DNA of 64,000 nucleotides. Origin: Halpernia frigidisoli. GTDB taxonomy: Bacteria > Bacteroidota > Bacteroidia > Flavobacteriales > Weeksellaceae. Shown piece by piece: positions 1 through 64,000 of this stretch. Position 1 is the stretch's first letter; every line of letters starts with the position of its first letter. The DNA lies in the NCBI RefSeq assembly GCF_900113805.1, contig NZ_FOQT01000003.1, positions 186,001 to 250,000 on the forward strand, in the 5' to 3' direction. Below the pieces are notes generated by a model, which was given only the letters and a program-made list of their open reading frames with translations, was not told where the DNA came from and did not search any database. A program made the position numbers and the translations under genes.

Positions 1-878
1 GGGATCTTCCAATTTTGACAGATTCTGGCGGTTATCAGGTTTTTTCTTTAGCAAAATCCAGAAAATTAAATGAAGAAGGCGTAAAATTTAAATCTCACAT
101 TGACGGAAGCACCATGTTTATTTCACCTGAAATTTCCATGCAGATCCAAAGACAGATCGGAGCCGATATTTTTATGGCTTTCGATGAGTGTGTTGCTTAT
201 CCGGAAGAATATAATAAGGTAAGAAAATCGATGGATCTTACTCACAGATGGTTGAAAAGGTGCATTAAATGGAATGCAGAAAATCCAGAACTATACAACT
301 ATAAACAAGCGTTTTTCCCAATTGTGCAAGGCTCTTGTTTTTCAGATTTAAGAAAAAAATCAGCGGAATTTATTTCAGAACAAAATGCCGTAGGAAACGC
401 AATTGGCGGACTTTCTGTGGGAGAACCTGAGGAAGAAATGTACAGAATTACTGATGAAGTGACGGATGTTTTACCTAAAGATAAACCAAGATATTTGATG
501 GGTGTTGGGACGCCCTGGAATATTTTAGAAACCATCGGACTCGGAATTGATATGATGGATTGCGTAATGCCAACCAGAAATGCCAGAAATGCGATGCTTT
601 TCACATGGCAAGGCGTTATGAATATGAAAAATAAAAAATGGGAACGTGATTTCTCACCCTTGGACGAATTCGGCACAAGTTATGTGGATAGTGAATATTC
701 AAAAGCTTATGTTCGTCATTTATTTGTGGCAAAAGAATATTTAGCCAAACAGATCGCTTCTATTCATAATCTGGCTTTTTATTTAGATCTAGTTAAAGTG
801 GCGCGTGAGCACATCATTAAAGGCGATTTTTATGAATGGAAAAATTCGGTGGTTCCTAATTTGCGTAACAGACTTTAA
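1..878 (+). CDS. tgt: Queuine tRNA-ribosyltransferase (5' end outside window)
   Basis: Exchanges guanine for the queuosine precursor at position 34 of GUN-anticodon tRNAs. The reading frame is open from base 3 to the TAA at 876-878, so the start lies upstream. Near the cut end is the substrate-pocket motif ILTDSGGYQVF, then GGLSVGEP and IDMMDCVMPTRNARNA, whose aspartate in MDCV is the covalent nucleophile in the family. In the zinc region the usual C-x-C-x2-C is replaced by a stretch with no cysteine just before YSKAYVRHL, while the later IHNL histidine remains. Followed after 18 bp by an LptF/LptG permease gene on the same strand, so the two are probably co-transcribed. The identification is firm; loss of zinc binding is inferred from the missing cysteines. 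Confidence 0.96.
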   Translation, partial: DLPILTDSGGYQVFSLAKSRKLNEEGVKFKSHIDGSTMFISPEISMQIQRQIGADIFMAFDECVAYPEEYNKVRKSMDLTHRWLKRCIKWNAENPELYNYKQAFFPIVQGSCFSDLRKKSAEFISEQNAVGNAIGGLSVGEPEEEMYRITDEVTDVLPKDKPRYLMGVGTPWNILETIGLGIDMMDCVMPTRNARNAMLFTWQGVMNMKNKKWERDFSPLDEFGTSYVDSEYSKAYVRHLFVAKEYLAKQIASIHNLAFYLDLVKVAREHIIKGDFYEWKNSVVPNLRNRL

Positions 879-896
879 AATTTTTAGAAATTTAGA

Positions 897-1991
897 ATGA
901 AAATTTTAGATAAATACATCATAAAAAATTTCCTGGGAACTTTCGGGTTCATTATGCTGTTGCTTACCGTGATCGTTTTGGTTATTGATGTTCAGGAAAA
1001 AGTACCGCGCATTCAAAACAGCGGTTTTACGGTTTCTTACTTTTTGATCCATTATTATCCTTTTTATATCGTTTACTTGTTGGTGACATTTATTGCGATC
1101 ATCGTCTTTATCTCCGTTATATTTTTTACTTCAAAACTTGCAAATAATACAGAAATTGTTGCTATTATTAGCAGTGGCGCAAGTTTCCACCGTTTTGCAA
1201 GACCTTATTTAATGACTTCCCTTTTTATCGCTACCATATTTTTAAGCGTAAGCCATTTTGCGTTGCCTTTGGCAAATACCAAAAAAAATGTTCTTGATGC
1301 CTATACTTATTCCGATGCTAACAGAGAGAAAATTTTAGGAAATGTATCAATTACCACGCAACTTTCTCCCAACGAATATATTTTCATCAATAACTACAAT
1401 AAAAAGGAAAAACGCGGCTCTGGTTTTAGTTATCAGAAATATGATAAAAATAAAAAACTGATCTACCAGATTTCTGCGAGTGATGTTTCCTGGCAAGCCA
1501 AAAAAAATAACTTCGAACTCGACGGTTATCTGGAAAAAACAGTCTTAAAAAATGATGCTGAAATTTTAAAAGACGGCGCTGTGCGAAATATCAGTTTCGG
1601 GCATCCGCCTGAAGAACTTTTCCCGGATCAACTTTTAGGGCAAAATAAAACCACTCCGGAACTTATTAAATTTATTGCTCGTGAAAGAGAAAAAGGCAAC
1701 GGAAACTTAAATACTTACCTTAATGAGCTTTATCAAAGAACCTCAATGCCGGTTTCCATAATAATCCTGACATTTTTGGCACTTTCACTTTCCTCCCAAA
1801 AAAAACGTGGTGGTCTTGGGATCAACCTAGCCATCGGCATTGCTTTGGCTTTTATTTTTGTCTTCTCCTTTGAGGCTTTAAAAGTAGTTTCAGAGAATAA
1901 AACATTAACGCCGCTTATGGCGATGTGGCTACCAAATATGGTCTTTGCACCTTTGGCTGCATTTCTTTATTTAAAAAGAGCCAATCAGTAA
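897..1991 (+). CDS. LptF/LptG (YjgP/YjgQ) family permease
   Basis: Inner-membrane subunit of the ABC exporter that pulls lipopolysaccharide out of the membrane and onto the periplasmic bridge. The 364 residues have the family layout: N-terminal LDKYIIKNFLGTF followed by a membrane segment, two more segments at about residues 50-80 and 100-125, a periplasmic beta-rich domain (about 130-270), and three C-terminal segments. EIVAIISSGASFHRFARPY is the conserved coupling-loop region that contacts the LptB ATPase. LptF and LptG are hard to tell apart by eye, so no symbol is given. Its stop codon overlaps the 3' end of the convergent biotin ligase gene by 7 bp. Confidence 0.92.
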   Translation: MKILDKYIIKNFLGTFGFIMLLLTVIVLVIDVQEKVPRIQNSGFTVSYFLIHYYPFYIVYLLVTFIAIIVFISVIFFTSKLANNTEIVAIISSGASFHRFARPYLMTSLFIATIFLSVSHFALPLANTKKNVLDAYTYSDANREKILGNVSITTQLSPNEYIFINNYNKKEKRGSGFSYQKYDKNKKLIYQISASDVSWQAKKNNFELDGYLEKTVLKNDAEILKDGAVRNISFGHPPEELFPDQLLGQNKTTPELIKFIAREREKGNGNLNTYLNELYQRTSMPVSIIILTFLALSLSSQKKRGGLGINLAIGIALAFIFVFSFEALKVVSENKTLTPLMAMWLPNMVFAPLAAFLYLKRANQ

Positions 1992-2689
1992 AGAAGTTCA
2001 ATTTCTTTATGAAAAAACTTCTGTAAACCTCCATTTTCAAGGTCGATCAACAAAAAACCGTCTTCATCCGCATTTTTTATTATGCCATTTTGTCTTTTCC
2101 CCTTCAGGTTAAAAACAGCGATTTTTTCTTTAAAAAAAAGATGCTCATTAAAGTTCTCAAGAATACCTTGATCGTTTAAAATTTCCTTTTGAAAATGGCT
2201 AAATAATTTTTCAGCGACCATTTTTAAATCAAACTTTTCGTTCGTTTGTGTCAGTATCGACCCTGCTTTCGGGAGATTAGTGAAATCAGTTTGCAAAACA
2301 TTGAGTCCTACTCCAACGATAAAAACTTCAGTATTTTTTATCTTTTTCTTTTCAATTAAAATCCCGGCGATCTTTTTTTTATTTAAAATAATATCATTTG
2401 GCCATTTAATTTCCGCTTCCTTACGCGTCAGTTTGGCTATAAAACCCCGCACCAAAGTGGCGGTATGGAAATTGAAGAGAATCTCAGAGATCTTTACATC
2501 CTTAGTTTTAAGCATAAATGAAAAAGCCACATTCTCTTCCGGATTTATATCCCAAGAGTTGTTGTATTGTCCTTTTCCATGCGTTTGATTAAATGTGTAT
2601 AAACCTAAAAAGTCGCCGTCCTCAAGATCAAAATTCTGGATGTCGTTATTGGTTGAAGGGCTGATTTTCAAATAAATTAAGGGGTTCAT
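1985..2689 (-). CDS. birA: Biotin--[acetyl-CoA-carboxylase] ligase
   Basis: Attaches biotin to the carrier domain of acetyl-CoA carboxylase and related enzymes through biotinyl-AMP. Family motifs: STNN near the N-terminus, the biotin-binding region FNQTHGKGQYNNSW (variant of the GRGR loop), KWPNDIILNKKKIAGILIE, and VGVGLNV. At 234 residues it lacks the N-terminal helix-turn-helix of E. coli BirA, so it should be a monofunctional enzyme and not a repressor. It is convergent with the LptF/LptG gene and divergent from rsfS. Confidence 0.94.
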   Translation of the reverse strand: MNPLIYLKISPSTNNDIQNFDLEDGDFLGLYTFNQTHGKGQYNNSWDINPEENVAFSFMLKTKDVKISEILFNFHTATLVRGFIAKLTRKEAEIKWPNDIILNKKKIAGILIEKKKIKNTEVFIVGVGLNVLQTDFTNLPKAGSILTQTNEKFDLKMVAEKLFSHFQKEILNDQGILENFNEHLFFKEKIAVFNLKGKRQNGIIKNADEDGFLLIDLENGGLQKFFHKEIELLY

Positions 2690-2749
2690 TTAAGAAAACT
2701 TTAAGATTTTAAACATGTTTATCATAAGGCTAAAATAAAGAAAAAGCGG

Positions 2750-2757
2750 TAAATTTG
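2750..2757 (+). promoter_or_regulatory. Candidate promoter -7 box for rsfS-ftsH
   Basis: TAAATTTG matches the Bacteroidota sigma-ABfr -7 consensus TAnnTTTG and lies 19 bp before the rsfS ATG. A convincing -33 TTTG is not seen, so this rests on the -7 box and its location. Confidence 0.5.
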
Positions 2758-2775
2758 CAGACTATATAAAATTTA

Positions 2776-3138
2776 ATGGATAATACTTTACAAAAACAAA
2801 TACTAATAGACACTATAATTGGTGCAATACAAGATACTAAAGGCGATAAGACGATGATCTTCGATTTATCGGGAATTGAAAATTCTGTAGCGGAAACATT
2901 CATTATCTGTAGCGGAAACAGTAATACTCAGGTTTCTGCCATTGCAGGAAATATCGAGAAAAAAGTTAGAAATGAATTACAGGAACGTCCTTGGCACGTA
3001 GAAGGTACGGAAAATGCTTTATGGATCTTAGTTGACTATGTTTCTGTAGTTGTACACGTTTTTCAGCAGGAAACCAGAGATTATTATGACATTGAAGAAC
3101 TTTGGGGCGACGCGAAAATTACGCATATTGAGAATTAA
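2776..3138 (+). CDS. rsfS: Ribosome silencing factor RsfS
   Basis: Binds uL14 on the large subunit and blocks subunit joining under nutrient limitation; it also assists ribosome assembly. At 120 residues it is the normal size for the family. Recognisable parts are GDKTMIFDLSGIENSVAETF, FIICSGNSNTQVSAIA, PWHVEGTENALWILVDY and VSVVVHVFQQETRDYYDIEELWGDA, the last being the conserved surface near the C-terminus. It precedes ftsH by 45 bp, a common pairing in flavobacteria. An ACCGGT-TTT-ACCGGT hairpin lies between the two genes. Confidence 0.96.
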   Translation: MDNTLQKQILIDTIIGAIQDTKGDKTMIFDLSGIENSVAETFIICSGNSNTQVSAIAGNIEKKVRNELQERPWHVEGTENALWILVDYVSVVVHVFQQETRDYYDIEELWGDAKITHIEN

Positions 3139-3151
3139 TATTTAATTTAAT

Positions 3152-3169
3152 ACCGGTTTTACCGGTTTT
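3152..3169 (+). terminator. Short hairpin between rsfS and ftsH
   Basis: Two copies of the self-complementary hexamer ACCGGT separated by TTT and followed by TTT. It could be a weak terminator or an mRNA-processing/stability hairpin. The stem is only 6 bp, so read-through into ftsH is expected. Confidence 0.35.
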
Positions 3170-3183
3170 CTATACAATAATTT

Positions 3184-5160
3184 ATGAATAATAATAAAGG
3201 TTTTAATTGGTTTTTTCCAATCGCTATTGTAGTGATGCTGCTTATTTTTGGATCAAAATTTTTTGGTGGTGAGACTTCAAAACCGATGGATGAGCAGGAA
3301 TTTTACACACTTGTCGAGCAGGGTAAAGTTCAGGATGTTATGGTTTTCCGGGATAATTTTACTGCTGAGGTCTTTTTAACGCAAGCTGGCAAAAACGAGC
3401 TTGTTAAAAAAAGTTCAACTGCAGAAAATCCACTTTCTTTGATTAATCTAAAACCGCAGGCAGATTACACGCTTACTTACGGAGATTTAAGATATTTTCA
3501 GGAAAGATTTAATAAAATAAAAACCGAAAATCCGGAAATCACTGCTAAAATGGATTTTGGTGTGGCAGAAAATCCGCTTACAAGTCTGCTTTTTACGGCA
3601 CTTTTCTGGATCGCGATCATGGCTTTATTTTATTTTGTACTTTTCCGCAAAATGGGAAGCGGTGGCGGACCTGGTGGACAAATTTTCAGCATTGGTAAAT
3701 CAAAAGCAAAACTTTTTGACGAGAAAGACAAAGTTAATATTACTTTCAATGACGTAGCCGGTTTAGAAGGCGCAAAAGAAGAAGTACAGGAAGTTGTTGA
3801 TTTCTTAAAAAATTCAGAAAAATATACAAAACTTGGCGGTAAAATACCAAAAGGTGTTTTATTAGTTGGTCCCCCAGGAACTGGGAAAACTTTGTTGGCA
3901 AAAGCTGTAGCAGGCGAAGCCAAAGTTCCTTTCTTTTCACTTTCAGGATCTGATTTTGTGGAAATGTTTGTAGGAGTAGGTGCTTCCAGAGTTCGTGATC
4001 TGTTCGCGCAGGCAAAAGCAAAATCTCCGGCGATTATATTTATCGATGAGATTGACGCAATTGGTAGAGCCCGCGGAAAAGGTCAGTTTACCGGTGGAAA
4101 TGATGAACGCGAAAATACTTTAAACCAATTGCTAACAGAAATGGACGGTTTTGGAACCGACACAAATGTTATCTTAATTGCAGCTACAAACAGAGCCGAT
4201 ATTTTAGATAAAGCTTTAATGCGCGCCGGCCGTTTTGACCGTTCTATTTATGTTGATCTACCGGAACTTCATGAAAGAAAAGAAATCTTTGAAGTGCATT
4301 TGCGCAAAATAAAACTGGATGATTCTATTGACCGTGAGTTTTTAGCAAAACAAACACCAGGTTTCAGTGGGGCAGATATTGCAAATTTGTGTAATGAAGC
4401 TGCTTTAATCGCTGCCAGAAATAATCATGAAGCCGTAAATAAACAAGATTTTCTGGATGCTGTGGATAGAATAATCGGCGGATTAGAGAAAAAAAACATG
4501 GCTATTAAACCGTCAGAAAAAAGAAGAGTGGCTTTCCATGAAGCTGGTCACGCTACGATTTCCTGGTTGGTAGAACACGCTGCACCACTTTTAAAAGTGA
4601 CAATTGTTCCTAGAGGACAATCCTTGGGTGCTGCATGGTATTTACCTGAAGAGCGACAACTTACTACCACGGAACAAATGCTTGATGAAATGTGCGCCAC
4701 TTTAGGAGGCAGAGCTGCAGAACAGGTAATTTTTAATAATATTTCAACTGGAGCTTTATCCGATCTTGAAAAAGTGACAAAAAGAGCGCAGGCAATGGTC
4801 ACAATTTATGGTCTTAACGAAAAAGTTGGCAACATTTCTTATTACGACAGTTCAGGACAGCAGGAATATAATTTTAATAAACCTTATTCTGAAAGTACTG
4901 CAAAAATGATTGATGAAGAAATTTCTAAAATAATAGAATTTCAATATCAGCGTGCAGTTCAAATTCTTTCTGAGAATGTAGATAAGCTAACTGCCTTGGC
5001 CAATAAACTTTTAGAAAAAGAAGTTATTTTCCGTGAAGATCTTGAAGAAATATTTGGACAGAGAGCATGGGATCCTGAATTATCAGAAAGACCGATCACA
5101 AATGTTGATAATCCAGCCATCGCAGGAAATGTTCTTAATGAAGAAAATTTCCCGGCGTAA
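3184..5160 (+). CDS. ftsH: ATP-dependent zinc metalloprotease FtsH
   Basis: Membrane-anchored AAA+ protease that degrades misassembled membrane proteins and regulators such as LpxC. An N-terminal membrane segment (about 10-26), a periplasmic region, and a second segment (about 135-153) precede the AAA domain. Walker A is GPPGTGKT (229-236), Walker B is [11 protein letters not shown], the second region of homology contains [18 protein letters not shown], and the zinc site is HEAGH (452-456) in the M41 peptidase domain. The length of 658 residues is typical. A hairpin followed by T residues lies about 45 bp after the stop. Confidence 0.98.
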
Positions 5161-5202
5161 GGATGTCTAAAAATAATTAAAAAATATTATCGTTAAATAA
5201 AT

Positions 5203-5231
5203 ATAGGAAATAGTAATTATTTCCTATTTTT
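5203..5231 (+). terminator. AT-rich terminator after ftsH, overlapping a promoter box
   Basis: ATAGGAAAT (5203-5211) pairs with ATTTCCTAT (5219-5227) around a 7-nt loop and runs into TTTT, a rho-independent layout. The 3' side also spells TATTTTTG, a promoter -7 match for the next gene. Confidence 0.55.
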
Positions 5232-5232
5232 G
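5225..5232 (+). promoter_or_regulatory. Candidate -7 box for the LUD-domain gene
   Basis: TATTTTTG matches TAnnTTTG and lies 26 bp before the TTG start. It shares bases with the 3' arm of the ftsH terminator, so termination and re-initiation may be coupled here. Confidence 0.4.
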
Positions 5233-5258
5233 TAGGAACTAGGCGTAAAAAGCGAACT

Positions 5259-5840
5259 TTGAGTATATTTAAAAAATTAGTAAACAAAATTTTAAACCAA
5301 CCGGAAGAAGAAGATTCTGCAAATTTGGTAAAATTGGGAGACCAGCTGAAACATGCTGATCTTGACTATAAATTTGCCCAGCTTTTTACACATTCTGGCG
5401 GCTTTTTTAATTACTGTTCAGATGAAGCTGAAGCATTGCAGACTTTAAATCAGATCATCAAAATTGAAGGTATTAAAAACGTTTTTTGCTGGGATGATGA
5501 TCTTAAGAATTTTCTTAATGTTATCAACACGCCTCACACTGCTGAACTTGATCTCGCAAACGACGCTGCTTTTATTACTTGCGAATATTTAATCGCTTTC
5601 GATGGTAGAATAATGCTTTCTCACAATAGCATTCTTCACTATCATTCTTCCAGATTGCCGGAAAAAATAATCATAATGGCAAATGTTTCTCAAATCGTTA
5701 ATAATCTTACCGACGCAATGATGAAGGTAAAACGGAGGGAAACTTTAAAGAATCTAACTTCAATCAGCGGTAACAATTCCAAACTCGATACCGGAAATAC
5801 AGACAATACCAAACTTTTCTTACTTTTGCTGGAAGATTAA
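5259..5840 (+). CDS. LUD domain-containing protein (LutC/YkgG-like)
   Basis: Small cytosolic protein of the LUD family, whose better-known members include LutC of lactate utilisation. It has 193 residues and starts at TTG, giving MSIFKKLVNKI. The C-terminal half has the family pattern DAAFITCEYLIAFDGRIMLS followed by LPEKIIIMANVSQIVNNL. No LutA or LutB partner is present, so a lactate role cannot be assumed. It lies between ftsH and cdsA and runs into the lipid genes with almost no gap, suggesting a shared transcript. The biochemical role is unknown. Confidence 0.75.
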   Translation: MSIFKKLVNKILNQPEEEDSANLVKLGDQLKHADLDYKFAQLFTHSGGFFNYCSDEAEALQTLNQIIKIEGIKNVFCWDDDLKNFLNVINTPHTAELDLANDAAFITCEYLIAFDGRIMLSHNSILHYHSSRLPEKIIIMANVSQIVNNLTDAMMKVKRRETLKNLTSISGNNSKLDTGNTDNTKLFLLLLED

Positions 5841-5882
5841 TAATGGTTGATTATTATTCTGTTCCCCTTTAAAACACTTATT

Positions 5883-6758
5883 TTGGATAAAAATTTACTA
5901 CAAAGATTGATTTCAGGCGCAGTTTATGGCGCTGTTATTTTTCTTTGCACAATGCCATTTGGCGAATTATGGTTAGGTAAAATTTTTCCTTTCATAAAAG
6001 AATATTATCTATTTTATGCTTTAATAACTTTCTTCCTTATTGCCGGACTTTGGGAATGTATGAAAATGATGAAATTTGGCAATTCCTGGGAAAAGTACGC
6101 GCTAATTCCCGTTGCGCTAATTGTTTACTACAGATATTCCGTTAAATATTTTCACCACGGATTTTTTTATCAGTTCAATTTGGCAGAAATTTTAGGTCTT
6201 TCTTTAATTTTAATCGCGTGCATCACTCTATTTAAATTCACCAAAGAATTGTATTTCGACAATGGAAAATTGATTTTTTCTGTTATTTATCTCGCTTTAC
6301 CTTTCAGTTATGCTTTGGGTTTACCCGCTTTTTCCGAGTTAAATCCTGAAAAGACTTTCACATTGGAGATCTTTTTTCTTTTTGTTTTAATCTGGAGCAG
6401 TGATTCTTTCGCTTATTTTACGGGCAGATTATTTGGAAAACATAAAATGGCACCAAAGATCAGCCCTAAAAAAACGTGGGAAGGCTTTGCAGGCGGCGTT
6501 ATATTAACTTTAATTTTGGGCTTTTTTATTGAAAAGTATAATCCCGATCTGCGGGGCAACTGGATGATCGTTGGATTTTTAGTTTCCATATTTGCACCTT
6601 TAGGCGATTTGGTAGAAAGCCAGTTAAAACGTAGTTTTGGGGTCAAAGACAGCGGAAATTTAATTCCAGGGCACGGTGGTGTTTTGGACAGATTAGATAG
6701 TTTTACAATCTGCGTACCTGTCGTATATTTGTATTTTATATTAGAAAAATTAGTTTAA
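5883..6758 (+). CDS. cdsA: Phosphatidate cytidylyltransferase
   Basis: Makes CDP-diacylglycerol from phosphatidic acid and CTP, the branch point for all membrane phospholipids. About eight hydrophobic segments are visible. The C-terminal CDP-diglyceride synthase signature is complete: SQLKRSFGVKDSGNLIPGHG and GVLDRLDS with the conserved K-D and H-G-G. I chose the TTG at 5883 (MDKNLLQRLISG) because it fits family N-termini; an in-frame TTG at 5847 would add 12 residues. psd follows 19 bp later, making a small phospholipid operon. Confidence 0.93.
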   Translation: MDKNLLQRLISGAVYGAVIFLCTMPFGELWLGKIFPFIKEYYLFYALITFFLIAGLWECMKMMKFGNSWEKYALIPVALIVYYRYSVKYFHHGFFYQFNLAEILGLSLILIACITLFKFTKELYFDNGKLIFSVIYLALPFSYALGLPAFSELNPEKTFTLEIFFLFVLIWSSDSFAYFTGRLFGKHKMAPKISPKKTWEGFAGGVILTLILGFFIEKYNPDLRGNWMIVGFLVSIFAPLGDLVESQLKRSFGVKDSGNLIPGHGGVLDRLDSFTICVPVVYLYFILEKLV

Positions 6759-6777
6759 AAATATCATTTAAATAAAA

Positions 6778-7428
6778 ATGAAACTTCATAAAGAATCAAA
6801 GGGAACACTTACTGTTGCGATTACTGCAATTGCGGTGTTAGGATTTCTCTCTATTTATTTTTTGCAAATGTGGTCGCTTGTGGTCATTATTCCTCTATTT
6901 ATTTTATTGGGTTTGGTTTTTTGGTTTTTCCGCGTTCCAAATCGTGATATTTTAGATCATAAAGAAAATGTAATTGCGCCTGTTGATGGTAAAGTCGTGA
7001 TGATAAAGGAAGTTACTGAAGATGAATTTTTAAAGGAAAAATGCATTCAGGTTTCTATTTTTATGTCACCTCTTAATGTTCATATCTGCAGATATCCAGT
7101 TTCCGGAAATGTAGTCTATAAAAAACACCACAAAGGAAAATATTTAGTCGCTTGGCACGAAAAATCCTCGACAGATAACGAGAGAACGACTATTGCAGTT
7201 GACAGTCTTTTGCATCACAAAGTTGTTTTCCGCCAGATTGCAGGTTATGTTGCCCGAAGAATTGTGATGAATTGCAATGAAGGCGACGCTGCAAAAGCCG
7301 GCCATGAATTTGGATTTATAAAATTCGGCTCCAGAATGGATATTTTTCTTCCTTTAGACACAGAAATTACCTGCAAAATTGGTGATAAAACCAAAGGCGG
7401 AATTGATGTGATTGCGAAGTTGATTTAA
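6778..7428 (+). CDS. psd: Phosphatidylserine decarboxylase proenzyme (short form)
   Basis: Converts phosphatidylserine to phosphatidylethanolamine using a pyruvoyl group formed by self-cleavage. The 216 residues match the short archaetidylserine-type class: two N-terminal membrane segments (about 13-55), the IAPVDGKV motif, FMSPLNVHICRYPVSG with the conserved histidine, and the self-cleavage site FGSRMD with cleavage expected between Gly184 and Ser185. Directly downstream of cdsA. The phosphatidylserine synthase gene that would supply its substrate is not in the window. Confidence 0.93.
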   Translation: MKLHKESKGTLTVAITAIAVLGFLSIYFLQMWSLVVIIPLFILLGLVFWFFRVPNRDILDHKENVIAPVDGKVVMIKEVTEDEFLKEKCIQVSIFMSPLNVHICRYPVSGNVVYKKHHKGKYLVAWHEKSSTDNERTTIAVDSLLHHKVVFRQIAGYVARRIVMNCNEGDAAKAGHEFGFIKFGSRMDIFLPLDTEITCKIGDKTKGGIDVIAKLI

Positions 7429-7436
7429 TTCAGAAA

Positions 7437-7514
7437 TTAGATATGAGAAGTTAGACACGAGATTTTACATTTTTATTGGTCTTTTATCTTTTCGTCTATT
7501 ATCTATCCATCTAA
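7437..7514. repeat. Long imperfect inverted repeat between psd and pyrD
   Basis: The left arm starting TTAGATATGAGAAGTTAGAC (7437 on) resembles the reverse complement of the right arm ending at 7514, which reads TTAGATGGATAGATAATAGAC on the minus strand. The arms are about 30 bases with several mismatches around a T-rich loop. It separates two convergent genes and could act as a bidirectional terminator or be a decayed repeat element. Confidence 0.5.
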
Positions 7515-7515
7515 T

Positions 7516-8451
7516 TTACAAACTCTTAAGTTTTCCTCTAAAATCCTTAATATTTTTGTAGCCTTTTTGTTCCATAATCTCTGCGAGTTCTGATAAAATT
7601 TTATCAAAAACCAATGTGCCATTTCTCATTAAATGCGTTCCAACCTGAACCATTTCGGCGCCACACAATAAATGCTCAAAAACATCTTTTCCACTTTCTA
7701 CGCCGCCACAACCAATAATGGAAATGCTTTTATTTAATCTCGTGTAAAATGCTCGAACGTTTGCCAAAGCAGTTGGTTTCACATAAGCACCGCCAATTCC
7801 GCCAAAACCATCTTTAGGCTTGATGACAACACTTTCATTTTCTGTGTCAATGTACAAACCGTTTCCCACAGAGTTGATACAATTCACGTAAGCCAAAGGA
7901 AATTGATTTAAAATTTCAGCCATTTGATCGAAATGAACCATATCGAAATACGGTGGTAATTTTACGCCCAAAGGTTTGTTAAAAAACTCGAACGCTTGTT
8001 TTAAAATAAGTTCAGTTGCCTCAAAATCATAACCGATCTGTGGTTTTCCGGGAAGATTTGGGCAGGATAAATTAAGTTCTGTTAAACCTTTGAAATCGCT
8101 GTCATTTATTTTATGAAGCATTTCCAAATTTTCTTCCGGTTTCATTCCGGCAATAGAAATAAAATTTACTTTTCCCGGATTATTTTCCTGAAATTTTAAA
8201 GAATAATTTAAATAAAAATCAAAACCCAAATTTGGCAAACCCATAGAATTGATGCTTCCCAATGGAACTTCAATATATCTTGGCGATGGATTTCCCTCGC
8301 GCATTTGTGGCGTTGCACTTTTTGTCACAAAACTTCCCGAGGAAGAATTTTTCAACTCATCTAATTTTTCTTTATCATCGCACCAAACGCCGGACGCATT
8401 CATTAAAGGATTTTCAAATTTAAAAGACCCGATTTTTGACGTAAAATTCAT
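7516..8451 (-). CDS. pyrD: Dihydroorotate dehydrogenase, class 1A type
   Basis: Oxidises dihydroorotate to orotate in pyrimidine synthesis. The 311 residues start directly with the FMN barrel, lacking the membrane-binding N-terminal helices of class 2. Visible motifs are [27 protein letters not shown], the catalytic-loop region [18 protein letters not shown] with the cysteine base used by class 1 enzymes, and [21 protein letters not shown] for FMN phosphate. The sequence resembles the soluble fumarate-using class 1A group (Lactococcus PyrDA). No PyrK electron-transfer gene is adjacent. Class is inferred from motif resemblance. Confidence 0.9.
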
Positions 8452-8588
8452 TTTGTTTGCTTTAAATTTAAGTAAGAAAAACTATTTCCCAAATTTACGA
8501 TTTGTCATTTTAATTTTTACCCAAATATTTTATTTAATTATTAATTTTTGCTTTCCGTCATTTTTAATATTTAAAAATTTTAAATAAA

Positions 8589-8596
8589 TATATTTG
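8589..8596 (+). promoter_or_regulatory. Candidate -7 box directly before the SDR start codon
   Basis: TATATTTG matches TAnnTTTG and ends only 4 bp before the ATG at 8601. Transcription from it would start at or next to the initiation codon, giving a leaderless or nearly leaderless mRNA. Confidence 0.5.
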
Positions 8597-8600
8597 CACC

Positions 8601-9326
8601 ATGATTTCTAAAAAAGTTTTAATTCTTGGTGCCAATTCTGACGTTGCAAAACAATGTATTTTGCAATATTTTCAAAAGGGTTTTTCAATAATTGCGGCTT
8701 CAAGAAAGTTAAAATCACTGGAAAATTTTGTTTTAGAAAATTCATTAAATAAGACAAAAATTGATTTAAAATATTTCGATGCCTGCGATTTTTCTTCTCA
8801 TCAAAAATTTTATGATGAACTTTCCATTAAACCAAATATCGTTATTTATGCCGCAGGATTTTTAGTGGAAAATCAAAAAGCACTTCAAGATTTCGACGCA
8901 ACCTTTGAAATGATGAAAACTAATTATATCGGTGCGGTTTCTATTTTAAATATTATTTCAACAGATTTTAATAATAAAAATTTAGAAAGAATTATCGGGC
9001 TTTCTTCGCTTTCAGGCGTTCGCGGACGAAAAAGTAATTTTATTTATGGCAGTACAAAATCTGCTTTCACGCAATATTTAGCCGGACTTCGACAGGAATT
9101 ATCTTCCAGAAAAATTATAGTCAATGTTTTGATCAGCGGATATATTGATACCAAAATAAATGCAGGTTTAAATTTAAATAAAAACCTCATCATGCAACCA
9201 AATTATGTGGCGGAACATATTGTCGAAGCAGGAAATTCTTTTACCATCGTTCCAAATATAAAGTGGAAATTGATCTATTTTATTTTAAAAGTTTTACCGG
9301 AAAGTTTGGTTGCGAAGTTGCCTTGA
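8601..9326 (+). CDS. SDR family NAD(P)-dependent oxidoreductase
   Basis: Short-chain dehydrogenase of 241 residues. The N-terminal nucleotide-binding motif is LILGANSDVAKQC, a variant of the Gly-rich loop. AAG follows at about residue 87, the catalytic serine lies in GLSSLSGVRG, and the active-site pair is YGSTK. A hydrophobic C-terminal stretch (about 222-236) may touch the membrane. Closest by feel to the reductases acting on sugar-lipid or acyl intermediates, but the substrate cannot be assigned. It converges on recQ, only 35 bp away. Confidence 0.88.
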   Translation: MISKKVLILGANSDVAKQCILQYFQKGFSIIAASRKLKSLENFVLENSLNKTKIDLKYFDACDFSSHQKFYDELSIKPNIVIYAAGFLVENQKALQDFDATFEMMKTNYIGAVSILNIISTDFNNKNLERIIGLSSLSGVRGRKSNFIYGSTKSAFTQYLAGLRQELSSRKIIVNVLISGYIDTKINAGLNLNKNLIMQPNYVAEHIVEAGNSFTIVPNIKWKLIYFILKVLPESLVAKLP

Positions 9327-9361
9327 AAAATAGAATCAAACCTTTACAAAATTTTGTATTT

Positions 9362-11554
9362 CTAAATTACCGCAGCATCTTTTTCTTGCCATTTGTGGTG
9401 AGCGACCGCAATGTTAATTTTAAAGTAAGAATAACTATCGCCCAATTCTTCTTTTATGGCTTTCAAAGAAACTAAATTTTGATTTTTTGCAATATCAATA
9501 ACAGATTCTATTTTACTGATATCCATCAATTCGCTTGCTTTAATTGCCCCTGAAATCACGAAATTTGCTAAATGATTTTGAATAGTTTGGACCGATAAAC
9601 TCCTGATTTCCGCAATTTTTTCTACACTGTTTCCATCTTTATACATTTGAAAAGTGGTGGTGTAAGTTCCTCCCAAATTTTTATTTTCCTGTTTTTGGGT
9701 ATGATTTTTTTTCGGTGCTTTCTCCGAAATTTTACTGATCAAATTATTTTTTTTACAATATTCTAAGATCGCATTCAAAAATAAATCGCCATATTTTTCT
9801 ATTTTAAAAGCGCCAAAACCACTAATTTGATTCAATTCTTCTTTATTTTGAGGAAGATAACTTGCCAATTCCAACAAACTTGCATCTGATAAAATCACGT
9901 AAGGTGGCACATTTTCCCGCTCGGCTTGCTGTCTTCTCAATAGTCTTAATTCATCAAATAATTCAATATTAGCATCCAGTTCATTAGTTGAATATGCGAT
10001 TTCTAATTCTGCAACCGTGACGGCTTTTGCGAGTTCTTTTACTTTTTGAAAGTTTACCTTTTTACCTTTAAATAAAACCTCATTACTACCTTCCGTTAGT
10101 TTTAAAACAGAAAATTCACCATCTGAATCCCGCAAAAATCCATTGATCGTTAATTGCTTAATTAAATTTTGCCAAAAGGTTTTATCTGAATTTGAACCAA
10201 TTCCATAAGTCGGCATCCTTTTCATGTAATCGGTGATTTTTACGCCTTTCGAACCGCGAAGAAAATCAATTATTAAATTTTTTCCATAACGTTCCTTCAA
10301 GCGGAAAACAGCACTTAATAATTTTTGAGCACCAGTTGTGGCGTCCCAATTTTCAAAATCACTTAGACAATAATCGCAGGAATTACAATTTCCGGGATGC
10401 GATTCTCCGAAATACTCCATTAAATATTGACGCCTGCATTTTTGCATTTCGGAAAAATCTGTCATTTGTTGCAATTTCCGAAGCATCAAACTCGATTGCT
10501 CTTCATTGCCTTCAACCAAAGCAAATTTTTTCAGTTTCATCACGTCGGCATTCGAATAAAATAAAATCGCCTCACTTGGCAAGCCATCTCTTCCGGCCCT
10601 TCCCGTTTCTTGGTAATAACTTTCAATATTTTTTGGTAAATCCGCATGAATTACAAAACGCACATTACTTTTGTCGATTCCCATTCCAAACGCAATGGTA
10701 GCAATCATTACGTGAGTTTTATCTTTAATAAAATCATCCTGAACCTGCGCTCTTTCGGCGGAAGAAATTCCGGCGTGGTAAAATGCGGCATTAATTCCGT
10801 TTTCCTTTAAATTATACGCCAAATCTTCTGTTCCTTTTCGGGATAAACAGTAAATAATTCCAGAATCATTCGGATGTTCCTTTAAATATTGAATGATATG
10901 ATTGAGAACCGATCGTTTCGGCTGAACAAAATATTTAATATTGGCTCGATCAAAAGATGAAACTAAAACCGTCGGATCATCAAGATTTAATTGTTTAATG
11001 ATATCCTGCCTTTTAATTTCATCCGCACTTGCCGTTAATGCGATGATTGGCGTTTCTGGAAATTGCTCTTTTATGCCATTTAAAAACAAATAATCAGGGC
11101 GAAAATCGTGTCCCCAATGCGAAACGCAATGCGCTTCATCCACCGCAAAAAGGGAAATATTAATGTCTTTAAGTAAATCTAAAAAGTGACCATTATCTGC
11201 GCTCAACTTTTCTGGCGCAATATATAAAAGTTTGAGTTTGCCTTCTTTTAATTGACGAAAAGTTTCATTTTGCTCATTTGGATTCATGGAAGAATTAAGA
11301 AATGCGGCGGAAATTCCGTTCACTCGCAACGCATCAACCTGGTCTTTCATCAACGCAATCAATGGAGAAATCACGATCGCAGTTCCTTCTAAAACTAAAG
11401 CGGGAACTTGATAACATAGAGATTTTCCACCTCCGGTTGGCATCAAAACAAAAGTATCTTTTTTAGCAATTACATTTTCAACGGCATTCGCTTGATTGAG
11501 TCTAAAATGATCGTAACCAAAGTATTGTTGTAGAATTTGTAAAGATTTTTCCAT
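9362..11554 (-). CDS. recQ: ATP-dependent DNA helicase RecQ
   Basis: 3'-5' helicase for recombination and fork repair. In order: motif I LMPTGGGKSLCYQVPAL, the DEAH box within LFAVDEAHCVSHWGHDFRPDY, helicase C-terminal motifs ending in HADLPKNIESYYQETGRAGR, the RecQ zinc domain (CRRQYLMEYFGE then NCNSCDYC), a winged helix, and an HRDC domain near residue 550-620. After HRDC comes a tail with a second helix-turn-helix-like region (about 635-725), common in Bacteroidota RecQ. The length of 730 residues is usual for the phylum. Confidence 0.97.
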   Translation of the reverse strand: MEKSLQILQQYFGYDHFRLNQANAVENVIAKKDTFVLMPTGGGKSLCYQVPALVLEGTAIVISPLIALMKDQVDALRVNGISAAFLNSSMNPNEQNETFRQLKEGKLKLLYIAPEKLSADNGHFLDLLKDINISLFAVDEAHCVSHWGHDFRPDYLFLNGIKEQFPETPIIALTASADEIKRQDIIKQLNLDDPTVLVSSFDRANIKYFVQPKRSVLNHIIQYLKEHPNDSGIIYCLSRKGTEDLAYNLKENGINAAFYHAGISSAERAQVQDDFIKDKTHVMIATIAFGMGIDKSNVRFVIHADLPKNIESYYQETGRAGRDGLPSEAILFYSNADVMKLKKFALVEGNEEQSSLMLRKLQQMTDFSEMQKCRRQYLMEYFGESHPGNCNSCDYCLSDFENWDATTGAQKLLSAVFRLKERYGKNLIIDFLRGSKGVKITDYMKRMPTYGIGSNSDKTFWQNLIKQLTINGFLRDSDGEFSVLKLTEGSNEVLFKGKKVNFQKVKELAKAVTVAELEIAYSTNELDANIELFDELRLLRRQQAERENVPPYVILSDASLLELASYLPQNKEELNQISGFGAFKIEKYGDLFLNAILEYCKKNNLISKISEKAPKKNHTQKQENKNLGGTYTTTFQMYKDGNSVEKIAEIRSLSVQTIQNHLANFVISGAIKASELMDISKIESVIDIAKNQNLVSLKAIKEELGDSYSYFKINIAVAHHKWQEKDAAVI

Positions 11555-11603
11555 TTTTCAAAGTTTGTGTAATGGTAAAAATAGTTTAAATCTTTAAATA
11601 AAA

Positions 11604-11626
11604 AAGCGAGGATAAAAACCTCGCTT
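11604..11626 (-). terminator. Rho-independent terminator of aspS
   Basis: AAGCGAGG (11604-11611) pairs perfectly with CCTCGCTT (11619-11626). On the minus strand the stem is followed by TTTTTATTTAAAG. It lies 6 bp past the aspS stop codon, between aspS and recQ. Confidence 0.85.
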
Positions 11627-11631
11627 CTAAT

Positions 11632-13386
11632 TTATGCTTTTAAATTCAACTTAAGTTCCAACTCATCCAACTGCAAATCAGAAATTGCACTCGGCGCATC
11701 GATCATCACATCTCTTCCGGAATTATTTTTCGGGAAAGCAATATAATCTCTGATCACTTCGTTGCCATCTAAAATCGCCACCAAACGGTCAAAACCAAAC
11801 GCCAAACCTGCGTGTGGAGGTGCGCCATATTTAAATGCGTTCATTAAAAATCCAAATTGTGCTTCGGCGTCTTCTTTGGTAAAACCTAAAAGATCAAACA
11901 TTCTGGACTGCATTTCTTTGTTGAAAATCCTAACAGAACCGCCGCCAATTTCGTTTCCGTTTAAAACTAAATCGTAAGCATTCGCCCGAACTTTTCCGGG
12001 ATCAGTTTCCAATAAATGTTCGTCTTCCGGTTTTGGCGCGGTGAAAGGATGGTGCATTGCGTGAAATCTTTTCGTTTCGCCGTCCCATTCCAAAAGTGGA
12101 AAATCTACTACCCAAAGTGGCGCAAATTCTTTGGGATCTCTCAAGTTTAATTGATTCCCCAATTCCATTCTTAAAGCGGAAAGTTGCGTTCTCACTTTAT
12201 TCGATTCGCCCGACATTAACAAAATTAAATCACCTTGTTTTGCCCCAAATTTTTCAACTATTTTCTTTAAATCTTCTTCATTAAAAAATTTATTAACAGA
12301 AGAAGTAATAACGCCATCATTTTGAAATTTAATCCAAATTAATCCGGAAGCGCCTATTTGCGGGCGTTTCACCCAATCTGATATAGTGTCGATTTGCTTT
12401 CTTGTGTATTCTGCGCAATTTTCAACATTAATTCCAACAATTAATTCTGCGTCATCAAATATTTTAAAATCTTTGCCTTTAACCAAATCATTAACCTCAA
12501 CAAATTTCATGTCAAATCTGATGTCAGGCTTGTCATTTCCATAAGTTTTCATGGCATCATCAAACGTCATTCTCGGGAATTTGCTAAAATCTTTTCCTGT
12601 AATATCTTTTAACAATGTTGAAGTCATTCCTTCAAAAATGTTGATCACATCTTCTTGCTCTACAAAAGCCATTTCACAATCGATTTGTGTGAATTCTGGC
12701 TGTCTGTCTGCACGAAGATCTTCATCACGAAAACATTTCACGATCTGAAAATAACGATCCATTCCGCCAATCATCAACAATTGTTTAAAAGTTTGCGGCG
12801 ATTGTGGCAACGCATAAAACTGTCCGGGATTCATTCTGCTTGGAACCACGAAATCCCGGGCGCCTTCAGGTGTAGATTTAATTAAAACAGGCGTTTCAAC
12901 TTCTATAAAGTTTTGATCTGATAAATAATTTCGAACTTTTTGCGCCATTTTATGACGGAAAATCAATTTCTCACGCACCGGATTTCTTCTGATATCGAGA
13001 TAGCGGTATTTCATTCGAAGTTCTTCGCCGCCGTCAGTTTGGTCTTCTATTGTAAAAGGCGGCACTAAAGATTCATTCAAAATTGTTAATTTCTCAACTA
13101 ATATTTCAATTTCACCAGTCGGAATATTTGGATTTTTTGAAGTTCTTTCAATAACATTTCCTTCAACCTGAATTACGAATTCCCGACCTAATTTTCGTGC
13201 TTCTTCTAATAATTGAGAAGATGTTCTCTCAGAATCAAAAACCAACTGCGTAATTCCATAACGGTCGCGAAGGTCGATCCATAGAACAAAACCTTTGTCT
13301 CTGATGGTTTGTACCCAGCCGGAAAGTGTGACTTTCTGACCAATTTGTGCGCTTGATAATTCTCCGTTGGTGTGCGTTCTGAACAT
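11632..13386 (-). CDS. aspS: Aspartate--tRNA ligase
   Basis: Charges tRNA-Asp. It is a class II synthetase of 584 residues from the chosen start [12 protein letters not shown] at 13386; an upstream in-frame start would add 12 residues that do not look like family N-termini. It has an OB-fold anticodon domain (about 1-110), motif 2 around [16 protein letters not shown], a bacterial GAD insertion domain, and motif 3 in [13 protein letters not shown] with the conserved arginine. Bacterial-type length. A hairpin terminator follows immediately. Confidence 0.97.
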
Positions 13387-13445
13387 GTTTTTAAAAAATT
13401 TATTTAGATAAAATTTCGGCAAAATTCTGCTAAAATTTATGATTG

Positions 13446-13453
13446 CAAAGATA
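13446..13453 (-). promoter_or_regulatory. Candidate -7 box for aspS
   Basis: On the minus strand TATCTTTG matches TAnnTTTG about 60 bp before the aspS ATG. No clear -33 element is seen. Confidence 0.35.
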
Positions 13454-13609
13454 GACTTTTGATAGGAAATTTAAAAATTGTAACAGTTCCATAAATCGAA
13501 CTAAAGATCTACATTCAATATTTAACTAAAATTTATGACCAAATAAATTTTTAACAAAAAAATAATTTTTAAATTTAATTATTATTAACAAAAAATAAAC
13601 ACAAAAACG

Positions 13610-14275
13610 ATGAGTTTAATTGATCTAATTACGGGAAACGCAGGAAATCAAGTGGCTGAACAAGCAGAAAACAAATTTGGAATCAGCAAAAATCAAATCA
13701 TTGCACTTCTTGCTGTTGCGGCGCCTTTGATAATTTCTTATTTGCATAAAAAAACACAGAATAACCCTGAAGAAGCGGACAAACTGAATACGGCTTTAGA
13801 AAAAGATCATGATGGAAGTATCTTAAACAATCCTTCTCAGGCAGCAGAAAGACAAGATGAGGGCGGTTCTATTTTAAATCATATTTTTGGTGGCGACAAA
13901 ACACAGGTCGAAAATCAACTTTCCGAAAAAACAGGAATTTCGATGGATAAAATCGGACCGATCTTAGCGATGTTGGCGCCAATTATTATGGGTTTTATAG
14001 GAAAAGAAAAACAATCAAGTGGCGTAAATTCTGGCGGTGGATTAGGAGATCTTTTAGGCGGAATTTTAGGAAATGCCAATTCGCAGGCTCAGGGACAATC
14101 TACAAACCCGATCAATGATATTTTGGGAAGCATTTTGGGCGGCGGAAGTTCAAGCGCGGATTCAGGAAATCCTTTAGGGAATATTCTTGGAAGTGTTTTA
14201 GGTGGTGGCAATCAGCAATCTTCGCAAAGTGGCGGCATTGGTGGACTTTTAGGAAGTATTTTTGGAGGAAAATAA
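13610..14275 (+). CDS. DUF937 domain-containing protein with Gly-Leu-rich repeats
   Basis: Unknown function. The N-terminal part contains two DUF937-like halves: KFGISKNQIIALLAVAAPLI and KTGISMDKIGPILAMLAPII, each an amphipathic alpha-helical block. The C-terminal third (about 145-221) is low complexity with four copies of a unit like LGDLLGGILGN, alternating with Ser/Gln/Gly spacers. There is no signal peptide or sorting motif. Monocistronic: it is followed by a strong bidirectional terminator shared with the convergent THX gene. The repeats suggest self-association, but that is inference. Confidence 0.75.
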   Translation: MSLIDLITGNAGNQVAEQAENKFGISKNQIIALLAVAAPLIISYLHKKTQNNPEEADKLNTALEKDHDGSILNNPSQAAERQDEGGSILNHIFGGDKTQVENQLSEKTGISMDKIGPILAMLAPIIMGFIGKEKQSSGVNSGGGLGDLLGGILGNANSQAQGQSTNPINDILGSILGGGSSSADSGNPLGNILGSVLGGGNQQSSQSGGIGGLLGSIFGGK

Positions 14276-14297
14276 TTGTAATTTTATCACATAAAAA

Positions 14298-14325
14298 AGC
14301 CAGAGTCAATGCTCTGGCTTTTTTT
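14298..14325. terminator. Bidirectional terminator between the DUF937 and THX genes
   Basis: AGCCAGAG (14298-14305) pairs with CTCTGGCT (14312-14319), with an A run before and a T run after, so it should work for both convergent genes. Confidence 0.88.
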
Positions 14326-14327
14326 AT

Positions 14328-14561
14328 TTATTCTGATTTTGCTTTTTCAGTTTTCACCTCTTTATCTTCAGCTTTTTTCGGCGCTGCTTTGGCTTTTGGT
14401 TTTGCTTCTTTTTTAGCAACTTCCTTCGGCGCCTTTTCAACTTTTGCCTTTGGTTCTGCAGGTTCTGTGTAAAGCGGTTCCGATTCTTTCTTCATTCTGG
14501 ATTTACCGTAGCTGCCAGCAATTATTTTTCCGCGTTTGGTTTTTTTATCACCTTTTCCCAT
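14328..14561 (-). CDS. 30S ribosomal protein THX with a Lys/Ala-rich tail
   Basis: Small basic ribosomal protein that fills a cavity in the head of the 30S subunit in Thermus and Bacteroidota. The first 25 residues, MGKGDKKTKRGKIIAGSYGK and the following RMKK, are the conserved core. The remaining two thirds is a low-complexity Lys/Ala/Glu/Pro tail that is probably disordered. It lies between the DUF2480 gene and the DUF937 gene. The family call rests on the N-terminal motif, which is distinctive. Confidence 0.9.
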   Translation of the reverse strand: MGKGDKKTKRGKIIAGSYGKSRMKKESEPLYTEPAEPKAKVEKAPKEVAKKEAKPKAKAAPKKAEDKEVKTEKAKSE

Positions 14562-14605
14562 AATGTTATGATTTAGTTTTCACGAAGTTAGTAATTTTTT
14601 TTTAA

Positions 14606-15115
14606 CTAATTCTTAAAAATTGGAACGTTTGAGCAAGCTTCGCCAAACATCAATGATTTTACCATTGGTTTTAGTTGTTCCACCAATTCAATATAAGCAT
14701 TTTCCGGAATTTTTTGCTCAGAACAACCTCTTACTAAAACTCTTTTTCCCTGCAATTCAGAAAAATCATGCGTTTGCACAGCATTATGCATTAATAAAAC
14801 TTCAAGATCTTCAGCATTACCAAAAACAATTTTTCTAGCGACATCAGTTATTTTTGCAGTGATTAAAAAGTAAGCCCACAAAGGTATTATCGCATCTGCA
14901 GAACAATAAATGTAAACGAAAGCACCTCTATATTCTTCTTCATTTAAATTCTCAATATCAACTCTAAACTCTTTTTCCTTTAAAACGATACCTTGAAATA
15001 TATAATCTTTTAAATCGATCCCAATTCTTTTTCCCTTCGGCGAAAGCGTTGAAATATCAAAATTCACCAAGCCACTTTCTGCAATCTTATTTTTTATTTC
15101 AAATTCTTGTGACAT
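14606..15115 (-). CDS. DUF2480 family protein
   Basis: Cytosolic protein of 169 residues found mainly in Bacteroidota, function unknown. Recognisable stretches are NKIAESGLVNFDISTLSPKG, LKDYIFQGIVLKEKEFR and VYIYCSADAIIPLWAYFLI, and the C-terminal MFGEACSNVPIFK. I took the ATG at 15115 (MSQEFEIKNK); an upstream in-frame TTG would add 8 atypical residues. It is divergent from lpxB. A TAATTTTG promoter box lies 22 bp before the start. Confidence 0.85.
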   Translation of the reverse strand: MSQEFEIKNKIAESGLVNFDISTLSPKGKRIGIDLKDYIFQGIVLKEKEFRVDIENLNEEEYRGAFVYIYCSADAIIPLWAYFLITAKITDVARKIVFGNAEDLEVLLMHNAVQTHDFSELQGKRVLVRGCSEQKIPENAYIELVEQLKPMVKSLMFGEACSNVPIFKN

Positions 15116-15136
15116 TTTTATATCTTTATATTTACA

Positions 15137-15144
15137 CAAAATTA
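15137..15144 (-). promoter_or_regulatory. Candidate -7 box for the DUF2480 gene
   Basis: TAATTTTG on the minus strand matches TAnnTTTG, 22 bp before the ATG. Confidence 0.45.
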
Positions 15145-15197
15145 ATCATTAAAGTTTAAAGTAATTTCTCTTTGCACTTTTATATTTTTTAAGTTAA

Positions 15198-16310
15198 ATG
15201 AAATATTACATTATTGCCGGCGAAGCTTCCGGAGATTTGCACGGCAGCAATTTAATGAAAGCGTTAAAAGAAAAAGATTTAAACGCAGAATTTCGATTCT
15301 GGGGCGGAGATTTAATGCAAAACGTTGGTGGAACTTTGGTAAAACATTACAGAGATCTCGCCTTTATGGGCTTTTTAGAAGTGGCAAAAAACATTTCCAC
15401 GATTTTAAAAAACATAAAATTTTGCAAAGAAGATATTTTAAATTATAAACCAGATGTTTTAATATTGATTGATTATCCTGGTTTTAATCTACGAATCGCC
15501 GAATTTGCCAAAAAAGAAAATTTAAAAGTCATCTATTACATTTCCCCACAACTTTGGGCTTGGAAAGAAGGAAGAGTTGAAAAAATTAGAAATTTCGTTG
15601 ATGAAATGCTCGTCATTTTACCCTTTGAAAAAGATTTTTATAAAAAACATTCAGTTGAATCTCATTTTGTAGGCCATCCTTTGCTTGATGCGATTTCAGA
15701 CTTAAAACCAATTGATATTGAACAATTTAAGAGCGAAAATAATTTAAATAAAAAAGAAATTATTGCTTTACTTCCAGGTTCAAGAGCGCAGGAAGTGAAA
15801 AAAATGTTGGCTTTAATGACAAGTGTAAAATCGCAATTTCCTGATTATCAGTTCGTCATTGCGGGCGCGCCAAGTTTGGGTAAAGAATTTTATGAACATT
15901 TTGTAGAAAAAGATGTTTCATTTATTTCCAATAAAACTTATGATTTATTAAGATGTTCAACTGCGGCTTTGGTCACTTCAGGAACAGCAACTCTTGAAAC
16001 AGCGCTTCTCAATATTCCCGAAATTGTTTGCTACAAAACAAGCAGGATTTCCTACGAGATTGGAAAACGCGTGGTAAAAAATCTGAAATATATTTCTTTA
16101 GTTAATTTAATTATGGATAAAGAAATTGTTACTGAACTTATTCAAAATCAATTAACTACTAAAAATTTAGTCATTCATTTAAAGGAAATTTTAAATGGAC
16201 CAAAACGAGAAAAAATGCTGGAAGATTTTGCATTCTTACGTGAAAAATTAGGTGGAAAAGGTGCGAGCGACAGTGCCGCAGATATTATTTTAAAGACTAT
16301 TAAAATGTAA
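15198..16310 (+). CDS. lpxB: Lipid-A-disaccharide synthase
   Basis: Joins UDP-2,3-diacylglucosamine and lipid X to make the lipid A disaccharide, a cytosolic membrane-surface step. The 370 residues fit the family. Motifs: YYIIAGEASGDLHGSNLMKA, the GFLEV stretch, DYPGFNLRIAEFAK, YYISPQLWAWKEGRV, LPFEKDFY and LLPGSRAQEV, with VTSGTATLETAL in the UDP-binding half. comEC begins 4 bp downstream, an arrangement common in flavobacteria. Confidence 0.96.
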   Translation: MKYYIIAGEASGDLHGSNLMKALKEKDLNAEFRFWGGDLMQNVGGTLVKHYRDLAFMGFLEVAKNISTILKNIKFCKEDILNYKPDVLILIDYPGFNLRIAEFAKKENLKVIYYISPQLWAWKEGRVEKIRNFVDEMLVILPFEKDFYKKHSVESHFVGHPLLDAISDLKPIDIEQFKSENNLNKKEIIALLPGSRAQEVKKMLALMTSVKSQFPDYQFVIAGAPSLGKEFYEHFVEKDVSFISNKTYDLLRCSTAALVTSGTATLETALLNIPEIVCYKTSRISYEIGKRVVKNLKYISLVNLIMDKEIVTELIQNQLTTKNLVIHLKEILNGPKREKMLEDFAFLREKLGGKGASDSAADIILKTIKM

Positions 16311-16313
16311 ACT

Positions 16314-18083
16314 TTGAAAAAGCAGCCATTTTTTGTTCTGCTCATCGCTCTTATCTTGGGAATTATTTTTCAGGAATTTTTCACCTTGAAGTTTTCACAA
16401 ATTTATACTTTACTGTTTATCAGTTTTTTAAGTCTTATTTTAATATTTTTTAAACATATTTATATTCAAAATTTGCGGCACATTTTGCTGATAATTTCGG
16501 TATTTTGTCTGGGGATTTTTCTTTTTAAAATTCAACAATTTGATCCTCCCAAAATTTCATTAAATAAAAAAGAAAATTTATCTTTCATTTTAGACAAAAA
16601 GCTGAACAGCACGGAGAAAAACCGGCGTTATGAGGTAAAATTTTTTAAAGATAAAACTGATTTCAATGCAGTTTTGACGATCCCAAAAACACATTCTGAG
16701 ATTGATTTTTCGCACTTTTATCAAGGTGAAGTTTATATTCAAAAAACAGAACCGCCATACGCGGATTTCATTTTTAATTATCAAAAATATTTAGCCCGAA
16801 AAAACATCTTTTATGTCGCTTATTTACCTAAAATTTTAAAACAAAGTTCAGAAAGAAAACTCTCTTTTTTAGAAAAAATAAAAGGGGAAAGATTGAGAAT
16901 TTTAGATAAAATTTCAAGAAGCAGTTTAACCGAAAAAAGTGCGTCATTTTTAAAAGGAATAATCCTCGCAGACCGCACAGAGATGGATGCAGAAACTGTT
17001 TCAGATTTCCAGAAGAGCGGTTTGATACATCTATTAGCGATTTCCGGCACGCATATCGGAATTATTTTTGGTGTCGTTTTCTTTATATTTTTAAAGATTT
17101 TTCCGAAAAGATTTCGCAGTCAAGCCATTATTCTCAGCTTGGTTTTTATTTGGTGTTTTGCACTGTTTATAGGTCTTGGTAATTCTGTCGTTCGCTCGTG
17201 TATCATGATTTCTACTTACATGATTTATTTTCTTTTGCGAAGAAAACCTGATCTTTTGCACGCACTTTCTTTGGCTGGATTGATTATTTTAATAGCAAGT
17301 CCGCGGGAAATTTTTGATGTTGGATTTCAATTAAGTTTCAGCGCGGTTTTAGGAATATACTGGCTTCGAAAACCTATTTTAAATAAAATTCCCAGGTCAA
17401 AATATAAAGCAAAAAGATTTATTTATGGTATTTTAGCCGTTACGTTTGCCGCGCAAATCTCTACTTTGCCTTTGGTGATTTTTTATTTTCATCAGTTTTC
17501 ATTCATCTCTATCTTTGCAAATCTTTTAATTATTCCTTTAGCTGAGATCATCATCACTTTTTCGCTATTTTTAGCAATACTTTTGGGATTAAATTTTAAT
17601 AATTTATATCTAAATTCATTTTATGATCTGGTAATTTTAAATTTGTTAAAACTGATCCATTGGTTTGCCAGCTTAGATTTTGCGATGAACAGCAACATTG
17701 ACGTCAAAATACCGGAAATCATTTTATTGATTTTAATCTGTTATTTTTTAGGTAATTTATTACGAAAACAGAGCTGGAAAAATTCTTTTTACTTTAGTTT
17801 TTCAATACTTTTATTCATTTTTGTGAGGATTTTACTAAATTTTAATGAAAATAAAAAGTCTGAAATCGTTACTCATCATTATTTTAAAAGCCAATTTCTA
17901 TCCATTAAAAAAGATGAAAATGTTATATTTCTAATTCCGGAAAATTCACAGCTTCCAAAAATTGAAAAATATATTATAAATCCTTACTTAACTGTTAGAA
18001 GATGCAAAAATTATAAAGTAAAAGTTTATCAAAAAAATATTAATTTTGTGCAGGTTGACAACAAAAAATATTCTGTCAAATAG
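16314..18083 (+). CDS. ComEC/Rec2-type competence membrane protein, no metallo-hydrolase domain
   Basis: Predicted channel that carries single-stranded DNA across the inner membrane during natural transformation. It starts at TTG 4 bp after lpxB. The 589 residues contain an N-terminal DUF4131-like region (two membrane segments then a soluble OB-like part) and the Competence domain with FLKGIILADRTEMD, SGLIHLLAISGTHIGII, GNSVVRSCIMISTYM and DVGFQLSFSAVLGI. The protein ends soon after the last membrane block, so the C-terminal metallo-beta-lactamase-like nuclease domain of Bacillus ComEC is missing; only a short soluble remnant of about 80 residues remains. Whether this strain is transformable is unknown. 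Confidence 0.9.
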   Translation: MKKQPFFVLLIALILGIIFQEFFTLKFSQIYTLLFISFLSLILIFFKHIYIQNLRHILLIISVFCLGIFLFKIQQFDPPKISLNKKENLSFILDKKLNSTEKNRRYEVKFFKDKTDFNAVLTIPKTHSEIDFSHFYQGEVYIQKTEPPYADFIFNYQKYLARKNIFYVAYLPKILKQSSERKLSFLEKIKGERLRILDKISRSSLTEKSASFLKGIILADRTEMDAETVSDFQKSGLIHLLAISGTHIGIIFGVVFFIFLKIFPKRFRSQAIILSLVFIWCFALFIGLGNSVVRSCIMISTYMIYFLLRRKPDLLHALSLAGLIILIASPREIFDVGFQLSFSAVLGIYWLRKPILNKIPRSKYKAKRFIYGILAVTFAAQISTLPLVIFYFHQFSFISIFANLLIIPLAEIIITFSLFLAILLGLNFNNLYLNSFYDLVILNLLKLIHWFASLDFAMNSNIDVKIPEIILLILICYFLGNLLRKQSWKNSFYFSFSILLFIFVRILLNFNENKKSEIVTHHYFKSQFLSIKKDENVIFLIPENSQLPKIEKYIINPYLTVRRCKNYKVKVYQKNINFVQVDNKKYSVK

Positions 18084-18152
18084 ATGTTATTTAGAAAGAT
18101 TACAAACTAATTTTTTCTGATATTTCTCACTTTCAGTTAGTTTAACATTAAT

Positions 18153-18160
18153 TAACTTTG
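18153..18160 (+). promoter_or_regulatory. Candidate promoter of the succinate dehydrogenase operon
   Basis: TAACTTTG matches TAnnTTTG, 22 bp before sdhC. A TTTC at 18131-18134 sits 18 bp upstream as a weak -33 match. Confidence 0.5.
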
Positions 18161-18182
18161 TGAAAATTCAAATTTCACAACT

Positions 18183-18845
18183 ATGGCTGGTTTAATATCC
18201 TCATCCATCGGCAGAAAATATGCAATGGCATTTTCCGCTTTTTTTCTACTTTCATTTTTAATATTGCACCTGGTTGTAAATCTTCTGTCTCTATTTGGGC
18301 CAAATGCTTATAATAATGCATCAGATTTCATGGGATATAACCCACTCGTTCAATATATTATGCAGCCAATTTTGGTTGCCGGGGTTATTTTTCACTTTGT
18401 TATGGGTTTTATTTTAGAACTGAGAAATAATGCTGCCAGACCTATTAAATATGGCGTAAATAATGGTTCAGCAAATTCAACATGGATGTCAAGAAATATG
18501 ATTATTTCCGGCCTGGTCATTTTGGCATTTTTAGGTCTTCACATGTACGACTTTTGGTATCATGAGATGAATTATAAATACATTGAAGGTTTGCCTGTAG
18601 TGGAAAATAGATTTTGGACTGATCTTCATGAGAAATTTGCAAACCCAGTTAGAGTTGGGCTTTATGTAGTTTCTTTTGTACTTTTAGGATTACATTTAGC
18701 ACACGGTTTTCAATCAAGTTTTCAATCTATTGGAGCGAGACATCCAAAATATACTCCCGGAATAAAGGCATTTGGAACATGGTTTTCTATTTTAGTACCT
18801 GCAGGTTTTATCATCATCGCATTATTTCACTTTATAACTCAATAA
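18183..18845 (+). CDS. sdhC: Succinate dehydrogenase cytochrome b subunit
   Basis: Single-subunit diheme membrane anchor of the b558 type that passes electrons between the dehydrogenase and menaquinone. It has 220 residues with five membrane segments. Histidines that fit heme ligands occur in FLILHLVVNL, FHFVMGF, LGLHMYDFWYHEMNY, LGLHLAHGFQS and ALFHFITQ. First gene of sdhCAB, with the flavoprotein gene 13 bp downstream. A combined C/D anchor is usual for Bacteroidota, and accordingly no sdhD is present. Confidence 0.95.
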   Translation: MAGLISSSIGRKYAMAFSAFFLLSFLILHLVVNLLSLFGPNAYNNASDFMGYNPLVQYIMQPILVAGVIFHFVMGFILELRNNAARPIKYGVNNGSANSTWMSRNMIISGLVILAFLGLHMYDFWYHEMNYKYIEGLPVVENRFWTDLHEKFANPVRVGLYVVSFVLLGLHLAHGFQSSFQSIGARHPKYTPGIKAFGTWFSILVPAGFIIIALFHFITQ

Positions 18846-18858
18846 TCATCAATAAATT

Positions 18859-20871
18859 ATGAGCATTTTAGATTCAAAAATTCCATCAGGTTCTCTTAAA
18901 GATAAATGGAAAAATCATAAAGACCATATGAATTTGGTCGCACCAAATAACCGTGATAAGATTGATGTTATAGTTGTCGGAACTGGTTTAGCTGGAGGTT
19001 CTGCTGCAGCAACATTAGCCGAACAGGGATATAATGTAAAAGTGTTTTGTTATCAGGATTCGCCAAGAAGAGCGCATTCAATTGCAGCACAAGGTGGTAT
19101 TAATGCCGCGAAAAATTATCAGGGTGATGGAGATTCTATTTATAGATTATTTTACGACACTATTAAAGGAGGAGATTATCGTTCAAGAGAAGCTAATGTT
19201 TACAGATTAGCAGAAGTTTCAGCAAATATTATTGACCAGTGTGTTTCTCAAGGAGTTCCTTTCGGTAGAGATTACGGCGGTCAGCTTGATAACCGTTCAT
19301 TTGGAGGAGTTCAGGTAAAACGGACTTTTTATGCTAAAGGACAAACAGGACAACAACTTTTATTAGGTGCTTATTCCGCATTAAGTCGCCAAATTGGTAA
19401 AGGAAGAGTAAAACTTTGCAACCGTCATGAAATGATGGATCTTGTTTTAGTTGATGGAAAAGCTCGCGGAATTATAGCAAGAAACTTAGTAACAGGAGAA
19501 ATCGAAAGACATTCTGCACACGCAGTTGTTATCGCTTCTGGTGGTTACGGAAATGTATATTATCTTTCTACGAATGCAATGGGCAGCAATGTTTCAGCGT
19601 CGTGGAAAATTCATAAAAAAGGGGCTTATTTTGCAAATCCTTGTTTTGTGCAGATTCACCCAACTTGCATTCCAGTTCATGGAACAAACCAGTCTAAATT
19701 AACTTTGATGTCTGAATCTCTTAGAAATTCCGGAAGAATCTGGGTTCCAAAAAACATCGAAGATGCGGCGGCTGTAAGAGAAGGCAAATTAAAAGCCCAA
19801 GATATAGCGCCAGAAAACAGAGATTATTTCTTAGAAAGAAGATATCCGGCTTTTGGAAATCTTGTTCCACGTGATGTAGCTTCCAGAGCTGCAAAAGAAA
19901 GATGTGATGCTGGTTTTGGTATTGAAAATAACGATACGCAAGAAGGAGTTTATTTAGATTTCCATACAGAAATCATTAAGAAAGGCCACGAAGCAGTTAT
20001 TGAAAAAAACATTCATAACGCGACTGAGCAGCAGGTTTACAATTTAGGTAAAGCATGGATCGAGGAAAAATATGGTAATTTATTCGAGATGTATGAAAAA
20101 ATTACTGACGATAATCCTTATGAAACGCCGATGAAAATCTATCCGGCAGTTCATTATACAATGGGTGGCGTTTGGGTTGATTATAATTTACAATCTACAA
20201 TTCCTGGATGTTTTGTGGTGGGAGAAGCAAATTTCTCTGATCATGGCGCAAACAGATTAGGTGCTTCTGCTTTAATGCAGGGTTTAGCTGACGGCTATTT
20301 TGTACTTCCTTATACAATAGCAAATTATCTGGCAGCAGATATCAGCACAGGAAAAATTCCTACAGATCAACCAAGTTTTGATCAGGCTGAAAATGATGTT
20401 AAAGAAAAAATTAACTTTTTTGTTAATAATGAAGGAACACATTCAGTAGATTATTTCCACAAAAAACTTGGACTTGTAATGTGGAATAAAGTAGGAATGG
20501 CAAGAGATGCAGAAGGCTTACAAACTGCAATAAATGAAATTGAAGAAATTAAAAAAGATTTCTGGACGAACGTTCGCGTTCCTGGAACTGCAGACGGAAT
20601 GAATCCTGAACTGGAAAAAGCAGGTCGCGTTGCAGATTTCTTAGAATTAGGACAATTAATGGCAAAAGATGCTTTAGAAAGAAATGAAAGTTGCGGCGGA
20701 CATTTCAGAACAGAATATTCTACTCAGGAGGGAGAAGCTAAACGTGATGATGAAAATTATAAATACGCAGCTTGTTGGCAATATAACGGCACCAGTATTT
20801 CCGAAGAAATTCTTCACAAAGAAGAATTAGTTTATGAAAATATTGAGGTAAAAACAAGAAGTTATAAATAA
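18859..20871 (+). CDS. sdhA: Succinate dehydrogenase/fumarate reductase flavoprotein subunit
   Basis: Catalytic subunit carrying covalent FAD; oxidises succinate to fumarate in the citric acid cycle. The 670 residues have the dinucleotide motif [20 protein letters not shown], and the flavinylation region around [20 protein letters not shown]. Active-site regions include [31 protein letters not shown] and [12 protein letters not shown]. Length and motifs match the Bacteroidota/epsilon-type enzyme with a single cytochrome b subunit. Confidence 0.97.
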
Positions 20872-20894
20872 TCTCCAAACAATATCATAAGAAA

Positions 20895-21656
20895 ATGAGT
20901 GCAAAAAAGAACTTAAATCTGACTTTGAAAATTTGGAGACAGAAAAATAATAAAACAAAAGGACAGTTTGAAACTTACAAAATTTCAGACGTCTCTACAG
21001 ATTCTTCTTTCCTGGAAATGCTTGATATGCTCAACGAGCAATTGATTAATGCAGGTAAAGAAACTGTCGCTTTTGACCATGACTGTCGCGAAGGAATTTG
21101 TGGAATGTGTTCTCTATACATCAACGGAAGACCACACGGACCGGAAACTGGAACAACAACGTGCCAACTTCACATGCGTCATTTTAAAGATGGTGAAGTC
21201 ATTCACATTGAGCCTTGGAGAAGCGCTGCTTTTCCGGTGATAAAGGATTTGGTTGTTGACCGTTCTGCTTTTGACAGAGTTATGGCCGCGGGTGGATTTA
21301 TCTCAATTAATACCTCCGGAAATACAACTGACGCAAACAGCATTTTAATACCAAAAGTTGATGCAGATCATGCAATGGATGCAGCGGCTTGCATCGGTTG
21401 TGGCGCTTGTGTCGCTACCTGTAAAAATGGTTCTGCAATGTTATTTGTTGGGGCAAAAGTGACACAATTAGCATTATTGCCACAAGGTAAAGTAGAAGCA
21501 AAACGCAGAGTTTTAAATATGGTTACAGCAATGGATGAAGAAGGTTTTGGAAACTGCTCAAACACCGGCGCTTGTGAAGTTGAATGTCCTAAAGGGATTA
21601 GTTTAAGCGTAATTGCTAAAATGAACAGAGAATATTTTTCTGCGAAAATAGATTAA
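20895..21656 (+). CDS. sdhB: Succinate dehydrogenase/fumarate reductase iron-sulfur subunit
   Basis: Electron-transfer subunit with three clusters. The [2Fe-2S] ligands are in [18 protein letters not shown] followed by TTCQLHM; the [4Fe-4S] ligands are in [16 protein letters not shown]; the last cysteines are in [17 protein letters not shown]. The 253 residues are normal for this class. Last gene of the operon, followed within 25 bp by a strong terminator. Confidence 0.97.
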
Positions 21657-21680
21657 TAGAAAATATTTTATAGAATTAAA

Positions 21681-21709
21681 GCCGTTCAGATGATGAATGG
21701 CTTTTTTTT
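21681..21709 (+). terminator. Terminator of sdhCAB
   Basis: GCCGTTCA (21681-21688) pairs with TGAATGGC (21694-21701, one G-T pair) around a 5-nt loop, followed by eight T. Confidence 0.88.
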
Positions 21710-21802
21710 GGGCAGACATTTCCGCCTTCCGTTGTAAAAACGAAGAATTAATTTCGATGATTCAAAGAAAACAAATACTAAATTTGAGATAAGTCGGGCT
21801 GC
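21710..21802 (+). repeat. REP-like intergenic repeat, copy 1
   Basis: Begins GGGCAGACATTTCCGCCTTC and ends AAGTCGGGCTGC, the two ends shared with three other copies in the window. Its middle carries CGAAGAATTAATTTCGATGA, close to the equivalent part of copy 2. The inner inverted repeat seen in copies 2-4 is decayed here. It starts directly at the T run of the sdh terminator. The rest of the gap to 21953 is AT-rich with one promoter box. Confidence 0.8.
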
Positions 21803-21920
21803 AAACGATTTAATATTTTGAAAGTATTATATTTAATTTAGTTAAAGAATTAAGTCAATAATAAAATGCTAAATTTTACTTAAAATCTTATTTAAACTGC
21901 CAAATTATAAACTAAATACT

Positions 21921-21928
21921 TACTTTTG
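21921..21928 (+). promoter_or_regulatory. Candidate -7 box for the thioredoxin-like lipoprotein gene
   Basis: TACTTTTG matches TAnnTTTG, 25 bp before the ATG. Confidence 0.45.
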
Positions 21929-21953
21929 CCAAAATTAAAATTTACTCAACAAA

Positions 21954-23525
21954 ATGATAATTAAAGATTTAAAAAACAAAATCAATTTTTCTGCTCTATT
22001 TAAAATTACAGCAGTTTTATTTCTGGCTTTTTTCGTGACATCATGTTCAAAAAAAGTGGAAGTTAAAGGTAAACTTACCAATTCAAATCCACTTGAACGT
22101 ATCGAATTTATAGAATCCTCGGGTGTTGCCACATTGCCTTTGGTAAATTTGGGCCTTGATAAAAACGGAAATTTTGAAGGAAGTTTTGACGCGCCAAAAA
22201 GTGGTATGTATGTGATAACTTTTGCCGGGAAACAAGGTATGATTTACCTTAAAGGCGGTGAAAAAGTTAATATCACCGGCGATGCAGCTCAGTTCCCTAC
22301 AGAATATGCCGTAACGGGCGATGCTAAAAACAATAATGATTTTATTAAAAATTCTCAATTATTTTTAGACAGCTACGCAGCGAAATTAAGTATGCAGGAA
22401 ATCATCATGAAAGGCGAACCGGCATTTTTATCAGAAGCAAAGAGAATTAACGAAGAGCTTTCAAAAAACATTGACGAAAATGCTAAAAAATATGATGCTG
22501 ACAAAGAAGCTGTTCAATGGAAAAAAGATGAATTGACGACCAGTATTTTAGGTTTATTAAGCCAGTACAAAGTAAATCACGGACAAACGATCCAAAATCC
22601 TTCTTTTAAAGTTTCAAAGAATTTACTGGATTATGAAAATACTTTAAAGGAAAATAATGACCGTTTGGTGGAAAATCATCCGCAATACAGAAATTATTTA
22701 CTTAGCACGATGACAGAAGAATTTCAAAAATATTCTGCGGCACATAATACAACTGGCCAACTTTCACCTTCACAAATATTCGCTGATTTGCTGAAAACAA
22801 AGAAAGACATGTCACAAACAACCAAAGATTATCTTTTGGCTTACGTGATCGCTCAATCTGACCTCACAATGAATTCTACAAAAGAATCTACGGCGAAAGT
22901 AAATAAGATCATTGATTCTGAAATTAAAAACGAAGCTGTAAAAAAAGATCTGAAACAGATCGAATTTGTGATCAGCGGTTTAAAAGAAGGAGATGCTTTA
23001 CCAAAAAGTGATTTAGTAAAAGCCGACGGTTCAAAATACAGTCTTTCAGATCTGAAAGGAAAACCTACATTGGTAATGTTTTATGCTTCATGGAATCCCC
23101 GCATTGCAACTTCCACTTTACCGGTTTTAAACGAGGTTGTGAATTTTTACAAATCCAAAATTGACTTTGCTTATATTAATTTAGACGATTCAAAAGAACA
23201 GTTTCAAAAAAGCAGCAGTGCAATGCTAAAAGGTTTGCCAGGTGTAAACGCTTATGCGGAAGGCGGACTTAATTCTGAATTTGCAAAAAATTTCGGTTTA
23301 TATGGTTTTAAACTTCCTGGGTTTTTAGTTTTAGACAAAGACGGTAAAATCGCCGGTCATTATTTTGTAAACTTAGGTGACCCGGAAATTGTAACTATTT
23401 TGACAAAAGTTTCTGGTTTAAAAGCACCTGAAATGGCACCACAAATGCCGCAAATGATGCCGGGAATGCAGCAAAATGCACAACCACAACAAGCGCCACA
23501 ATCTCAGCCGCAACCAACGAAATAA
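21954..23525 (+). CDS. TlpA-like thioredoxin-fold lipoprotein lacking the CXXC motif
   Basis: Predicted envelope lipoprotein of 523 residues. The signal ends FLAFFVTSCSKK with the lipobox cysteine near residue 31. The N-terminal part resembles DUF4369 (KVEVKGKLTNSNPLERIEF through KGGEKVNITG), the middle is a long helical region, and a TlpA/peroxiredoxin-like thioredoxin fold spans about 340-490 (LKGKPTLVMFYASWNPRIATS, FLVLDKDGKIAGHYF). Where active family members have W-C-x-x-C, this protein has WNPRIA, so redox activity is unlikely. The C-terminal 35 residues are rich in Met, Pro and Gln. Monocistronic. Confidence 0.85.
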   Translation: MIIKDLKNKINFSALFKITAVLFLAFFVTSCSKKVEVKGKLTNSNPLERIEFIESSGVATLPLVNLGLDKNGNFEGSFDAPKSGMYVITFAGKQGMIYLKGGEKVNITGDAAQFPTEYAVTGDAKNNNDFIKNSQLFLDSYAAKLSMQEIIMKGEPAFLSEAKRINEELSKNIDENAKKYDADKEAVQWKKDELTTSILGLLSQYKVNHGQTIQNPSFKVSKNLLDYENTLKENNDRLVENHPQYRNYLLSTMTEEFQKYSAAHNTTGQLSPSQIFADLLKTKKDMSQTTKDYLLAYVIAQSDLTMNSTKESTAKVNKIIDSEIKNEAVKKDLKQIEFVISGLKEGDALPKSDLVKADGSKYSLSDLKGKPTLVMFYASWNPRIATSTLPVLNEVVNFYKSKIDFAYINLDDSKEQFQKSSSAMLKGLPGVNAYAEGGLNSEFAKNFGLYGFKLPGFLVLDKDGKIAGHYFVNLGDPEIVTILTKVSGLKAPEMAPQMPQMMPGMQQNAQPQQAPQSQPQPTK

Positions 23526-23570
23526 TTAAAAATATTTTCCGAAATTTATACCGGAAAGTCAAACTATAGA

Positions 23571-23600
23571 AACAGGCTCTTTTGCCTGTTTTTTTTTAAG
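23571..23600 (+). terminator. Terminator after the thioredoxin-like gene
   Basis: AAACAGGC (23571-23578) pairs with GCCTGTTT (23585-23592), followed by a T run. Confidence 0.88.
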
Positions 23601-23611
23601 ATAAATTTAAA

Positions 23612-25021
23612 ATGAAGCAAAGAAAACCAAATCCAATACTGGAAAATATCGAAATTTACGGCGCTGGAGCGAAAGGTGTAGCAATTGGAAAAACTGCGGA
23701 AGGCAAAACTGTTTTGGTAAAAGGTGCCGTTCCCGGTGATGTAGTTGATGTTCAGGTAAGAAAATCTAAAAGCAAATATTTTGAGGGAGATGTTTTAAAT
23801 TTAGTAAAACCATCAGAATTTCGGGTTGAGCCAAAATGTATTCATTTTGGAACCTGTGGCGGTTGCAAATGGCAAAATCTAAGTTATGAAAAACAGCTTT
23901 ACATTAAAAATGATGAAGTTTTCAACAACATAAAAAGAATTGGCGGTTTTGATGACTTTCAATCTTTACCAATTTTAGGCGCCGAAGAACAATATTGGTA
24001 CAGAAATAAAATGGAATTTTCTTTTTCTGATGCGAAGTGGCTGACTTTAGAAGAAATAAATTCCGGGGAAGAAATTGCTGACAAAAATGCTTTGGGATTT
24101 CACATTCCGGGAATGTGGAGTAAAATTTTAGACCTTAAAGAATGTTGGCTGCAGGAAAGTCCTTCAAACCAGATCAGATTAGCGGTCAAGAAATTTGCCG
24201 ATGAAAATGGCTTGGATTATTTTGATGTTAAAAACCAGTCCGGATTTTTGAGAACTTTAATGTTGCGCCAAAATTCTATGGGAGAATGGATGGTTTTGTT
24301 TCAACTTTATCGCGAGGAAAAGGAAAATCAACAGAAATTATTTAATTTTTTACTGGAAAATTTTGTTGAAATTAAGACCTTGGTTTATGCCATTAATCCG
24401 AAACAGAACGATTCTATTTATGATCTGGATGTTCAGATTTATTATGGAGAAGGTTTTTTAATGGAAGAGATGGATGGTTTGAGATTTAAAATTGGACCAA
24501 AATCTTTTTTCCAGACTAATTATCAACAGGCTTTAAATCTTTATAGAAAAACATTAGAATTTGCTGAAATCACCGAAAATGATGTCGTTTACGATCTTTA
24601 CACAGGAACCGGAACTATCGCACAATATGTCGCAAGAAAAGCAAAACATGTTATAGGAATTGAATCTGTGCCGGAAGCAATCGCGGCGGCCAAAGAGCAC
24701 GCCAAACTGAATGGTTTAGACAATTGCGAATTTTTCTGTGGAGACATGAAAGATATTTTCACACCGGAATTTTTAGCAAATCATCCAAAAGCGGACGTTT
24801 TAATTACCGATCCACCACGAGATGGAATGCACGCAAAAGTGGTTGAGCAGATATTAAATTTAGCGCCGCAAAAAATAGTTTATGTTAGTTGTAACTCTGC
24901 AACTCAAGCCAGAGATATGGCTCTTTTAAAAGAAAATTATACCTTAGTAAAAATTTTACCGGTTGATATGTTTCCACAAACGCATCACGTTGAAAATATC
25001 GCACTTTTAATAAGAAAATAA
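23612..25021 (+). CDS. rlmD: 23S rRNA (uracil-5-)-methyltransferase RlmD-type
   Basis: SAM-dependent enzyme of the RumA/TrmA family; by family it methylates U1939 of 23S rRNA. An N-terminal TRAM domain (about 1-60) is followed by [4Fe-4S] cysteines in CIHFGTCGGCKWQNL, the SAM loop VYDLYTGTGTIAQYVARKA, the DPPRDGMHAKV motif, and the catalytic cysteine in YVSCNSATQARD. The 469 residues fit the Bacteroidota form. The exact target uridine is assumed from the family. Confidence 0.92.
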   Translation: MKQRKPNPILENIEIYGAGAKGVAIGKTAEGKTVLVKGAVPGDVVDVQVRKSKSKYFEGDVLNLVKPSEFRVEPKCIHFGTCGGCKWQNLSYEKQLYIKNDEVFNNIKRIGGFDDFQSLPILGAEEQYWYRNKMEFSFSDAKWLTLEEINSGEEIADKNALGFHIPGMWSKILDLKECWLQESPSNQIRLAVKKFADENGLDYFDVKNQSGFLRTLMLRQNSMGEWMVLFQLYREEKENQQKLFNFLLENFVEIKTLVYAINPKQNDSIYDLDVQIYYGEGFLMEEMDGLRFKIGPKSFFQTNYQQALNLYRKTLEFAEITENDVVYDLYTGTGTIAQYVARKAKHVIGIESVPEAIAAAKEHAKLNGLDNCEFFCGDMKDIFTPEFLANHPKADVLITDPPRDGMHAKVVEQILNLAPQKIVYVSCNSATQARDMALLKENYTLVKILPVDMFPQTHHVENIALLIRK

Positions 25022-25038
25022 AATTTTAAATTATATTT

Positions 25039-27516
25039 ATGAAAAATCAATTCCTGTTTATCATTTTTTCTATGTCTCTTTTCACGGGGCAAATTTCTGC
25101 ACAGAAAACTGATTCTGTAAAAATTGAAGTAAAAAAGAAAGTAGATTCTATTGCTAAAAAAGACAAACCTGTTGTAAAAATAAAACCTTACAAAGATGTT
25201 ATCACCAGCAAAGCAATCACTGATGCAGGCGTTTTTGATGTTCATAAAATTGAGGAAAAATATTATCTGGAAATTCCGGATAAAATGCTGAAAAAAGAAT
25301 TTCTTTTGGTGAGCCGTTTAACGAAAGCCGCTGCCGGAATGCGTTCGGGAATGTCAGGTTACGCAGGAGATCAGATTTCACAAAACGTTGTTTCCTTTGA
25401 AAAAGGCCCGGAAGATAAGATTTTTATGCGCACTATTTCTTATGTAGATTATGCTAAAGATTCTACCTCGCAAATGTACGCCTCTGTTTCCCGAAACAAT
25501 GAGCAATCCATCGTAGAAGCTTTGGAAGTGAGAGCTTACAACAAGGAAAAAAAATCTTCTGTTGTAGAAATCACTTCTATTATCAACGCAGACAGTGATC
25601 TGTTTTCTTTTGATACCCGTTATAAAAAAAGCTTTAAAGTTGGTGCTTTGCAAAAAGATAAATCTTTTGTAAACTTTGTAAAATCTTTTCCTACTAATAT
25701 TGAAATAAATACCACTAAAACTTTCGCCAGAACTTTGGGTAATTTTAAAGCTTTGCCCGGGATGGATAAGCCGGAAATTAGCGGAAATTATACTGTAGAA
25801 ATAAATACTTCTCTTGTTTTATTACCAGATAATAAAATGCAGGCAAGATATTTTGATCCAAGAGTTGGCTTTTTCACTGTTGGCTACACAGATTTTGATC
25901 TTGATCCACAAGGTGTAAAAAAAGTAGAATTAATTAAAAGATGGCGTTTAGAGCCAAAGCCAGAAGATCTGGAAAAATATAAAAAAGGTGAATTAGTTGA
26001 ACCGGCAAAACCGATCGTTTTTTACATTGATCCTGCGACACCAAAAAAATGGATTCCTTCGCTGATTCAGGGTGTAAATGATTGGCAAAAAGCTTTTGAA
26101 CAGGCTGGTTTTAAAAATGCAATCGTGGCAAAAGTACCGAACACAAAAGATGACCCTGAATGGAGTTTGGAAGATGCCAGATTTTCAGGAATTGTTTATA
26201 AACCTTCGGATGTTCCCAACGCTTCAGGACCTTCAATTGCAGATCCACGAACTGGTGAAATTTTGGAAAGTCATATTAACTGGTATCACAACGTGATGTC
26301 TTTGCTAAGAAATTGGTATTTTATACAATCTTCGCCAAATGATCCAAGAGCACGAAAAATCGAATTTGATGATGCTTTAATGGGTCAGTTGATCCGTTTC
26401 GTTTCTTCTCATGAAGTTGGTCATACATTGGGTTTGCGTCATAATTTTGGTTCAAGTTCAACTGTTCCTGTAGAAAAATTACGAGACAATAATTTTTTAA
26501 CTAAAAACGGACACACACCTTCCATTATGGATTATGCACGTTTTAATTATGTAGCACAACCCGAAGATCACATTTCACCGGAAAATTTAATGCCTAGAAT
26601 CGGGGATTATGATAAATGGGCTATCGAATGGGGTTATAAAAGATTTTATAATTTTAAAACACCTGATTCTGAAAAAACTTATTTAAACAAATGGGTGATT
26701 GGCGAACTTAAAAATAACAGACTTTGGTTTGGCACAGAATCCAATAATTTCGATCCGCGGTCTCAAAGTGAGCAGGTTGGTGACGATGCAATGATCGCAA
26801 GTAATTATGGTGTAAAAAATTTACAAACCATAATGAATAACATTGAAAAATGGACAGCGCAGCCAAACGAAGATTATGAAAATCTTGGAATGATGTATAA
26901 CCAAGTTACGGGGCAATTTAGAAGATATCTTGGTCATGTTTCAAAATACATTGGTGGCGAAATGGAAACCCCAAAAACACAGGAACAAAATGGCGTTGTA
27001 TATGAAGTTGTGGCAAAAGCTGATCAAAAAAGAGCTTTAGAATTTTTAAATGATCAAATTTTTAAAACACCAACATGGCTGATCAACGACGATGTTTTCA
27101 AAAAAACAAATTTGGACGCAATTACAGTTGTTGAAGGCTTGCAAGGGTCAGTTTTAAAAAGAATTTTAGATGACAAAGTTTTAGATAAAATGTATAAATC
27201 TGAAGTAACTTATAAAGATGCTTATCCTTTGGCTACTTACTTAACGGATTTGAAAAGCGACATGTTTCAGGAAAGTAATCCCGATGTTTACAAAAGAAAT
27301 CTTCAGAGAAATTATGTAAATTCTTTGATTAATTTAATAAACACAAAAACTGCGATCGCTGACAATTCTGATGTTCCGGCTTTTGTGCGAGGAAATTTAG
27401 CAGATCTGAAAAAAGATTTAGAGGGAAAAGTAAACGATCAAAATGCGGTGAACAGATACCATTACCAGGATCTTCTTTTCAGAATAAATGATGTTTTAGA
27501 GCCACACGCAAAATAA
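25039..27516 (+). CDS. Secreted zinc-dependent metalloprotease (DUF5117/DUF4953 type)
   Basis: 825 residues with a signal peptide (MKNQFLFIIFSMSLFTGQIS). The N-terminal half looks like the DUF5117 domain (LEIPDKMLKKEFLLVSRLTK onward). The middle carries the metzincin-like zinc site HEVGHTLGLRHN at residues 458-469. The C-terminal part is DUF4953-like. There is no T9SS sorting tail, so it probably stays in the periplasm or is tethered. It forms a tight run with the two small envelope genes that follow (4 bp gap). Substrate unknown. Confidence 0.9.
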   Translation: MKNQFLFIIFSMSLFTGQISAQKTDSVKIEVKKKVDSIAKKDKPVVKIKPYKDVITSKAITDAGVFDVHKIEEKYYLEIPDKMLKKEFLLVSRLTKAAAGMRSGMSGYAGDQISQNVVSFEKGPEDKIFMRTISYVDYAKDSTSQMYASVSRNNEQSIVEALEVRAYNKEKKSSVVEITSIINADSDLFSFDTRYKKSFKVGALQKDKSFVNFVKSFPTNIEINTTKTFARTLGNFKALPGMDKPEISGNYTVEINTSLVLLPDNKMQARYFDPRVGFFTVGYTDFDLDPQGVKKVELIKRWRLEPKPEDLEKYKKGELVEPAKPIVFYIDPATPKKWIPSLIQGVNDWQKAFEQAGFKNAIVAKVPNTKDDPEWSLEDARFSGIVYKPSDVPNASGPSIADPRTGEILESHINWYHNVMSLLRNWYFIQSSPNDPRARKIEFDDALMGQLIRFVSSHEVGHTLGLRHNFGSSSTVPVEKLRDNNFLTKNGHTPSIMDYARFNYVAQPEDHISPENLMPRIGDYDKWAIEWGYKRFYNFKTPDSEKTYLNKWVIGELKNNRLWFGTESNNFDPRSQSEQVGDDAMIASNYGVKNLQTIMNNIEKWTAQPNEDYENLGMMYNQVTGQFRRYLGHVSKYIGGEMETPKTQEQNGVVYEVVAKADQKRALEFLNDQIFKTPTWLINDDVFKKTNLDAITVVEGLQGSVLKRILDDKVLDKMYKSEVTYKDAYPLATYLTDLKSDMFQESNPDVYKRNLQRNYVNSLINLINTKTAIADNSDVPAFVRGNLADLKKDLEGKVNDQNAVNRYHYQDLLFRINDVLEPHAK

Positions 27517-27519
27517 ATT

Positions 27520-28011
27520 ATGAAGAAAATATTTTTATTTTCACTTTTTTCTCTCGTACTTTTTTCTTGCGGTTCGGAAGATGATATTTGCACGAGCGGA
27601 GAAGGAACGCCGCGTATTAAAATAAAATTTAAAACGCAGGCGAATAATAAGCTAAAAAGTTTAGACAGCATATTTGTCAGCGCCGATCTAGGCTCAGGAG
27701 TACAACCCGTTTTAGCACAGAAGTTCCCTACAGATTCCATTGTGATCCCTCTGCGGGTTGATGATGCGCCGTACACTGATATTTATGTCAGTCTTGCGTC
27801 AAAAGTTCCTGCTGGTCAAGTTTTAAATGTTTCAAAAATCAGAATAAACTACACGACAAAATCACAATATGTGTCACCGGCTTGCGGTATAAAAAAAACT
27901 TATGAAAATCTCAATTCTGTTTTGATAAACCCAAATCCTGTCTTAAATTTAGAGCAAACTCAAACCCAAATTACCAATGAAGCAAAGACTTCTCTTTATC
28001 TTATTTTTTAG
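27520..28011 (+). CDS. DUF6452 family lipoprotein
   Basis: 163 residues with a lipoprotein signal (MKKIFLFSLFSLVLFSCGSE; lipobox LFSC). The mature part begins with Asp-Asp-Ile-Cys and has PRIKIKFKTQANNKLKSLDS, then a beta-rich region and a later PACGIKKTYENL cysteine that could pair with the first. Function unknown. Its 3' end overlaps the next gene by 35 bp in another frame, which argues for translational coupling of the two products. Confidence 0.82.
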   Translation: MKKIFLFSLFSLVLFSCGSEDDICTSGEGTPRIKIKFKTQANNKLKSLDSIFVSADLGSGVQPVLAQKFPTDSIVIPLRVDDAPYTDIYVSLASKVPAGQVLNVSKIRINYTTKSQYVSPACGIKKTYENLNSVLINPNPVLNLEQTQTQITNEAKTSLYLIF

Positions 28012-28636
28012 CTTTAGCATTTTTTTGGTTTTTGGTCAAAAAACCGCAGACAGTACGAAACTTAGGTTCAAATATAAGCCAAATTTCATGGTGGGATTTG
28101 ATGTTGTAAATGCGGGTGTGTCTGCTTTCGCTGACAGAAAATTATTTCAAGGATTCATTTCCACCAACTATAATAACAAGATCCATCTTGTTGCTGATGC
28201 TGGTTTTGAAAAAAATATTTATGTAAAAAATGGTTACGATGCAAAGGCAAGTGGTCCATTTGTAAAAATTGGAGGCTTCTACATGTTGGCTTCAGACAGA
28301 GAAAATCCTGAAAATGGATTTTATGCAGGCGGAAAACTAGCTGCGAGTTATTATAATCAACAATATTTTGCAGTTCCGGTGCGTGGTTTTCAAGGTATAG
28401 ATGTTTCTCAGGCATTTCCATCTTCTACTCAGTCTTCTTTTTGGATAGAAGGAGCAATCGGTGGAAGAGTTCAGCTTTTCCAGTCAAAATTTTATATTGA
28501 TGTCAATCTTCAACCAAAATATTTGGCTTACACCACCAAACAGGAGGAAATAATACCATTACTTGTACCGGGTTTTGGTAAAAGCAGCACTAAATTTAAT
28601 TTTGGCTTTGCCTGGAATTTGGCTTATAAATTTTAA
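27977..28636 (+). CDS. DUF6048 family outer-membrane-like protein
   Basis: 219 residues, signal peptide MKQRLLFILFFSFSIFLVFG cut before QKTADS. The rest alternates polar and hydrophobic residues in short strands, ends in an aromatic residue (LAYKF), and looks like a small beta-barrel. It travels with the DUF6452 lipoprotein gene; the pair may form one envelope complex. Function unknown. Confidence 0.8.
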   Translation: MKQRLLFILFFSFSIFLVFGQKTADSTKLRFKYKPNFMVGFDVVNAGVSAFADRKLFQGFISTNYNNKIHLVADAGFEKNIYVKNGYDAKASGPFVKIGGFYMLASDRENPENGFYAGGKLAASYYNQQYFAVPVRGFQGIDVSQAFPSSTQSSFWIEGAIGGRVQLFQSKFYIDVNLQPKYLAYTTKQEEIIPLLVPGFGKSSTKFNFGFAWNLAYKF

Positions 28637-28866
28637 GATTTTTGCTTAATTTATAGCTTAAGGAAAGAAGGTTATTAATCAACAGAATCTATACATTATC
28701 CAAAATTTAACATATTTAAAATATATATTTCGCATATTTTTGTTAATAATTTAACTAACAATATAATTACGATTACTTTTATTTAATAAAAAAATAATAT
28801 AATCACATATTATAAAGATTTCTACAATTTTTTTTTTAATTTTGAAATCTTAAAAATAGTTAATTT
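28637..28866. other. AT-rich intergenic region before the secreted reprolysin-like protease
   Basis: About 230 bp with no credible ORF. It holds two matches to the TAnnTTTG box (TATTTTTG at 28735-28742 and TAATTTTG at 28837-28844) and long A/T runs. The second box is 22 bp from the start codon and is the better promoter candidate. Confidence 0.5.
28837..28844 (+). promoter_or_regulatory. Candidate -7 box for the T9SS protease gene
   Basis: TAATTTTG matches TAnnTTTG, preceded by a run of T and 22 bp before the ATG. Confidence 0.45.
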
Positions 28867-31806
28867 ATGAAAAGAATAATTACCTTATCACTCTGTTTGG
28901 CAGCATTTATAACAACTTCTGCCCAATGGAATCCTACCACGATGCGTGGAGAAAAAATTAAACCAAACAGCAGTTCAAAAAGCTATTATTCACTGGATAT
29001 CAAACAGCTGAAATCTACTTTGAGTAATGCGGAAGAAACGGGAAAAGGTGCAAAACCTGTTGTTATCAGCTTACCAACCTTGGAAGGAAAAGTTGAAAAA
29101 TTTGCCGTTTACAGTTTCCCTGTAATGGTTAAGTCTTTGGCGGACCGCTATGATCTGGGATCATATGTTGGCGTTGGAATTGATGATCCAGGCAAATATG
29201 TCAGATTTTCAGTAGCTCCTAATGATTTTCAATCAATGATCATCAAAAATGGTGTATACCAGTTTATTGAACCTCAAAACAAGGACAAAAGTGTATATGG
29301 CGTTCATGAAAAAACAACAATTACAGGTTCTAAACCATTTATTTGTGGTACTTCTGAGAACACTATTTCCAAGAAACAAATGGATGCGCTTTATGAAAGT
29401 GGAAAAAACTTTGCAAATGTTCCTACAGATTTTAGCAAAAATTCAGATAAAAAATTCAGAACAATGCGTTTGGCAATGTCTGTTACTGGTGAATATACTA
29501 CCTATTTTGGTGGTGTTGCAGGAGCAGTTGCGCAGATACAGGCTACGATTACAAGAGTTAATGGTGTATTCGAAAATGAATTTGGTTTACATTTAATTTT
29601 ACAGGATTTTCCTACATTAATTTATACTGACTCTACTACTGACCCCTATTCTCCGGCCTCAACAGGAGCACAGGGCGCCTGGAATACAGAGTTACAAAAT
29701 ACTCTGACTAGTGTAATAGGGAATTCTGCTTATGATATTGGGCACCTTTTTGGTGCAACTGGTGGTGGAGGTAATGCAGGTTGTATAGGTTGCGTATGCG
29801 TGGACGATACCGCTCTACTTACAGATAAAAATAAAGGTTCTGGATTCACTTCTCCTGCAGATGCTATCCCAAAGGGTGATAATTTTGATATTGATTATGT
29901 TGCTCATGAAATGGGCCATCAACTTGGGGGCAATCACACATTTTCTTTCCAGTTAGAATCGGGAACTGGCGTAAATGTTGAACCAGGTTCAGGATCCACC
30001 ATTATGGGTTATGCGGGAATTACAGGGGCTACAAATGATGTTCAGCCACATTCCGACCCTTATTTTTCAGTTACCAGTTTGATACAGATTCAGGCAAATT
30101 TAATAGATAAAACATGTGATGTTGAAGTGGCGACGGCGAACAATGCACCTGTTATTGCAGCATTAACGGATGTCACTATTCCGAAGGGAACAGCCTTTGT
30201 ATTAACAGCAAGTGCTACAGACGCTGAAGGCAATCCGTTTACATATTGTTGGGAAGAAGTTGATAATGCTTCGGTCGCAATCAGCAATGCTAACTTAGGA
30301 AATACAACAACAGGCGCATCTTTTAGATCATTAAATCCAACAGCCAGCGGTGTAAGATATTTTCCTAAATTATCTACAGTTTTAGCTGGAAACACTAAAA
30401 ACATAGCAGATTGGGAAGCAGTTTCTACAGTGGCTCGTGCATCTAAATTTAGAGTAACTGTTAGAGATAACGGTGGATCAACTCCAGGCTATCAACAAAC
30501 CGAAAATGCATTGCAAAATGTAACTGTTGGTAATGACGGTCCATTTAGAATTACTTCTACAAAAATATACACCAATGGAGGTCCATTTACCTGGGATGCA
30601 GTAAATACAGCTGCCGCACCATATAACTCTCCAAACGTTAAAATTGATTACACGGTTGACAATGGTGCAAACTGGATCGTCGTAAGCGCTTCAACACCAA
30701 ATGATGGTAGTGAAAATCTGACATTTGCAACTTTAGCGACAGGTGCTGCAGCAAAAATTAGAGTGTCATCTATAGGTAATGTTTTTTATGCTATTAAAAA
30801 TGTAACTGCTGCCGTTCTTCCAAATTGTGATGGCACACCACCAACCAATTTGGTTGCTTCAAATATTACAAGCTCTGGTGTAACATTATCTTGGGATGCG
30901 GTCAGCAACGCAACCTATGTTCTTCAATATAGAGTTGTCGGCACAACACCATGGACAACTGTAAACACTGCTAATATTTCAACGGTTATCACCGGACTTG
31001 ATGACAGTGTGGCATATGAAGCACAAATTGCTGCAGTTTGTTCCGGTACAACAGGAACATTCAGTGCATCTACAAATTTCACTACTTTGGGAATAGTTTA
31101 TTGTCCAGCTACAGGAGGAAGCAGTGCAGACGAATATATCTCTAATGTGACTGTTACACCAGTTGGAGCTGCGGTATTAAATAATACATCAGGACAAGCA
31201 CCATATAGTAACTTTGCTAATGACCCAACGAAAGTTGTCAATTTAGTTAAAGGAAGTGTAAATAACTCAATAAGTATAACGAAAACCTGGACAGCAACGA
31301 AATACAACGAAGCAGTTGTAGTTTGGATCGATTTCAACAGAGATGGTGTTTATACTGTTGCAGAAAAAGTAATGTCAACAGTTGCAGACCAAACGACTCC
31401 TGTTACGGCAACATTTTCCGTACCAGCAGATGCTTATTCAGGTTCTAAAACTGTCGGAATGCGTGTAATGATGAGATACAACACAATTCCTACAAATCCT
31501 TGTACTAGCTATTCATTTGGAGAAATAGAAGATTACGCAGTGAAAATTTCAGCTAATTTAGCTACAGGTGAAAATACTAAAGAAAATTCTTTCCAGGTTT
31601 ATCCAAACCCTGCAACAGATATCTTAAATGTCACTAAAGTAAATAACAAAGCTGTTTATTCAATCTACAACGTGGCCGGACAAATTGTTTCTAAAGGCAA
31701 TGTGAAAGAAAATAAAGTACAGGTATCAAACTTAGTAAAAGGTGTTTACATTATCTCAATTGAGAATAATGGTGAAACATCCAAAGTGAAATTCATTAAA
31801 AAATAA
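28867..31806 (+). CDS. Secreted reprolysin-like metallopeptidase with T9SS sorting domain
   Basis: 979 residues. In order: signal peptide (about 1-19, ending TTSAQ); a propeptide-like region; an M12B-type catalytic domain with zinc site HEMGHQLGGNH (347-357) and a Met-turn-like STIMGYAGI; a beta-sandwich region; a fibronectin type III domain (about 655-740, PPTNLVASNITSSGVTLSWD); a GEVED domain (about 745-900, WIDFNRDGVYTVAE to FGEIEDYAVKIS); and a type A T9SS tail from FQVYPNPATDILNV to the end KFIKK. It should be exported by the type IX system and either released or anchored at the surface. Monocistronic. Confidence 0.95.
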   Translation: MKRIITLSLCLAAFITTSAQWNPTTMRGEKIKPNSSSKSYYSLDIKQLKSTLSNAEETGKGAKPVVISLPTLEGKVEKFAVYSFPVMVKSLADRYDLGSYVGVGIDDPGKYVRFSVAPNDFQSMIIKNGVYQFIEPQNKDKSVYGVHEKTTITGSKPFICGTSENTISKKQMDALYESGKNFANVPTDFSKNSDKKFRTMRLAMSVTGEYTTYFGGVAGAVAQIQATITRVNGVFENEFGLHLILQDFPTLIYTDSTTDPYSPASTGAQGAWNTELQNTLTSVIGNSAYDIGHLFGATGGGGNAGCIGCVCVDDTALLTDKNKGSGFTSPADAIPKGDNFDIDYVAHEMGHQLGGNHTFSFQLESGTGVNVEPGSGSTIMGYAGITGATNDVQPHSDPYFSVTSLIQIQANLIDKTCDVEVATANNAPVIAALTDVTIPKGTAFVLTASATDAEGNPFTYCWEEVDNASVAISNANLGNTTTGASFRSLNPTASGVRYFPKLSTVLAGNTKNIADWEAVSTVARASKFRVTVRDNGGSTPGYQQTENALQNVTVGNDGPFRITSTKIYTNGGPFTWDAVNTAAAPYNSPNVKIDYTVDNGANWIVVSASTPNDGSENLTFATLATGAAAKIRVSSIGNVFYAIKNVTAAVLPNCDGTPPTNLVASNITSSGVTLSWDAVSNATYVLQYRVVGTTPWTTVNTANISTVITGLDDSVAYEAQIAAVCSGTTGTFSASTNFTTLGIVYCPATGGSSADEYISNVTVTPVGAAVLNNTSGQAPYSNFANDPTKVVNLVKGSVNNSISITKTWTATKYNEAVVVWIDFNRDGVYTVAEKVMSTVADQTTPVTATFSVPADAYSGSKTVGMRVMMRYNTIPTNPCTSYSFGEIEDYAVKISANLATGENTKENSFQVYPNPATDILNVTKVNNKAVYSIYNVAGQIVSKGNVKENKVQVSNLVKGVYIISIENNGETSKVKFIKK

Positions 31807-31823
31807 ATAACACTTTAATATTT

Positions 31824-31860
31824 AAAAGGCCTAGAAATAAATTTTCCAGGCCTTTTTTAT
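31824..31860 (+). terminator. Terminator of the T9SS protease gene
   Basis: AAAAGGCCT (31824-31832) pairs with AGGCCTTTT (31848-31856), followed by TT and T-rich sequence. It can serve the convergent coaE transcript as well. Confidence 0.8.
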
Positions 31861-31874
31861 TTAATGAAAAAATT

Positions 31875-32513
31875 TTATGAAAAACAGGATGTAATTTGTT
31901 GCAAAATTCTTTTTGTTTCAGATCTCAAATCTTCCAAATTTGTATTATTAAAAATTATAAAATCTGCTTTTCTTATTTTATCTTTTTCCGGCATTTGCTT
32001 TTCTAAAACCGATTTCACTTCCCTATAAGTTTTAGAATCCCTATCCATCACTCTTTTTATCCGAATATTATCTTCCGAAGTCACCAACAAGCTTTTATCG
32101 CATTGTTTATCAATTCCTAATTCAAAAAGCAAAGCTGTTTCTTTAAAAATAATTGTACCCTTTTGTAAAGATATCCAATGTTCAAAATCCTCTTTCACCG
32201 CAGGATGAATAGTTTTATTTAATTTTTCTAATAATTCTGCATCTGCAAAAACTTTAGAAGCAACATATTTCGTATCATAAATCCCACTTTCGTTGTAGGC
32301 TTTTTCACCTAAAAAACTGATGATTTCATTTTTTAAAAAACCACTTTCATTCACCAGTTCTTTTGCCCGAATATCAGAATTATAAACAGAAAACCCATTT
32401 TCTTCGATGAATTTTGCAACGGTTGTTTTGCCCGAACCAATTCCGCCCGTTAATCCAATGAGTTTGGTTGATAGTTGATAGTTGTCAGTTGTCAGATTTT
32501 CCTCAATTTTCAT
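31875..32513 (-). CDS. coaE: Dephospho-CoA kinase with repeat-derived N-terminus
   Basis: Phosphorylates dephospho-CoA in the last step of CoA synthesis. The P-loop is LIGLTGGIGSGKTTVAKF, then NSDIRAKELVNE, IHPAVKEDFEHWI and the lid DRDSKTYREVKS. Family members start almost directly at the P-loop; here about 17 residues (MKIEENLTTDNYQLSTK) precede it. They are encoded by a repeat arm, and the start codon lies between two inverted arms (32466-32495 and 32561-32592). No ATG or GTG closer to the P-loop is evident, so the extension is probably translated. Confidence 0.94.
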   Translation of the reverse strand: MKIEENLTTDNYQLSTKLIGLTGGIGSGKTTVAKFIEENGFSVYNSDIRAKELVNESGFLKNEIISFLGEKAYNESGIYDTKYVASKVFADAELLEKLNKTIHPAVKEDFEHWISLQKGTIIFKETALLFELGIDKQCDKSLLVTSEDNIRIKRVMDRDSKTYREVKSVLEKQMPEKDKIRKADFIIFNNTNLEDLRSETKRILQQITSCFS

Positions 32514-32592
32514 ATTAGATGCATAAAAACTTATTTTTTAAAATTTTAGTGTAATTGAAAACTATCAACTATCAACCGATAACTATCAACTG
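32466..32592. repeat. Inverted-arm repeat element around the coaE start codon
   Basis: GGTTGATAGTTGATAGTT (32466-32483) is an exact inverted match to 32560-32577. Each arm continues with more short units: TGTCAGTTGTCAG on the left, CGATAACTATCAACTG on the right. The enclosed 65 bp hold the coaE start codon and first codons. The same unit (TTGTCAGT) occurs inside murG at 60974-61037. Confidence 0.85.
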
Positions 32593-32594
32593 TT

Positions 32595-33461
32595 TTAATA
32601 TCCAAAAACTTCATTAAAACTAAAAGTTTGATCTAATTTAACACCTTTTTCTGTCATTTTTAAACTTGCCAATTCATTGTGCGCATCATGTTCGAAAAAT
32701 AACAAATAATCATTGTCAATACACTGTTGCAAGAATTTTCCTTTTTCTTCCATGGTCAAAAGAGGTCGTGTATCATAACCCATCACATAAACTAAAGGAA
32801 TATGTCCCGCGGTCGGAATTAAATCTGCCGCAAAAACGATGGTTTTATTTTGGTATTTTATCACCGGAAGCATTTGTTTTTCTGTGTGTCCATCCACAAA
32901 AATGACATCCATTTTTAAGTCTGTTCCAAAAAGATAATTTCCGTTTTTAGGCAGATCTAAAAAATTCAACTGACCGCTTTCCTGCATTGGTAAAATATTT
33001 TCCGGGAGAAAACTCGCTTTCTCGCGCGGATTTGGTTTAGTCGCCCATTCCCAATGATTTTCATTGGACCAATAACTCGCATTTTTAAAACTTGGTTCGT
33101 AACCAGTTCTGTCTTTATTAAATTGAATTGCACCGCCACAATGATCAAAATGAAGATGCGTTAAAAAAACATCAGTAATATCATCTTTCACAAAACCAAA
33201 TTTCGCTAAACTTTTATCTAAATTATCATCGCCCCAAAGTGAGTAATGACCAAAAAATTTATCATCCTGCTTATTTCCCAAACCGCAATCTATCAAAACC
33301 AACTTTTTACCATCCTCAATTAATAGCGAGCGCGACCCAATTTCAATTAAATTATTTTCATCCGCAGGATTTGTTCTTTGCCACAAGGTTTTAGGAACAA
33401 CACCAAACATGGCACCGCCGTCTAACTTAAATTTTCCACATTGTATAGGATAAAGTTTCAT
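32595..33461 (-). CDS. MBL fold metallo-hydrolase
   Basis: 288 residues. The di-metal motif is THLHFDHCGG near residue 100, with later ligands in FVDGHTEKQMLPV and FAADLIPTAGHIP. The preceding LVLIDCGLGNK is the usual second strand of the fold. Resembles the broad group that includes lactonases and quorum-quenching enzymes, but substrate cannot be told. Cytosolic, as there is no signal peptide. It lies upstream of coaE on the same strand with the repeat element between them. Confidence 0.88.
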   Translation of the reverse strand: MKLYPIQCGKFKLDGGAMFGVVPKTLWQRTNPADENNLIEIGSRSLLIEDGKKLVLIDCGLGNKQDDKFFGHYSLWGDDNLDKSLAKFGFVKDDITDVFLTHLHFDHCGGAIQFNKDRTGYEPSFKNASYWSNENHWEWATKPNPREKASFLPENILPMQESGQLNFLDLPKNGNYLFGTDLKMDVIFVDGHTEKQMLPVIKYQNKTIVFAADLIPTAGHIPLVYVMGYDTRPLLTMEEKGKFLQQCIDNDYLLFFEHDAHNELASLKMTEKGVKLDQTFSFNEVFGY

Positions 33462-33604
33462 ATTCTTTTTTTTTTAAATATTAGTTTTAAAATCAATTGT
33501 AAAGTTAAAGTTTTATTGAATTTAATATTTTTAAAATTACGAAATTAAATTAAATCAATCCGTCTAAAAGAAACTTTACAGAAAACAAAATCGTATTTTT
33601 AAAC

Positions 33605-34426
33605 ATGCAAAAAATTATTATAATAAGCCTGGGATTCTTTTTCGTAAGTTGCGCATCGGTGAAAAACAAAGATATCGTTTACGGAAAATCCGCTTCAAAT
33701 AAAGACTTAAAACTCAACGTTTTCGTTCCAAATCATTCTAAAAACAAACAACTTCCCGTTCTAATATTCGTCCACGGCGGCAACTGGAACAGCGGAAGCA
33801 AAGACCAATACGGTTTTTTCGGACGAAATTTTGCCAGAAAAGATGTCGTAACCGTTATTCCAGATTACACATTAAGCCCAGAAGCAAATGTTGATCAGAT
33901 GACTATTGAAATCGCAAACTCAATAAAATGGGTAAAAGAAAATATTAAAAATTACAACGGCAACACCAATAAAATTTTCGTAACCGGTCATTCCGCTGGT
34001 GCACAATTGGTGGCAAATGCCGTTTTAAATCCAAAATTCGGTATTGATGAAAAATCAATTTCCGGCATTATTTTAAATGACGGCGCCGGAATTGACATGA
34101 AGGATTATTTAGAAAAAAATCCACCAACTTATGCTGATAATTACATAAAAACCTGGAGCAAAGATCCTGAGAAATGGTACCAAGCCTCGCCTATCAATTT
34201 TTTAGATAAAAATTCGCCGCCATTTATGATGTACGTTGGCAAGAAAACTTATCCATCAATAAAAACCGCGAATGAACATTTCCTCACAAAACTTCAACAA
34301 TTTCAGCCTGATGTAAAACCAATTTTCATCAATAAAAGTCATATTCCGATGATTTTGCAATATTTTTTCCCGTGGAATAATCGCTCAACAGAAATTAAAA
34401 ATTTCATTGACAAAAATTCTAAATAA
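33605..34426 (+). CDS. Alpha/beta hydrolase lipoprotein (BD-FAE/esterase-like)
   Basis: 273 residues with a lipoprotein signal (MQKIIIISLGFFFVSCASVK; lipobox VSCA). The oxyanion motif is VFVHGGNWNSGSKDQYGFF and the nucleophile elbow is VTGHSAGAQLVANAV. A late histidine in NKSHIPMI completes a plausible triad. Related to carboxylesterase/kynurenine-formamidase-like enzymes; the membrane anchor points to extracellular or periplasmic substrates. Divergent from the MBL-hydrolase gene, with a terminator downstream. Confidence 0.87.
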   Translation: MQKIIIISLGFFFVSCASVKNKDIVYGKSASNKDLKLNVFVPNHSKNKQLPVLIFVHGGNWNSGSKDQYGFFGRNFARKDVVTVIPDYTLSPEANVDQMTIEIANSIKWVKENIKNYNGNTNKIFVTGHSAGAQLVANAVLNPKFGIDEKSISGIILNDGAGIDMKDYLEKNPPTYADNYIKTWSKDPEKWYQASPINFLDKNSPPFMMYVGKKTYPSIKTANEHFLTKLQQFQPDVKPIFINKSHIPMILQYFFPWNNRSTEIKNFIDKNSK

Positions 34427-34437
34427 TTCTTAAAGAT

Positions 34438-34468
34438 AAAATGCTCGATTTTTTTCGGGCATTTTTTT
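34438..34468 (+). terminator. Terminator of the esterase gene
   Basis: AAAATGCTCG (34438-34447) pairs with CGGGCATTTT (34456-34465, one G-T pair), then more T. Confidence 0.8.
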
Positions 34469-34482
34469 ATCTATTTTACGTA

Positions 34483-34514
34483 AAAAAGCGCGTCGTGATA
34501 AGTTCGCGCTTTTT
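34483..34514 (-). terminator. Terminator of the DsbA-family gene
   Basis: AAAAAGCGCG (34483-34492) pairs perfectly with CGCGCTTTTT (34505-34514). On the minus strand it follows the DsbA-family gene. Confidence 0.75.
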
Positions 34515-34572
34515 TAAAATAGTGTTGAATTTAAATTTTAAAAATTAAATCTAATTCTTTATCTGAAATTTT

Positions 34573-35217
34573 TTAATTATTCATCATTTCAGAAAGTACT
34601 TTTTTGAAAGTTTCCACAGGTTGCGCGCCAGTAATTGCTTTTTCTCTATTAAAAACAACAGTCGGCACAGAATTTATTCCGGCTTTTTTCCAGAAATCCT
34701 CATTGTAACGAACGTCTTTTCTCGCATCTTCGCTATCAAGCATTTCTAATCCTTCCTCAGCATTCAAGCCAACATCCAGCAAAGCCTGTTTTAAAACCTC
34801 TTTTTTAGAAACATCTTTTCCTTGACTGAAAAAAGCGGTGGTTAAACGCTTTTGCAATTCAGTTTGTTTGTCAAATTCCTTTGCATATTCTAATAAAACG
34901 TGCGCATCAAAAGTATTGACCATCTTAAAGCCATCAAAATAATCAAATTTAAAACCCAGTTCTTCGCCGATATCGACCATATTCTTTTGAGATTCTTTTT
35001 GCTGCTCAGGCGTAGAACCATATTTTTCCGTGATATGTTCTCTTAAATCCTGTCCATCCGCCGGCATATTTGGATTTAATTCAAAAGGTTGCCACTCAAT
35101 TTCTACCTCATCCTGAATACCAAGTTCATTGATCGCTTTTTCTAAACGTTTGTAACCAATAGTACACCAAGGGCAAACCACGTCTGAAATAATATCTATT
35201 TTTAATTTTTCTTTCAT
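34573..35217 (-). CDS. DsbA family oxidoreductase (FrnE-like)
   Basis: 214 residues of the cytosolic FrnE type, with no signal peptide. The redox motif is VVCPWCTIGYKRLEKAI (CPWC at about 15-18), followed by EIEWQPFELNPNMP and the cis-proline region INSVPTVVFNREKAITGAQP. Members act as disulfide isomerases or 2-hydroxychromene-2-carboxylate isomerase-like proteins. It is the distal gene of a minus-strand unit after the broken EthD gene (4 bp apart), near an OhrR-type regulator. Confidence 0.92.
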   Translation of the reverse strand: MKEKLKIDIISDVVCPWCTIGYKRLEKAINELGIQDEVEIEWQPFELNPNMPADGQDLREHITEKYGSTPEQQKESQKNMVDIGEELGFKFDYFDGFKMVNTFDAHVLLEYAKEFDKQTELQKRLTTAFFSQGKDVSKKEVLKQALLDVGLNAEEGLEMLDSEDARKDVRYNEDFWKKAGINSVPTVVFNREKAITGAQPVETFKKVLSEMMNN

Positions 35218-35221
35218 TTTT

Positions 35222-35536
35222 TTAAAGTTTTATAATTTCACTCATTTGAAATACACTTATAATATTAGTAAAATTTTTAACATCAGCCGTAAATTTTTCA
35301 GCGTGCGGACCGAAATATTTCTTGAAAGAAACCGCATCTTCAAACTTCATATTAACTATTGCGATATAAGGAGCCGGCTCGTCCGCTTTTCTGCTGGCAA
35401 TTCCTTTTTCTAATTCTAATTCAAGTAAATTATCACCCAATGCTTCAGCAATCATTGGAAGATGGCTTTTTATTTAATAATCCCAGTCGAATTCTGCGTC
35501 TTTACCATTTGGGTAAAATATGGAAACTTTTATCAT
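35222..35536 (-). pseudogene. EthD family protein gene with an internal TAA stop
   Basis: Reading from the ATG at 35536 gives MIKVSIFYPNGKDAEFDWDY, then TAA (35474-35476), then IKSHLPMIAEALGDN and a normal EthD-like C-terminus (FKKYFGPHAEKFTADVKNF to ISVFQMSEI). The stop stands where relatives have the second tyrosine of a D-Y-Y motif; one base change from TAT or TAC to TAA explains it. A shorter product from the ATG at 35455 (77 residues) is possible. The remainder looks intact, so the lesion is recent or an assembly error. EthD proteins are small ferredoxin-fold dimers. Confidence 0.75.
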
Positions 35537-35634
35537 TTTTAAATATTTTTAATTCTAAACACTTACAAAAATACGAAAAATTAAATATTTTACAAAATTA
35601 AGTTTATTAAAACTAAATTGTGCAAAACTTTTAT

Positions 35635-35642
35635 TACCTTTG
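35635..35642 (+). promoter_or_regulatory. Candidate -7 box for the MarR-family regulator
   Basis: TACCTTTG matches TAnnTTTG, 18 bp before the ATG. Confidence 0.45.
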
Positions 35643-35660
35643 TCTCTGTAAATAATAATT

Positions 35661-36080
35661 ATGGAAGATTTATTAAAACTCGAAAAACAAATTTGCTTTC
35701 CCGCGTACGCCTTTTCTAGAGAATTAACCAATCTTTATAGACCATTGCTGGAAAAATTGGATGTCACTTATCCACAATATCTGGTGATGATGGTTTTATG
35801 GGACGAATTTGAAAAAACGGTAAATCAATTAGGAGAAAAATTAAGATTAGATAGCGGAACGTTGACTCCCTTACTTAAAAGACTGGAGCAAAAAGGTTTA
35901 GTTAATAGAACCAGAAGTAAAAAAGATGAGCGCGTTGTATTAATTTCCTTAACGGAAACCGGAACAGAACTTAAAGAAAAAGCAAAAGATATCCCAACAG
36001 AGATGTTGAAATTTTTAGACATATCTATCGAAGATCTTACCCAACTTAAGAATTTACTCAACAAAATATTAAATAAATAA
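35661..36080 (+). CDS. MarR family regulator, OhrR-like
   Basis: 139 residues with the winged helix-turn-helix of the family: QLGEKLRLDSGTLTPLLKRL, wing KKDERVVLISLTETG. The N-terminus KQICFPAYAFSRELTNLYRP has the single cysteine (Cys12) that OhrR proteins use to sense organic peroxides; the YPQYLVMMVLWD tyrosine region is also present. It probably represses a neighbouring oxidative-stress gene, such as the DJ-1/PfpI-like gene 100 bp downstream or the divergent EthD/DsbA unit. No Ohr gene is in the window. Confidence 0.9.
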   Translation: MEDLLKLEKQICFPAYAFSRELTNLYRPLLEKLDVTYPQYLVMMVLWDEFEKTVNQLGEKLRLDSGTLTPLLKRLEQKGLVNRTRSKKDERVVLISLTETGTELKEKAKDIPTEMLKFLDISIEDLTQLKNLLNKILNK

Positions 36081-36181
36081 TTCCGGAGATTTTCTAAATA
36101 ACTAAAGATCATCTTCCAGGCCTTCAATTTAAAAACAAAAATTTAAGAAAAATCAATAATAAATAATAAAAAAGAAACAAT

Positions 36182-36859
36182 ATGAAAATTTTATTTGTAG
36201 TTACATCACACGATAAATTAGGCGACACTGGTAAAAAAACCGGTTTCTGGATAGAAGAATTTGCCGCACCTTATTACAAATTCTCAGATGCTGGATACGA
36301 CGTTACTGTTGCAACACCAAAAGGCGGGAAAGCACCGATAGACCCAAGTAGTGAGGCAGATTCCGCACAAACTGAAGCCACAGAAAGATTCCACAAAGAT
36401 TCAAAATTACAGGAAGTAATTGCAAACACGCACAAACTTTCTGAAATGAAATCAGCGGATTTTGATGCCGTTTTCTATCCAGGCGGTCACGGGCCACTTT
36501 GGGATCTAGCGAATGACAAAGATTCTGCAAAACTAATCCTTGATTTTTACAACAATGATAAATTAGTTGGTGCGGTTTGTCACGCGCCGGGTGCTTTCAA
36601 AAATGTAAAATTTGAAAACGGCGATGCTTTTATCAAAGGTAAAAATTTCACCGGATTCTCTAACTCAGAAGAAGAAGCAGTAAAATTAACGGACGTTGTC
36701 CCTTTCCTTTTAGAAGACGAATTGCAAAAGCAAGGCGGAAATTACAGCAAAACCGAAGATTGGGGCGTACATGTCGTTGAAGACGGACTTTTAATCACCG
36801 GTCAAAATCCAGCATCATCAGAAGCGGTTGCAGAAAAAATGATGTCGCGTTTAAAGTAA
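36182..36859 (+). CDS. Type 1 glutamine amidotransferase-like protein (DJ-1/PfpI, Hsp31-like)
   Basis: 225 residues. The nucleophile elbow is LVGAVCHAPGAF with the reactive cysteine; DFDAVFYPGGHGPLWDLAND supplies the acidic residue and glycine loop. The N-terminus MKILFVVTSHDKLGDTGKKT resembles the Hsp31/class I glyoxalase III-like branch. Likely a chaperone or glyoxalase acting on damaged proteins or methylglyoxal. Preceded by the OhrR-type gene and followed by a terminator. Confidence 0.9.
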   Translation: MKILFVVTSHDKLGDTGKKTGFWIEEFAAPYYKFSDAGYDVTVATPKGGKAPIDPSSEADSAQTEATERFHKDSKLQEVIANTHKLSEMKSADFDAVFYPGGHGPLWDLANDKDSAKLILDFYNNDKLVGAVCHAPGAFKNVKFENGDAFIKGKNFTGFSNSEEEAVKLTDVVPFLLEDELQKQGGNYSKTEDWGVHVVEDGLLITGQNPASSEAVAEKMMSRLK

Positions 36860-36913
36860 ATTCGAACAAAAAATTCTTAATTTCTCTTTGTAGAAATTAC
36901 TTAAAATTTAGAT

Positions 36914-36943
36914 AAAACAGGAGCAAACATTCCTGTTTTTTTG
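36914..36943 (+). terminator. Terminator after the DJ-1/PfpI-like gene
   Basis: AAAACAGGA (36914-36922) pairs with TCCTGTTTT (36931-36939), then more T. Confidence 0.85.
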
Positions 36944-36960
36944 TGCATTATTTTATTTTT

Positions 36961-37117
36961 GGGAGCCATTTTCCGTCTTCCGTTCCCAAAACGAGGAACG
37001 AGTTTCGATGATTCAATTAAAATAATAAAAAAAGGAATCAATCTTTTTGCTTCAAAGTATAACATAATTTAGAATATTTCCGCAAGCAAAAAGGATTTCC
37101 ACTCAAGCCGGGGCGCA
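36961..37117 (+). repeat. REP-like intergenic repeat, copy 2 (longest)
   Basis: Starts GGGAGCCATTTTCCGTCTTC, shares CGTTCCCAAAACGAGGAAC and TTTCGATGATTCAA with copy 1, and ends CTCAAGCCGGGGCGC. An inner inverted repeat is present: AATCTTTTTGC (37040-37050) against GCAAAAAGGATT (37086-37097). It fills most of the 334-bp gap; nothing else but a terminator and a promoter is seen there. Confidence 0.85.
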
Positions 37118-37157
37118 GATTTCGCGAAAAACAAAATTGTTTTCAAAAAATTTCAAG

Positions 37158-37189
37158 TTGTCTTTTAATTTAAATTATTTATAAATTTG
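37158..37189 (+). promoter_or_regulatory. Candidate promoter for the DUF2071 gene
   Basis: TTG (37158-37160), 21 bp spacer, TAAATTTG (37182-37189): both parts of a Bacteroidota promoter. The -7 box ends 4 bp before the ATG at 37194, so the transcript would be leaderless or nearly so. Confidence 0.55.
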
Positions 37190-37193
37190 TTTA

Positions 37194-37904
37194 ATGATAA
37201 AAATTCCAACTATTCACGGGTTTATTGACAGACGTATTCTAATAAATTATACGGCAGATCCGGAAGTTGTGAAAAAAATTATCCCACATCCGTTCCGACC
37301 AAAACTTTATAAAAACAAAGCAATAGTTGGGATTTGTTTAATTAGACTTAAAAATATAAAGCCGAAAGGTTTACCGGATTTTCTTGGCATAAATTCTGAA
37401 AATGCAGCGCATAGAATCGCTGTAGAATGGGATGAAAATGGCAAAACAAAATCTGGCATTTACATTCCCCGCAGAGATACTTCTTTAAAACTGAATACTT
37501 TAGCTGGCGGTCGAATTTTCCCGGGAAAACATCACTTCGCAAATTTTAATGTTTTACAAAAAGACAATTCTTACCATGTTGCTTTCAAGAGCAGCGATGA
37601 AACCGAAATCTCAGTCGATGCGCAGGAAACTAATTTGTTTCCAAATGATTCAATTTTTAACAATTTAGAAAATGCTTCAAAATTCTTCGAAGAAGGAGAT
37701 CTTGGATTTTCGCCAAATAAGGAAAAGTTAGAAGGCTTAAGACTTAAAGTATATAATTGGAAAGCAACTTCTCTAAAGGTTTCAAACGTGAAATCGAGTT
37801 TTTTCTATAATGAAGAGATTTTCCCAAAAGGTTCTGTCAATTTTGATCATGCTTTACTGATGAAAAACATTGAGCATGAGTGGAAACTTGAACCCAGCAA
37901 ATAA
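37194..37904 (+). CDS. DUF2071 domain-containing protein
   Basis: 236 residues related to YqjF/DUF2071, a group with an acetoacetate-decarboxylase-like fold. Seen: IDRRILINYTADPEVVKKII, AIVGICLIRLKNIKPKGLPD, VYNWKATSLKVSNVKSSFF. Enzymatic activity is not established for the family. Single gene between REP copy 2 and paaZ. Confidence 0.78.
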   Translation: MIKIPTIHGFIDRRILINYTADPEVVKKIIPHPFRPKLYKNKAIVGICLIRLKNIKPKGLPDFLGINSENAAHRIAVEWDENGKTKSGIYIPRRDTSLKLNTLAGGRIFPGKHHFANFNVLQKDNSYHVAFKSSDETEISVDAQETNLFPNDSIFNNLENASKFFEEGDLGFSPNKEKLEGLRLKVYNWKATSLKVSNVKSSFFYNEEIFPKGSVNFDHALLMKNIEHEWKLEPSK

Positions 37905-38016
37905 AGGTCTTTAAATTACTTAAATTCTTTATTTTTTCAAAAAACTTAAATTTTTGTATCTTAACCACACGAAAAATCACAGAATATTTCTATAATAAAT
38001 GAGGTTAAATTAAGAT

Positions 38017-40509
38017 ATGAAACTAAAAAACTACATCCACGGCGAGTGGATCGAAGGCAATTCTGAAGGAACAAAATTATACAATTCCGTCAGCGGCGAG
38101 CAAGTTGCAATTGCTGACACTTCAGGTTTAAATTTAGCCGACGCTTTAAATTACGGTCGCGATTTAGGTTATAAAAATTTGTCTTCAATGACATTTTATG
38201 ACCGCGGACAAATGCTAAAAAATCTTGCGCTTTATTTATTGGAACGTAAGAAAAAATACTACGACATTTCCTACAAAACTGGCGCAACCCACGCAGATTC
38301 TTGGGTGGACATTGAAGGTGGTTTTGGAACTTTTTTCACTTATTCAGGTTTAGCAAAAAAAATGTTGCCAAATACACCATTTTGGGTTGATGGCGATACA
38401 CAGAAATTATCTGCAAACGGAACTTTGCTTGGAACTCATATTTTAACGCCAAGCGAAGGGATTTCGGTTCAAATTAACGCTTATAATTTCCCGGTTTGGG
38501 GAATGCTTGAAAAACTGTCAACCTCCCTTTTAGCCGGTGTTCCAAGTTTGGTAAAACCAGCAACACCGACAAGTTACCTCTCGCACGCCGTTTTTGAAGA
38601 TATGATCGAAAGTGGCATTTTACCGGAAGGCGCAATCCAACTAATTTGCGGAAGCGCCGGAAATTTATTGGAAAATATGCAAGACGGCGATTCTGTTTTA
38701 TTCACAGGTTCTGCTTCTACGGGGAAAAAATTAAAATCCATGCCGTCCATTTCTAAAAATGCAGTGCGATTTAATATGGAAGCAGATTCTCTCAATTGTT
38801 CAATTTTAGGATTAGATGCAAAACCGGGAACACCGGAATTTGACCTATTCATAAAAGAAGTTCGCAACGAAATGACGACAAAAGCCGGACAAAAATGTAC
38901 GGCAATCCGAAGAATAATCGTTCCGGAAAATTTAATCGGTGACGTTAAAAATTCTTTAACTAAATCTTTAGATCAAGTCAAAATTGGAAATCCTTTAAGC
39001 CGTGAAACAAGAATGGGCGCACTGGCGGGAAAGGACCAATACAAAGAAGTTTTAGAAAAAATAGAATTATTAAAAACTGAAACAGAATTAATTTACGACG
39101 GCAAACAAGATTTAATAGACGCTGATTATGAAAACGGCGCTTTTATGTCGCCAAAATTATTCTTAAATGACTCGCCTTTTACCAAAAACATTTCACATAA
39201 TGTAGAAGCATTCGGTCCGGTTTCTACTTTAATGCCTTACAAAGATGCAGATGAAGCCGCTGCTTTAGCAAAACGCGGAAAAGGAAGTTTGGTTGGTTCA
39301 ATAATTTCTCACGACAACGATTTTATCGCAAAAACTGCCTGGAAAATGGGAACAACGCACGGAAGAATTTATGTTTTAAACCGTGATAATGCAAAAGAAA
39401 GTACAGGTCACGGTTCACCATTACCAACAATGATGCACGGCGGACCCGGAAGAGCAGGCGGCGGTGAAGAAATGGGCGGATTAAATGGACTTCACTTTTT
39501 CTTACAAAAAACGGCGATTCAGGGATCGCCGGATGTTTTGACTGCAATTACAAAAATCTACCAAACTGGTGCTGAGAAAAAATATGCAGATCTTCATCCT
39601 TTTCAAAAATTCTTTGAAGATGTTGAGATTGGTGATGCTTTAGAAACTGCCGGAAGAACCGTGACAGAAGCAGACATTGTCAATTTTGGAAATGTTTCCT
39701 GGGATCATTTTTACGCGCACACCGATGCGACAAGTTTAACGGGAACTATTTTTGACAAAACCGTGGCGCACGGTTACTTTATACTTTCCGCGGCTGCAGG
39801 TTTATTTGTTTCCGGGAAAAAAGGACCTGTCATTGCAAATTATGGTTTGGAAAACTGTAGTTTTTTCAAACCGGTTTATGCCGGCGACACAATCACGGTT
39901 TATTTAACTGCAAAAGAAAAAGTGAATAAAGGCGTTAAAGGCAGAAATATTCCTTCCGGTGTTGTAAAATGGTTAGTGGAAGTTATTAATCAAAGAGATG
40001 AAGTAGTTTGTGTGGCGACAATTTTAACTTTAGTAGCGAAAAAATCTGTTTTTATTCCATTGAAAATTGTTGATGTTAAAAATGCTTTAGATAAATTAAC
40101 TGAATCAACAGAAAAATCATTTGGTGAAATGACGCCACAATTAATGGTGGAACATTTAGAAGACGTGACTAAAAATGGTTTTGGGAATTTGAAAGCTGAA
40201 GATTTTAAAGAAATCCCAGCGGAAAAATTAGAATTGTTGCAAGATTGGTTATATTCAAACGACAAGATAAAACCTGGCGCCAAATACCCGCTTTTGAAAG
40301 AAGGTGAAACAATGCAGCCAAAGTATAAAAATTTAGAGGAAGCCAAAGAAAACTTACTTTCAACATTAAAAGAATATTTGGTTTTTTACAAAGAAAATCC
40401 TAAAATTGAAGTTTATCATCCAAGATTTGGACTTTTAAATAAGGAAATGCAGGAACTTTTTCAACGGAAACACTTTATGCATCATTTTGAGCAATTTGGA
40501 TTGATATAA
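38017..40509 (+). CDS. paaZ: Bifunctional PaaZ (aldehyde dehydrogenase / oxepin-CoA hydrolase) with an extra C-terminal domain
   Basis: Opens the oxepin-CoA ring and oxidises the resulting semialdehyde in aerobic phenylacetate breakdown. Residues 1-520 form the aldehyde dehydrogenase with catalytic Cys294 in GQKCTAIRR. Residues 535-680 form the MaoC-type hydratase with SWDHFYAHTD (Asp563, His568). The family normally ends here (about 680 residues). About 150 further residues follow, containing EMTPQLMVEHLEDV and ending HPRFGLLNKEMQELFQRKHF and MHHFEQFG, which resembles a DUF1569/DinB-like helical bundle with conserved histidines. The other paa genes are not in the window; an enoyl-CoA hydratase gene follows after a repeat-flanked cassette. 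Confidence 0.92.
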   Translation: MKLKNYIHGEWIEGNSEGTKLYNSVSGEQVAIADTSGLNLADALNYGRDLGYKNLSSMTFYDRGQMLKNLALYLLERKKKYYDISYKTGATHADSWVDIEGGFGTFFTYSGLAKKMLPNTPFWVDGDTQKLSANGTLLGTHILTPSEGISVQINAYNFPVWGMLEKLSTSLLAGVPSLVKPATPTSYLSHAVFEDMIESGILPEGAIQLICGSAGNLLENMQDGDSVLFTGSASTGKKLKSMPSISKNAVRFNMEADSLNCSILGLDAKPGTPEFDLFIKEVRNEMTTKAGQKCTAIRRIIVPENLIGDVKNSLTKSLDQVKIGNPLSRETRMGALAGKDQYKEVLEKIELLKTETELIYDGKQDLIDADYENGAFMSPKLFLNDSPFTKNISHNVEAFGPVSTLMPYKDADEAAALAKRGKGSLVGSIISHDNDFIAKTAWKMGTTHGRIYVLNRDNAKESTGHGSPLPTMMHGGPGRAGGGEEMGGLNGLHFFLQKTAIQGSPDVLTAITKIYQTGAEKKYADLHPFQKFFEDVEIGDALETAGRTVTEADIVNFGNVSWDHFYAHTDATSLTGTIFDKTVAHGYFILSAAAGLFVSGKKGPVIANYGLENCSFFKPVYAGDTITVYLTAKEKVNKGVKGRNIPSGVVKWLVEVINQRDEVVCVATILTLVAKKSVFIPLKIVDVKNALDKLTESTEKSFGEMTPQLMVEHLEDVTKNGFGNLKAEDFKEIPAEKLELLQDWLYSNDKIKPGAKYPLLKEGETMQPKYKNLEEAKENLLSTLKEYLVFYKENPKIEVYHPRFGLLNKEMQELFQRKHFMHHFEQFGLI

Positions 40510-40512
40510 TTT

Positions 40513-40546
40513 GCGCACAGATTTTCACAGATGTGCACAGATTCAT
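40513..40546. repeat. Left arm of the GxxExxY cassette
   Basis: CGCACAGATTTTCACAGAT and then GTGCACAGATTCAT, built from CACAGATT units, starting 3 bp after the paaZ stop codon. It matches the right-hand array at 40956-41026 in both inverted and direct orientation. Confidence 0.85.
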
Positions 40547-40576
40547 TCGTTTTAAATATTGAAAAATCTTAAGATT

Positions 40577-40957
40577 ATGACTGAAAACGAAATCACTTAC
40601 TCAATTAGAAAATCAATTTTTGAAGTTTACAATACACTTTGCTCAGGATTACTAGAAAGCGTTTACGAAAAAGCGATGGTGATTGAACTTGAAAACCGAG
40701 GCTTAGTTGTAAATGTACAACTACCGATTTCAGTAAACTATAAAGGCGTAGATTTAGGTTTAGGATTTCGTACTGTTATTATAGTAGAAGAAAAAATTAT
40801 AATTGAAATAAAATCTGTTGTAGATTTGGCGCCAATTCATCACAAGCAATTGCTAAATTACTTAAAGTTAACAAATTTACATTTGGGTATTTTGGTAAAT
40901 TTTAATACTAACGATATTACTGGAAGTATCGTGAGAATTATCAATGGATATAAATAA
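40577..40957 (+). CDS. GxxExxY protein (PD-(D/E)XK-like)
   Basis: 126 residues from ATG 40577 (an in-frame TTG at 40559 would add 6). The name-giving motif is GLLESVYEKAM (G-x-x-E-x-x-Y). The segment VEEKIIIEIKSVVDLAPIHH then KQLLNYLK fits the E-x-K core and helix of the PD-(D/E)XK nuclease superfamily to which the family is assigned. Nuclease activity is not shown for this family. The gene is bounded on both sides by CACAGATT-type repeats and separates paaZ from an enoyl-CoA hydratase gene, consistent with insertion as a cassette. Confidence 0.9.
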   Translation: MTENEITYSIRKSIFEVYNTLCSGLLESVYEKAMVIELENRGLVVNVQLPISVNYKGVDLGLGFRTVIIVEEKIIIEIKSVVDLAPIHHKQLLNYLKLTNLHLGILVNFNTNDITGSIVRIINGYK

Positions 40958-41026
40958 TCTGTGAAAATCCGTGAAAATCTGTGCGTAAATATCCTCACAG
41001 ATTTTCACAGATGCACACAGATTTAA
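40956..41026. repeat. Right palindromic array of the GxxExxY cassette
   Basis: First part (40956-40985), AATCTGTGAAAATCCGTGAA to CTGTGCG, is the inverse of the left arm with one mismatch in 19. Second part (40993-41026), TCACAGATTTTCACAGATGC then ACACAGATTTAAT, is a near-identical direct copy of the left arm. The two parts form a long palindrome. It begins at the stop codon of the GxxExxY gene. Confidence 0.85.
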
Positions 41027-41066
41027 TTTGGAGAAAAAATCATTAAGAACCTACTAATAAGAAAAT

Positions 41067-41834
41067 ATGACAGACGAATTTGTAATATCAGAAATAGAAA
41101 ATAATATTTCAACCATCACTTTTGGAACGCCGAAAAGCAATGCTTTACCGGGAAAAATTTTAGAATTATTAGCAAAAACAATTTTAGAAGAAGGTTCCAA
41201 AAAAAAAGTTAAAGCCATTTTATTAAAATCCGCGGGCGAAAAATCCTTTTGTGGCGGTGCAAGTTTCGATGAATTATTAGAAATAGAAGACCTTGAAACT
41301 TCAAAAAAATTCTTTGGCGGTTTTGCAAAAGTTTTGAACGCTATGCGTACTTGTGGTAAAATTGTCATTGTAAGAGTTCAGGGAAAAACTACCGGCGGTG
41401 GTGTTGGAATTGCTTGCGCAGCAGATTATTGTTTTGCAACAAAAAATTCTGCCTTGGCTTTAACGGAACTTAATTTAGGAATCGGGCCTTTCGTTATCGG
41501 ACCTTTTGTGGAAAGAAAAATCGGGATTTCTGCTTTTTCTGCAATGGCAATTGATGCTGATTTTAGAAGTGCGGAATGGTGTGAAAATAATAACATTTAT
41601 AATTCTGTGTCTGAAGATATAAAAGAAATGGATTTAAAAATTGAAGAATTTTTAGCAAAATTAAGCGGAAGAACTTCGGAAGCATTGGCTTTAATAAAGA
41701 AAGTAAGTTGGGAAAATTCTGCAAATTTTGAAAAATTAATGCCGGAAAGAATTGAAATGAGTGCAAGATTAATTTTGGAAGATTCCGCCAAAGAAAATAT
41801 TGCAAAAATCAAGGAAAGACTAAAAGCAAAATAA
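41067..41834 (+). CDS. Enoyl-CoA hydratase/isomerase family protein
   Basis: Crotonase-fold protein of 255 residues. The oxyanion-hole regions are KSFCGGASFDELLEI and VQGKTTGGGVGIACAADYCF; ALTELNLGIGPFVIGP follows, which carries the usual second catalytic acidic residue (E in TELNLGI). Position after paaZ suggests a role in phenylacetate or related acyl-CoA breakdown, but substrate is not readable from the sequence. Confidence 0.88.
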   Translation: MTDEFVISEIENNISTITFGTPKSNALPGKILELLAKTILEEGSKKKVKAILLKSAGEKSFCGGASFDELLEIEDLETSKKFFGGFAKVLNAMRTCGKIVIVRVQGKTTGGGVGIACAADYCFATKNSALALTELNLGIGPFVIGPFVERKIGISAFSAMAIDADFRSAEWCENNNIYNSVSEDIKEMDLKIEEFLAKLSGRTSEALALIKKVSWENSANFEKLMPERIEMSARLILEDSAKENIAKIKERLKAK

Positions 41835-41885
41835 TTTAAAAAAATCTTGGTTCAAAATTTGTTGAAAGTCAAAAAAATATTTAAC

Positions 41886-42419
41886 ATGAAAAAACTAATT
41901 TTATTAATTCCATTTCTTTTAGTTGCCTGTAAAAAAGAAGTCACAGATCAGGTGAAAGCAAATAATTCTGACACTATTTTAGCGGTTGATCAAACTTCTA
42001 CACCTTTGCCAAAAGACTCAATGACAAATCAGGATTCATTAATTGCAAATTCTAAAGTAGTAGAAAAAGTTTTAGATGAGGGCGTTAACAGAGATGTGGA
42101 CAAAAATGAAATTGTGAGAACTGCGGACGGAAGCATGTTGCCTTTCACGATTGGGGATCAATTCACGACAGACAGTCAAAAATTTATTTTAAAGCTTAAA
42201 AATGTTTCAAAATCTAAGTTGAAAATAACCGTTGATTCTGAAAAGCCTATGAATATACGAATTAATCAAATAAAAAAACCAGACGGGAGCCTTGACGGAC
42301 CTTATGGAAAATCCCTCGATCTACAAACACCACAAAAAGGTGATTATTGGATTATGCTTGGTAAAAGTCTAATGGCAGACGGTACGGGCAAGGGTCATTT
42401 CAGTATTAAAGTAGAGTAA
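41886..42419 (+). CDS. Hypothetical lipoprotein
   Basis: 177 residues from ATG 41886 (MKKLILLIPFLLVACKKEVT), with lipobox LVAC. An upstream in-frame start would place 13 extra residues before the signal and is rejected. A Ser/Thr/Asp-rich linker (about 20-70) leads to a C-terminal beta-rich domain with MLPFTIGDQFTTDSQKFILK and GKGHFSIKVE, resembling periplasmic inhibitor or binding domains only in general character. Function unknown. Confidence 0.8.
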   Translation: MKKLILLIPFLLVACKKEVTDQVKANNSDTILAVDQTSTPLPKDSMTNQDSLIANSKVVEKVLDEGVNRDVDKNEIVRTADGSMLPFTIGDQFTTDSQKFILKLKNVSKSKLKITVDSEKPMNIRINQIKKPDGSLDGPYGKSLDLQTPQKGDYWIMLGKSLMADGTGKGHFSIKVE

Positions 42420-42477
42420 TTTTATTTGGTACAATTTGTGAGTCTTCTTTTTAAATAACATTTATTAAAAAAGCAAA

Positions 42478-42990
42478 ATGAAAAATTTAATTTTAACAGG
42501 CATCATTGCCTCAGCGACTTTAGTAAGTTGTAGTACAGTTCAGTCACTCGTTCAAAACACTTTTCCGTACAATGCAACGGTTTTGGTTTCAACGGGCATT
42601 CCTGCAAATCAGGAAGTTTCTTCTTCAACAACGGCTTCAAATGTGCAAAGCTGGTTTGGTGGAAACAACAATGCACAGATTAAAGATGTGAGAATTTCTG
42701 AGGCGAAAGTTACCTTGATTTCACCTTCGAACGGCTCTTTGGCAGATTTTAAATCTTTTAAAGTTTATGTATCCTCTGATGGAACTGCTGAAAAACTGGT
42801 TGCTTCACGTTCTGATTTTAGCAATTCCGGCAACTCTTTAAATTTAGACATCGGCGATTCTGGCTATTTAGACAATGTTGTAAAAAGCAATAATTTAAAA
42901 GTGAGAACGGTTTATGTGTTAAAAAATGCAACAAGTTCTGATATGAATTTACGTGTTTCTCTCAACTTTAACAGCGTTCCTGCCAATTAA
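42478..42990 (+). CDS. Hypothetical lipoprotein
   Basis: 170 residues, lipoprotein signal MKNLILTGIIASATLVSCST (lipobox LVSC). The mature protein is rich in Ser, Thr, Asn and Val with a beta-sandwich-like pattern (DVRISEAKVTLISPSNGSLA, VYVSSDGTAEKLVASRSDF, NLRVSLNFNSVP). No family recognised with confidence. Followed by a terminator, possibly in one transcript with the preceding lipoprotein gene (58 bp apart). Confidence 0.75.
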   Translation: MKNLILTGIIASATLVSCSTVQSLVQNTFPYNATVLVSTGIPANQEVSSSTTASNVQSWFGGNNNAQIKDVRISEAKVTLISPSNGSLADFKSFKVYVSSDGTAEKLVASRSDFSNSGNSLNLDIGDSGYLDNVVKSNNLKVRTVYVLKNATSSDMNLRVSLNFNSVPAN

Positions 42991-43008
42991 TTTTTTAAAA
43001 ATTAAGTG

Positions 43009-43043
43009 AAAAAACCGTAGAATTTTTATTCCACGGTTTTTTT
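43009..43043 (+). terminator. Terminator after the lipoprotein pair
   Basis: AAAAAACCGT (43009-43018) pairs with ACGGTTTTTT (43033-43042), followed by T. Confidence 0.85.
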
Positions 43044-43096
43044 ATCTTTAAGAGTAAAAACACAAATGAAATTTAAATTTATATTAGAACTTTATC

Positions 43097-45733
43097 ATGA
43101 ATAAGAAATATTTCCGCATTTTTACCATCATTTTTGGAAGTATTTTGCTTCTTTTATTAATTGTGAATTTTAGTATAAATTTTTGGCTTAAAAATAATCT
43201 TCCGGATTATTTAAAGAAAAATACAAATTATCAGATCAGTTATCAAAAACTTGATGTAGAATTGCTTTCAGGAAATATCCTCGCGCAAGGAATAACTGTT
43301 AATAACAAAAATCCTAATCAAAACAAAATTTTAGGACTTCAGGGAACAATTGATTCGATTACGATCAGTCGTCTAGGCATTTACGATGCAATTTTTAACA
43401 AAAGAATTAGTACTAAAAGTATAGTTTTAGCTAAACCAGTTTTAAATATCCAACTTCCCGAGAAGACAAATAAGAGTAAAAAAGAGCAAAATCCCATTGA
43501 ATTAAAAAATCTAGAAATTAGAAATGGAAAAATTCAGGTTTTCAAAGCCAATAAAAGAAAAATCGCCGGTTCAAATGATCTTAACCTTAAAATTACCGAT
43601 TTAGAATTATCTTCCGAAACTCAGGATAACGGCTTGCCTGTTGGGTTTGACTCTTATTCTATTGAAGCTAATAAAGTATATTTTCGTCCGGACAATGTGT
43701 ATTTATTTTTAGCGGATCAAATCAAAACCAAAGATGGTGTTTTAAATATTCGAAAATTTTCCTTTTTACCGCTTTTAAGTTATTCGCAATTCACCCATTA
43801 TTATCCAACTAAAAGTAATTTATTTAATCTTAAATCTTCTGAAGCAGTTGTTGAAGGTTTTAATTTTAAAAATAAAAAAATAGATTTAAAAAGTTTTCGT
43901 TTGGAACAGCCAAATGTAAAAATTTATACAACTGGCGTTAAACCGAAAGCAAAAGATAAAAAGGATTTTACGCTGGATGTTAATTTAGGAAACCTGATTT
44001 TAAATAATGCCACTGTTGACGTTGAAAAACCAAATCAAACGCCACTTTTTACTGGCGGAAATCTAAATTTAAATATTTCAAAAATTGTAATGAATGGTGA
44101 AACTACAAAAGAAAGTTTACCTTTTCAATACGAAGCTTTTGCGCTTAATGGAAAAAATATCAACTATTTTACGGAAAACGATCATTTGTCGGTTTTAAAT
44201 TTAAAAGTTGATCCAAAAAATATTGTTTTAAATCAAATTGCATTAAAATCTGAAAATCAGTCTTCTGATAAAAATTATTTTGACGTCAACACAAAGTCAG
44301 TTTCAATAAAGTTGAAAGAATGGAAAATGGTTGATTCTAAATTAAAAATGGAAATTGACGATGTTTTAGTGGATGAAATTAAAGGAAAAATCGCAACATC
44401 AAAAGTTAAAACTGAAAAGAAAAATAAACCTTCTTTCTTAGATTTTCCACTAAAAATTCATAAAATAAATTTAAAGAACTCAGATTTAAATGTTGAAAGC
44501 AAGGGAAAACCAATGGCTTTGAATGGATTAAATTTAAATATTAATGAATTGGAATTAAATCAAAACGAAGCAAAACAGCTTCTGATGAAAAGTGCCAATT
44601 ATAATTTCACCGCAAACAGTTTAATTTATAATCCAAGCCAATTCTATAAGATTTCGGCAAATGCCATAAAAGTGACTGAAAAAGGCGGAAATATTTCTAA
44701 TTTTGCGATGATTCCATTGGTTTCTAGAGCACAGTTTATTAAAATGATCCCGACGGAAAAAGATCTTTACAATTTAAAAGCAGCATCCATTTCTTTTGCT
44801 GGAAATTATGATCTTTTAAATCAGGATAAAATTATCAATCTTTCAAATGTGACGCTCAATAATATGAACGCGAATATTTTTAGAAGTAAAATTCCGAAAG
44901 ATGATTTAACGGTAAAACCGCTTTATTCAAAGATGCTGCGTTCCATTAAATTTCCGCTTTTCATTAATAATTTAGATATAAAAAATTCTATTTTGGTTTA
45001 TGAAGAAGATATTGCGACGAGTGACGGACCTGGAAAACTGGAATTTGATAATTTTAATTTGAATGTAAAAAATATTAATTCCGGGAAAATGAAAGGGAAA
45101 CCAACACAGGTTGCTATTACCATAAACAGTGGTTTTATGAATGGTTCACCGCTTCATTTAAACTGGGGCTTTAATGTTTTAGATCAAAATGACAGGTTTA
45201 CCATTTCCGGAAATGTGGGTAATATGCCTGCGCCAAGGCTTAATCCTTTTATTGAACCTTATTTGCACGTCACGGCGACGGGCGTTATCAAAAAACTGAA
45301 TTTCAGTTTCACCGGAAATCCTGTGGAAATAAATGGGACAATGAAAATGGATCATGATAATTTGAAAATCGCGATCAGAGATAAAGATTCAGGCAAAAAG
45401 AAGAAATTACTTTCCGGGATCGCCAATTTATTTATTAAAACAGATGCAGAAAAATATCCAGAATCCGTGAGTATTGAGCATGTAAAAAGAGATAATACCA
45501 AATCCTTTTTTAATCTTCTTTGGAAAGGAATGGAAAATGGTTTAGCCAAACATTTGATCGGCATCAACTTTAAAGAAAGTGTCGATAACGTTAAAAGTAC
45601 AGTCAAAGATGCCAAAGAAACAGTTAAAGACGTTGGCAAAGCCGTGGAAAACGTAACCGACAAATTAAAAGCTGATGATAAAAAAGCTGAACCTGAAAAA
45701 AAGAAAGGTTTTTTTAATCGGATCTTTAAATAA
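43097..45733 (+). CDS. AsmA/DUF748-like large envelope protein
   Basis: 878 residues with an N-terminal membrane anchor (about 8-31) and a very long repetitive beta-strand region. Typical AsmA-like pieces are NYQISYQKLDVELLSGNILA near the start and LHLNWGFNVLDQNDRFTISG near the end. Two halves look alike (SFLPLLSYSQFTHYYPTKSN near 225 versus AMIPLVSRAQFIKMIPTEKD near 540), suggesting internal duplication. The last 50 residues are Lys/Asp/Val-rich with repeated VKDAKETVKDVGKAVENVTD spacing. AsmA relatives are thought to shuttle lipids between membranes; that role is inferred here. Confidence 0.72.
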   Translation: MNKKYFRIFTIIFGSILLLLLIVNFSINFWLKNNLPDYLKKNTNYQISYQKLDVELLSGNILAQGITVNNKNPNQNKILGLQGTIDSITISRLGIYDAIFNKRISTKSIVLAKPVLNIQLPEKTNKSKKEQNPIELKNLEIRNGKIQVFKANKRKIAGSNDLNLKITDLELSSETQDNGLPVGFDSYSIEANKVYFRPDNVYLFLADQIKTKDGVLNIRKFSFLPLLSYSQFTHYYPTKSNLFNLKSSEAVVEGFNFKNKKIDLKSFRLEQPNVKIYTTGVKPKAKDKKDFTLDVNLGNLILNNATVDVEKPNQTPLFTGGNLNLNISKIVMNGETTKESLPFQYEAFALNGKNINYFTENDHLSVLNLKVDPKNIVLNQIALKSENQSSDKNYFDVNTKSVSIKLKEWKMVDSKLKMEIDDVLVDEIKGKIATSKVKTEKKNKPSFLDFPLKIHKINLKNSDLNVESKGKPMALNGLNLNINELELNQNEAKQLLMKSANYNFTANSLIYNPSQFYKISANAIKVTEKGGNISNFAMIPLVSRAQFIKMIPTEKDLYNLKAASISFAGNYDLLNQDKIINLSNVTLNNMNANIFRSKIPKDDLTVKPLYSKMLRSIKFPLFINNLDIKNSILVYEEDIATSDGPGKLEFDNFNLNVKNINSGKMKGKPTQVAITINSGFMNGSPLHLNWGFNVLDQNDRFTISGNVGNMPAPRLNPFIEPYLHVTATGVIKKLNFSFTGNPVEINGTMKMDHDNLKIAIRDKDSGKKKKLLSGIANLFIKTDAEKYPESVSIEHVKRDNTKSFFNLLWKGMENGLAKHLIGINFKESVDNVKSTVKDAKETVKDVGKAVENVTDKLKADDKKAEPEKKKGFFNRIFK

Positions 45734-45747
45734 AATTGAAAAATAAA

Positions 45748-45775
45748 AAAAGCCACATTTCTGTGGCTTTTCTTT
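45748..45775. terminator. Bidirectional terminator between the AsmA-like and S46 peptidase genes
   Basis: AGCCACA (45751-45757) pairs with TGTGGCT (45762-45768), with A run before and T run after; serves both convergent genes. Confidence 0.85.
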
Positions 45776-45799
45776 TATCAAATATTTAAACTGTAATCT

Positions 45800-47932
45800 C
45801 TATTTTACCAAAGATAATTCACTTACGATGTGGCCTGCGCCTGCATATTTGTCAATTACCCAAAGTACATAGCGAACATCAACGTTAATCGTTTTCTGCA
45901 ATTTTGGTTCAAAAACAATGTCGCCAGAAAGCGCTTCGCTGTTTCCGTCAAAAGCCAAACCGATCAATCTTCCGTAACCGTCAATCACTGGTGAACCGGA
46001 ATTTCCGCCCGTGATGTCATTATTTGTTAAGAAATTAATTGGCATATAACCGCTTCTGTCTTTATACATTCCGAAGTCTTTCTTTTTGTATAGATCTAAA
46101 ACTTTCTGTGGAAGATCAAATTCTTCATCACCTTTTTTGTACTTGTCAACCATTCCGCCCATTGTGGTGTAGAAATTTTCTTTCACACCTTTGTAATTTC
46201 TATCATCTCTTTTTGGCAAAACGTCAACCTGACCGTAAGTTAACCTCATCGTAGAATTTGCGTCAGGATAGAATTTTTTGTCCGGACTTGCCATCATTAA
46301 ACCTGCTAAATAAAGACGGTTATTTTTTTCAAAACTTTCATCCACTTTTACAAATCTTCCTGATAACATTTTATAATCTGAGATATAAGCATTTGCAAAC
46401 TGAAATAATTGGTCACCGTCAATTTTTAATCTGTCAGGATTATTTAAAAACATTACTGCAGATTCTTTGTTTGCAAAAATAGAAGATGCTGCAACTAATG
46501 ATAAGTTTTTGGCATCTGCACCTAAAACTGCAGGCGACGCAACGTCTTTAGAAACTCTTTGCTGGTAAAGATTTACCAAAGAATTAAGCATCTCGCCTTC
46601 TACATTAGCATGAAAATTATCATAAAGTCTGTCAATTGCTGCCTGCACTTTTGGTTTCATCGCTGCTTGTCCGGCCGCATCCTGATCAGCATAAGTTTTA
46701 AATAAACTTCCCAAAGAGAAAGCGACAGGAATATATTTTGCGTTTCTCTGCAGTTGCGAAGAAAAATTACGTTCTACATTTCTCTCCGAAATTTGTTTGT
46801 AATAAGCTTGGATATCATTTAAAACACCACCATAAACCGGTTCATTTTCCGGTAAAAGTGCCCATTTTTGATAAGCTGCTTCAGCTTGTTGTTTTTCGGC
46901 AACAGTTCCATTTGCATTTACTGCATCAATTGTTCCCTGACGATTTTTCCAGTAATTCGCTACACTAGCATATTGTGACGCATAATCTAAGCGCGTTGCA
47001 TCATCTTTATCCATGTATTTTTTCATAACATCCATAGATAATTTTGAAGCTTCTACCCAAGCCGGATAATCTTTTGTAGTCATTTGCTGAATTCCAAATG
47101 AAGTTAAATACCGGTTTGTAGTTCCCGGATATCCAAGAATCATTGCAAAATCACCAGGTTTGTAACCTTTAAGAGAAACCGGTAAAAAATGCTTTGGTTT
47201 CAAAGGCACATTTCCCATTGCGTATTCTGCAGGATTATTATTCGCATCTGCGTAAACTCTGAAAATACTAAAATCCGCAGTATGACGCGGCCATTCCCAG
47301 TTGTCTGTATCGCCACCAAATTTTCCTAAAGAAGCCGGCGGAGCGCCAACTAAACGAATATCTTTATAATCCTGATAAACGAAATAATAAAATTCATTTC
47401 CTTTAAAAAAATCTTTTACAACAACAGTATATTTTCCGTTTTCAGAATTTTCTGTCTGGATTGCTTTGTATTCTGCGTCAATCGCTGCTTTTCTGGCTTC
47501 CGCCGTCATGTCACTAGTTAATTTAGTATTGATGCGTTTAGAAACATCATCCATTCTTACCAAAAATCTAACGTAAAGATTTTTCGCATTAAATTCCTGA
47601 TCGCGTTTCATCGCCCAATAACCATTTTTTAAATAATCTTTTTCCGGTGTAGAAGCTGCTGCGATCGCATCATAACCGCAATGGTGATTCGTAAAAACCA
47701 AACCTTGCGAAGAAACGATCTCGCCCGTACAAAAACCACCAAAACTTACGATGGCGTCTTTTAAACTCGAATTATTTACGGAATAAATCTCATCCGGCGT
47801 AAGATGCAAACCTTCCTTTTGCATGTCTGTTCCGTTCAGTCTTTTCACCAACATCATCAGCCACATTCCCTCGTCTGCACGCATTTGCAGAAAGCTTAGA
47901 AGAAAAGTGCATAATAAAAATACTTTTTTCAT
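45800..47932 (-). CDS. S46 family dipeptidyl peptidase, DPP7-like
   Basis: Periplasmic exopeptidase that removes dipeptides from oligopeptides, feeding amino-acid catabolism. Signal peptide MKKVFLLCTFLLSFLQMRAD. Chymotrypsin-type triad parts: FTNHHCGYDAI (His) near residue 85 and TGGNSGSPVIDGYG with Ser645. Eighteen residues later is Gly663 in LAFDGN, the specificity position: glycine in DPP7 (hydrophobic P1), arginine in DPP11 (acidic P1). DPP7-type specificity is therefore inferred. The 710 residues match the family. Confidence 0.94.
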   Translation of the reverse strand: MKKVFLLCTFLLSFLQMRADEGMWLMMLVKRLNGTDMQKEGLHLTPDEIYSVNNSSLKDAIVSFGGFCTGEIVSSQGLVFTNHHCGYDAIAAASTPEKDYLKNGYWAMKRDQEFNAKNLYVRFLVRMDDVSKRINTKLTSDMTAEARKAAIDAEYKAIQTENSENGKYTVVVKDFFKGNEFYYFVYQDYKDIRLVGAPPASLGKFGGDTDNWEWPRHTADFSIFRVYADANNNPAEYAMGNVPLKPKHFLPVSLKGYKPGDFAMILGYPGTTNRYLTSFGIQQMTTKDYPAWVEASKLSMDVMKKYMDKDDATRLDYASQYASVANYWKNRQGTIDAVNANGTVAEKQQAEAAYQKWALLPENEPVYGGVLNDIQAYYKQISERNVERNFSSQLQRNAKYIPVAFSLGSLFKTYADQDAAGQAAMKPKVQAAIDRLYDNFHANVEGEMLNSLVNLYQQRVSKDVASPAVLGADAKNLSLVAASSIFANKESAVMFLNNPDRLKIDGDQLFQFANAYISDYKMLSGRFVKVDESFEKNNRLYLAGLMMASPDKKFYPDANSTMRLTYGQVDVLPKRDDRNYKGVKENFYTTMGGMVDKYKKGDEEFDLPQKVLDLYKKKDFGMYKDRSGYMPINFLTNNDITGGNSGSPVIDGYGRLIGLAFDGNSEALSGDIVFEPKLQKTINVDVRYVLWVIDKYAGAGHIVSELSLVK

Positions 47933-47995
47933 ATTAAATTTTTTAGTTCCGCTAATTTAACAAAATGCTTCTAATTAAAGATTATTAAACAAAAA

Positions 47996-48015
47996 AAGAC
48001 GGAAAATTCCATCTT
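47996..48015 (-). terminator. Terminator downstream of the minus-strand elaA-like operon
   Basis: AAGACGGA (47996-48003) pairs with TCCATCTT (48008-48015, one G-T pair). On the minus strand the stem is followed by seven T. Confidence 0.65.
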
Positions 48016-48069
48016 CAATTTTTTTTGGTAAAGTTTGACTTTATATAATGTTTAACTTTTATTTTTTTA

Positions 48070-48148
48070 TGACAGCTTTTCCGCCTTCCGTTCCCGCTTT
48101 TTTGTTCCGCTTTGCTTCACAAAAAGAGCTTCACTCAAGTCGGGCTGC
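48070..48148 (+). repeat. REP-like intergenic repeat, copy 3
   Basis: Left end TGACAGCTTTTCCGCCTTCC then GTTCCC, right end CTCAAGTCGGGCTGC. Inner inverted repeat GCTTTTTTGT (48096-48105) against ACAAAAAGAGC (48119-48129). Shares the preceding ATTTTTTTATG with copy 4. It lies in the 351-bp gap downstream of the elaA-like gene; the rest of the gap is AT-rich without ORFs. Confidence 0.85.
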
Positions 48149-48283
48149 AGGTTTTTGCGATAAATAAGGTTTGTAAATAATTAGAGATAGATTTTTTTCC
48201 CTTGAAATTTAAAAAAGAATAATTTAGAAAAATTAAATCCGCCCAAATCTTTGAAATCTGTTTGAGATAGAACCTTTGAAAAA

Positions 48284-48739
48284 TTAATCAACCTTCAAAA
48301 TCATTTCCGTGTGCGGAATATCATCTTCCAGATATTTTTTGCCTGTGTCGACAAAACCAAAATTAGAATAAAATTTAATTAAATAATCTTGAGCGGAAAT
48401 TCTCACTGATTTACTTCTCAATTGGTTAAAAATTATCTGCAAACTATAACCAACCAAAATTTTACCCAAACCTTCACCTCGAACAGATTTCGAAGTCAAG
48501 ACCCGACCAATACTCGCTTCCGGATATTTTATGTTTTCTTTAAAGATTCTCAGATAAGCAACGATTTCACCGTTTTTTTCGGCCCAAAGATGAATGGCTT
48601 TTTGGTCATAATTGTCAGCGTCCAAATAATAGCAAGTTTGCTCTACCACAAAAACCTCCTGCCGAATATTTAAAATTTTATAAACCTCTTCTGCAGATAA
48701 TTCTGAAAAATTTTTAACTTTCCAAACTAAATCGGTCAT
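48284..48739 (-). CDS. GNAT family N-acetyltransferase, ElaA-like
   Basis: 151 residues. ElaA hallmark N-terminus [20 protein letters not shown], then the acetyl-CoA loop [20 protein letters not shown] and the C-terminal [10 protein letters not shown]. Substrate unknown. The start overlaps the engB stop by 4 bp (ATGA), so translation is coupled to engB. Confidence 0.92.
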
Positions 48740-49356
48740 GAAAATTTTATATTATTTTTTACCAACATCTCATTTGTCGTGCGGATAAAGTCTAAAATAA
48801 GATCTCCACCCAGTTTTTTCTCCGCAGAAGTCACAAACATTTCAGGCACTTCTTCCCAGGTTTTGAGAAGTTCTTCTCTATAAACGGCCACATTTTTATC
48901 TGCCGCGCCAGGTTTTAATTTGTCTGCTTTTGTAAAGGCAATACTAAACGGAACAGCACTTTCACCGCACCATTCCATAAATTCAAGATCAATTTTTTGT
49001 GGCGCCAGACGAATATCAATTAAAACAAAAAGATTAACCAAATTGGTTCTGTTTAAAATATAATTGGTGATAATTTTTTCAAAATCTCTTCTCATTGACT
49101 TTGAAACGCGCGCATATCCAAAACCTGGTAAATCTGTTAGTGACCAATTTTCATTCACTAAAAAATGATTGATCAGTTGTGTTTTCCCGGGCGTTTGTGA
49201 AGTTTTTGCTAAATCTTTGTGATTCATCATCGCATTAATGAGAGAAGATTTTCCCACATTTGAGCGACCAATAAATGCATATTCCGGCATATTTGGTTCC
49301 GGACAATCCTGCCATCTACTGCTGCTTTTTACAAATTCTGCTGTTTTTATTACCAT
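48736..49356 (-). CDS. engB: Ribosome biogenesis GTPase EngB (YihA/YsxC)
   Basis: GTPase for large-subunit assembly. G1 is [17 protein letters not shown]2 region [13 protein letters not shown]3 DLPGFGYA, G4 FTKADKL, G5 [10 protein letters not shown] take ATG 49356 ([12 protein letters not shown]), giving 206 residues as in relatives; an ATG at 49386 lies inside a hairpin and would add 10 odd residues. Middle gene of an esterase-engB-elaA minus-strand run. Confidence 0.95.
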
Positions 49357-49362
49357 ACTAAA

Positions 49363-49387
49363 AATGGAGGTTTTTACATCCTCCATT
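49363..49387 (-). terminator. Hairpin between the esterase gene and engB
   Basis: AATGGAGG (49363-49370) pairs with CCTCCATT (49380-49387). On the minus strand it follows the esterase stop codon and is trailed by only a few T, so it may attenuate, not stop, transcription into engB. Confidence 0.55.
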
Positions 49388-49391
49388 GTTT

Positions 49392-50150
49392 TTATTTATT
49401 TTCTATCCACTTATGAAGAATCTCGTTAAATTCTTCCGGTTTTTCCATCATTGCGGCGTGGCCACATTCATCAATCCAGTACAAATCTGAATTAGGAATA
49501 AATTTATTCATGTCAATTGCCACTTCCGGCGGCGTCACATTATCCTGTTTTCCCCAAATAATACAAACCGGACATTTAATATTTGGAAGATCATTCAGCA
49601 TATTGTGTTTGATAGCACTTCTCGCAAGCATGACAGTTTTAATACCTTTCATGCGGTCATTTACTAAAGCAAAAACCTCATCCACCAACTCGTCAGTTGC
49701 GATTGTTGGATCAAAAAAAACCTCTTCTGTTTTCTTCTTTATATATTCTTTATCGCCTTTTCTGGGGAAACTATCGCCGAAAGTTCTTTCATATAATCCC
49801 GAACTTCCTGTTAAAACTAAATTTTCAACCAGGTCAGGTCGTGTTGTTGTCAAAATCAAACCAACGTGTCCACCCATAGAATTTCCAACAATTGTGACAG
49901 GTTTTCCAATTTCTTCGTCAATAAATTTTGCTACAAATTTTGCAATTGTTGTGAGGTTTGTATTTAAAACTGGTAAATCATAAATCGGTAAAACCGGCAC
50001 GAATACCGAAAATCCTTTTTCTGAGAAAAAATTTACCATACTGGTAAAATTACTTAGTCCGCCCATTAAACCATGCAGCAAGACCAAAGGCTGACCTTCT
50101 CCTTCATGAATAAAATCGAACTTTTTTTGTTTTTTTATTTTAAATCTCAT
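49392..50150 (-). CDS. Alpha/beta hydrolase
   Basis: 252 residues of the classic fold without a signal peptide. HG motif [18 protein letters not shown], nucleophile elbow [11 protein letters not shown], acid in [12 protein letters not shown], and histidine in [15 protein letters not shown]. The likely triad is complete. Resembles MhpC/BioH-like esterases; substrate unknown. Divergent from mraZ, first gene of the engB unit. Confidence 0.9.
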
Positions 50151-50358
50151 AACCTTTTTCTGGGGCTTGGCAAAAATACAAATTTAACACCAATTTATAA
50201 ACATTTTTTGGCTTTGTTAATGTTACTGATTATTAGGTAAAAATATCAAAATTTTATAAATGTTTGAAATAAAAGTTTGATTGCTAAAATATTTAAAATC
50301 AAATAATTAAGTAAACACGGGCGTTTTCAGATTTATTTATCCACATTAAGTCAAAAAG

Positions 50359-50383
50359 TGGGAAAAAGTGGGAGAATATGGAA
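50359..50383 (+). promoter_or_regulatory. MraZ operator (TGGGA direct repeats)
   Basis: TGGGA at 50359-50363 and 50369-50373, with a weaker TGGAA at 50379-50383, spaced exactly 10 bp. MraZ binds TGGGN repeats with 5-bp spacers in other bacteria. It lies just upstream of the -7 box, so binding should block transcription: autoregulation of the dcw cluster. Confidence 0.8.
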
Positions 50384-50391
50384 ATATTTTA

Positions 50392-50399
50392 TAAATTTG
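50392..50399 (+). promoter_or_regulatory. Candidate promoter of the dcw cluster
   Basis: TAAATTTG matches TAnnTTTG and ends 6 bp before the mraZ ATG. The -33 zone overlaps the MraZ boxes. A start site here would leave mraZ with almost no 5' leader. Confidence 0.5.
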
Positions 50400-50405
50400 T
50401 CCCAA

Positions 50406-50876
50406 ATGAATCAATTCATCGGAACATACGAATGTAAGATAGACGACAAAGGTCGCCTAAAAGTGCCATCTTCACTTGTGAAGCAAATGGCCACATTCAC
50501 CGATGGCACATTCATAGTTAAACGCTCTGTTTTTCAGGCTTGTCTGGAAGTTTATCCACCAAATGCATGGGAAAAAGTGATGTCAAAAATCAACGGATTG
50601 AACCGATTCATTAAGAAAAATGCAGACTTCATCCGCCTTTTTACAGCAGGTGTCAAAATGGTGGAATTTGATTCTGCGGGACGTTTACAGATTTCTAAAG
50701 ACTTAACGACATTTGCTAATTTGACGAAAGAAATTGTGATCACAAGCGCAGGTGAAATTTTTGAAATCTGGGATAAAGAATCGTACGAAAAGGTAATTTA
50801 CGGCAGTGATATTGATTTTGCGGCTTTGGCAGAAGACGTGATGGGAACTTTAAATTTAGATGAAAATGTATCATAA
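50406..50876 (+). CDS. mraZ: Transcriptional regulator MraZ
   Basis: DNA-binding repressor of its own division/cell-wall operon. From ATG 50406 (MNQFIGTYECKIDDKGRLKV) the 156 residues contain two AbrB-type halves with DDKGRLKVPSSL and DSAGRLQISKDL. The longer frame from 50358 is rejected: it starts inside the operator. Overlaps rsmH by 17 bp. Confidence 0.96.
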   Translation: MNQFIGTYECKIDDKGRLKVPSSLVKQMATFTDGTFIVKRSVFQACLEVYPPNAWEKVMSKINGLNRFIKKNADFIRLFTAGVKMVEFDSAGRLQISKDLTTFANLTKEIVITSAGEIFEIWDKESYEKVIYGSDIDFAALAEDVMGTLNLDENVS

Positions 50877-51759
50877 TCCAGTTTTGCTGCACAAAAGCGT
50901 AGAAGATCTCATTACAAATCCCGATGGAATTTATGTAGATGTTACTTTTGGCGGCGGTGGACATTCGCGTGAAATTTTAAAAAAATTATCACCAAAAGGC
51001 AGACTTTTTAGTTTTGACCAAGATCTGGATGCGTTAGAAAATACAATCGATGATGAAAGATTTACTTTGATTAATCAGAATTTTCGGTTTTTAGAAAACT
51101 CGCTTTTGGCTTACGGCATTTCTTCAGTTGATGGAGTTTTAGCAGATCTAGGTGTTTCTTCTCACCAGTTTGACGAAGCAACCCGCGGATTTTCAACAAG
51201 AAGCGACGCGCCTTTGGATATGAGAATGAACGTAAAACAGCAGTTGGACGCAAAGAGAGTTATCAATAAATATGAAGAAGAGCACCTTGCTGATATTTTT
51301 CACAACTACGGGGAATTGCGAAATTCCAGAAAAATAGCGAAAGACATCGTTACAAAAAGGCTCATTAAACCAATAAAAACAACGCAGGAATTGAAAGATA
51401 TTTTTCAATATATCCCCGCACCAAATAGGAATAAATTTTATGCGCAGGTTTTTCAGGCGATTCGGATTGAGGTAAATCAGGAATTAGAGGCTTTAAAAGA
51501 AATGCTTGAGCAATCGTACAGAATTTTAAAACCAGAAGGAAGATTAGTCGTTATTTCTTATCATTCTTTGGAAGATCGTTTGGTAAAAAGATTTTTGAAA
51601 AATGGCAAGTTTGAAGGCGAACAACCGCGTGATATCTATGGAAATTTCCCTAAATTTTTTAATTTATTGCAGACTAAAGCAGTAATTCCAGATGAAAATG
51701 AGATAGAAGAAAATAGCCGCGCAAGAAGTGCAAAAATGCGCACTGGAATAAAAATTTAA
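50860..51759 (+). CDS. rsmH: 16S rRNA (cytosine(1402)-N(4))-methyltransferase
   Basis: Methylates N4 of C1402 in the decoding centre. YHNPVLLHKSVEDLI at the start, SAM loop VDVTFGGGGHSREIL, ADLGVSSHQFDEATRGFS, and VISYHSLEDRLVKRF. The 299 residues fit the family. The start could be ATG 50860 or 50866; both lie inside the end of mraZ, implying coupled translation. Confidence 0.97.
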   Translation: MKMYHNPVLLHKSVEDLITNPDGIYVDVTFGGGGHSREILKKLSPKGRLFSFDQDLDALENTIDDERFTLINQNFRFLENSLLAYGISSVDGVLADLGVSSHQFDEATRGFSTRSDAPLDMRMNVKQQLDAKRVINKYEEEHLADIFHNYGELRNSRKIAKDIVTKRLIKPIKTTQELKDIFQYIPAPNRNKFYAQVFQAIRIEVNQELEALKEMLEQSYRILKPEGRLVVISYHSLEDRLVKRFLKNGKFEGEQPRDIYGNFPKFFNLLQTKAVIPDENEIEENSRARSAKMRTGIKI

Positions 51760-51764
51760 ACAAA

Positions 51765-52130
51765 TTGGTAAAAAAACCAACATATAAAACCCAGAAGAAA
51801 CTCACTTTTATTGATATTTTAAAAGGAAATTTTCTCAACCGTGATGAAGTAAAAATTCATTACAAATATTTTCTGTTGATTTTTGTCTTAATGATGATCA
51901 TGATTTACAGCAATCATCTGGTAAGTACAAAAATTGAACAGGTGAATGCGTTAAAAGAACAAACTGAAGAATATAAATCAAGAAATGCGTACGCACAAAG
52001 TAAATTAATAAAGGTAAAATTAGAATCTGAACTTGGAAAAGAAATGGTCGCAGATTCTTTACTGACACTTGAAAATCACCCACATAAATTACTGATAAAA
52101 CTAGATCCATCTGATGCAAAAGCAAAATGA
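51765..52130 (+). CDS. ftsL: FtsL-like cell division protein
   Basis: Small bitopic membrane protein: cytoplasmic 30 residues, one membrane segment (KYFLLIFVLMMIMIYS), then a coiled-coil-like stretch (KIEQVNALKEQTEEYKSRNA). By position and shape it is FtsL, which joins the divisome with FtsQ and activates FtsW/FtsI. It starts at TTG and overlaps ftsI by 17 bp. Sequence conservation in this family is low, so synteny carries the call. Confidence 0.88.
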   Translation: MVKKPTYKTQKKLTFIDILKGNFLNRDEVKIHYKYFLLIFVLMMIMIYSNHLVSTKIEQVNALKEQTEEYKSRNAYAQSKLIKVKLESELGKEMVADSLLTLENHPHKLLIKLDPSDAKAK

Positions 52131-54099
52131 ATATGACGTAAAACGAAAAAACGCGTTGCGATGGGGTTACCTTTTTGCACTGACGGCGTTGGTTGTATTC
52201 GTGATATTTATTGCGCGCATTGCTATTCTACAAAACACCAATGTTGAGGAAATTCAGGACGATTATATCAATAAAAATTATAGAGAAGCAACTCTTCCTG
52301 CTGCCCGTGGAAATCTATATGCTTCTGACGGTTCGATCTTAGCGACCACTGTTATGCGCTACGATGTTTTTTTAGATTTCAGAACGATGCGTGATACTAT
52401 TTATAATAATAATATTTCCGCGCTTACTGATTCTTTAAGTTTAATGTTTGGCAAACCCCGAAATTATTTCCGGGCGAAATTTGATTCGCAGAAAAAGGCT
52501 AAAAATCAGTATTACCAATTGATCAAAGGTTTAGATTTTGACGAATATGACAGAATAAGACACTTCCCTATTTTCAATAAAGGTAAAAATAAAGGCGGTT
52601 TTATCATTGACAGAAATTTTAAAAGAGAATTGGCAACCACAGAAATTGGCGCGGGCACAATTGGAATGGATAATGGCGAATATTCTTCCGGTCTGGAAGG
52701 TGCGTTTTCTAAATATTTAACAGGAACAGACGGTACGAGATTAGAGCAAAGAATTAACTCAAGCCAATGGAAACCAATCGATTACTGGAAAGTAAAAGAA
52801 CCGGTTGATGGACAGGATGTTTATACAACTTTAGATCTAAGAATCCAGGATATCGCCCATTCTGCTTTAGAAAAACAATTGATAAAATTCAATGCAGATC
52901 ACGGCTGTGTGGTTGTAATGGAAGTCGCCACAGGAAAAGTAAAAGCAATGGTAAATCTCCGTCGCACAGAACCCGGAATTTACGCGGATGCCTACAATTA
53001 TATCATTAAAGACGCAACAGAACCTGGTTCAACTTTTAAAACTGTTTCGCTTTTAGCGGCGATGGACGATGGTTTAATCGATGAAAATACCCGCGTTCAA
53101 ACTTCAACCGCCTGGACTTACGAAGGACAAAAAATTACAGATCACGGAAGCGGAAATTATGACGTTAGTGATGTTTTGGCGCATTCAAGCAACGTTGGCG
53201 CGGCAAAATTAATTACTGGTGCTTATCGCGATAAGCCGGAAGTTTTTTTAGACCATCTTAGAAAATGGAAAATGTTTGATAAAATGGACATTGAACTTCC
53301 CGGCGTTGTAAAACCAATTATTGTAACACCAGAAAATAAACGCTGGAACAAAGCGACTTTGGCGTCATTGGCTTATGGTTATTCCTCAAGATTTAGTCTG
53401 TTGCAAATGGCGGCATTTTACAATGGAATTGCAAATAAAGGCGTCATGCTAAAACCTCTTTTCATTGATAAAATTTTGAAAGACGGTCAGGAATTATTTA
53501 CCGGAAAACCGGAAATAATGGTGAAAAAAATGGCTTCAGAAAAAGCAATCGCCGAGATGACTTCTGCTTTAACGCAAGCCGTAGAAAAAGGAACCGCTAA
53601 AAGTATTTACACGCCAAATTTAAAAATCGCAGGAAAAACCGGAACCGCCAGATTTGAATACTGGAAACCCGGACCTTTTAAATATCAGGCCTCTTTTATG
53701 GGATTTTATCCGTCAGATAATCCAAAATATACTTGTGTTGTGATGATTAATCAGCCAGATACATCGATTGGTTTTTATGGCGCTTCAGTTTCTGCGCCCG
53801 TTTTTAAAGAAATAGCAGGAAAAACTTTCCTTAAAACACCATTAAATATTGAAAAAGACTTATTGAAAGATAAAAAAGTAGATTTCAGCAAAATGGTTCA
53901 TAATCCGGTAAAAGTGGTGATTGACTCAAACAAAATGCCGAATGTCACAGGTTTAATTGGTAAAAATATTATTCCTCAATTAGAAAATTTGGGATACAGC
54001 GTTAATTTTAAAGGCGTTGGGAAAATTAAAGGACAATTTCCACTTCAGGGAAGTGATTTAAAAAAGAATCAAAGAATATATTTGACTTTACAAAATTAA
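52114..54099 (+). CDS. ftsI: Septal peptidoglycan transpeptidase FtsI (PBP3) with PASTA domain
   Basis: Class B penicillin-binding protein of 661 residues. Membrane anchor at about 14-36, a dimerisation domain, then the transpeptidase with EPGSTFKTVSLL (Ser306, Lys309), HSSNVGAAKL and KTGTA (508-512). A C-terminal PASTA-like domain (NKMPNVTGLIGKNIIPQLEN, about 605-661) is typical for Bacteroidota. Overlaps ftsL by 17 bp. A short hairpin separates it from murE. Confidence 0.96.
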   Translation: MQKQNEYDVKRKNALRWGYLFALTALVVFVIFIARIAILQNTNVEEIQDDYINKNYREATLPAARGNLYASDGSILATTVMRYDVFLDFRTMRDTIYNNNISALTDSLSLMFGKPRNYFRAKFDSQKKAKNQYYQLIKGLDFDEYDRIRHFPIFNKGKNKGGFIIDRNFKRELATTEIGAGTIGMDNGEYSSGLEGAFSKYLTGTDGTRLEQRINSSQWKPIDYWKVKEPVDGQDVYTTLDLRIQDIAHSALEKQLIKFNADHGCVVVMEVATGKVKAMVNLRRTEPGIYADAYNYIIKDATEPGSTFKTVSLLAAMDDGLIDENTRVQTSTAWTYEGQKITDHGSGNYDVSDVLAHSSNVGAAKLITGAYRDKPEVFLDHLRKWKMFDKMDIELPGVVKPIIVTPENKRWNKATLASLAYGYSSRFSLLQMAAFYNGIANKGVMLKPLFIDKILKDGQELFTGKPEIMVKKMASEKAIAEMTSALTQAVEKGTAKSIYTPNLKIAGKTGTARFEYWKPGPFKYQASFMGFYPSDNPKYTCVVMINQPDTSIGFYGASVSAPVFKEIAGKTFLKTPLNIEKDLLKDKKVDFSKMVHNPVKVVIDSNKMPNVTGLIGKNIIPQLENLGYSVNFKGVGKIKGQFPLQGSDLKKNQRIYLTLQN

Positions 54100-54104
54100 T
54101 GTAG

Positions 54105-54125
54105 GAATTTGCCTTTGGCGAATTC
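54105..54125. repeat. Stem-TTT-stem hairpin between ftsI and murE
   Basis: GAATTTGCC (54105-54113), loop TTT, GGCGAATTC (54117-54125): a 9-bp stem with one G-T pair. No T run follows, so it is not an ordinary terminator. Same design as the hairpins at 58908-58924 and 60249-60267. Confidence 0.7.
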
Positions 54126-54155
54126 AAAAATCCTGAAAGGGTGAAATTATTATAA

Positions 54156-55616
54156 ATGAAATTAAAAGAACTTTTAAATAGAATTCCAACTTTAGAAATT
54201 CATGGTGAAATAAACCGTGAAGTCTCTGAAATTGTTTTTGACAGCAGAAAAGCCTTCAAAGCTTCTCTTTATGTTGCAGTAAAAGGAACAATTTCTGATG
54301 GTCATGATTTTATAAATTCTGCTATTGAAAAAGGAAGTTCAGTAATTGTTTGTGAAAATTTTCCAAATGATTTTAAAGAAAACTGTACTTACATTAAAGT
54401 AGAAAATGCTTCTAAAACTTTAGGCAAATTAGCCGCAAATTTTTATGGAAATCCTTCAGAAAAATTAAAGTTAATTGGCGTTACAGGCACAAACGGAAAA
54501 ACTTCAGTTTGCACACTGCTATTTGATGTTTTTAAAATTTTAGGTTATTCTTCAGCACTAATTTCAACTGTTGAATATAGAATTGGTGACGAAATTATTC
54601 CATCGACGCACACAACGCCAGACGTTTTAACCATTAATAAAATTTTAGCAAAAGCCCTGGAAATCGGTTGCGAATATGCTTTTACGGAAGTTTCTTCCCA
54701 CGGAATTCACCAGGATAGAATTGAAGGTTTGCATTTTAAAATCGCCGGTTTTACGAATATTACGCACGATCATTTAGATTATCACCACACATTTTTAGAA
54801 TATTTAAATACTAAAAAAAGATTTTTTGATGAATTGCCTTCTTCCGCCGTTGCCATTACAAATGTGGACGACAAAAACGGAAATGTAATGTTGCAAAATA
54901 CATTAGCAAAGAAAAAATCTTACGCCATGAAAACAATGGCAGATTTCCACGGAAAATTGTTGGAAGCGGATTTTAACGGCATGTTGATGAATTTCAACAA
55001 CAAAGAAGTTTGGACAACAATCACTGGAAAGTTTAATGTTTACAATTTGCTTTTAGTTTTTGGTATTGCATCAGAATGTGGTTTTGAGGAAAGCGAAATT
55101 TTGACCGCAATTTCTCAGTTAAAACGCGTCAAAGGAAGATTTGAAACTATAAAATCACCAAGCGGAATTTTCTTCATCGTCGACTATGCACATACGCCGG
55201 ATGCGCTGGAAAATATTTTAGACAGTATTAATGAGATCCGGACAAAAAATGAAAGATTGATCTGTGTTTTCGGTTGTGGCGGCGATCGGGACAAAACAAA
55301 ACGACCTGAAATGGGCGCAGTTGCAGCATCGAAATCAACTTTGGCAATTATAACTTCGGATAATCCGAGAAGTGAAAACCCGCAGGAAATTATCAAAGAA
55401 ATTGAAGCCGGTGTAAAACCGGAAAACTATAATAAATTTTTAAGCATTCCAGATCGGAAAGATGCGATAAAATCAGCCATAAAATTCGCAGAACCGAAAG
55501 ACATTATTTTGGTCGCCGGAAAAGGACACGAAAATTATCAGGAAATAAATGGCGTAAAACATCATTTTGATGACAAAGAAATTATTGCTGAACTTCTAAA
55601 TATTATGGGTAAGTAA
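54156..55616 (+). CDS. murE: UDP-N-acetylmuramoyl-tripeptide synthetase (meso-diaminopimelate adding)
   Basis: Adds the third residue to the peptidoglycan stem peptide. P-loop GVTGTNGKTSVC, THTTPDVLTINK, FTEVSSHGIHQDRI, the Mur ligase middle domain, and DNPRSENPQEII: the DNPR motif is the signature of the meso-diaminopimelate enzyme. The 486 residues are typical. In most relatives mraY follows directly; here a four-helix-bundle gene and its repeats lie in between. Confidence 0.97.
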   Translation: MKLKELLNRIPTLEIHGEINREVSEIVFDSRKAFKASLYVAVKGTISDGHDFINSAIEKGSSVIVCENFPNDFKENCTYIKVENASKTLGKLAANFYGNPSEKLKLIGVTGTNGKTSVCTLLFDVFKILGYSSALISTVEYRIGDEIIPSTHTTPDVLTINKILAKALEIGCEYAFTEVSSHGIHQDRIEGLHFKIAGFTNITHDHLDYHHTFLEYLNTKKRFFDELPSSAVAITNVDDKNGNVMLQNTLAKKKSYAMKTMADFHGKLLEADFNGMLMNFNNKEVWTTITGKFNVYNLLLVFGIASECGFEESEILTAISQLKRVKGRFETIKSPSGIFFIVDYAHTPDALENILDSINEIRTKNERLICVFGCGGDRDKTKRPEMGAVAASKSTLAIITSDNPRSENPQEIIKEIEAGVKPENYNKFLSIPDRKDAIKSAIKFAEPKDIILVAGKGHENYQEINGVKHHFDDKEIIAELLNIMGK

Positions 55617-55631
55617 TTATAAATGATGAAA

Positions 55632-55666
55632 GATAATTGATAATTGATAATTGATAATTGATAATT
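55632..55666. repeat. Heptamer tandem array (GATAATT x5)
   Basis: Five perfect head-to-tail GATAATT units just before the four-helix-bundle gene. Inverse-oriented, less regular copies (ATCAATTATCATTAATC) follow that gene at 56036-56058, so the gene sits between inverted arms. Confidence 0.9.
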
Positions 55667-55671
55667 AAAAA

Positions 55672-56034
55672 ATGGAAAATAATTTTAACCAAATAATTGC
55701 AGACCGAACAAAATTATTGACCGTAAAAATTATTAATAATTTTTCAAACTTACCTTACTCAGATAAAGTTTCGGTAATTAGAAAACAATTATTTAGATGT
55801 TCGAGTTCAGTTGCTGCAAATTATAGAGCAATGTGTAGAGCAAGATCGCTAAAAGAAAAATATGCTAAAATTTGTATTGTTGTCGAAGAAGCGGACGAAA
55901 CAGTTTTTTGGCTTGAAGTAACAGAAGAAATAAATATGATATCGCGCGAAATATTAAAAGAATTAAAAAATGAAGCAATGGAAATTTTAAAAATAACCGC
56001 TGCTTACAAGAAAAAGTTAGGCGAAGGACTGTAA
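55672..56034 (+). CDS. Four helix bundle protein (S23/IVS-type)
   Basis: 120 residues of the family also found inside intervening sequences of 23S rRNA genes. Typical signature SDKVSVIRKQLFRCSSSVAA followed by NYRAMCRARSLKEKYAKICI and VVEEADETVFWLEV. All-helical, no catalytic motif; molecular role unknown. It interrupts the murE-mraY junction and is flanked by inverted AT-rich repeats, so I read it as an inserted cassette in the dcw cluster. Confidence 0.92.
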   Translation: MENNFNQIIADRTKLLTVKIINNFSNLPYSDKVSVIRKQLFRCSSSVAANYRAMCRARSLKEKYAKICIVVEEADETVFWLEVTEEINMISREILKELKNEAMEILKITAAYKKKLGEGL

Positions 56035-56035
56035 T

Positions 56036-56058
56036 CAATCATCAATTATCATTAATCA
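56036..56058. repeat. Right arm of the four-helix-bundle cassette
   Basis: AATCATCAATTATCATTAATC region directly after the stop codon. Its reverse complement contains GATAATTGATGATTGATT, matching the GATAATT units of the left array. Confidence 0.7.
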
Positions 56059-56070
56059 CTTATAGTAACT

Positions 56071-57312
56071 ATGCTGTATTACCTCTACGAATATCTCACG
56101 AGCCACGGAATTTACATTCCTGGTTTAAATCTTTTAAGATATATTTCTTTTAGAGCAGCAATTTCTGTGCTTTTATCTTTGCTTATCGCAATGGTTTACG
56201 GTAAAAAAATCATCAATTATTTGCGTAAAAAACAAATGGGCGAAATGGTTCGCGATCTTGGTCTGGACGGACAAAAACAGAAAGAAGGAACCCCAACGAT
56301 GGGTGGGTTAATTATCATTATTGCGACTCTAATTCCGGTTTTTCTATTTACAAGGGTTCTCAATATTTATATCGTTCTTCTAATTATTTCGGTAATCTGG
56401 ATGGGCATCATTGGATTTATTGATGATTATCTTAAAAAAGTAAAGAAAAACAAAGACGGACTTAGCGGGAAATTTAAAGTGATCGGACAAGTTGGTTTGG
56501 GTTTAATAATCGGTATCACCATGTATTTTCATCCAGACATTACTGTCAAAAGAAAATATGCAGATGCAACCGTGATTAATAGAAATAACGTCGAACAAAA
56601 CTTTCAGGAAGCCGAAAAAGCAACAATTTCTACCGTTCCTTTTGCGAAAAATAACGAGTTTGATTACAGTAAAATTTTATTCTGGATGTCGCCAGAAAAA
56701 GCCGCAGAATGGTCTTGGTTGGTTTTTATTCCTATTGTGATTTTTATCGTTACTGCAGTTTCAAATGGTGCAAATATCACTGACGGAATTGATGGTTTGG
56801 CTTCCGGCACAAGCGTCGTCATACTGCTCACTTTGGCGTTTTTGGCCTACGTTTCGGGTAATATAATTTTCGCCGATTATCTTAACATAATGTTCCTGCC
56901 AAACATGGGTGAAACCACCATTTTTGCGCTCGCTTTAGTCGGCGCAGTTATCGGATTTTTTTGGTACAATACTTATCCGGCTCAGGTTTTCATGGGCGAT
57001 ACAGGAAGTTTAATGCTTGGCGGAGTCATTGCAGTTTTAGCAATAATTTTAAGAAAAGAACTTTTGATCCCGATTTTATGCGGTGTCTTTTTAATAGAAA
57101 ATATCTCGGTAATTGCGCAGGTTTTTGTCTTTAAATACAGAAAGAAAAAATTTGGTTTAGAATACGCGCAGAATAACAGATTATTTAAAATGTCGCCTTT
57201 GCATCACCATTATCAAAAAGAAGGTTACCACGAAAGTAAAATCGTTAACCGCATGATAATCATCGGTGTTATGCTCGCGATTATTTGTTTAATAACATTA
57301 AAAGTAAGATAG
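56071..57312 (+). CDS. mraY: Phospho-N-acetylmuramoyl-pentapeptide-transferase
   Basis: Transfers the muramyl-pentapeptide to undecaprenyl phosphate, giving lipid I. About ten membrane segments. Key motifs: [15 protein letters not shown], the aspartate pair in [36 protein letters not shown], and [18 protein letters not shown]. The 413 residues include an enlarged loop (about 155-225) usual in Bacteroidota. Confidence 0.97.
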
Positions 57313-57384
57313 AATATGAATTTTAAACTTTAATATTTGGGCAGCAATTTGACTACGTCGAATGCTTACTAATTATTTTTTTAT

Positions 57385-57488
57385 GGCAGCATTTCCGCCT
57401 TCCGTTCCCAATCTTTTTGCCACGAAATTGGTTTTTTAGAAAGAAAGGTTTTCGCAGGCAAAAAGGATTTCCACTCAAGTCGGGCTGC
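57385..57488 (+). repeat. REP-like intergenic repeat, copy 4
   Basis: GGCAGCATTTCCGCCTTCCG at the left end, ACTCAAGTCGGGCTGC at the right end; GCAGC and GCTGC are terminal inverted repeats. Inner stem AATCTTTTTGCC (57410-57421) against GGCAAAAAGGATT (57457-57469). It interrupts the mraY-murD junction of the dcw cluster. The rest of this 238-bp gap shows nothing notable. Confidence 0.88.
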
Positions 57489-57550
57489 AATTAGTATCAA
57501 AGTTGAAGATTTTAGATAAAAATAAAAACTCTGAAAAGAGAATTAATTAT

Positions 57551-58888
57551 ATGAAGAAAATTGTAGTTTTAGGTGGCGGCGAAAGCGGTTTTGGCGCGGC
57601 TTTTCTCGCGAAATCTCAAGGTTTGGAAGTTTTTCTTTCAGACAAAGGTGAGATTTTGGAAAATTACAAACAATTATTAATTGATAACGGGATAGAATTT
57701 GAAGAAGGAAAACATTCAGAAGAAAAAATTCTAAGCGCAGATTGGATCATTAAGAGTCCAGGAATTCCGAAAAAAGCGGAAATAATTGCAAAAATTAAGG
57801 CAAAAAATATCAGATTATCTTCTGAAATAGAATTTGCCGCGGCTTTTACAGATGCAAAAATTATCGCGATCACTGGAAGCAACGGAAAAACAACGACCAC
57901 TTCTTTAATTTATCACATTTTAAAAGACGCCAAACTAAATGTCGGTTTAGGCGGAAACATCGGGACAAGTTTCGCAAAGCAAGTCGCTAGTGAAAAATTC
58001 GATTACTATGTTTTGGAAGTGAGCAGTTTTCAGTTGGACGATGTTCAAAATTTCAGACCTTACATTTCTTTGCTTTTAAATTTAAGTCCGGATCATTTGG
58101 ATCAATACAATTATAATTACGAGGAATACGCTTTGGCAAAATTTAAAATTGCCGAAAATCAGGAAAATGATAATTATTTCATCTACAATAAAGATGATGA
58201 AATGAGCCAGAAACTTTTAGAACAACTGGATTTAAAAGTAAATAAGATCGCATTTTCATTAAAGGAAAAATTATCGGAAGGTGGATTTATAGAAAATGGA
58301 ACTATAAACGTCAATTTTAAAGACACTTTTTCAATGAAAATTGAAGATCTTTCTTTAGTCGGAAATCATAATATTGCGAATAGTTTAGCCGCTTCAATTG
58401 CGAGTAAAATACTGAACATCAGCAATGAAAATATCAGAAATTCTCTGATGACTTTTCAGGCGGTTGAGCACCGATTAGAAAATTTACCAGAAATAAATGG
58501 CGTCACTTTTATCAATGACAGCAAAGCGACCAACGTAAATGCAGCCTATTACGCTTTAGAAAGTATGACAAAACCAACAATTTGGATCGTTGGCGGAACG
58601 GACAAAGGAAATGATTATACGGAAGTTGAAGATCTCGTAAAAAGAAAAGTAAAAGCAATTGTTTGTTTAGGGATTGATAATCAGAAAATTATAGATTTCT
58701 TTAAAGATAAAAAAGAATTGATTTACAGCACTTCAAGTATGGAAGAAGCGGTAAAAGTGTCGAAATCTTTGGCAAAATTTGGGGATGCAGTTTTATTATC
58801 ACCATGTTGCGCGAGTTTTGATCTTTTTAAAAATTATGAAGACCGCGGCAATCAATTTAAACAACAGGTTTTAAAAAACCACAATTAA
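57551..58888 (+). CDS. murD: UDP-N-acetylmuramoyl-L-alanine--D-glutamate ligase
   Basis: Adds D-Glu in peptidoglycan precursor synthesis. VLGGGESGFGAAFLAK (UDP site), IAITGSNGKTTTTSLIYHI (P-loop), LNLSPDHLDQY, FINDSKATNVNAAYYAL and LLSPCCASFDLFKNYEDRG. Start set at ATG 57551 (445 residues); the longer frame from 57503 reads through the spacer after the REP-like element. Confidence 0.96.
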   Translation: MKKIVVLGGGESGFGAAFLAKSQGLEVFLSDKGEILENYKQLLIDNGIEFEEGKHSEEKILSADWIIKSPGIPKKAEIIAKIKAKNIRLSSEIEFAAAFTDAKIIAITGSNGKTTTTSLIYHILKDAKLNVGLGGNIGTSFAKQVASEKFDYYVLEVSSFQLDDVQNFRPYISLLLNLSPDHLDQYNYNYEEYALAKFKIAENQENDNYFIYNKDDEMSQKLLEQLDLKVNKIAFSLKEKLSEGGFIENGTINVNFKDTFSMKIEDLSLVGNHNIANSLAASIASKILNISNENIRNSLMTFQAVEHRLENLPEINGVTFINDSKATNVNAAYYALESMTKPTIWIVGGTDKGNDYTEVEDLVKRKVKAIVCLGIDNQKIIDFFKDKKELIYSTSSMEEAVKVSKSLAKFGDAVLLSPCCASFDLFKNYEDRGNQFKQQVLKNHN

Positions 58889-58905
58889 AAAATACCCGTA
58901 AAAAA

Positions 58906-58937
58906 GTCCTCTCCTTTGGAGAGGGTTTGGGAGAGGA
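58906..58937. repeat. Stem-TTT-stem hairpin repeat directly before ftsW
   Basis: CCTCTCC (58908-58914), TTT, GGAGAGG (58918-58924), then GTTTGGGAGAGGA, a second copy of the right half. It ends one base before the ftsW ATG, so it occupies the ribosome-binding region. Confidence 0.8.
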
Positions 58938-58938
58938 T

Positions 58939-60174
58939 ATGGAAAACCAAACTACAGAAAACAAATTTGAATATCTAAAAGGCGATAAAGTGCTTTGGAT
59001 GGTCATTATTGTTATTTCTGTTTTCTCAATTTTCCCGGTTTATTCAGCAAGTTCAAATTTGCAATACATTGTGAATAATGGAACTACGACAAGTCACGTC
59101 ATAAAACATATGGTTTTTGTTGTGGTAGGTTTGGCTATTATGCGCGGTGTGGGAACTATAAAATATGAATACTTGGGGAAATTAAGCAGTTTCCTTTTGG
59201 GCGTAACCATTGTACTTCTAATTTTAACAATTTTCACCGGACAAACTATTGATGGTGCATCGGCTTCACGCTGGTTAAAAATCCCCGGAACGCCGATCTC
59301 TTTCCAACCTTCGTCTTTTGCTTATTTAATGTTAATTATTTATCTCTGTCGCTATTTAACGAAAAAAATAAAACGCGAAAGACTTCCTTTTGAAAACGTA
59401 CTCTATATTTTCGGACCGGTTTTACTGGTTTTTGGTTTGGTGGCAAAAGATAATGGTTCTACCGCTTTAATGATTTTAATGGTTTCTATTGCGGTTTTAA
59501 TTATCGGTCAACTGAATTGGAAGTACATTGTCGGGTTTGCTTCAGTTTCAGTTATGGCAATTATTTTATTTTTAGTTGTCGCATTAAATACAAGTTTAAT
59601 AGGCGGAAACCGCGTTCACACCTGGATGAGTCGTGTTGAAACTTTCACAAGTCCAAAAAAAGCGGCCGGCGTTGATGATGAAGCATTAAAAGCAAAAAAT
59701 TACCAAGTCATGCAAGCCAAAGCGGCAATCGTTCACGGTGGAATTACTGGAATGGGACCAGGAAAAAGTGCTTTAAAAACAACTTTACCGCAATCCGTTT
59801 CTGATTTTATTTTTGCAATCGTCGTTGAAGAGTATGGAATAATTGGCGCTACTTTTTTAATTGCGCTTTATTTAATTATGATCATTCGGATCGTAATAAT
59901 TGCCAGTAAGATGCCAGCATTTTTCGGGTCATTGTTGGTTCTCGCGATCGGGATAATGATCTTCGTGCAAGTTGCCGTAAATATTGCCGTAGCGGTAAAT
60001 TTAATTCCTGTGACTGGTCAACCTTTGGCGCTGATAAGTTATGGTGGAACATCAATGCTGGTGACTTATTTTCAGTTGGGAATTATTTTAAATGTAAGTT
60101 CCAGAATACAGATCTACGATGAAGAAGGAATGGGCAAAAAACAGAATATTGAAGAAATAAACGATATCGCTTAA
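58939..60174 (+). CDS. ftsW: Septal peptidoglycan glycosyltransferase FtsW
   Basis: SEDS-family lipid II polymerase that works with FtsI. ATG 58939 (MENQTTENKFEYLKG); 411 residues with about ten membrane segments. Family motifs: VYSASSNLQYI, WLKIPGTPISFQPSSFAYL, DNGSTALMI, ITGMGPGKSALKTTLPQS then VSDFIFAIVVEEYGIIG, and PVTGQPLALISYGGTSML. A repeat hairpin covers its upstream region. Confidence 0.96.
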   Translation: MENQTTENKFEYLKGDKVLWMVIIVISVFSIFPVYSASSNLQYIVNNGTTTSHVIKHMVFVVVGLAIMRGVGTIKYEYLGKLSSFLLGVTIVLLILTIFTGQTIDGASASRWLKIPGTPISFQPSSFAYLMLIIYLCRYLTKKIKRERLPFENVLYIFGPVLLVFGLVAKDNGSTALMILMVSIAVLIIGQLNWKYIVGFASVSVMAIILFLVVALNTSLIGGNRVHTWMSRVETFTSPKKAAGVDDEALKAKNYQVMQAKAAIVHGGITGMGPGKSALKTTLPQSVSDFIFAIVVEEYGIIGATFLIALYLIMIIRIVIIASKMPAFFGSLLVLAIGIMIFVQVAVNIAVAVNLIPVTGQPLALISYGGTSMLVTYFQLGIILNVSSRIQIYDEEGMGKKQNIEEINDIA

Positions 60175-60278
60175 ATCCCCTAAATCCCCAAAGGGGACTT
60201 TTAGAAAATAAAATATGACAGAAAATAGAAACATAGAGTCTAACGAAATTTCCCCCTTTGGGGGAAAGGGGGATTTTC
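60173..60278. repeat. Inverted-arm repeat around the murG start codon
   Basis: Left arm (60174-60200) AAATCCCCTAAATCCCCAAA then GGGGACTTTT; right arm (60246-60278) AAATTTCCCCCTTTGGGGGA then AAGGGGGATTTTC. The right arm resembles the reverse complement of the left. The murG ATG (60215) lies between them and the right arm is translated in frame as about EISPFGGKGDF. Confidence 0.82.
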
Positions 60279-61402
60279 GTGTTCTAATGAGTGGTGGCGG
60301 AACCGGCGGACATATTTTCCCGGCGATCGCGATTGCGCAGGAAATCCAGAAAAGATTTCCTGAAACAGAATTTTTATTTATCGGCGCTCAAAATAAAATG
60401 GAAATGGAAAAAGTGCCGCAAGCAGGATTTAAAATTGAAGGTTTAAACATTGCGGGATTTGACAGAGGAAATAAATTAAAAAATATTTCTCTTCCCTATA
60501 AAGTGATAAGTAGTTTGCTTAAAGTTAAAAACATCATCAAACAATTTAAACCAGATTTCGCCATTGGAACTGGTGGTTTTGCGAGCGCGCCGGCTTTGTA
60601 CGTCGCCTCAAATTTGGGTGTGAAAACATTTATTCAAGAGCAAAATTCTTTACCTGGAAAAAGCAATCAGTTCTTGGCTAAAAAAGCACAGGCAGTTTTC
60701 ACGGCTTATCCAAAAATGGAAAGTTTCTTCGAAAAAAGCCAGACTTTCTTTCTTGGAAATCCAGTTCGGGAAACTATTGTTAATGATTTAATTGATAGTA
60801 AAACTGCGAAAGAAAAATTAGGTTTAAATCCACAGATTTTAACCATACTTTCTGTCGGTGGATCTTTAGGTTCAAGAACTATAAATAACGCTTGGAAAGA
60901 TAATTTAGAGAAATTAAAAGGAACTGGCTTTCAATTAATTTGGCAAACTGGAAAAACTGATTACGAAAAAATAGTTGTCAGTTGTCAGTTGTCAGTTGAC
61001 GGAAAAACTGACAACCAACAACCAACAACTGACAACCAAATTACTATAAAAGAATTTATTTCAGATATGGCTTTGCATTATTCTGCCGCTGATGTGATTG
61101 TTTCTCGCGCAGGTGCGATCGCAATTTCAGAATTGGCGATTGCTAAGAAACCTTTAATATTAGTTCCATTACCAACTGCAGCAGAAGATCATCAAACTAA
61201 AAATGCTTTGACTTTGGTTGAAAAAAATGCCGCAAAAATGGTAAAAGACACCGAAATGAAAGATAAATTTTGGCCTACTTTAATGGAAATCTGCGAGAAT
61301 GAAAATCTTCGCAAAACGATGAGCGAAAATTTAGAAGATTTTGCAAAACCAAATGCAACGCAAGAAATTGTAGATGAAATATTAAAAATAATTAATAATT
61401 AA
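60215..61402 (+). CDS. murG: Lipid II synthase MurG carrying two repeat-derived insertions
   Basis: Adds GlcNAc to lipid I at the inner face of the membrane. GT28 motifs: VLMSGGGTGGHIFPAIAIAQ, IGTGGFASAPALYVAS, EQNSLPGKSNQFLA, SVGGSLGSRTINNAW, and SRAGAIAISELAIAKKPLIL. Two segments are not family-like: residues about 9-21 before the first Gly-rich loop, encoded by the C/G-run palindrome, and residues 254-275 (VVSCQLSVDGKTDNQQPTTD and NQ), encoded by a TTGTCAGT palindrome between IWQTGKTDYEKI and ITIKEFISDMAL. Both keep the frame. The length of 395 exceeds the usual 355-370. Confidence 0.95.
   Translation: MTENRNIESNEISPFGGKGDFRVLMSGGGTGGHIFPAIAIAQEIQKRFPETEFLFIGAQNKMEMEKVPQAGFKIEGLNIAGFDRGNKLKNISLPYKVISSLLKVKNIIKQFKPDFAIGTGGFASAPALYVASNLGVKTFIQEQNSLPGKSNQFLAKKAQAVFTAYPKMESFFEKSQTFFLGNPVRETIVNDLIDSKTAKEKLGLNPQILTILSVGGSLGSRTINNAWKDNLEKLKGTGFQLIWQTGKTDYEKIVVSCQLSVDGKTDNQQPTTDNQITIKEFISDMALHYSAADVIVSRAGAIAISELAIAKKPLILVPLPTAAEDHQTKNALTLVEKNAAKMVKDTEMKDKFWPTLMEICENENLRKTMSENLEDFAKPNATQEIVDEILKIINN
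60974..61037. repeat. Palindromic repeat inserted in frame inside murG
   Basis: GTTGTCAGTTGTCAGTTGTC then AGTT, short spacer GACGGAA, then AACTGACAACCAACAACC and AACAACTGACAACC. The arms are inverted copies of TTGTCAGT-type units, related to the arms around the coaE start. Confidence 0.88.
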
Positions 61403-62761
61403 ATGAGTCATTTCAGTTCATATCAAAATTTTTATTTCGTTGGCATCGGCGGCATCGGAATGTCGGCGCTTGCAAGATATTTTCACTCAATCGGTGGAAA
61501 TGTTTTGGGTTATGATAAAACTGAAACAAAATTGACTTCCGCCTTAATTTCTGAAGGAATAAAAATTAATTTCGAAGATAAAGTAAGTGACGAACTTTTA
61601 AAATTAACAAAAGAAAATACGCTGGTCATTTACACGCCAGCAATTAAAAAATTAGAAATTTTAGACTTTTTTACTGAGTTAAATTTTACCATTTATAAAA
61701 GAGCGCGCGTTTTAGGAATGATCACGGATCATACGGAATGCATTGCAATTGCAGGAACTCACGGTAAAACAACAACCTCATCTTTGGTAGCGCATCTTTG
61801 CAAAGAAGCCAACCTTCCCTTTTCCGGATTTTTAGGCGGAATTGCAGAAAATTTTAAATCTAATTTTATTTTTAACGGTAATGAAATTTCTGTTGTTGAA
61901 GCCGATGAATACGACCGTTCTTTCATGAATTTAAAACCGGATTGGGCAGTCATAACTTCCCTTGATGCTGATCATTTGGACATTTACGGCGATAAAGAAA
62001 CTATTGAAAAAAGTTTTCGCGATTTTGGTGCTTTGGTTGAAAATGACAATCAGTTATTTGTAAGAAAAGGAATTGAAATTGGCCGTGGTGCAAAAACTTA
62101 TGCCGTAAATGAAAAAGCACATTTTTATTCCGACAATCTTCGGATGGAAAAAGATTTCATTTATTTTGATTTCCACACAGAGACTAAGAAAGTTGAAGAT
62201 TTTATTTGGGAAATTCCGGGTATTCACAATGTGGAAAATGCGACTGCGGCAATTGCAATTTTACATGGAAAGGGGGTTGATTTTGAAATGATTAAAAGAG
62301 GAATTAGAAGTTTTAAAGGTATAAAACGCCGTTACACAAAGTATTTCTTCGACAATGGTAAAAATTATATTGACGATTATGCGCATCATCCGACGGAATT
62401 AGACGCGGTCATTGGAAGTATAAAAACATTTCATCCCAATAAAAAATTATTGGTTGTTTTTCAGCCGCATTTGTTCAGCAGAACACGCGATTTTGCTGAT
62501 GATTTTGCTAAAAGTTTGGAAGCCGCAGATGAACTAATTCTTTTGGATATTTACCCAGCAAGAGAACTTCAGGAAAACTTTGAAGGTGTAACCTCTAAAT
62601 GGTTATTAAATAAAATTAATTTAAAAAATAAAGAAGTTTCGACTTTAAACGAGGCTTTTAACAAAATAAAAGAAAAAGAGTTCGATATTTTATTAACAGT
62701 TGGCGCTGGAAATATTGACACATTAAGCGACCCAATAATTAATTGGCTTTCAAAAAATTAG
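61403..62761 (+). CDS. murC: UDP-N-acetylmuramate--L-alanine ligase
   Basis: First Mur ligase of the stem peptide. FVGIGGIGMSALARYFHSIG (UDP site), IAIAGTHGKTTTSSLVAHL (P-loop), VVEADEYDRSFMNLKPDWAV, the Asp-His pair in LDADHLDIYG, IDDYAHHPTELDAVIGSI and VVFQPHLFSRTRDF. The 452 residues are normal. Begins directly at the murG stop codon. Confidence 0.97.
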   Translation: MSHFSSYQNFYFVGIGGIGMSALARYFHSIGGNVLGYDKTETKLTSALISEGIKINFEDKVSDELLKLTKENTLVIYTPAIKKLEILDFFTELNFTIYKRARVLGMITDHTECIAIAGTHGKTTTSSLVAHLCKEANLPFSGFLGGIAENFKSNFIFNGNEISVVEADEYDRSFMNLKPDWAVITSLDADHLDIYGDKETIEKSFRDFGALVENDNQLFVRKGIEIGRGAKTYAVNEKAHFYSDNLRMEKDFIYFDFHTETKKVEDFIWEIPGIHNVENATAAIAILHGKGVDFEMIKRGIRSFKGIKRRYTKYFFDNGKNYIDDYAHHPTELDAVIGSIKTFHPNKKLLVVFQPHLFSRTRDFADDFAKSLEAADELILLDIYPARELQENFEGVTSKWLLNKINLKNKEVSTLNEAFNKIKEKEFDILLTVGAGNIDTLSDPIINWLSKN

Positions 62762-62762
62762 A

Positions 62763-63773
62763 ATGAAAAACAAATTCAGAATATTAAAAATATTGATCAC
62801 GTTGATCCTTTTTGGGTTTTTGTTAAGTTTTTCATTGAAAAGATTTAACGGAAGATCTTTAGAGAAAATTACGATTAAGATGAACGCTTCAACGCCGGTT
62901 TATTTTGTAGACGAAAAAGAGGTAAAAGATCTGGTAAAAAAAGAAAATCCAACACTGAAAATTGGGGATTTAAACATTCCGCTTTTAGAAAAAAAACTAA
63001 ACAGAATGCCTGCAGTTGACAGCGCAAATGTTTATTTAAACTTGAATGGAAACTTAAATTTAGACATTAAGCAAAGAGTGCCAATTTTTAGAATAATAAA
63101 TGGTGATAATGATTTCTACGTAGATCAAAAAGGCGTTGAATTTCCCATTTCTAGAAATTATTCGCATCCGTGTATGCTTGTGACCGGCGAGATAAAAAAA
63201 TCGGAATATGTGAAACTTGCCGATCTAATTTCAAAAATCGATAGTGATTCATTTAGCAAAAAATTTTTTATTGGAATATCGAAAAATAAGGAAAGTTACA
63301 GTTTGCTTACAAGCGATGGTTTTTATAGAGTAGAACTGGGTGATCTGGATAATATTGATTTTAAGGTTAAAGGTTTTAAAGCTTTTGTAACAAAATTTTT
63401 GGTTAATGAAGATCCTGATAAATACAGCCAAATATCTTTAAAATATGATAATCAAATTGTTACGACTTTAAACCCGCATTTTGAAGCGAATGACAGTATT
63501 CTTGCTGCAAATTATAAAGAATTTAGTAAAATTCCTGCTGTTGTAAAAATGCCTTCAACAACTGCAAAAAAATTACCTGAAAAATCAGTCAGTAAACCGA
63601 AAGTAAAAGCGGCAGAAAAGCCTCGCGAAAAGCCTAAAGTTGCGACACCGGTGAAAAAAGTAAAAACAGCGACAACAGTAAAAAAGCCAACAACCGTCGC
63701 AAAGAAAAAAGTGGTCGCTGCAAAACCGAAAGAAGCGCCAAAAAAGACCAAGGCAAAAATTAAAATAGAATAA
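62763..63773 (+). CDS. ftsQ: Cell division protein FtsQ with a long basic tail
   Basis: Bitopic divisome protein. Membrane segment ILITLILFGFLLSFSL (about 9-25), a POTRA-like region with YFVDEKEVKDLVKKENPTLK, and RVPIFRIINGDNDFYVDQKG in the beta domain. The conserved part ends near residue 260; the last 76 residues are a Lys/Pro/Ala/Val/Thr-rich, histone H1-like tail. This tail lies in the periplasm by topology. One base separates it from murC, and ftsA starts 21 bp later. Confidence 0.92.
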   Translation: MKNKFRILKILITLILFGFLLSFSLKRFNGRSLEKITIKMNASTPVYFVDEKEVKDLVKKENPTLKIGDLNIPLLEKKLNRMPAVDSANVYLNLNGNLNLDIKQRVPIFRIINGDNDFYVDQKGVEFPISRNYSHPCMLVTGEIKKSEYVKLADLISKIDSDSFSKKFFIGISKNKESYSLLTSDGFYRVELGDLDNIDFKVKGFKAFVTKFLVNEDPDKYSQISLKYDNQIVTTLNPHFEANDSILAANYKEFSKIPAVVKMPSTTAKKLPEKSVSKPKVKAAEKPREKPKVATPVKKVKTATTVKKPTTVAKKKVVAAKPKEAPKKTKAKIKIE

Positions 63774-63794
63774 CAAAAAATAGCACAATCATAA

Positions 63795-64000
63795 ATGGAA
63801 AATAACGAATATTCAGTAGGACTCGACATTGGAACTACAAAAATCGTGACCATTGTCGGACGAAGAAATGAACACGGAAAAATCGAAATTCTGGGCGTCG
63901 GGAAGGCAAAAAGTCTCGGCGTACACAAAGGCATTGTGAATAATATTTCACAAACCATCAGCTCCATAAAATCTGCTGTGGAACAGGCGCAAAACAGCGC
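63795..64000 (+). CDS. ftsA: Cell division protein FtsA (3' end outside window)
   Basis: Actin-like membrane tether for FtsZ. Only the first 68 codons are visible: MENNEYSVGLDIGTTKIVTI has the phosphate-1 loop of the actin/HSP70 fold, followed by LGVGKAKSLGVHKGIVNN and ISQTISSIKSAVEQAQ of the start of the 1C region. Position after ftsQ supports the call. Confidence 0.95.
   Translation, partial: MENNEYSVGLDIGTTKIVTIVGRRNEHGKIEILGVGKAKSLGVHKGIVNNISQTISSIKSAVEQAQNS

Follow-up and report, generated by a model that had tools for sequence, protein, structure and literature searches.

A GxxExxY gene between phased inverted repeats as a candidate repeat-associated gene class with a PD-(D/E)XK-type protein

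Within the 64,000-nt stretch of DNA that was analysed, positions 186001-250000 of contig C5 (the window), a GxxExxY gene is enclosed by inverted arms built of CACAGAT units. The probability that this feature represents a widespread, undescribed class of repeat-associated genes, similar to REPIN/RAYT systems and run by a PD-(D/E)XK enzyme, is put at roughly 55%. GxxExxY proteins form a large family that is named only after its motif. The link to phased inverted repeats gives them a candidate substrate and a testable function, and at the same time would explain a family of common intergenic repeats. Gene-maintained repeat populations in prokaryotes have been described as known only for REPINs (PMC8049555), and a second type of enzyme would be added to them if this reading is true.

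The gene has paaZ as its upstream and an enoyl-CoA hydratase family gene as its downstream neighbour (Table 1). As had been noticed in the sequence, the left arm, GCGCACAGATTTTCACAGATGTGCACAGATT, begins at 40513, 3 bp past the paaZ stop codon (TAA, 40507-40509), and the right array begins at the GxxExxY stop codon, which it overlaps (from 40956). The array holds one inverted copy of the left arm (40956-40990; 89% complementary over 35 nt, with one mismatch in the 17-nt core) and one direct copy (40988-41023; 86% match over 36 nt). Right arm and direct copy together are predicted to form a 68-nt hairpin (DNA fold of −18.5 kcal/mol; z −7.7), for which a search of Rfam returned chance miRNA matches only. 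The outer direct copy, for which a role as target site had been suggested, is better read as one half of this head-to-head hairpin, a kind that also occurs gene-free (L188-L190). The three-unit pattern was found four times in the 3.02-Mb genome, three of these at the GxxExxY locus, and the reversed control was found nowhere. Neither cas genes nor a recombination partner adjoin the gene in the window.

Table 1. Positions in the window of the GxxExxY element, its neighbours and the IVP gene with its arms
Feature	Position	Strand	Remarks
paaZ (bifunctional ring-opening enzyme)	38017..40509	+	TIGR02278, 862.7 bits; upstream neighbour, outside the element
Left arm	40513..40543	+	GCG plus three ~10-bp-phased CACAGAT units, directed toward the gene
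GxxExxY ORF, 126 aa, start ATG	40577..40957	+	TIGR04256, 129.9 bits (cut-off 35); PF13366, 126.1 bits (cut-off 22)
Right arm	40956..40986	-	Inverted copy of left arm; overlaps the GxxExxY stop codon
Direct copy of left arm	40994..41023	+	Pairs with right arm in the 68-nt hairpin
Enoyl-CoA hydratase family gene	41067..41834	+	PF00378; downstream neighbour, outside the element
IVP/S23p gene	55672-56034		PF05635, 49.4 bits; an mraY-like gene follows immediately downstream
Arms of the IVP gene	about 55636-55668 and 56035-56060		TTGATAA-type repeats

Each locus was scored by its best ungapped inverted match from one 200-bp flank to the other, with a threshold of at least 14. The GxxExxY gene of the window scored 23, compared with a median of 9.5 among 51 ORFs of the window. 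Among 106 GxxExxY loci, which are not fully independent of one another, 69 reached the threshold (median 16.75) and 37 had no clear arms at it; after weighting by clusters of 70% identity, arms were present in 36 of 53. In contrast, none of 96 control windows located 350-550 bp away reached 14 (Mann-Whitney p 1e-24), nor did any of 315 shuffled flank pairs. Only three of 105 flank pairs of ordinary ORFs did so, and these were the GxxExxY gene itself, an IVP gene and a paaZ gene beside GxxExxY arms (L048). Homologues that generally lack repeat flanks would have spoken against the original prediction; about two thirds of all homologues surveyed have arms, and the survey strongly supports gene and arms as one package. 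The observation of the gene with its arms is confirmed as real, while the interpretation first given to it is partly supported.

The arms extend beyond Bacteroidota to Gemmatimonadota (with perfect 32-bp arms), Verrucomicrobiota, Cloacimonadota and Gammaproteobacteria. Across the loci, the sequences show a unit period of 9-10 bp (z 5.1 and 6.5) and a preferred orientation, with the left arm directed inward in 45 cases and outward in seven. Arm sequence varies by clade, and its similarity covaries with that of the protein (Mantel r 0.35, p 0.001), also for pairs whose proteins share less than 60% identity (r 0.28, p 0.001) or less than 50% (r 0.10, p 0.028). Whether left and right arms evolve in concert was assessed against same-side orthologues, a comparison in which adjoining coding DNA inflates the same-side scores. 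The host genome itself carries five PF13366 genes, and CACAGAT arms are found only at the copy in the window. The other four have arms of their own sequence, namely ...CTCGCAGATTTTGCTGATGACGCAGATT at L003 (score 35.5), ACACGAAGGCACAGAGG at L001 (score 27) and weaker ones at L002 and L005.

Gene-free copies of the repeat also keep company with the gene. In 99 genomes (39 with GxxExxY and 60 without; these are related genomes, and the counts are raw and uncorrected for phylogeny), at least two CACAGAT pairs per genome were present in 15 of the 39 and in none of the 60 (p 1e-7), and the matches totalled 304 and 4, respectively. For CACAGAG pairs, the corresponding counts were 7 of the 39 and none of the 60, and for CGCAGAT pairs 10 of the 39 and one of the 60. 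The single exception (G035) carries its CGCAGAT copy just after paaZ; since GxxExxY occupies the same site in its congener G052, that copy looks like a remnant of a GxxExxY element. Within-genus contrasts agree (G035 versus G052 and G005, G038 versus G010 and G055, G046 versus G024). The host genome holds gene-free CACAGAT pairs at about six further intergenic places, and in two congeneric genomes 11 gene-free copies were examined, every one of them intergenic. At one site of G000, its counterpart G001 instead carries another palindrome, which contains a GTAGGAAT motif, and at a second site it has an amplified mixed array. Arrays of repeat hairpins, which are a local amplification, were seen at G030:C4:46074-48518 (period of ~180 bp) and L193 (~134 bp), where CACAGAT units are intermingled with CGCAGAT units.

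The enclosed protein matches both family models over their full length (Table 1), its closest named homologues being from Kaistella, Halpernia and Chryseobacterium. PF13366 is the sole Pfam family in it, and no HUH/Y1 enzyme is present. The AF2 model (pLDDT 94.5, pTM 0.87) was closest, in a Foldseek search of the PDB, to Cas4 SSO0001, LHK-Exo and lambda exonuclease (probability 0.99-1.0, with E-values not below 0.001); viral PD-(D/E)XK nucleases and, weakly, I-Bth0305I were also matched. From the model, a minimal RecB/Cas4-type PD-(D/E)XK fold is confidently predicted. The family shares with Cas4, RecB and lambda exonuclease the fold core and the D...ExK...QxxxY residues, but unlike those nucleases consists of a 126-aa core only. 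Its alignment shows a conserved active site, with D67 in 104 of 106 members, K79 in all 106 and E77 (as E or D) in 105, and E77 and K79 are intact in each of the 69 repeat-flanked members, where their frequent mutation would have argued against the original prediction.

For the copy in the window, G24, E27, Y30, E77, K79, Q91 and Y95 are kept. The PD-(D/E)XK residues originally proposed are there as far as E77-x-K79 is concerned, but the catalytic Asp is missing, position 67 being V (codon GTT), so that a protein with E27, E77 and K79 but V67 falls short of the residue set of a catalytically competent enzyme, D...(E/D)xK with a helix Glu. Because of D67V, the nuclease of this copy is probably inactive, and the copy is probably no more than a relic, or else it relies on another of the GxxExxY proteins in the genome. 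That the one gene among the five with CACAGAT arms is probably dead speaks against the main reading, as do the 37 loci without clear arms. PADLOC defence models gave no match to GxxExxY up to an E-value of 1. The open literature (subscription journals and preprints not covered) yielded nothing on a function of, or repeats at, GxxExxY, PF13366 or TIGR04256; no prior description of a GxxExxY-repeat or IVP-repeat link was found there, and one cannot be excluded.

RAYT genes are flanked by their own repeats, are long-lived, chromosomal and rarely on plasmids, and their carriers hold more repeats (PMC8266576, PMC8049555). The GxxExxY gene resembles them in each of these respects, as it is flanked by the same palindromic repeats that are dispersed between genes and more numerous in genomes with the gene, and it is itself long-lived, chromosomal and rare on plasmids. 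However, its enzyme is of PD-(D/E)XK rather than HUH/Y1 (TnpA-REP) type, its arms lack the GTAG of the GTAG/CGTC tag, and its repeats are three units spaced by 9-10 bp instead of a short tagged palindrome. Moreover, copy numbers are in the tens, not hundreds, and several different GxxExxY genes share a genome. As enzyme class and tag both fail, the element is not a REPIN/RAYT member. We infer binding, cleavage, copying and movement. Most likely the element works in the manner of a REPIN/RAYT system: the GxxExxY protein would recognise its own phased units, perhaps folded into the hairpin or from one side of the duplex, and would cut at them, and repair would then copy or keep the repeats. A mostly immobile chromosomal gene might thereby maintain a small population of non-autonomous repeats.

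The history of the paaZ site bears on whether the element moves. GxxExxY orthologues that are 72-81% identical follow paaZ in about a dozen Weeksellaceae, while other relatives have empty paaZ junctions, where intergenic DNA is too diverged for the exact junctions to be aligned. The original prediction of a split gene pair holds in that paaZ-hydratase junctions without GxxExxY exist in relatives (L084, L093 and L097), but most close relatives also have a uracil-DNA glycosylase (UDG) gene between GxxExxY and the hydratase gene. Nor was the split recent; the insertion is old and common to a whole clade. Where dS is measurable (many values are saturated), omega is about 0.06-0.19, which shows purifying selection on the gene; decaying copies also exist, with a stop codon in L049 and a frame break in L066.

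The first alternative, which we consider unlikely, is a small element with terminal inverted repeats (TIRs) that moves as a unit in the manner of a transposon or homing endonuclease, whereby an empty site is cut, repair copies arms plus gene, and the gene-free copies are internal deletions like MITEs. The arms would serve as the terminal repeats, and the L187 pairs look like outer arms minus the gene; PD-(D/E)XK homing enzymes do exist (I-Bth0305I, the weak match of the fold search), and unrelated loci carry proteins that share 70-87% identity, in one case both in the same genome (L125/L139 of G036, 85.6%). In MITEs and TIR-bearing IS, inverted terminal arms and gene-free derivatives are likewise found; in contrast to them, the GxxExxY element has no transposase, no target-site duplication was found and its gene is mostly syntenic. 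Most close pairs are syntenic, too, and the paaZ copy is common to a dozen species. A homing signal was sought in the conflict between gene tree and paaZ tree, yet that conflict failed to reach significance (AU p of 0.13 for the own-genus clade and 0.054 for the whole topology), and vertical descent is not rejected. The genes are mostly chromosomal and seldom found on plasmids, in 4 of 72,556 records, and neither phages nor viral contigs matched the one peptide pattern from the alignment that was used as query. Among the loci compared, with intergenic DNA too diverged to align, the search turned up neither a base-exact empty site nor a target duplication nor a recent transposition, which counts against the main reading as well; paralogues and close homologues included no near-identical copies at different sites. 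Recent transposition was rejected also for L125/L139, whose similarity stops at or near the gene ends; their arms and flanks have therefore already diverged.

It is less probable still that the arms are regulatory, with the phased units as an operator for GxxExxY or a host factor, or the hairpins as terminators or mRNA stabilisers, and with no mobility at all. A spacing of one helical turn fits a DNA-binding array, the copies sit at gene ends, the hairpins are stable, and REPs have been reported as terminators and mRNA stabilisers (discussed in PMC8049555). However, such roles leave unexplained why left and right arms match each other around one gene family in several phyla, why gene-free sites differ between two congeneric species through turnover, and why gene-less genomes are nearly devoid of the repeats.

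We regard as quite improbable a selfish element at the RNA level, whose arms would pair in the transcript so that RNase III removes the insert and insertion into an operon becomes tolerable. The Coxiella intervening sequence (IVS) has this very plan, being a 428-nt insert in which terminal inverted repeats of ~28 bp enclose a small ORF and which RNase III excises (PMC4990558). Like a 23S rRNA IVS with its IVP/S23p ORF, the GxxExxY element has a small ORF in ~30-bp inverted repeats and measures about 450-500 nt overall (PMC4990558), and its insertions lie between co-directional genes (paaZ and hydratase; fabD and fabG in Sphingomonas); IVP genes that lie outside rRNA likewise possess phased arms. 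Unlike that IVS, it lies outside rRNA and encodes an unrelated protein family. Excision from RNA would need neither phasing nor protein covariation nor dispersed gene-free copies, and it leaves the conserved nuclease active site unexplained. Mere coincidence, that is, a gene located by chance in an intergenic spot rich in repeats, of the kind also used by other genomic repeats (RAYT REPs), is highly improbable and is rejected by the controls (0/96 windows, 0/315 shuffles, ordinary ORFs and gene-less genomes).

The IVP gene of the window (Table 1) offers a parallel. At IVP loci of relatives, inverted arms were found in 20 of 30 cases, compared with none of 30 controls, and they follow a strict 7-bp period as against 9-10 bp in GxxExxY arms. 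Because IVP, an unrelated non-nuclease family, shares the layout of gene and arms, this layout needs no nuclease, and a nuclease-only reading of it is weakened. The difference in repeat period (one helical turn versus seven bases) gives a direct handle on recognition. Tentatively, and at somewhat less than even odds, GxxExxY proteins with arms of 9-10 bp and IVP four-helix-bundle proteins with arms of 7 bp may constitute at least two further gene-plus-repeat classes besides RAYT/REPIN, each reading its own period, and may jointly stand behind many of the unexplained short repeats that are dispersed in Bacteroidota and other phyla (CACAGAT, CGCAGAG and TTAGAAG types).

Several further loci deserve mention. 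In three relatives, a Y1_Tnp (RAYT-type) gene follows paaZ instead (L077:2572-3033, L092:748-1209 and L096:2685-3146), with GTTCC-TAGGAAC-like (REP-like) palindromes visible at the L077 and L092 genes; the site after paaZ seems prone to repeat-associated genes. GxxExxY also occurs between core genes in unrelated phyla, between fabD and fabG in Sphingomonas parapaucimobilis (L181), where there is a single phased arm-like stretch only, and directly after radA in Bacteroides finegoldii (L180). At L173 (G052:C1:2048600-2051400), GxxExxY is followed by about five tandem units of 211 bp, each composed of a right arm, a fragment resembling the 3′ end of GxxExxY and the first part of the adjacent UDG gene.
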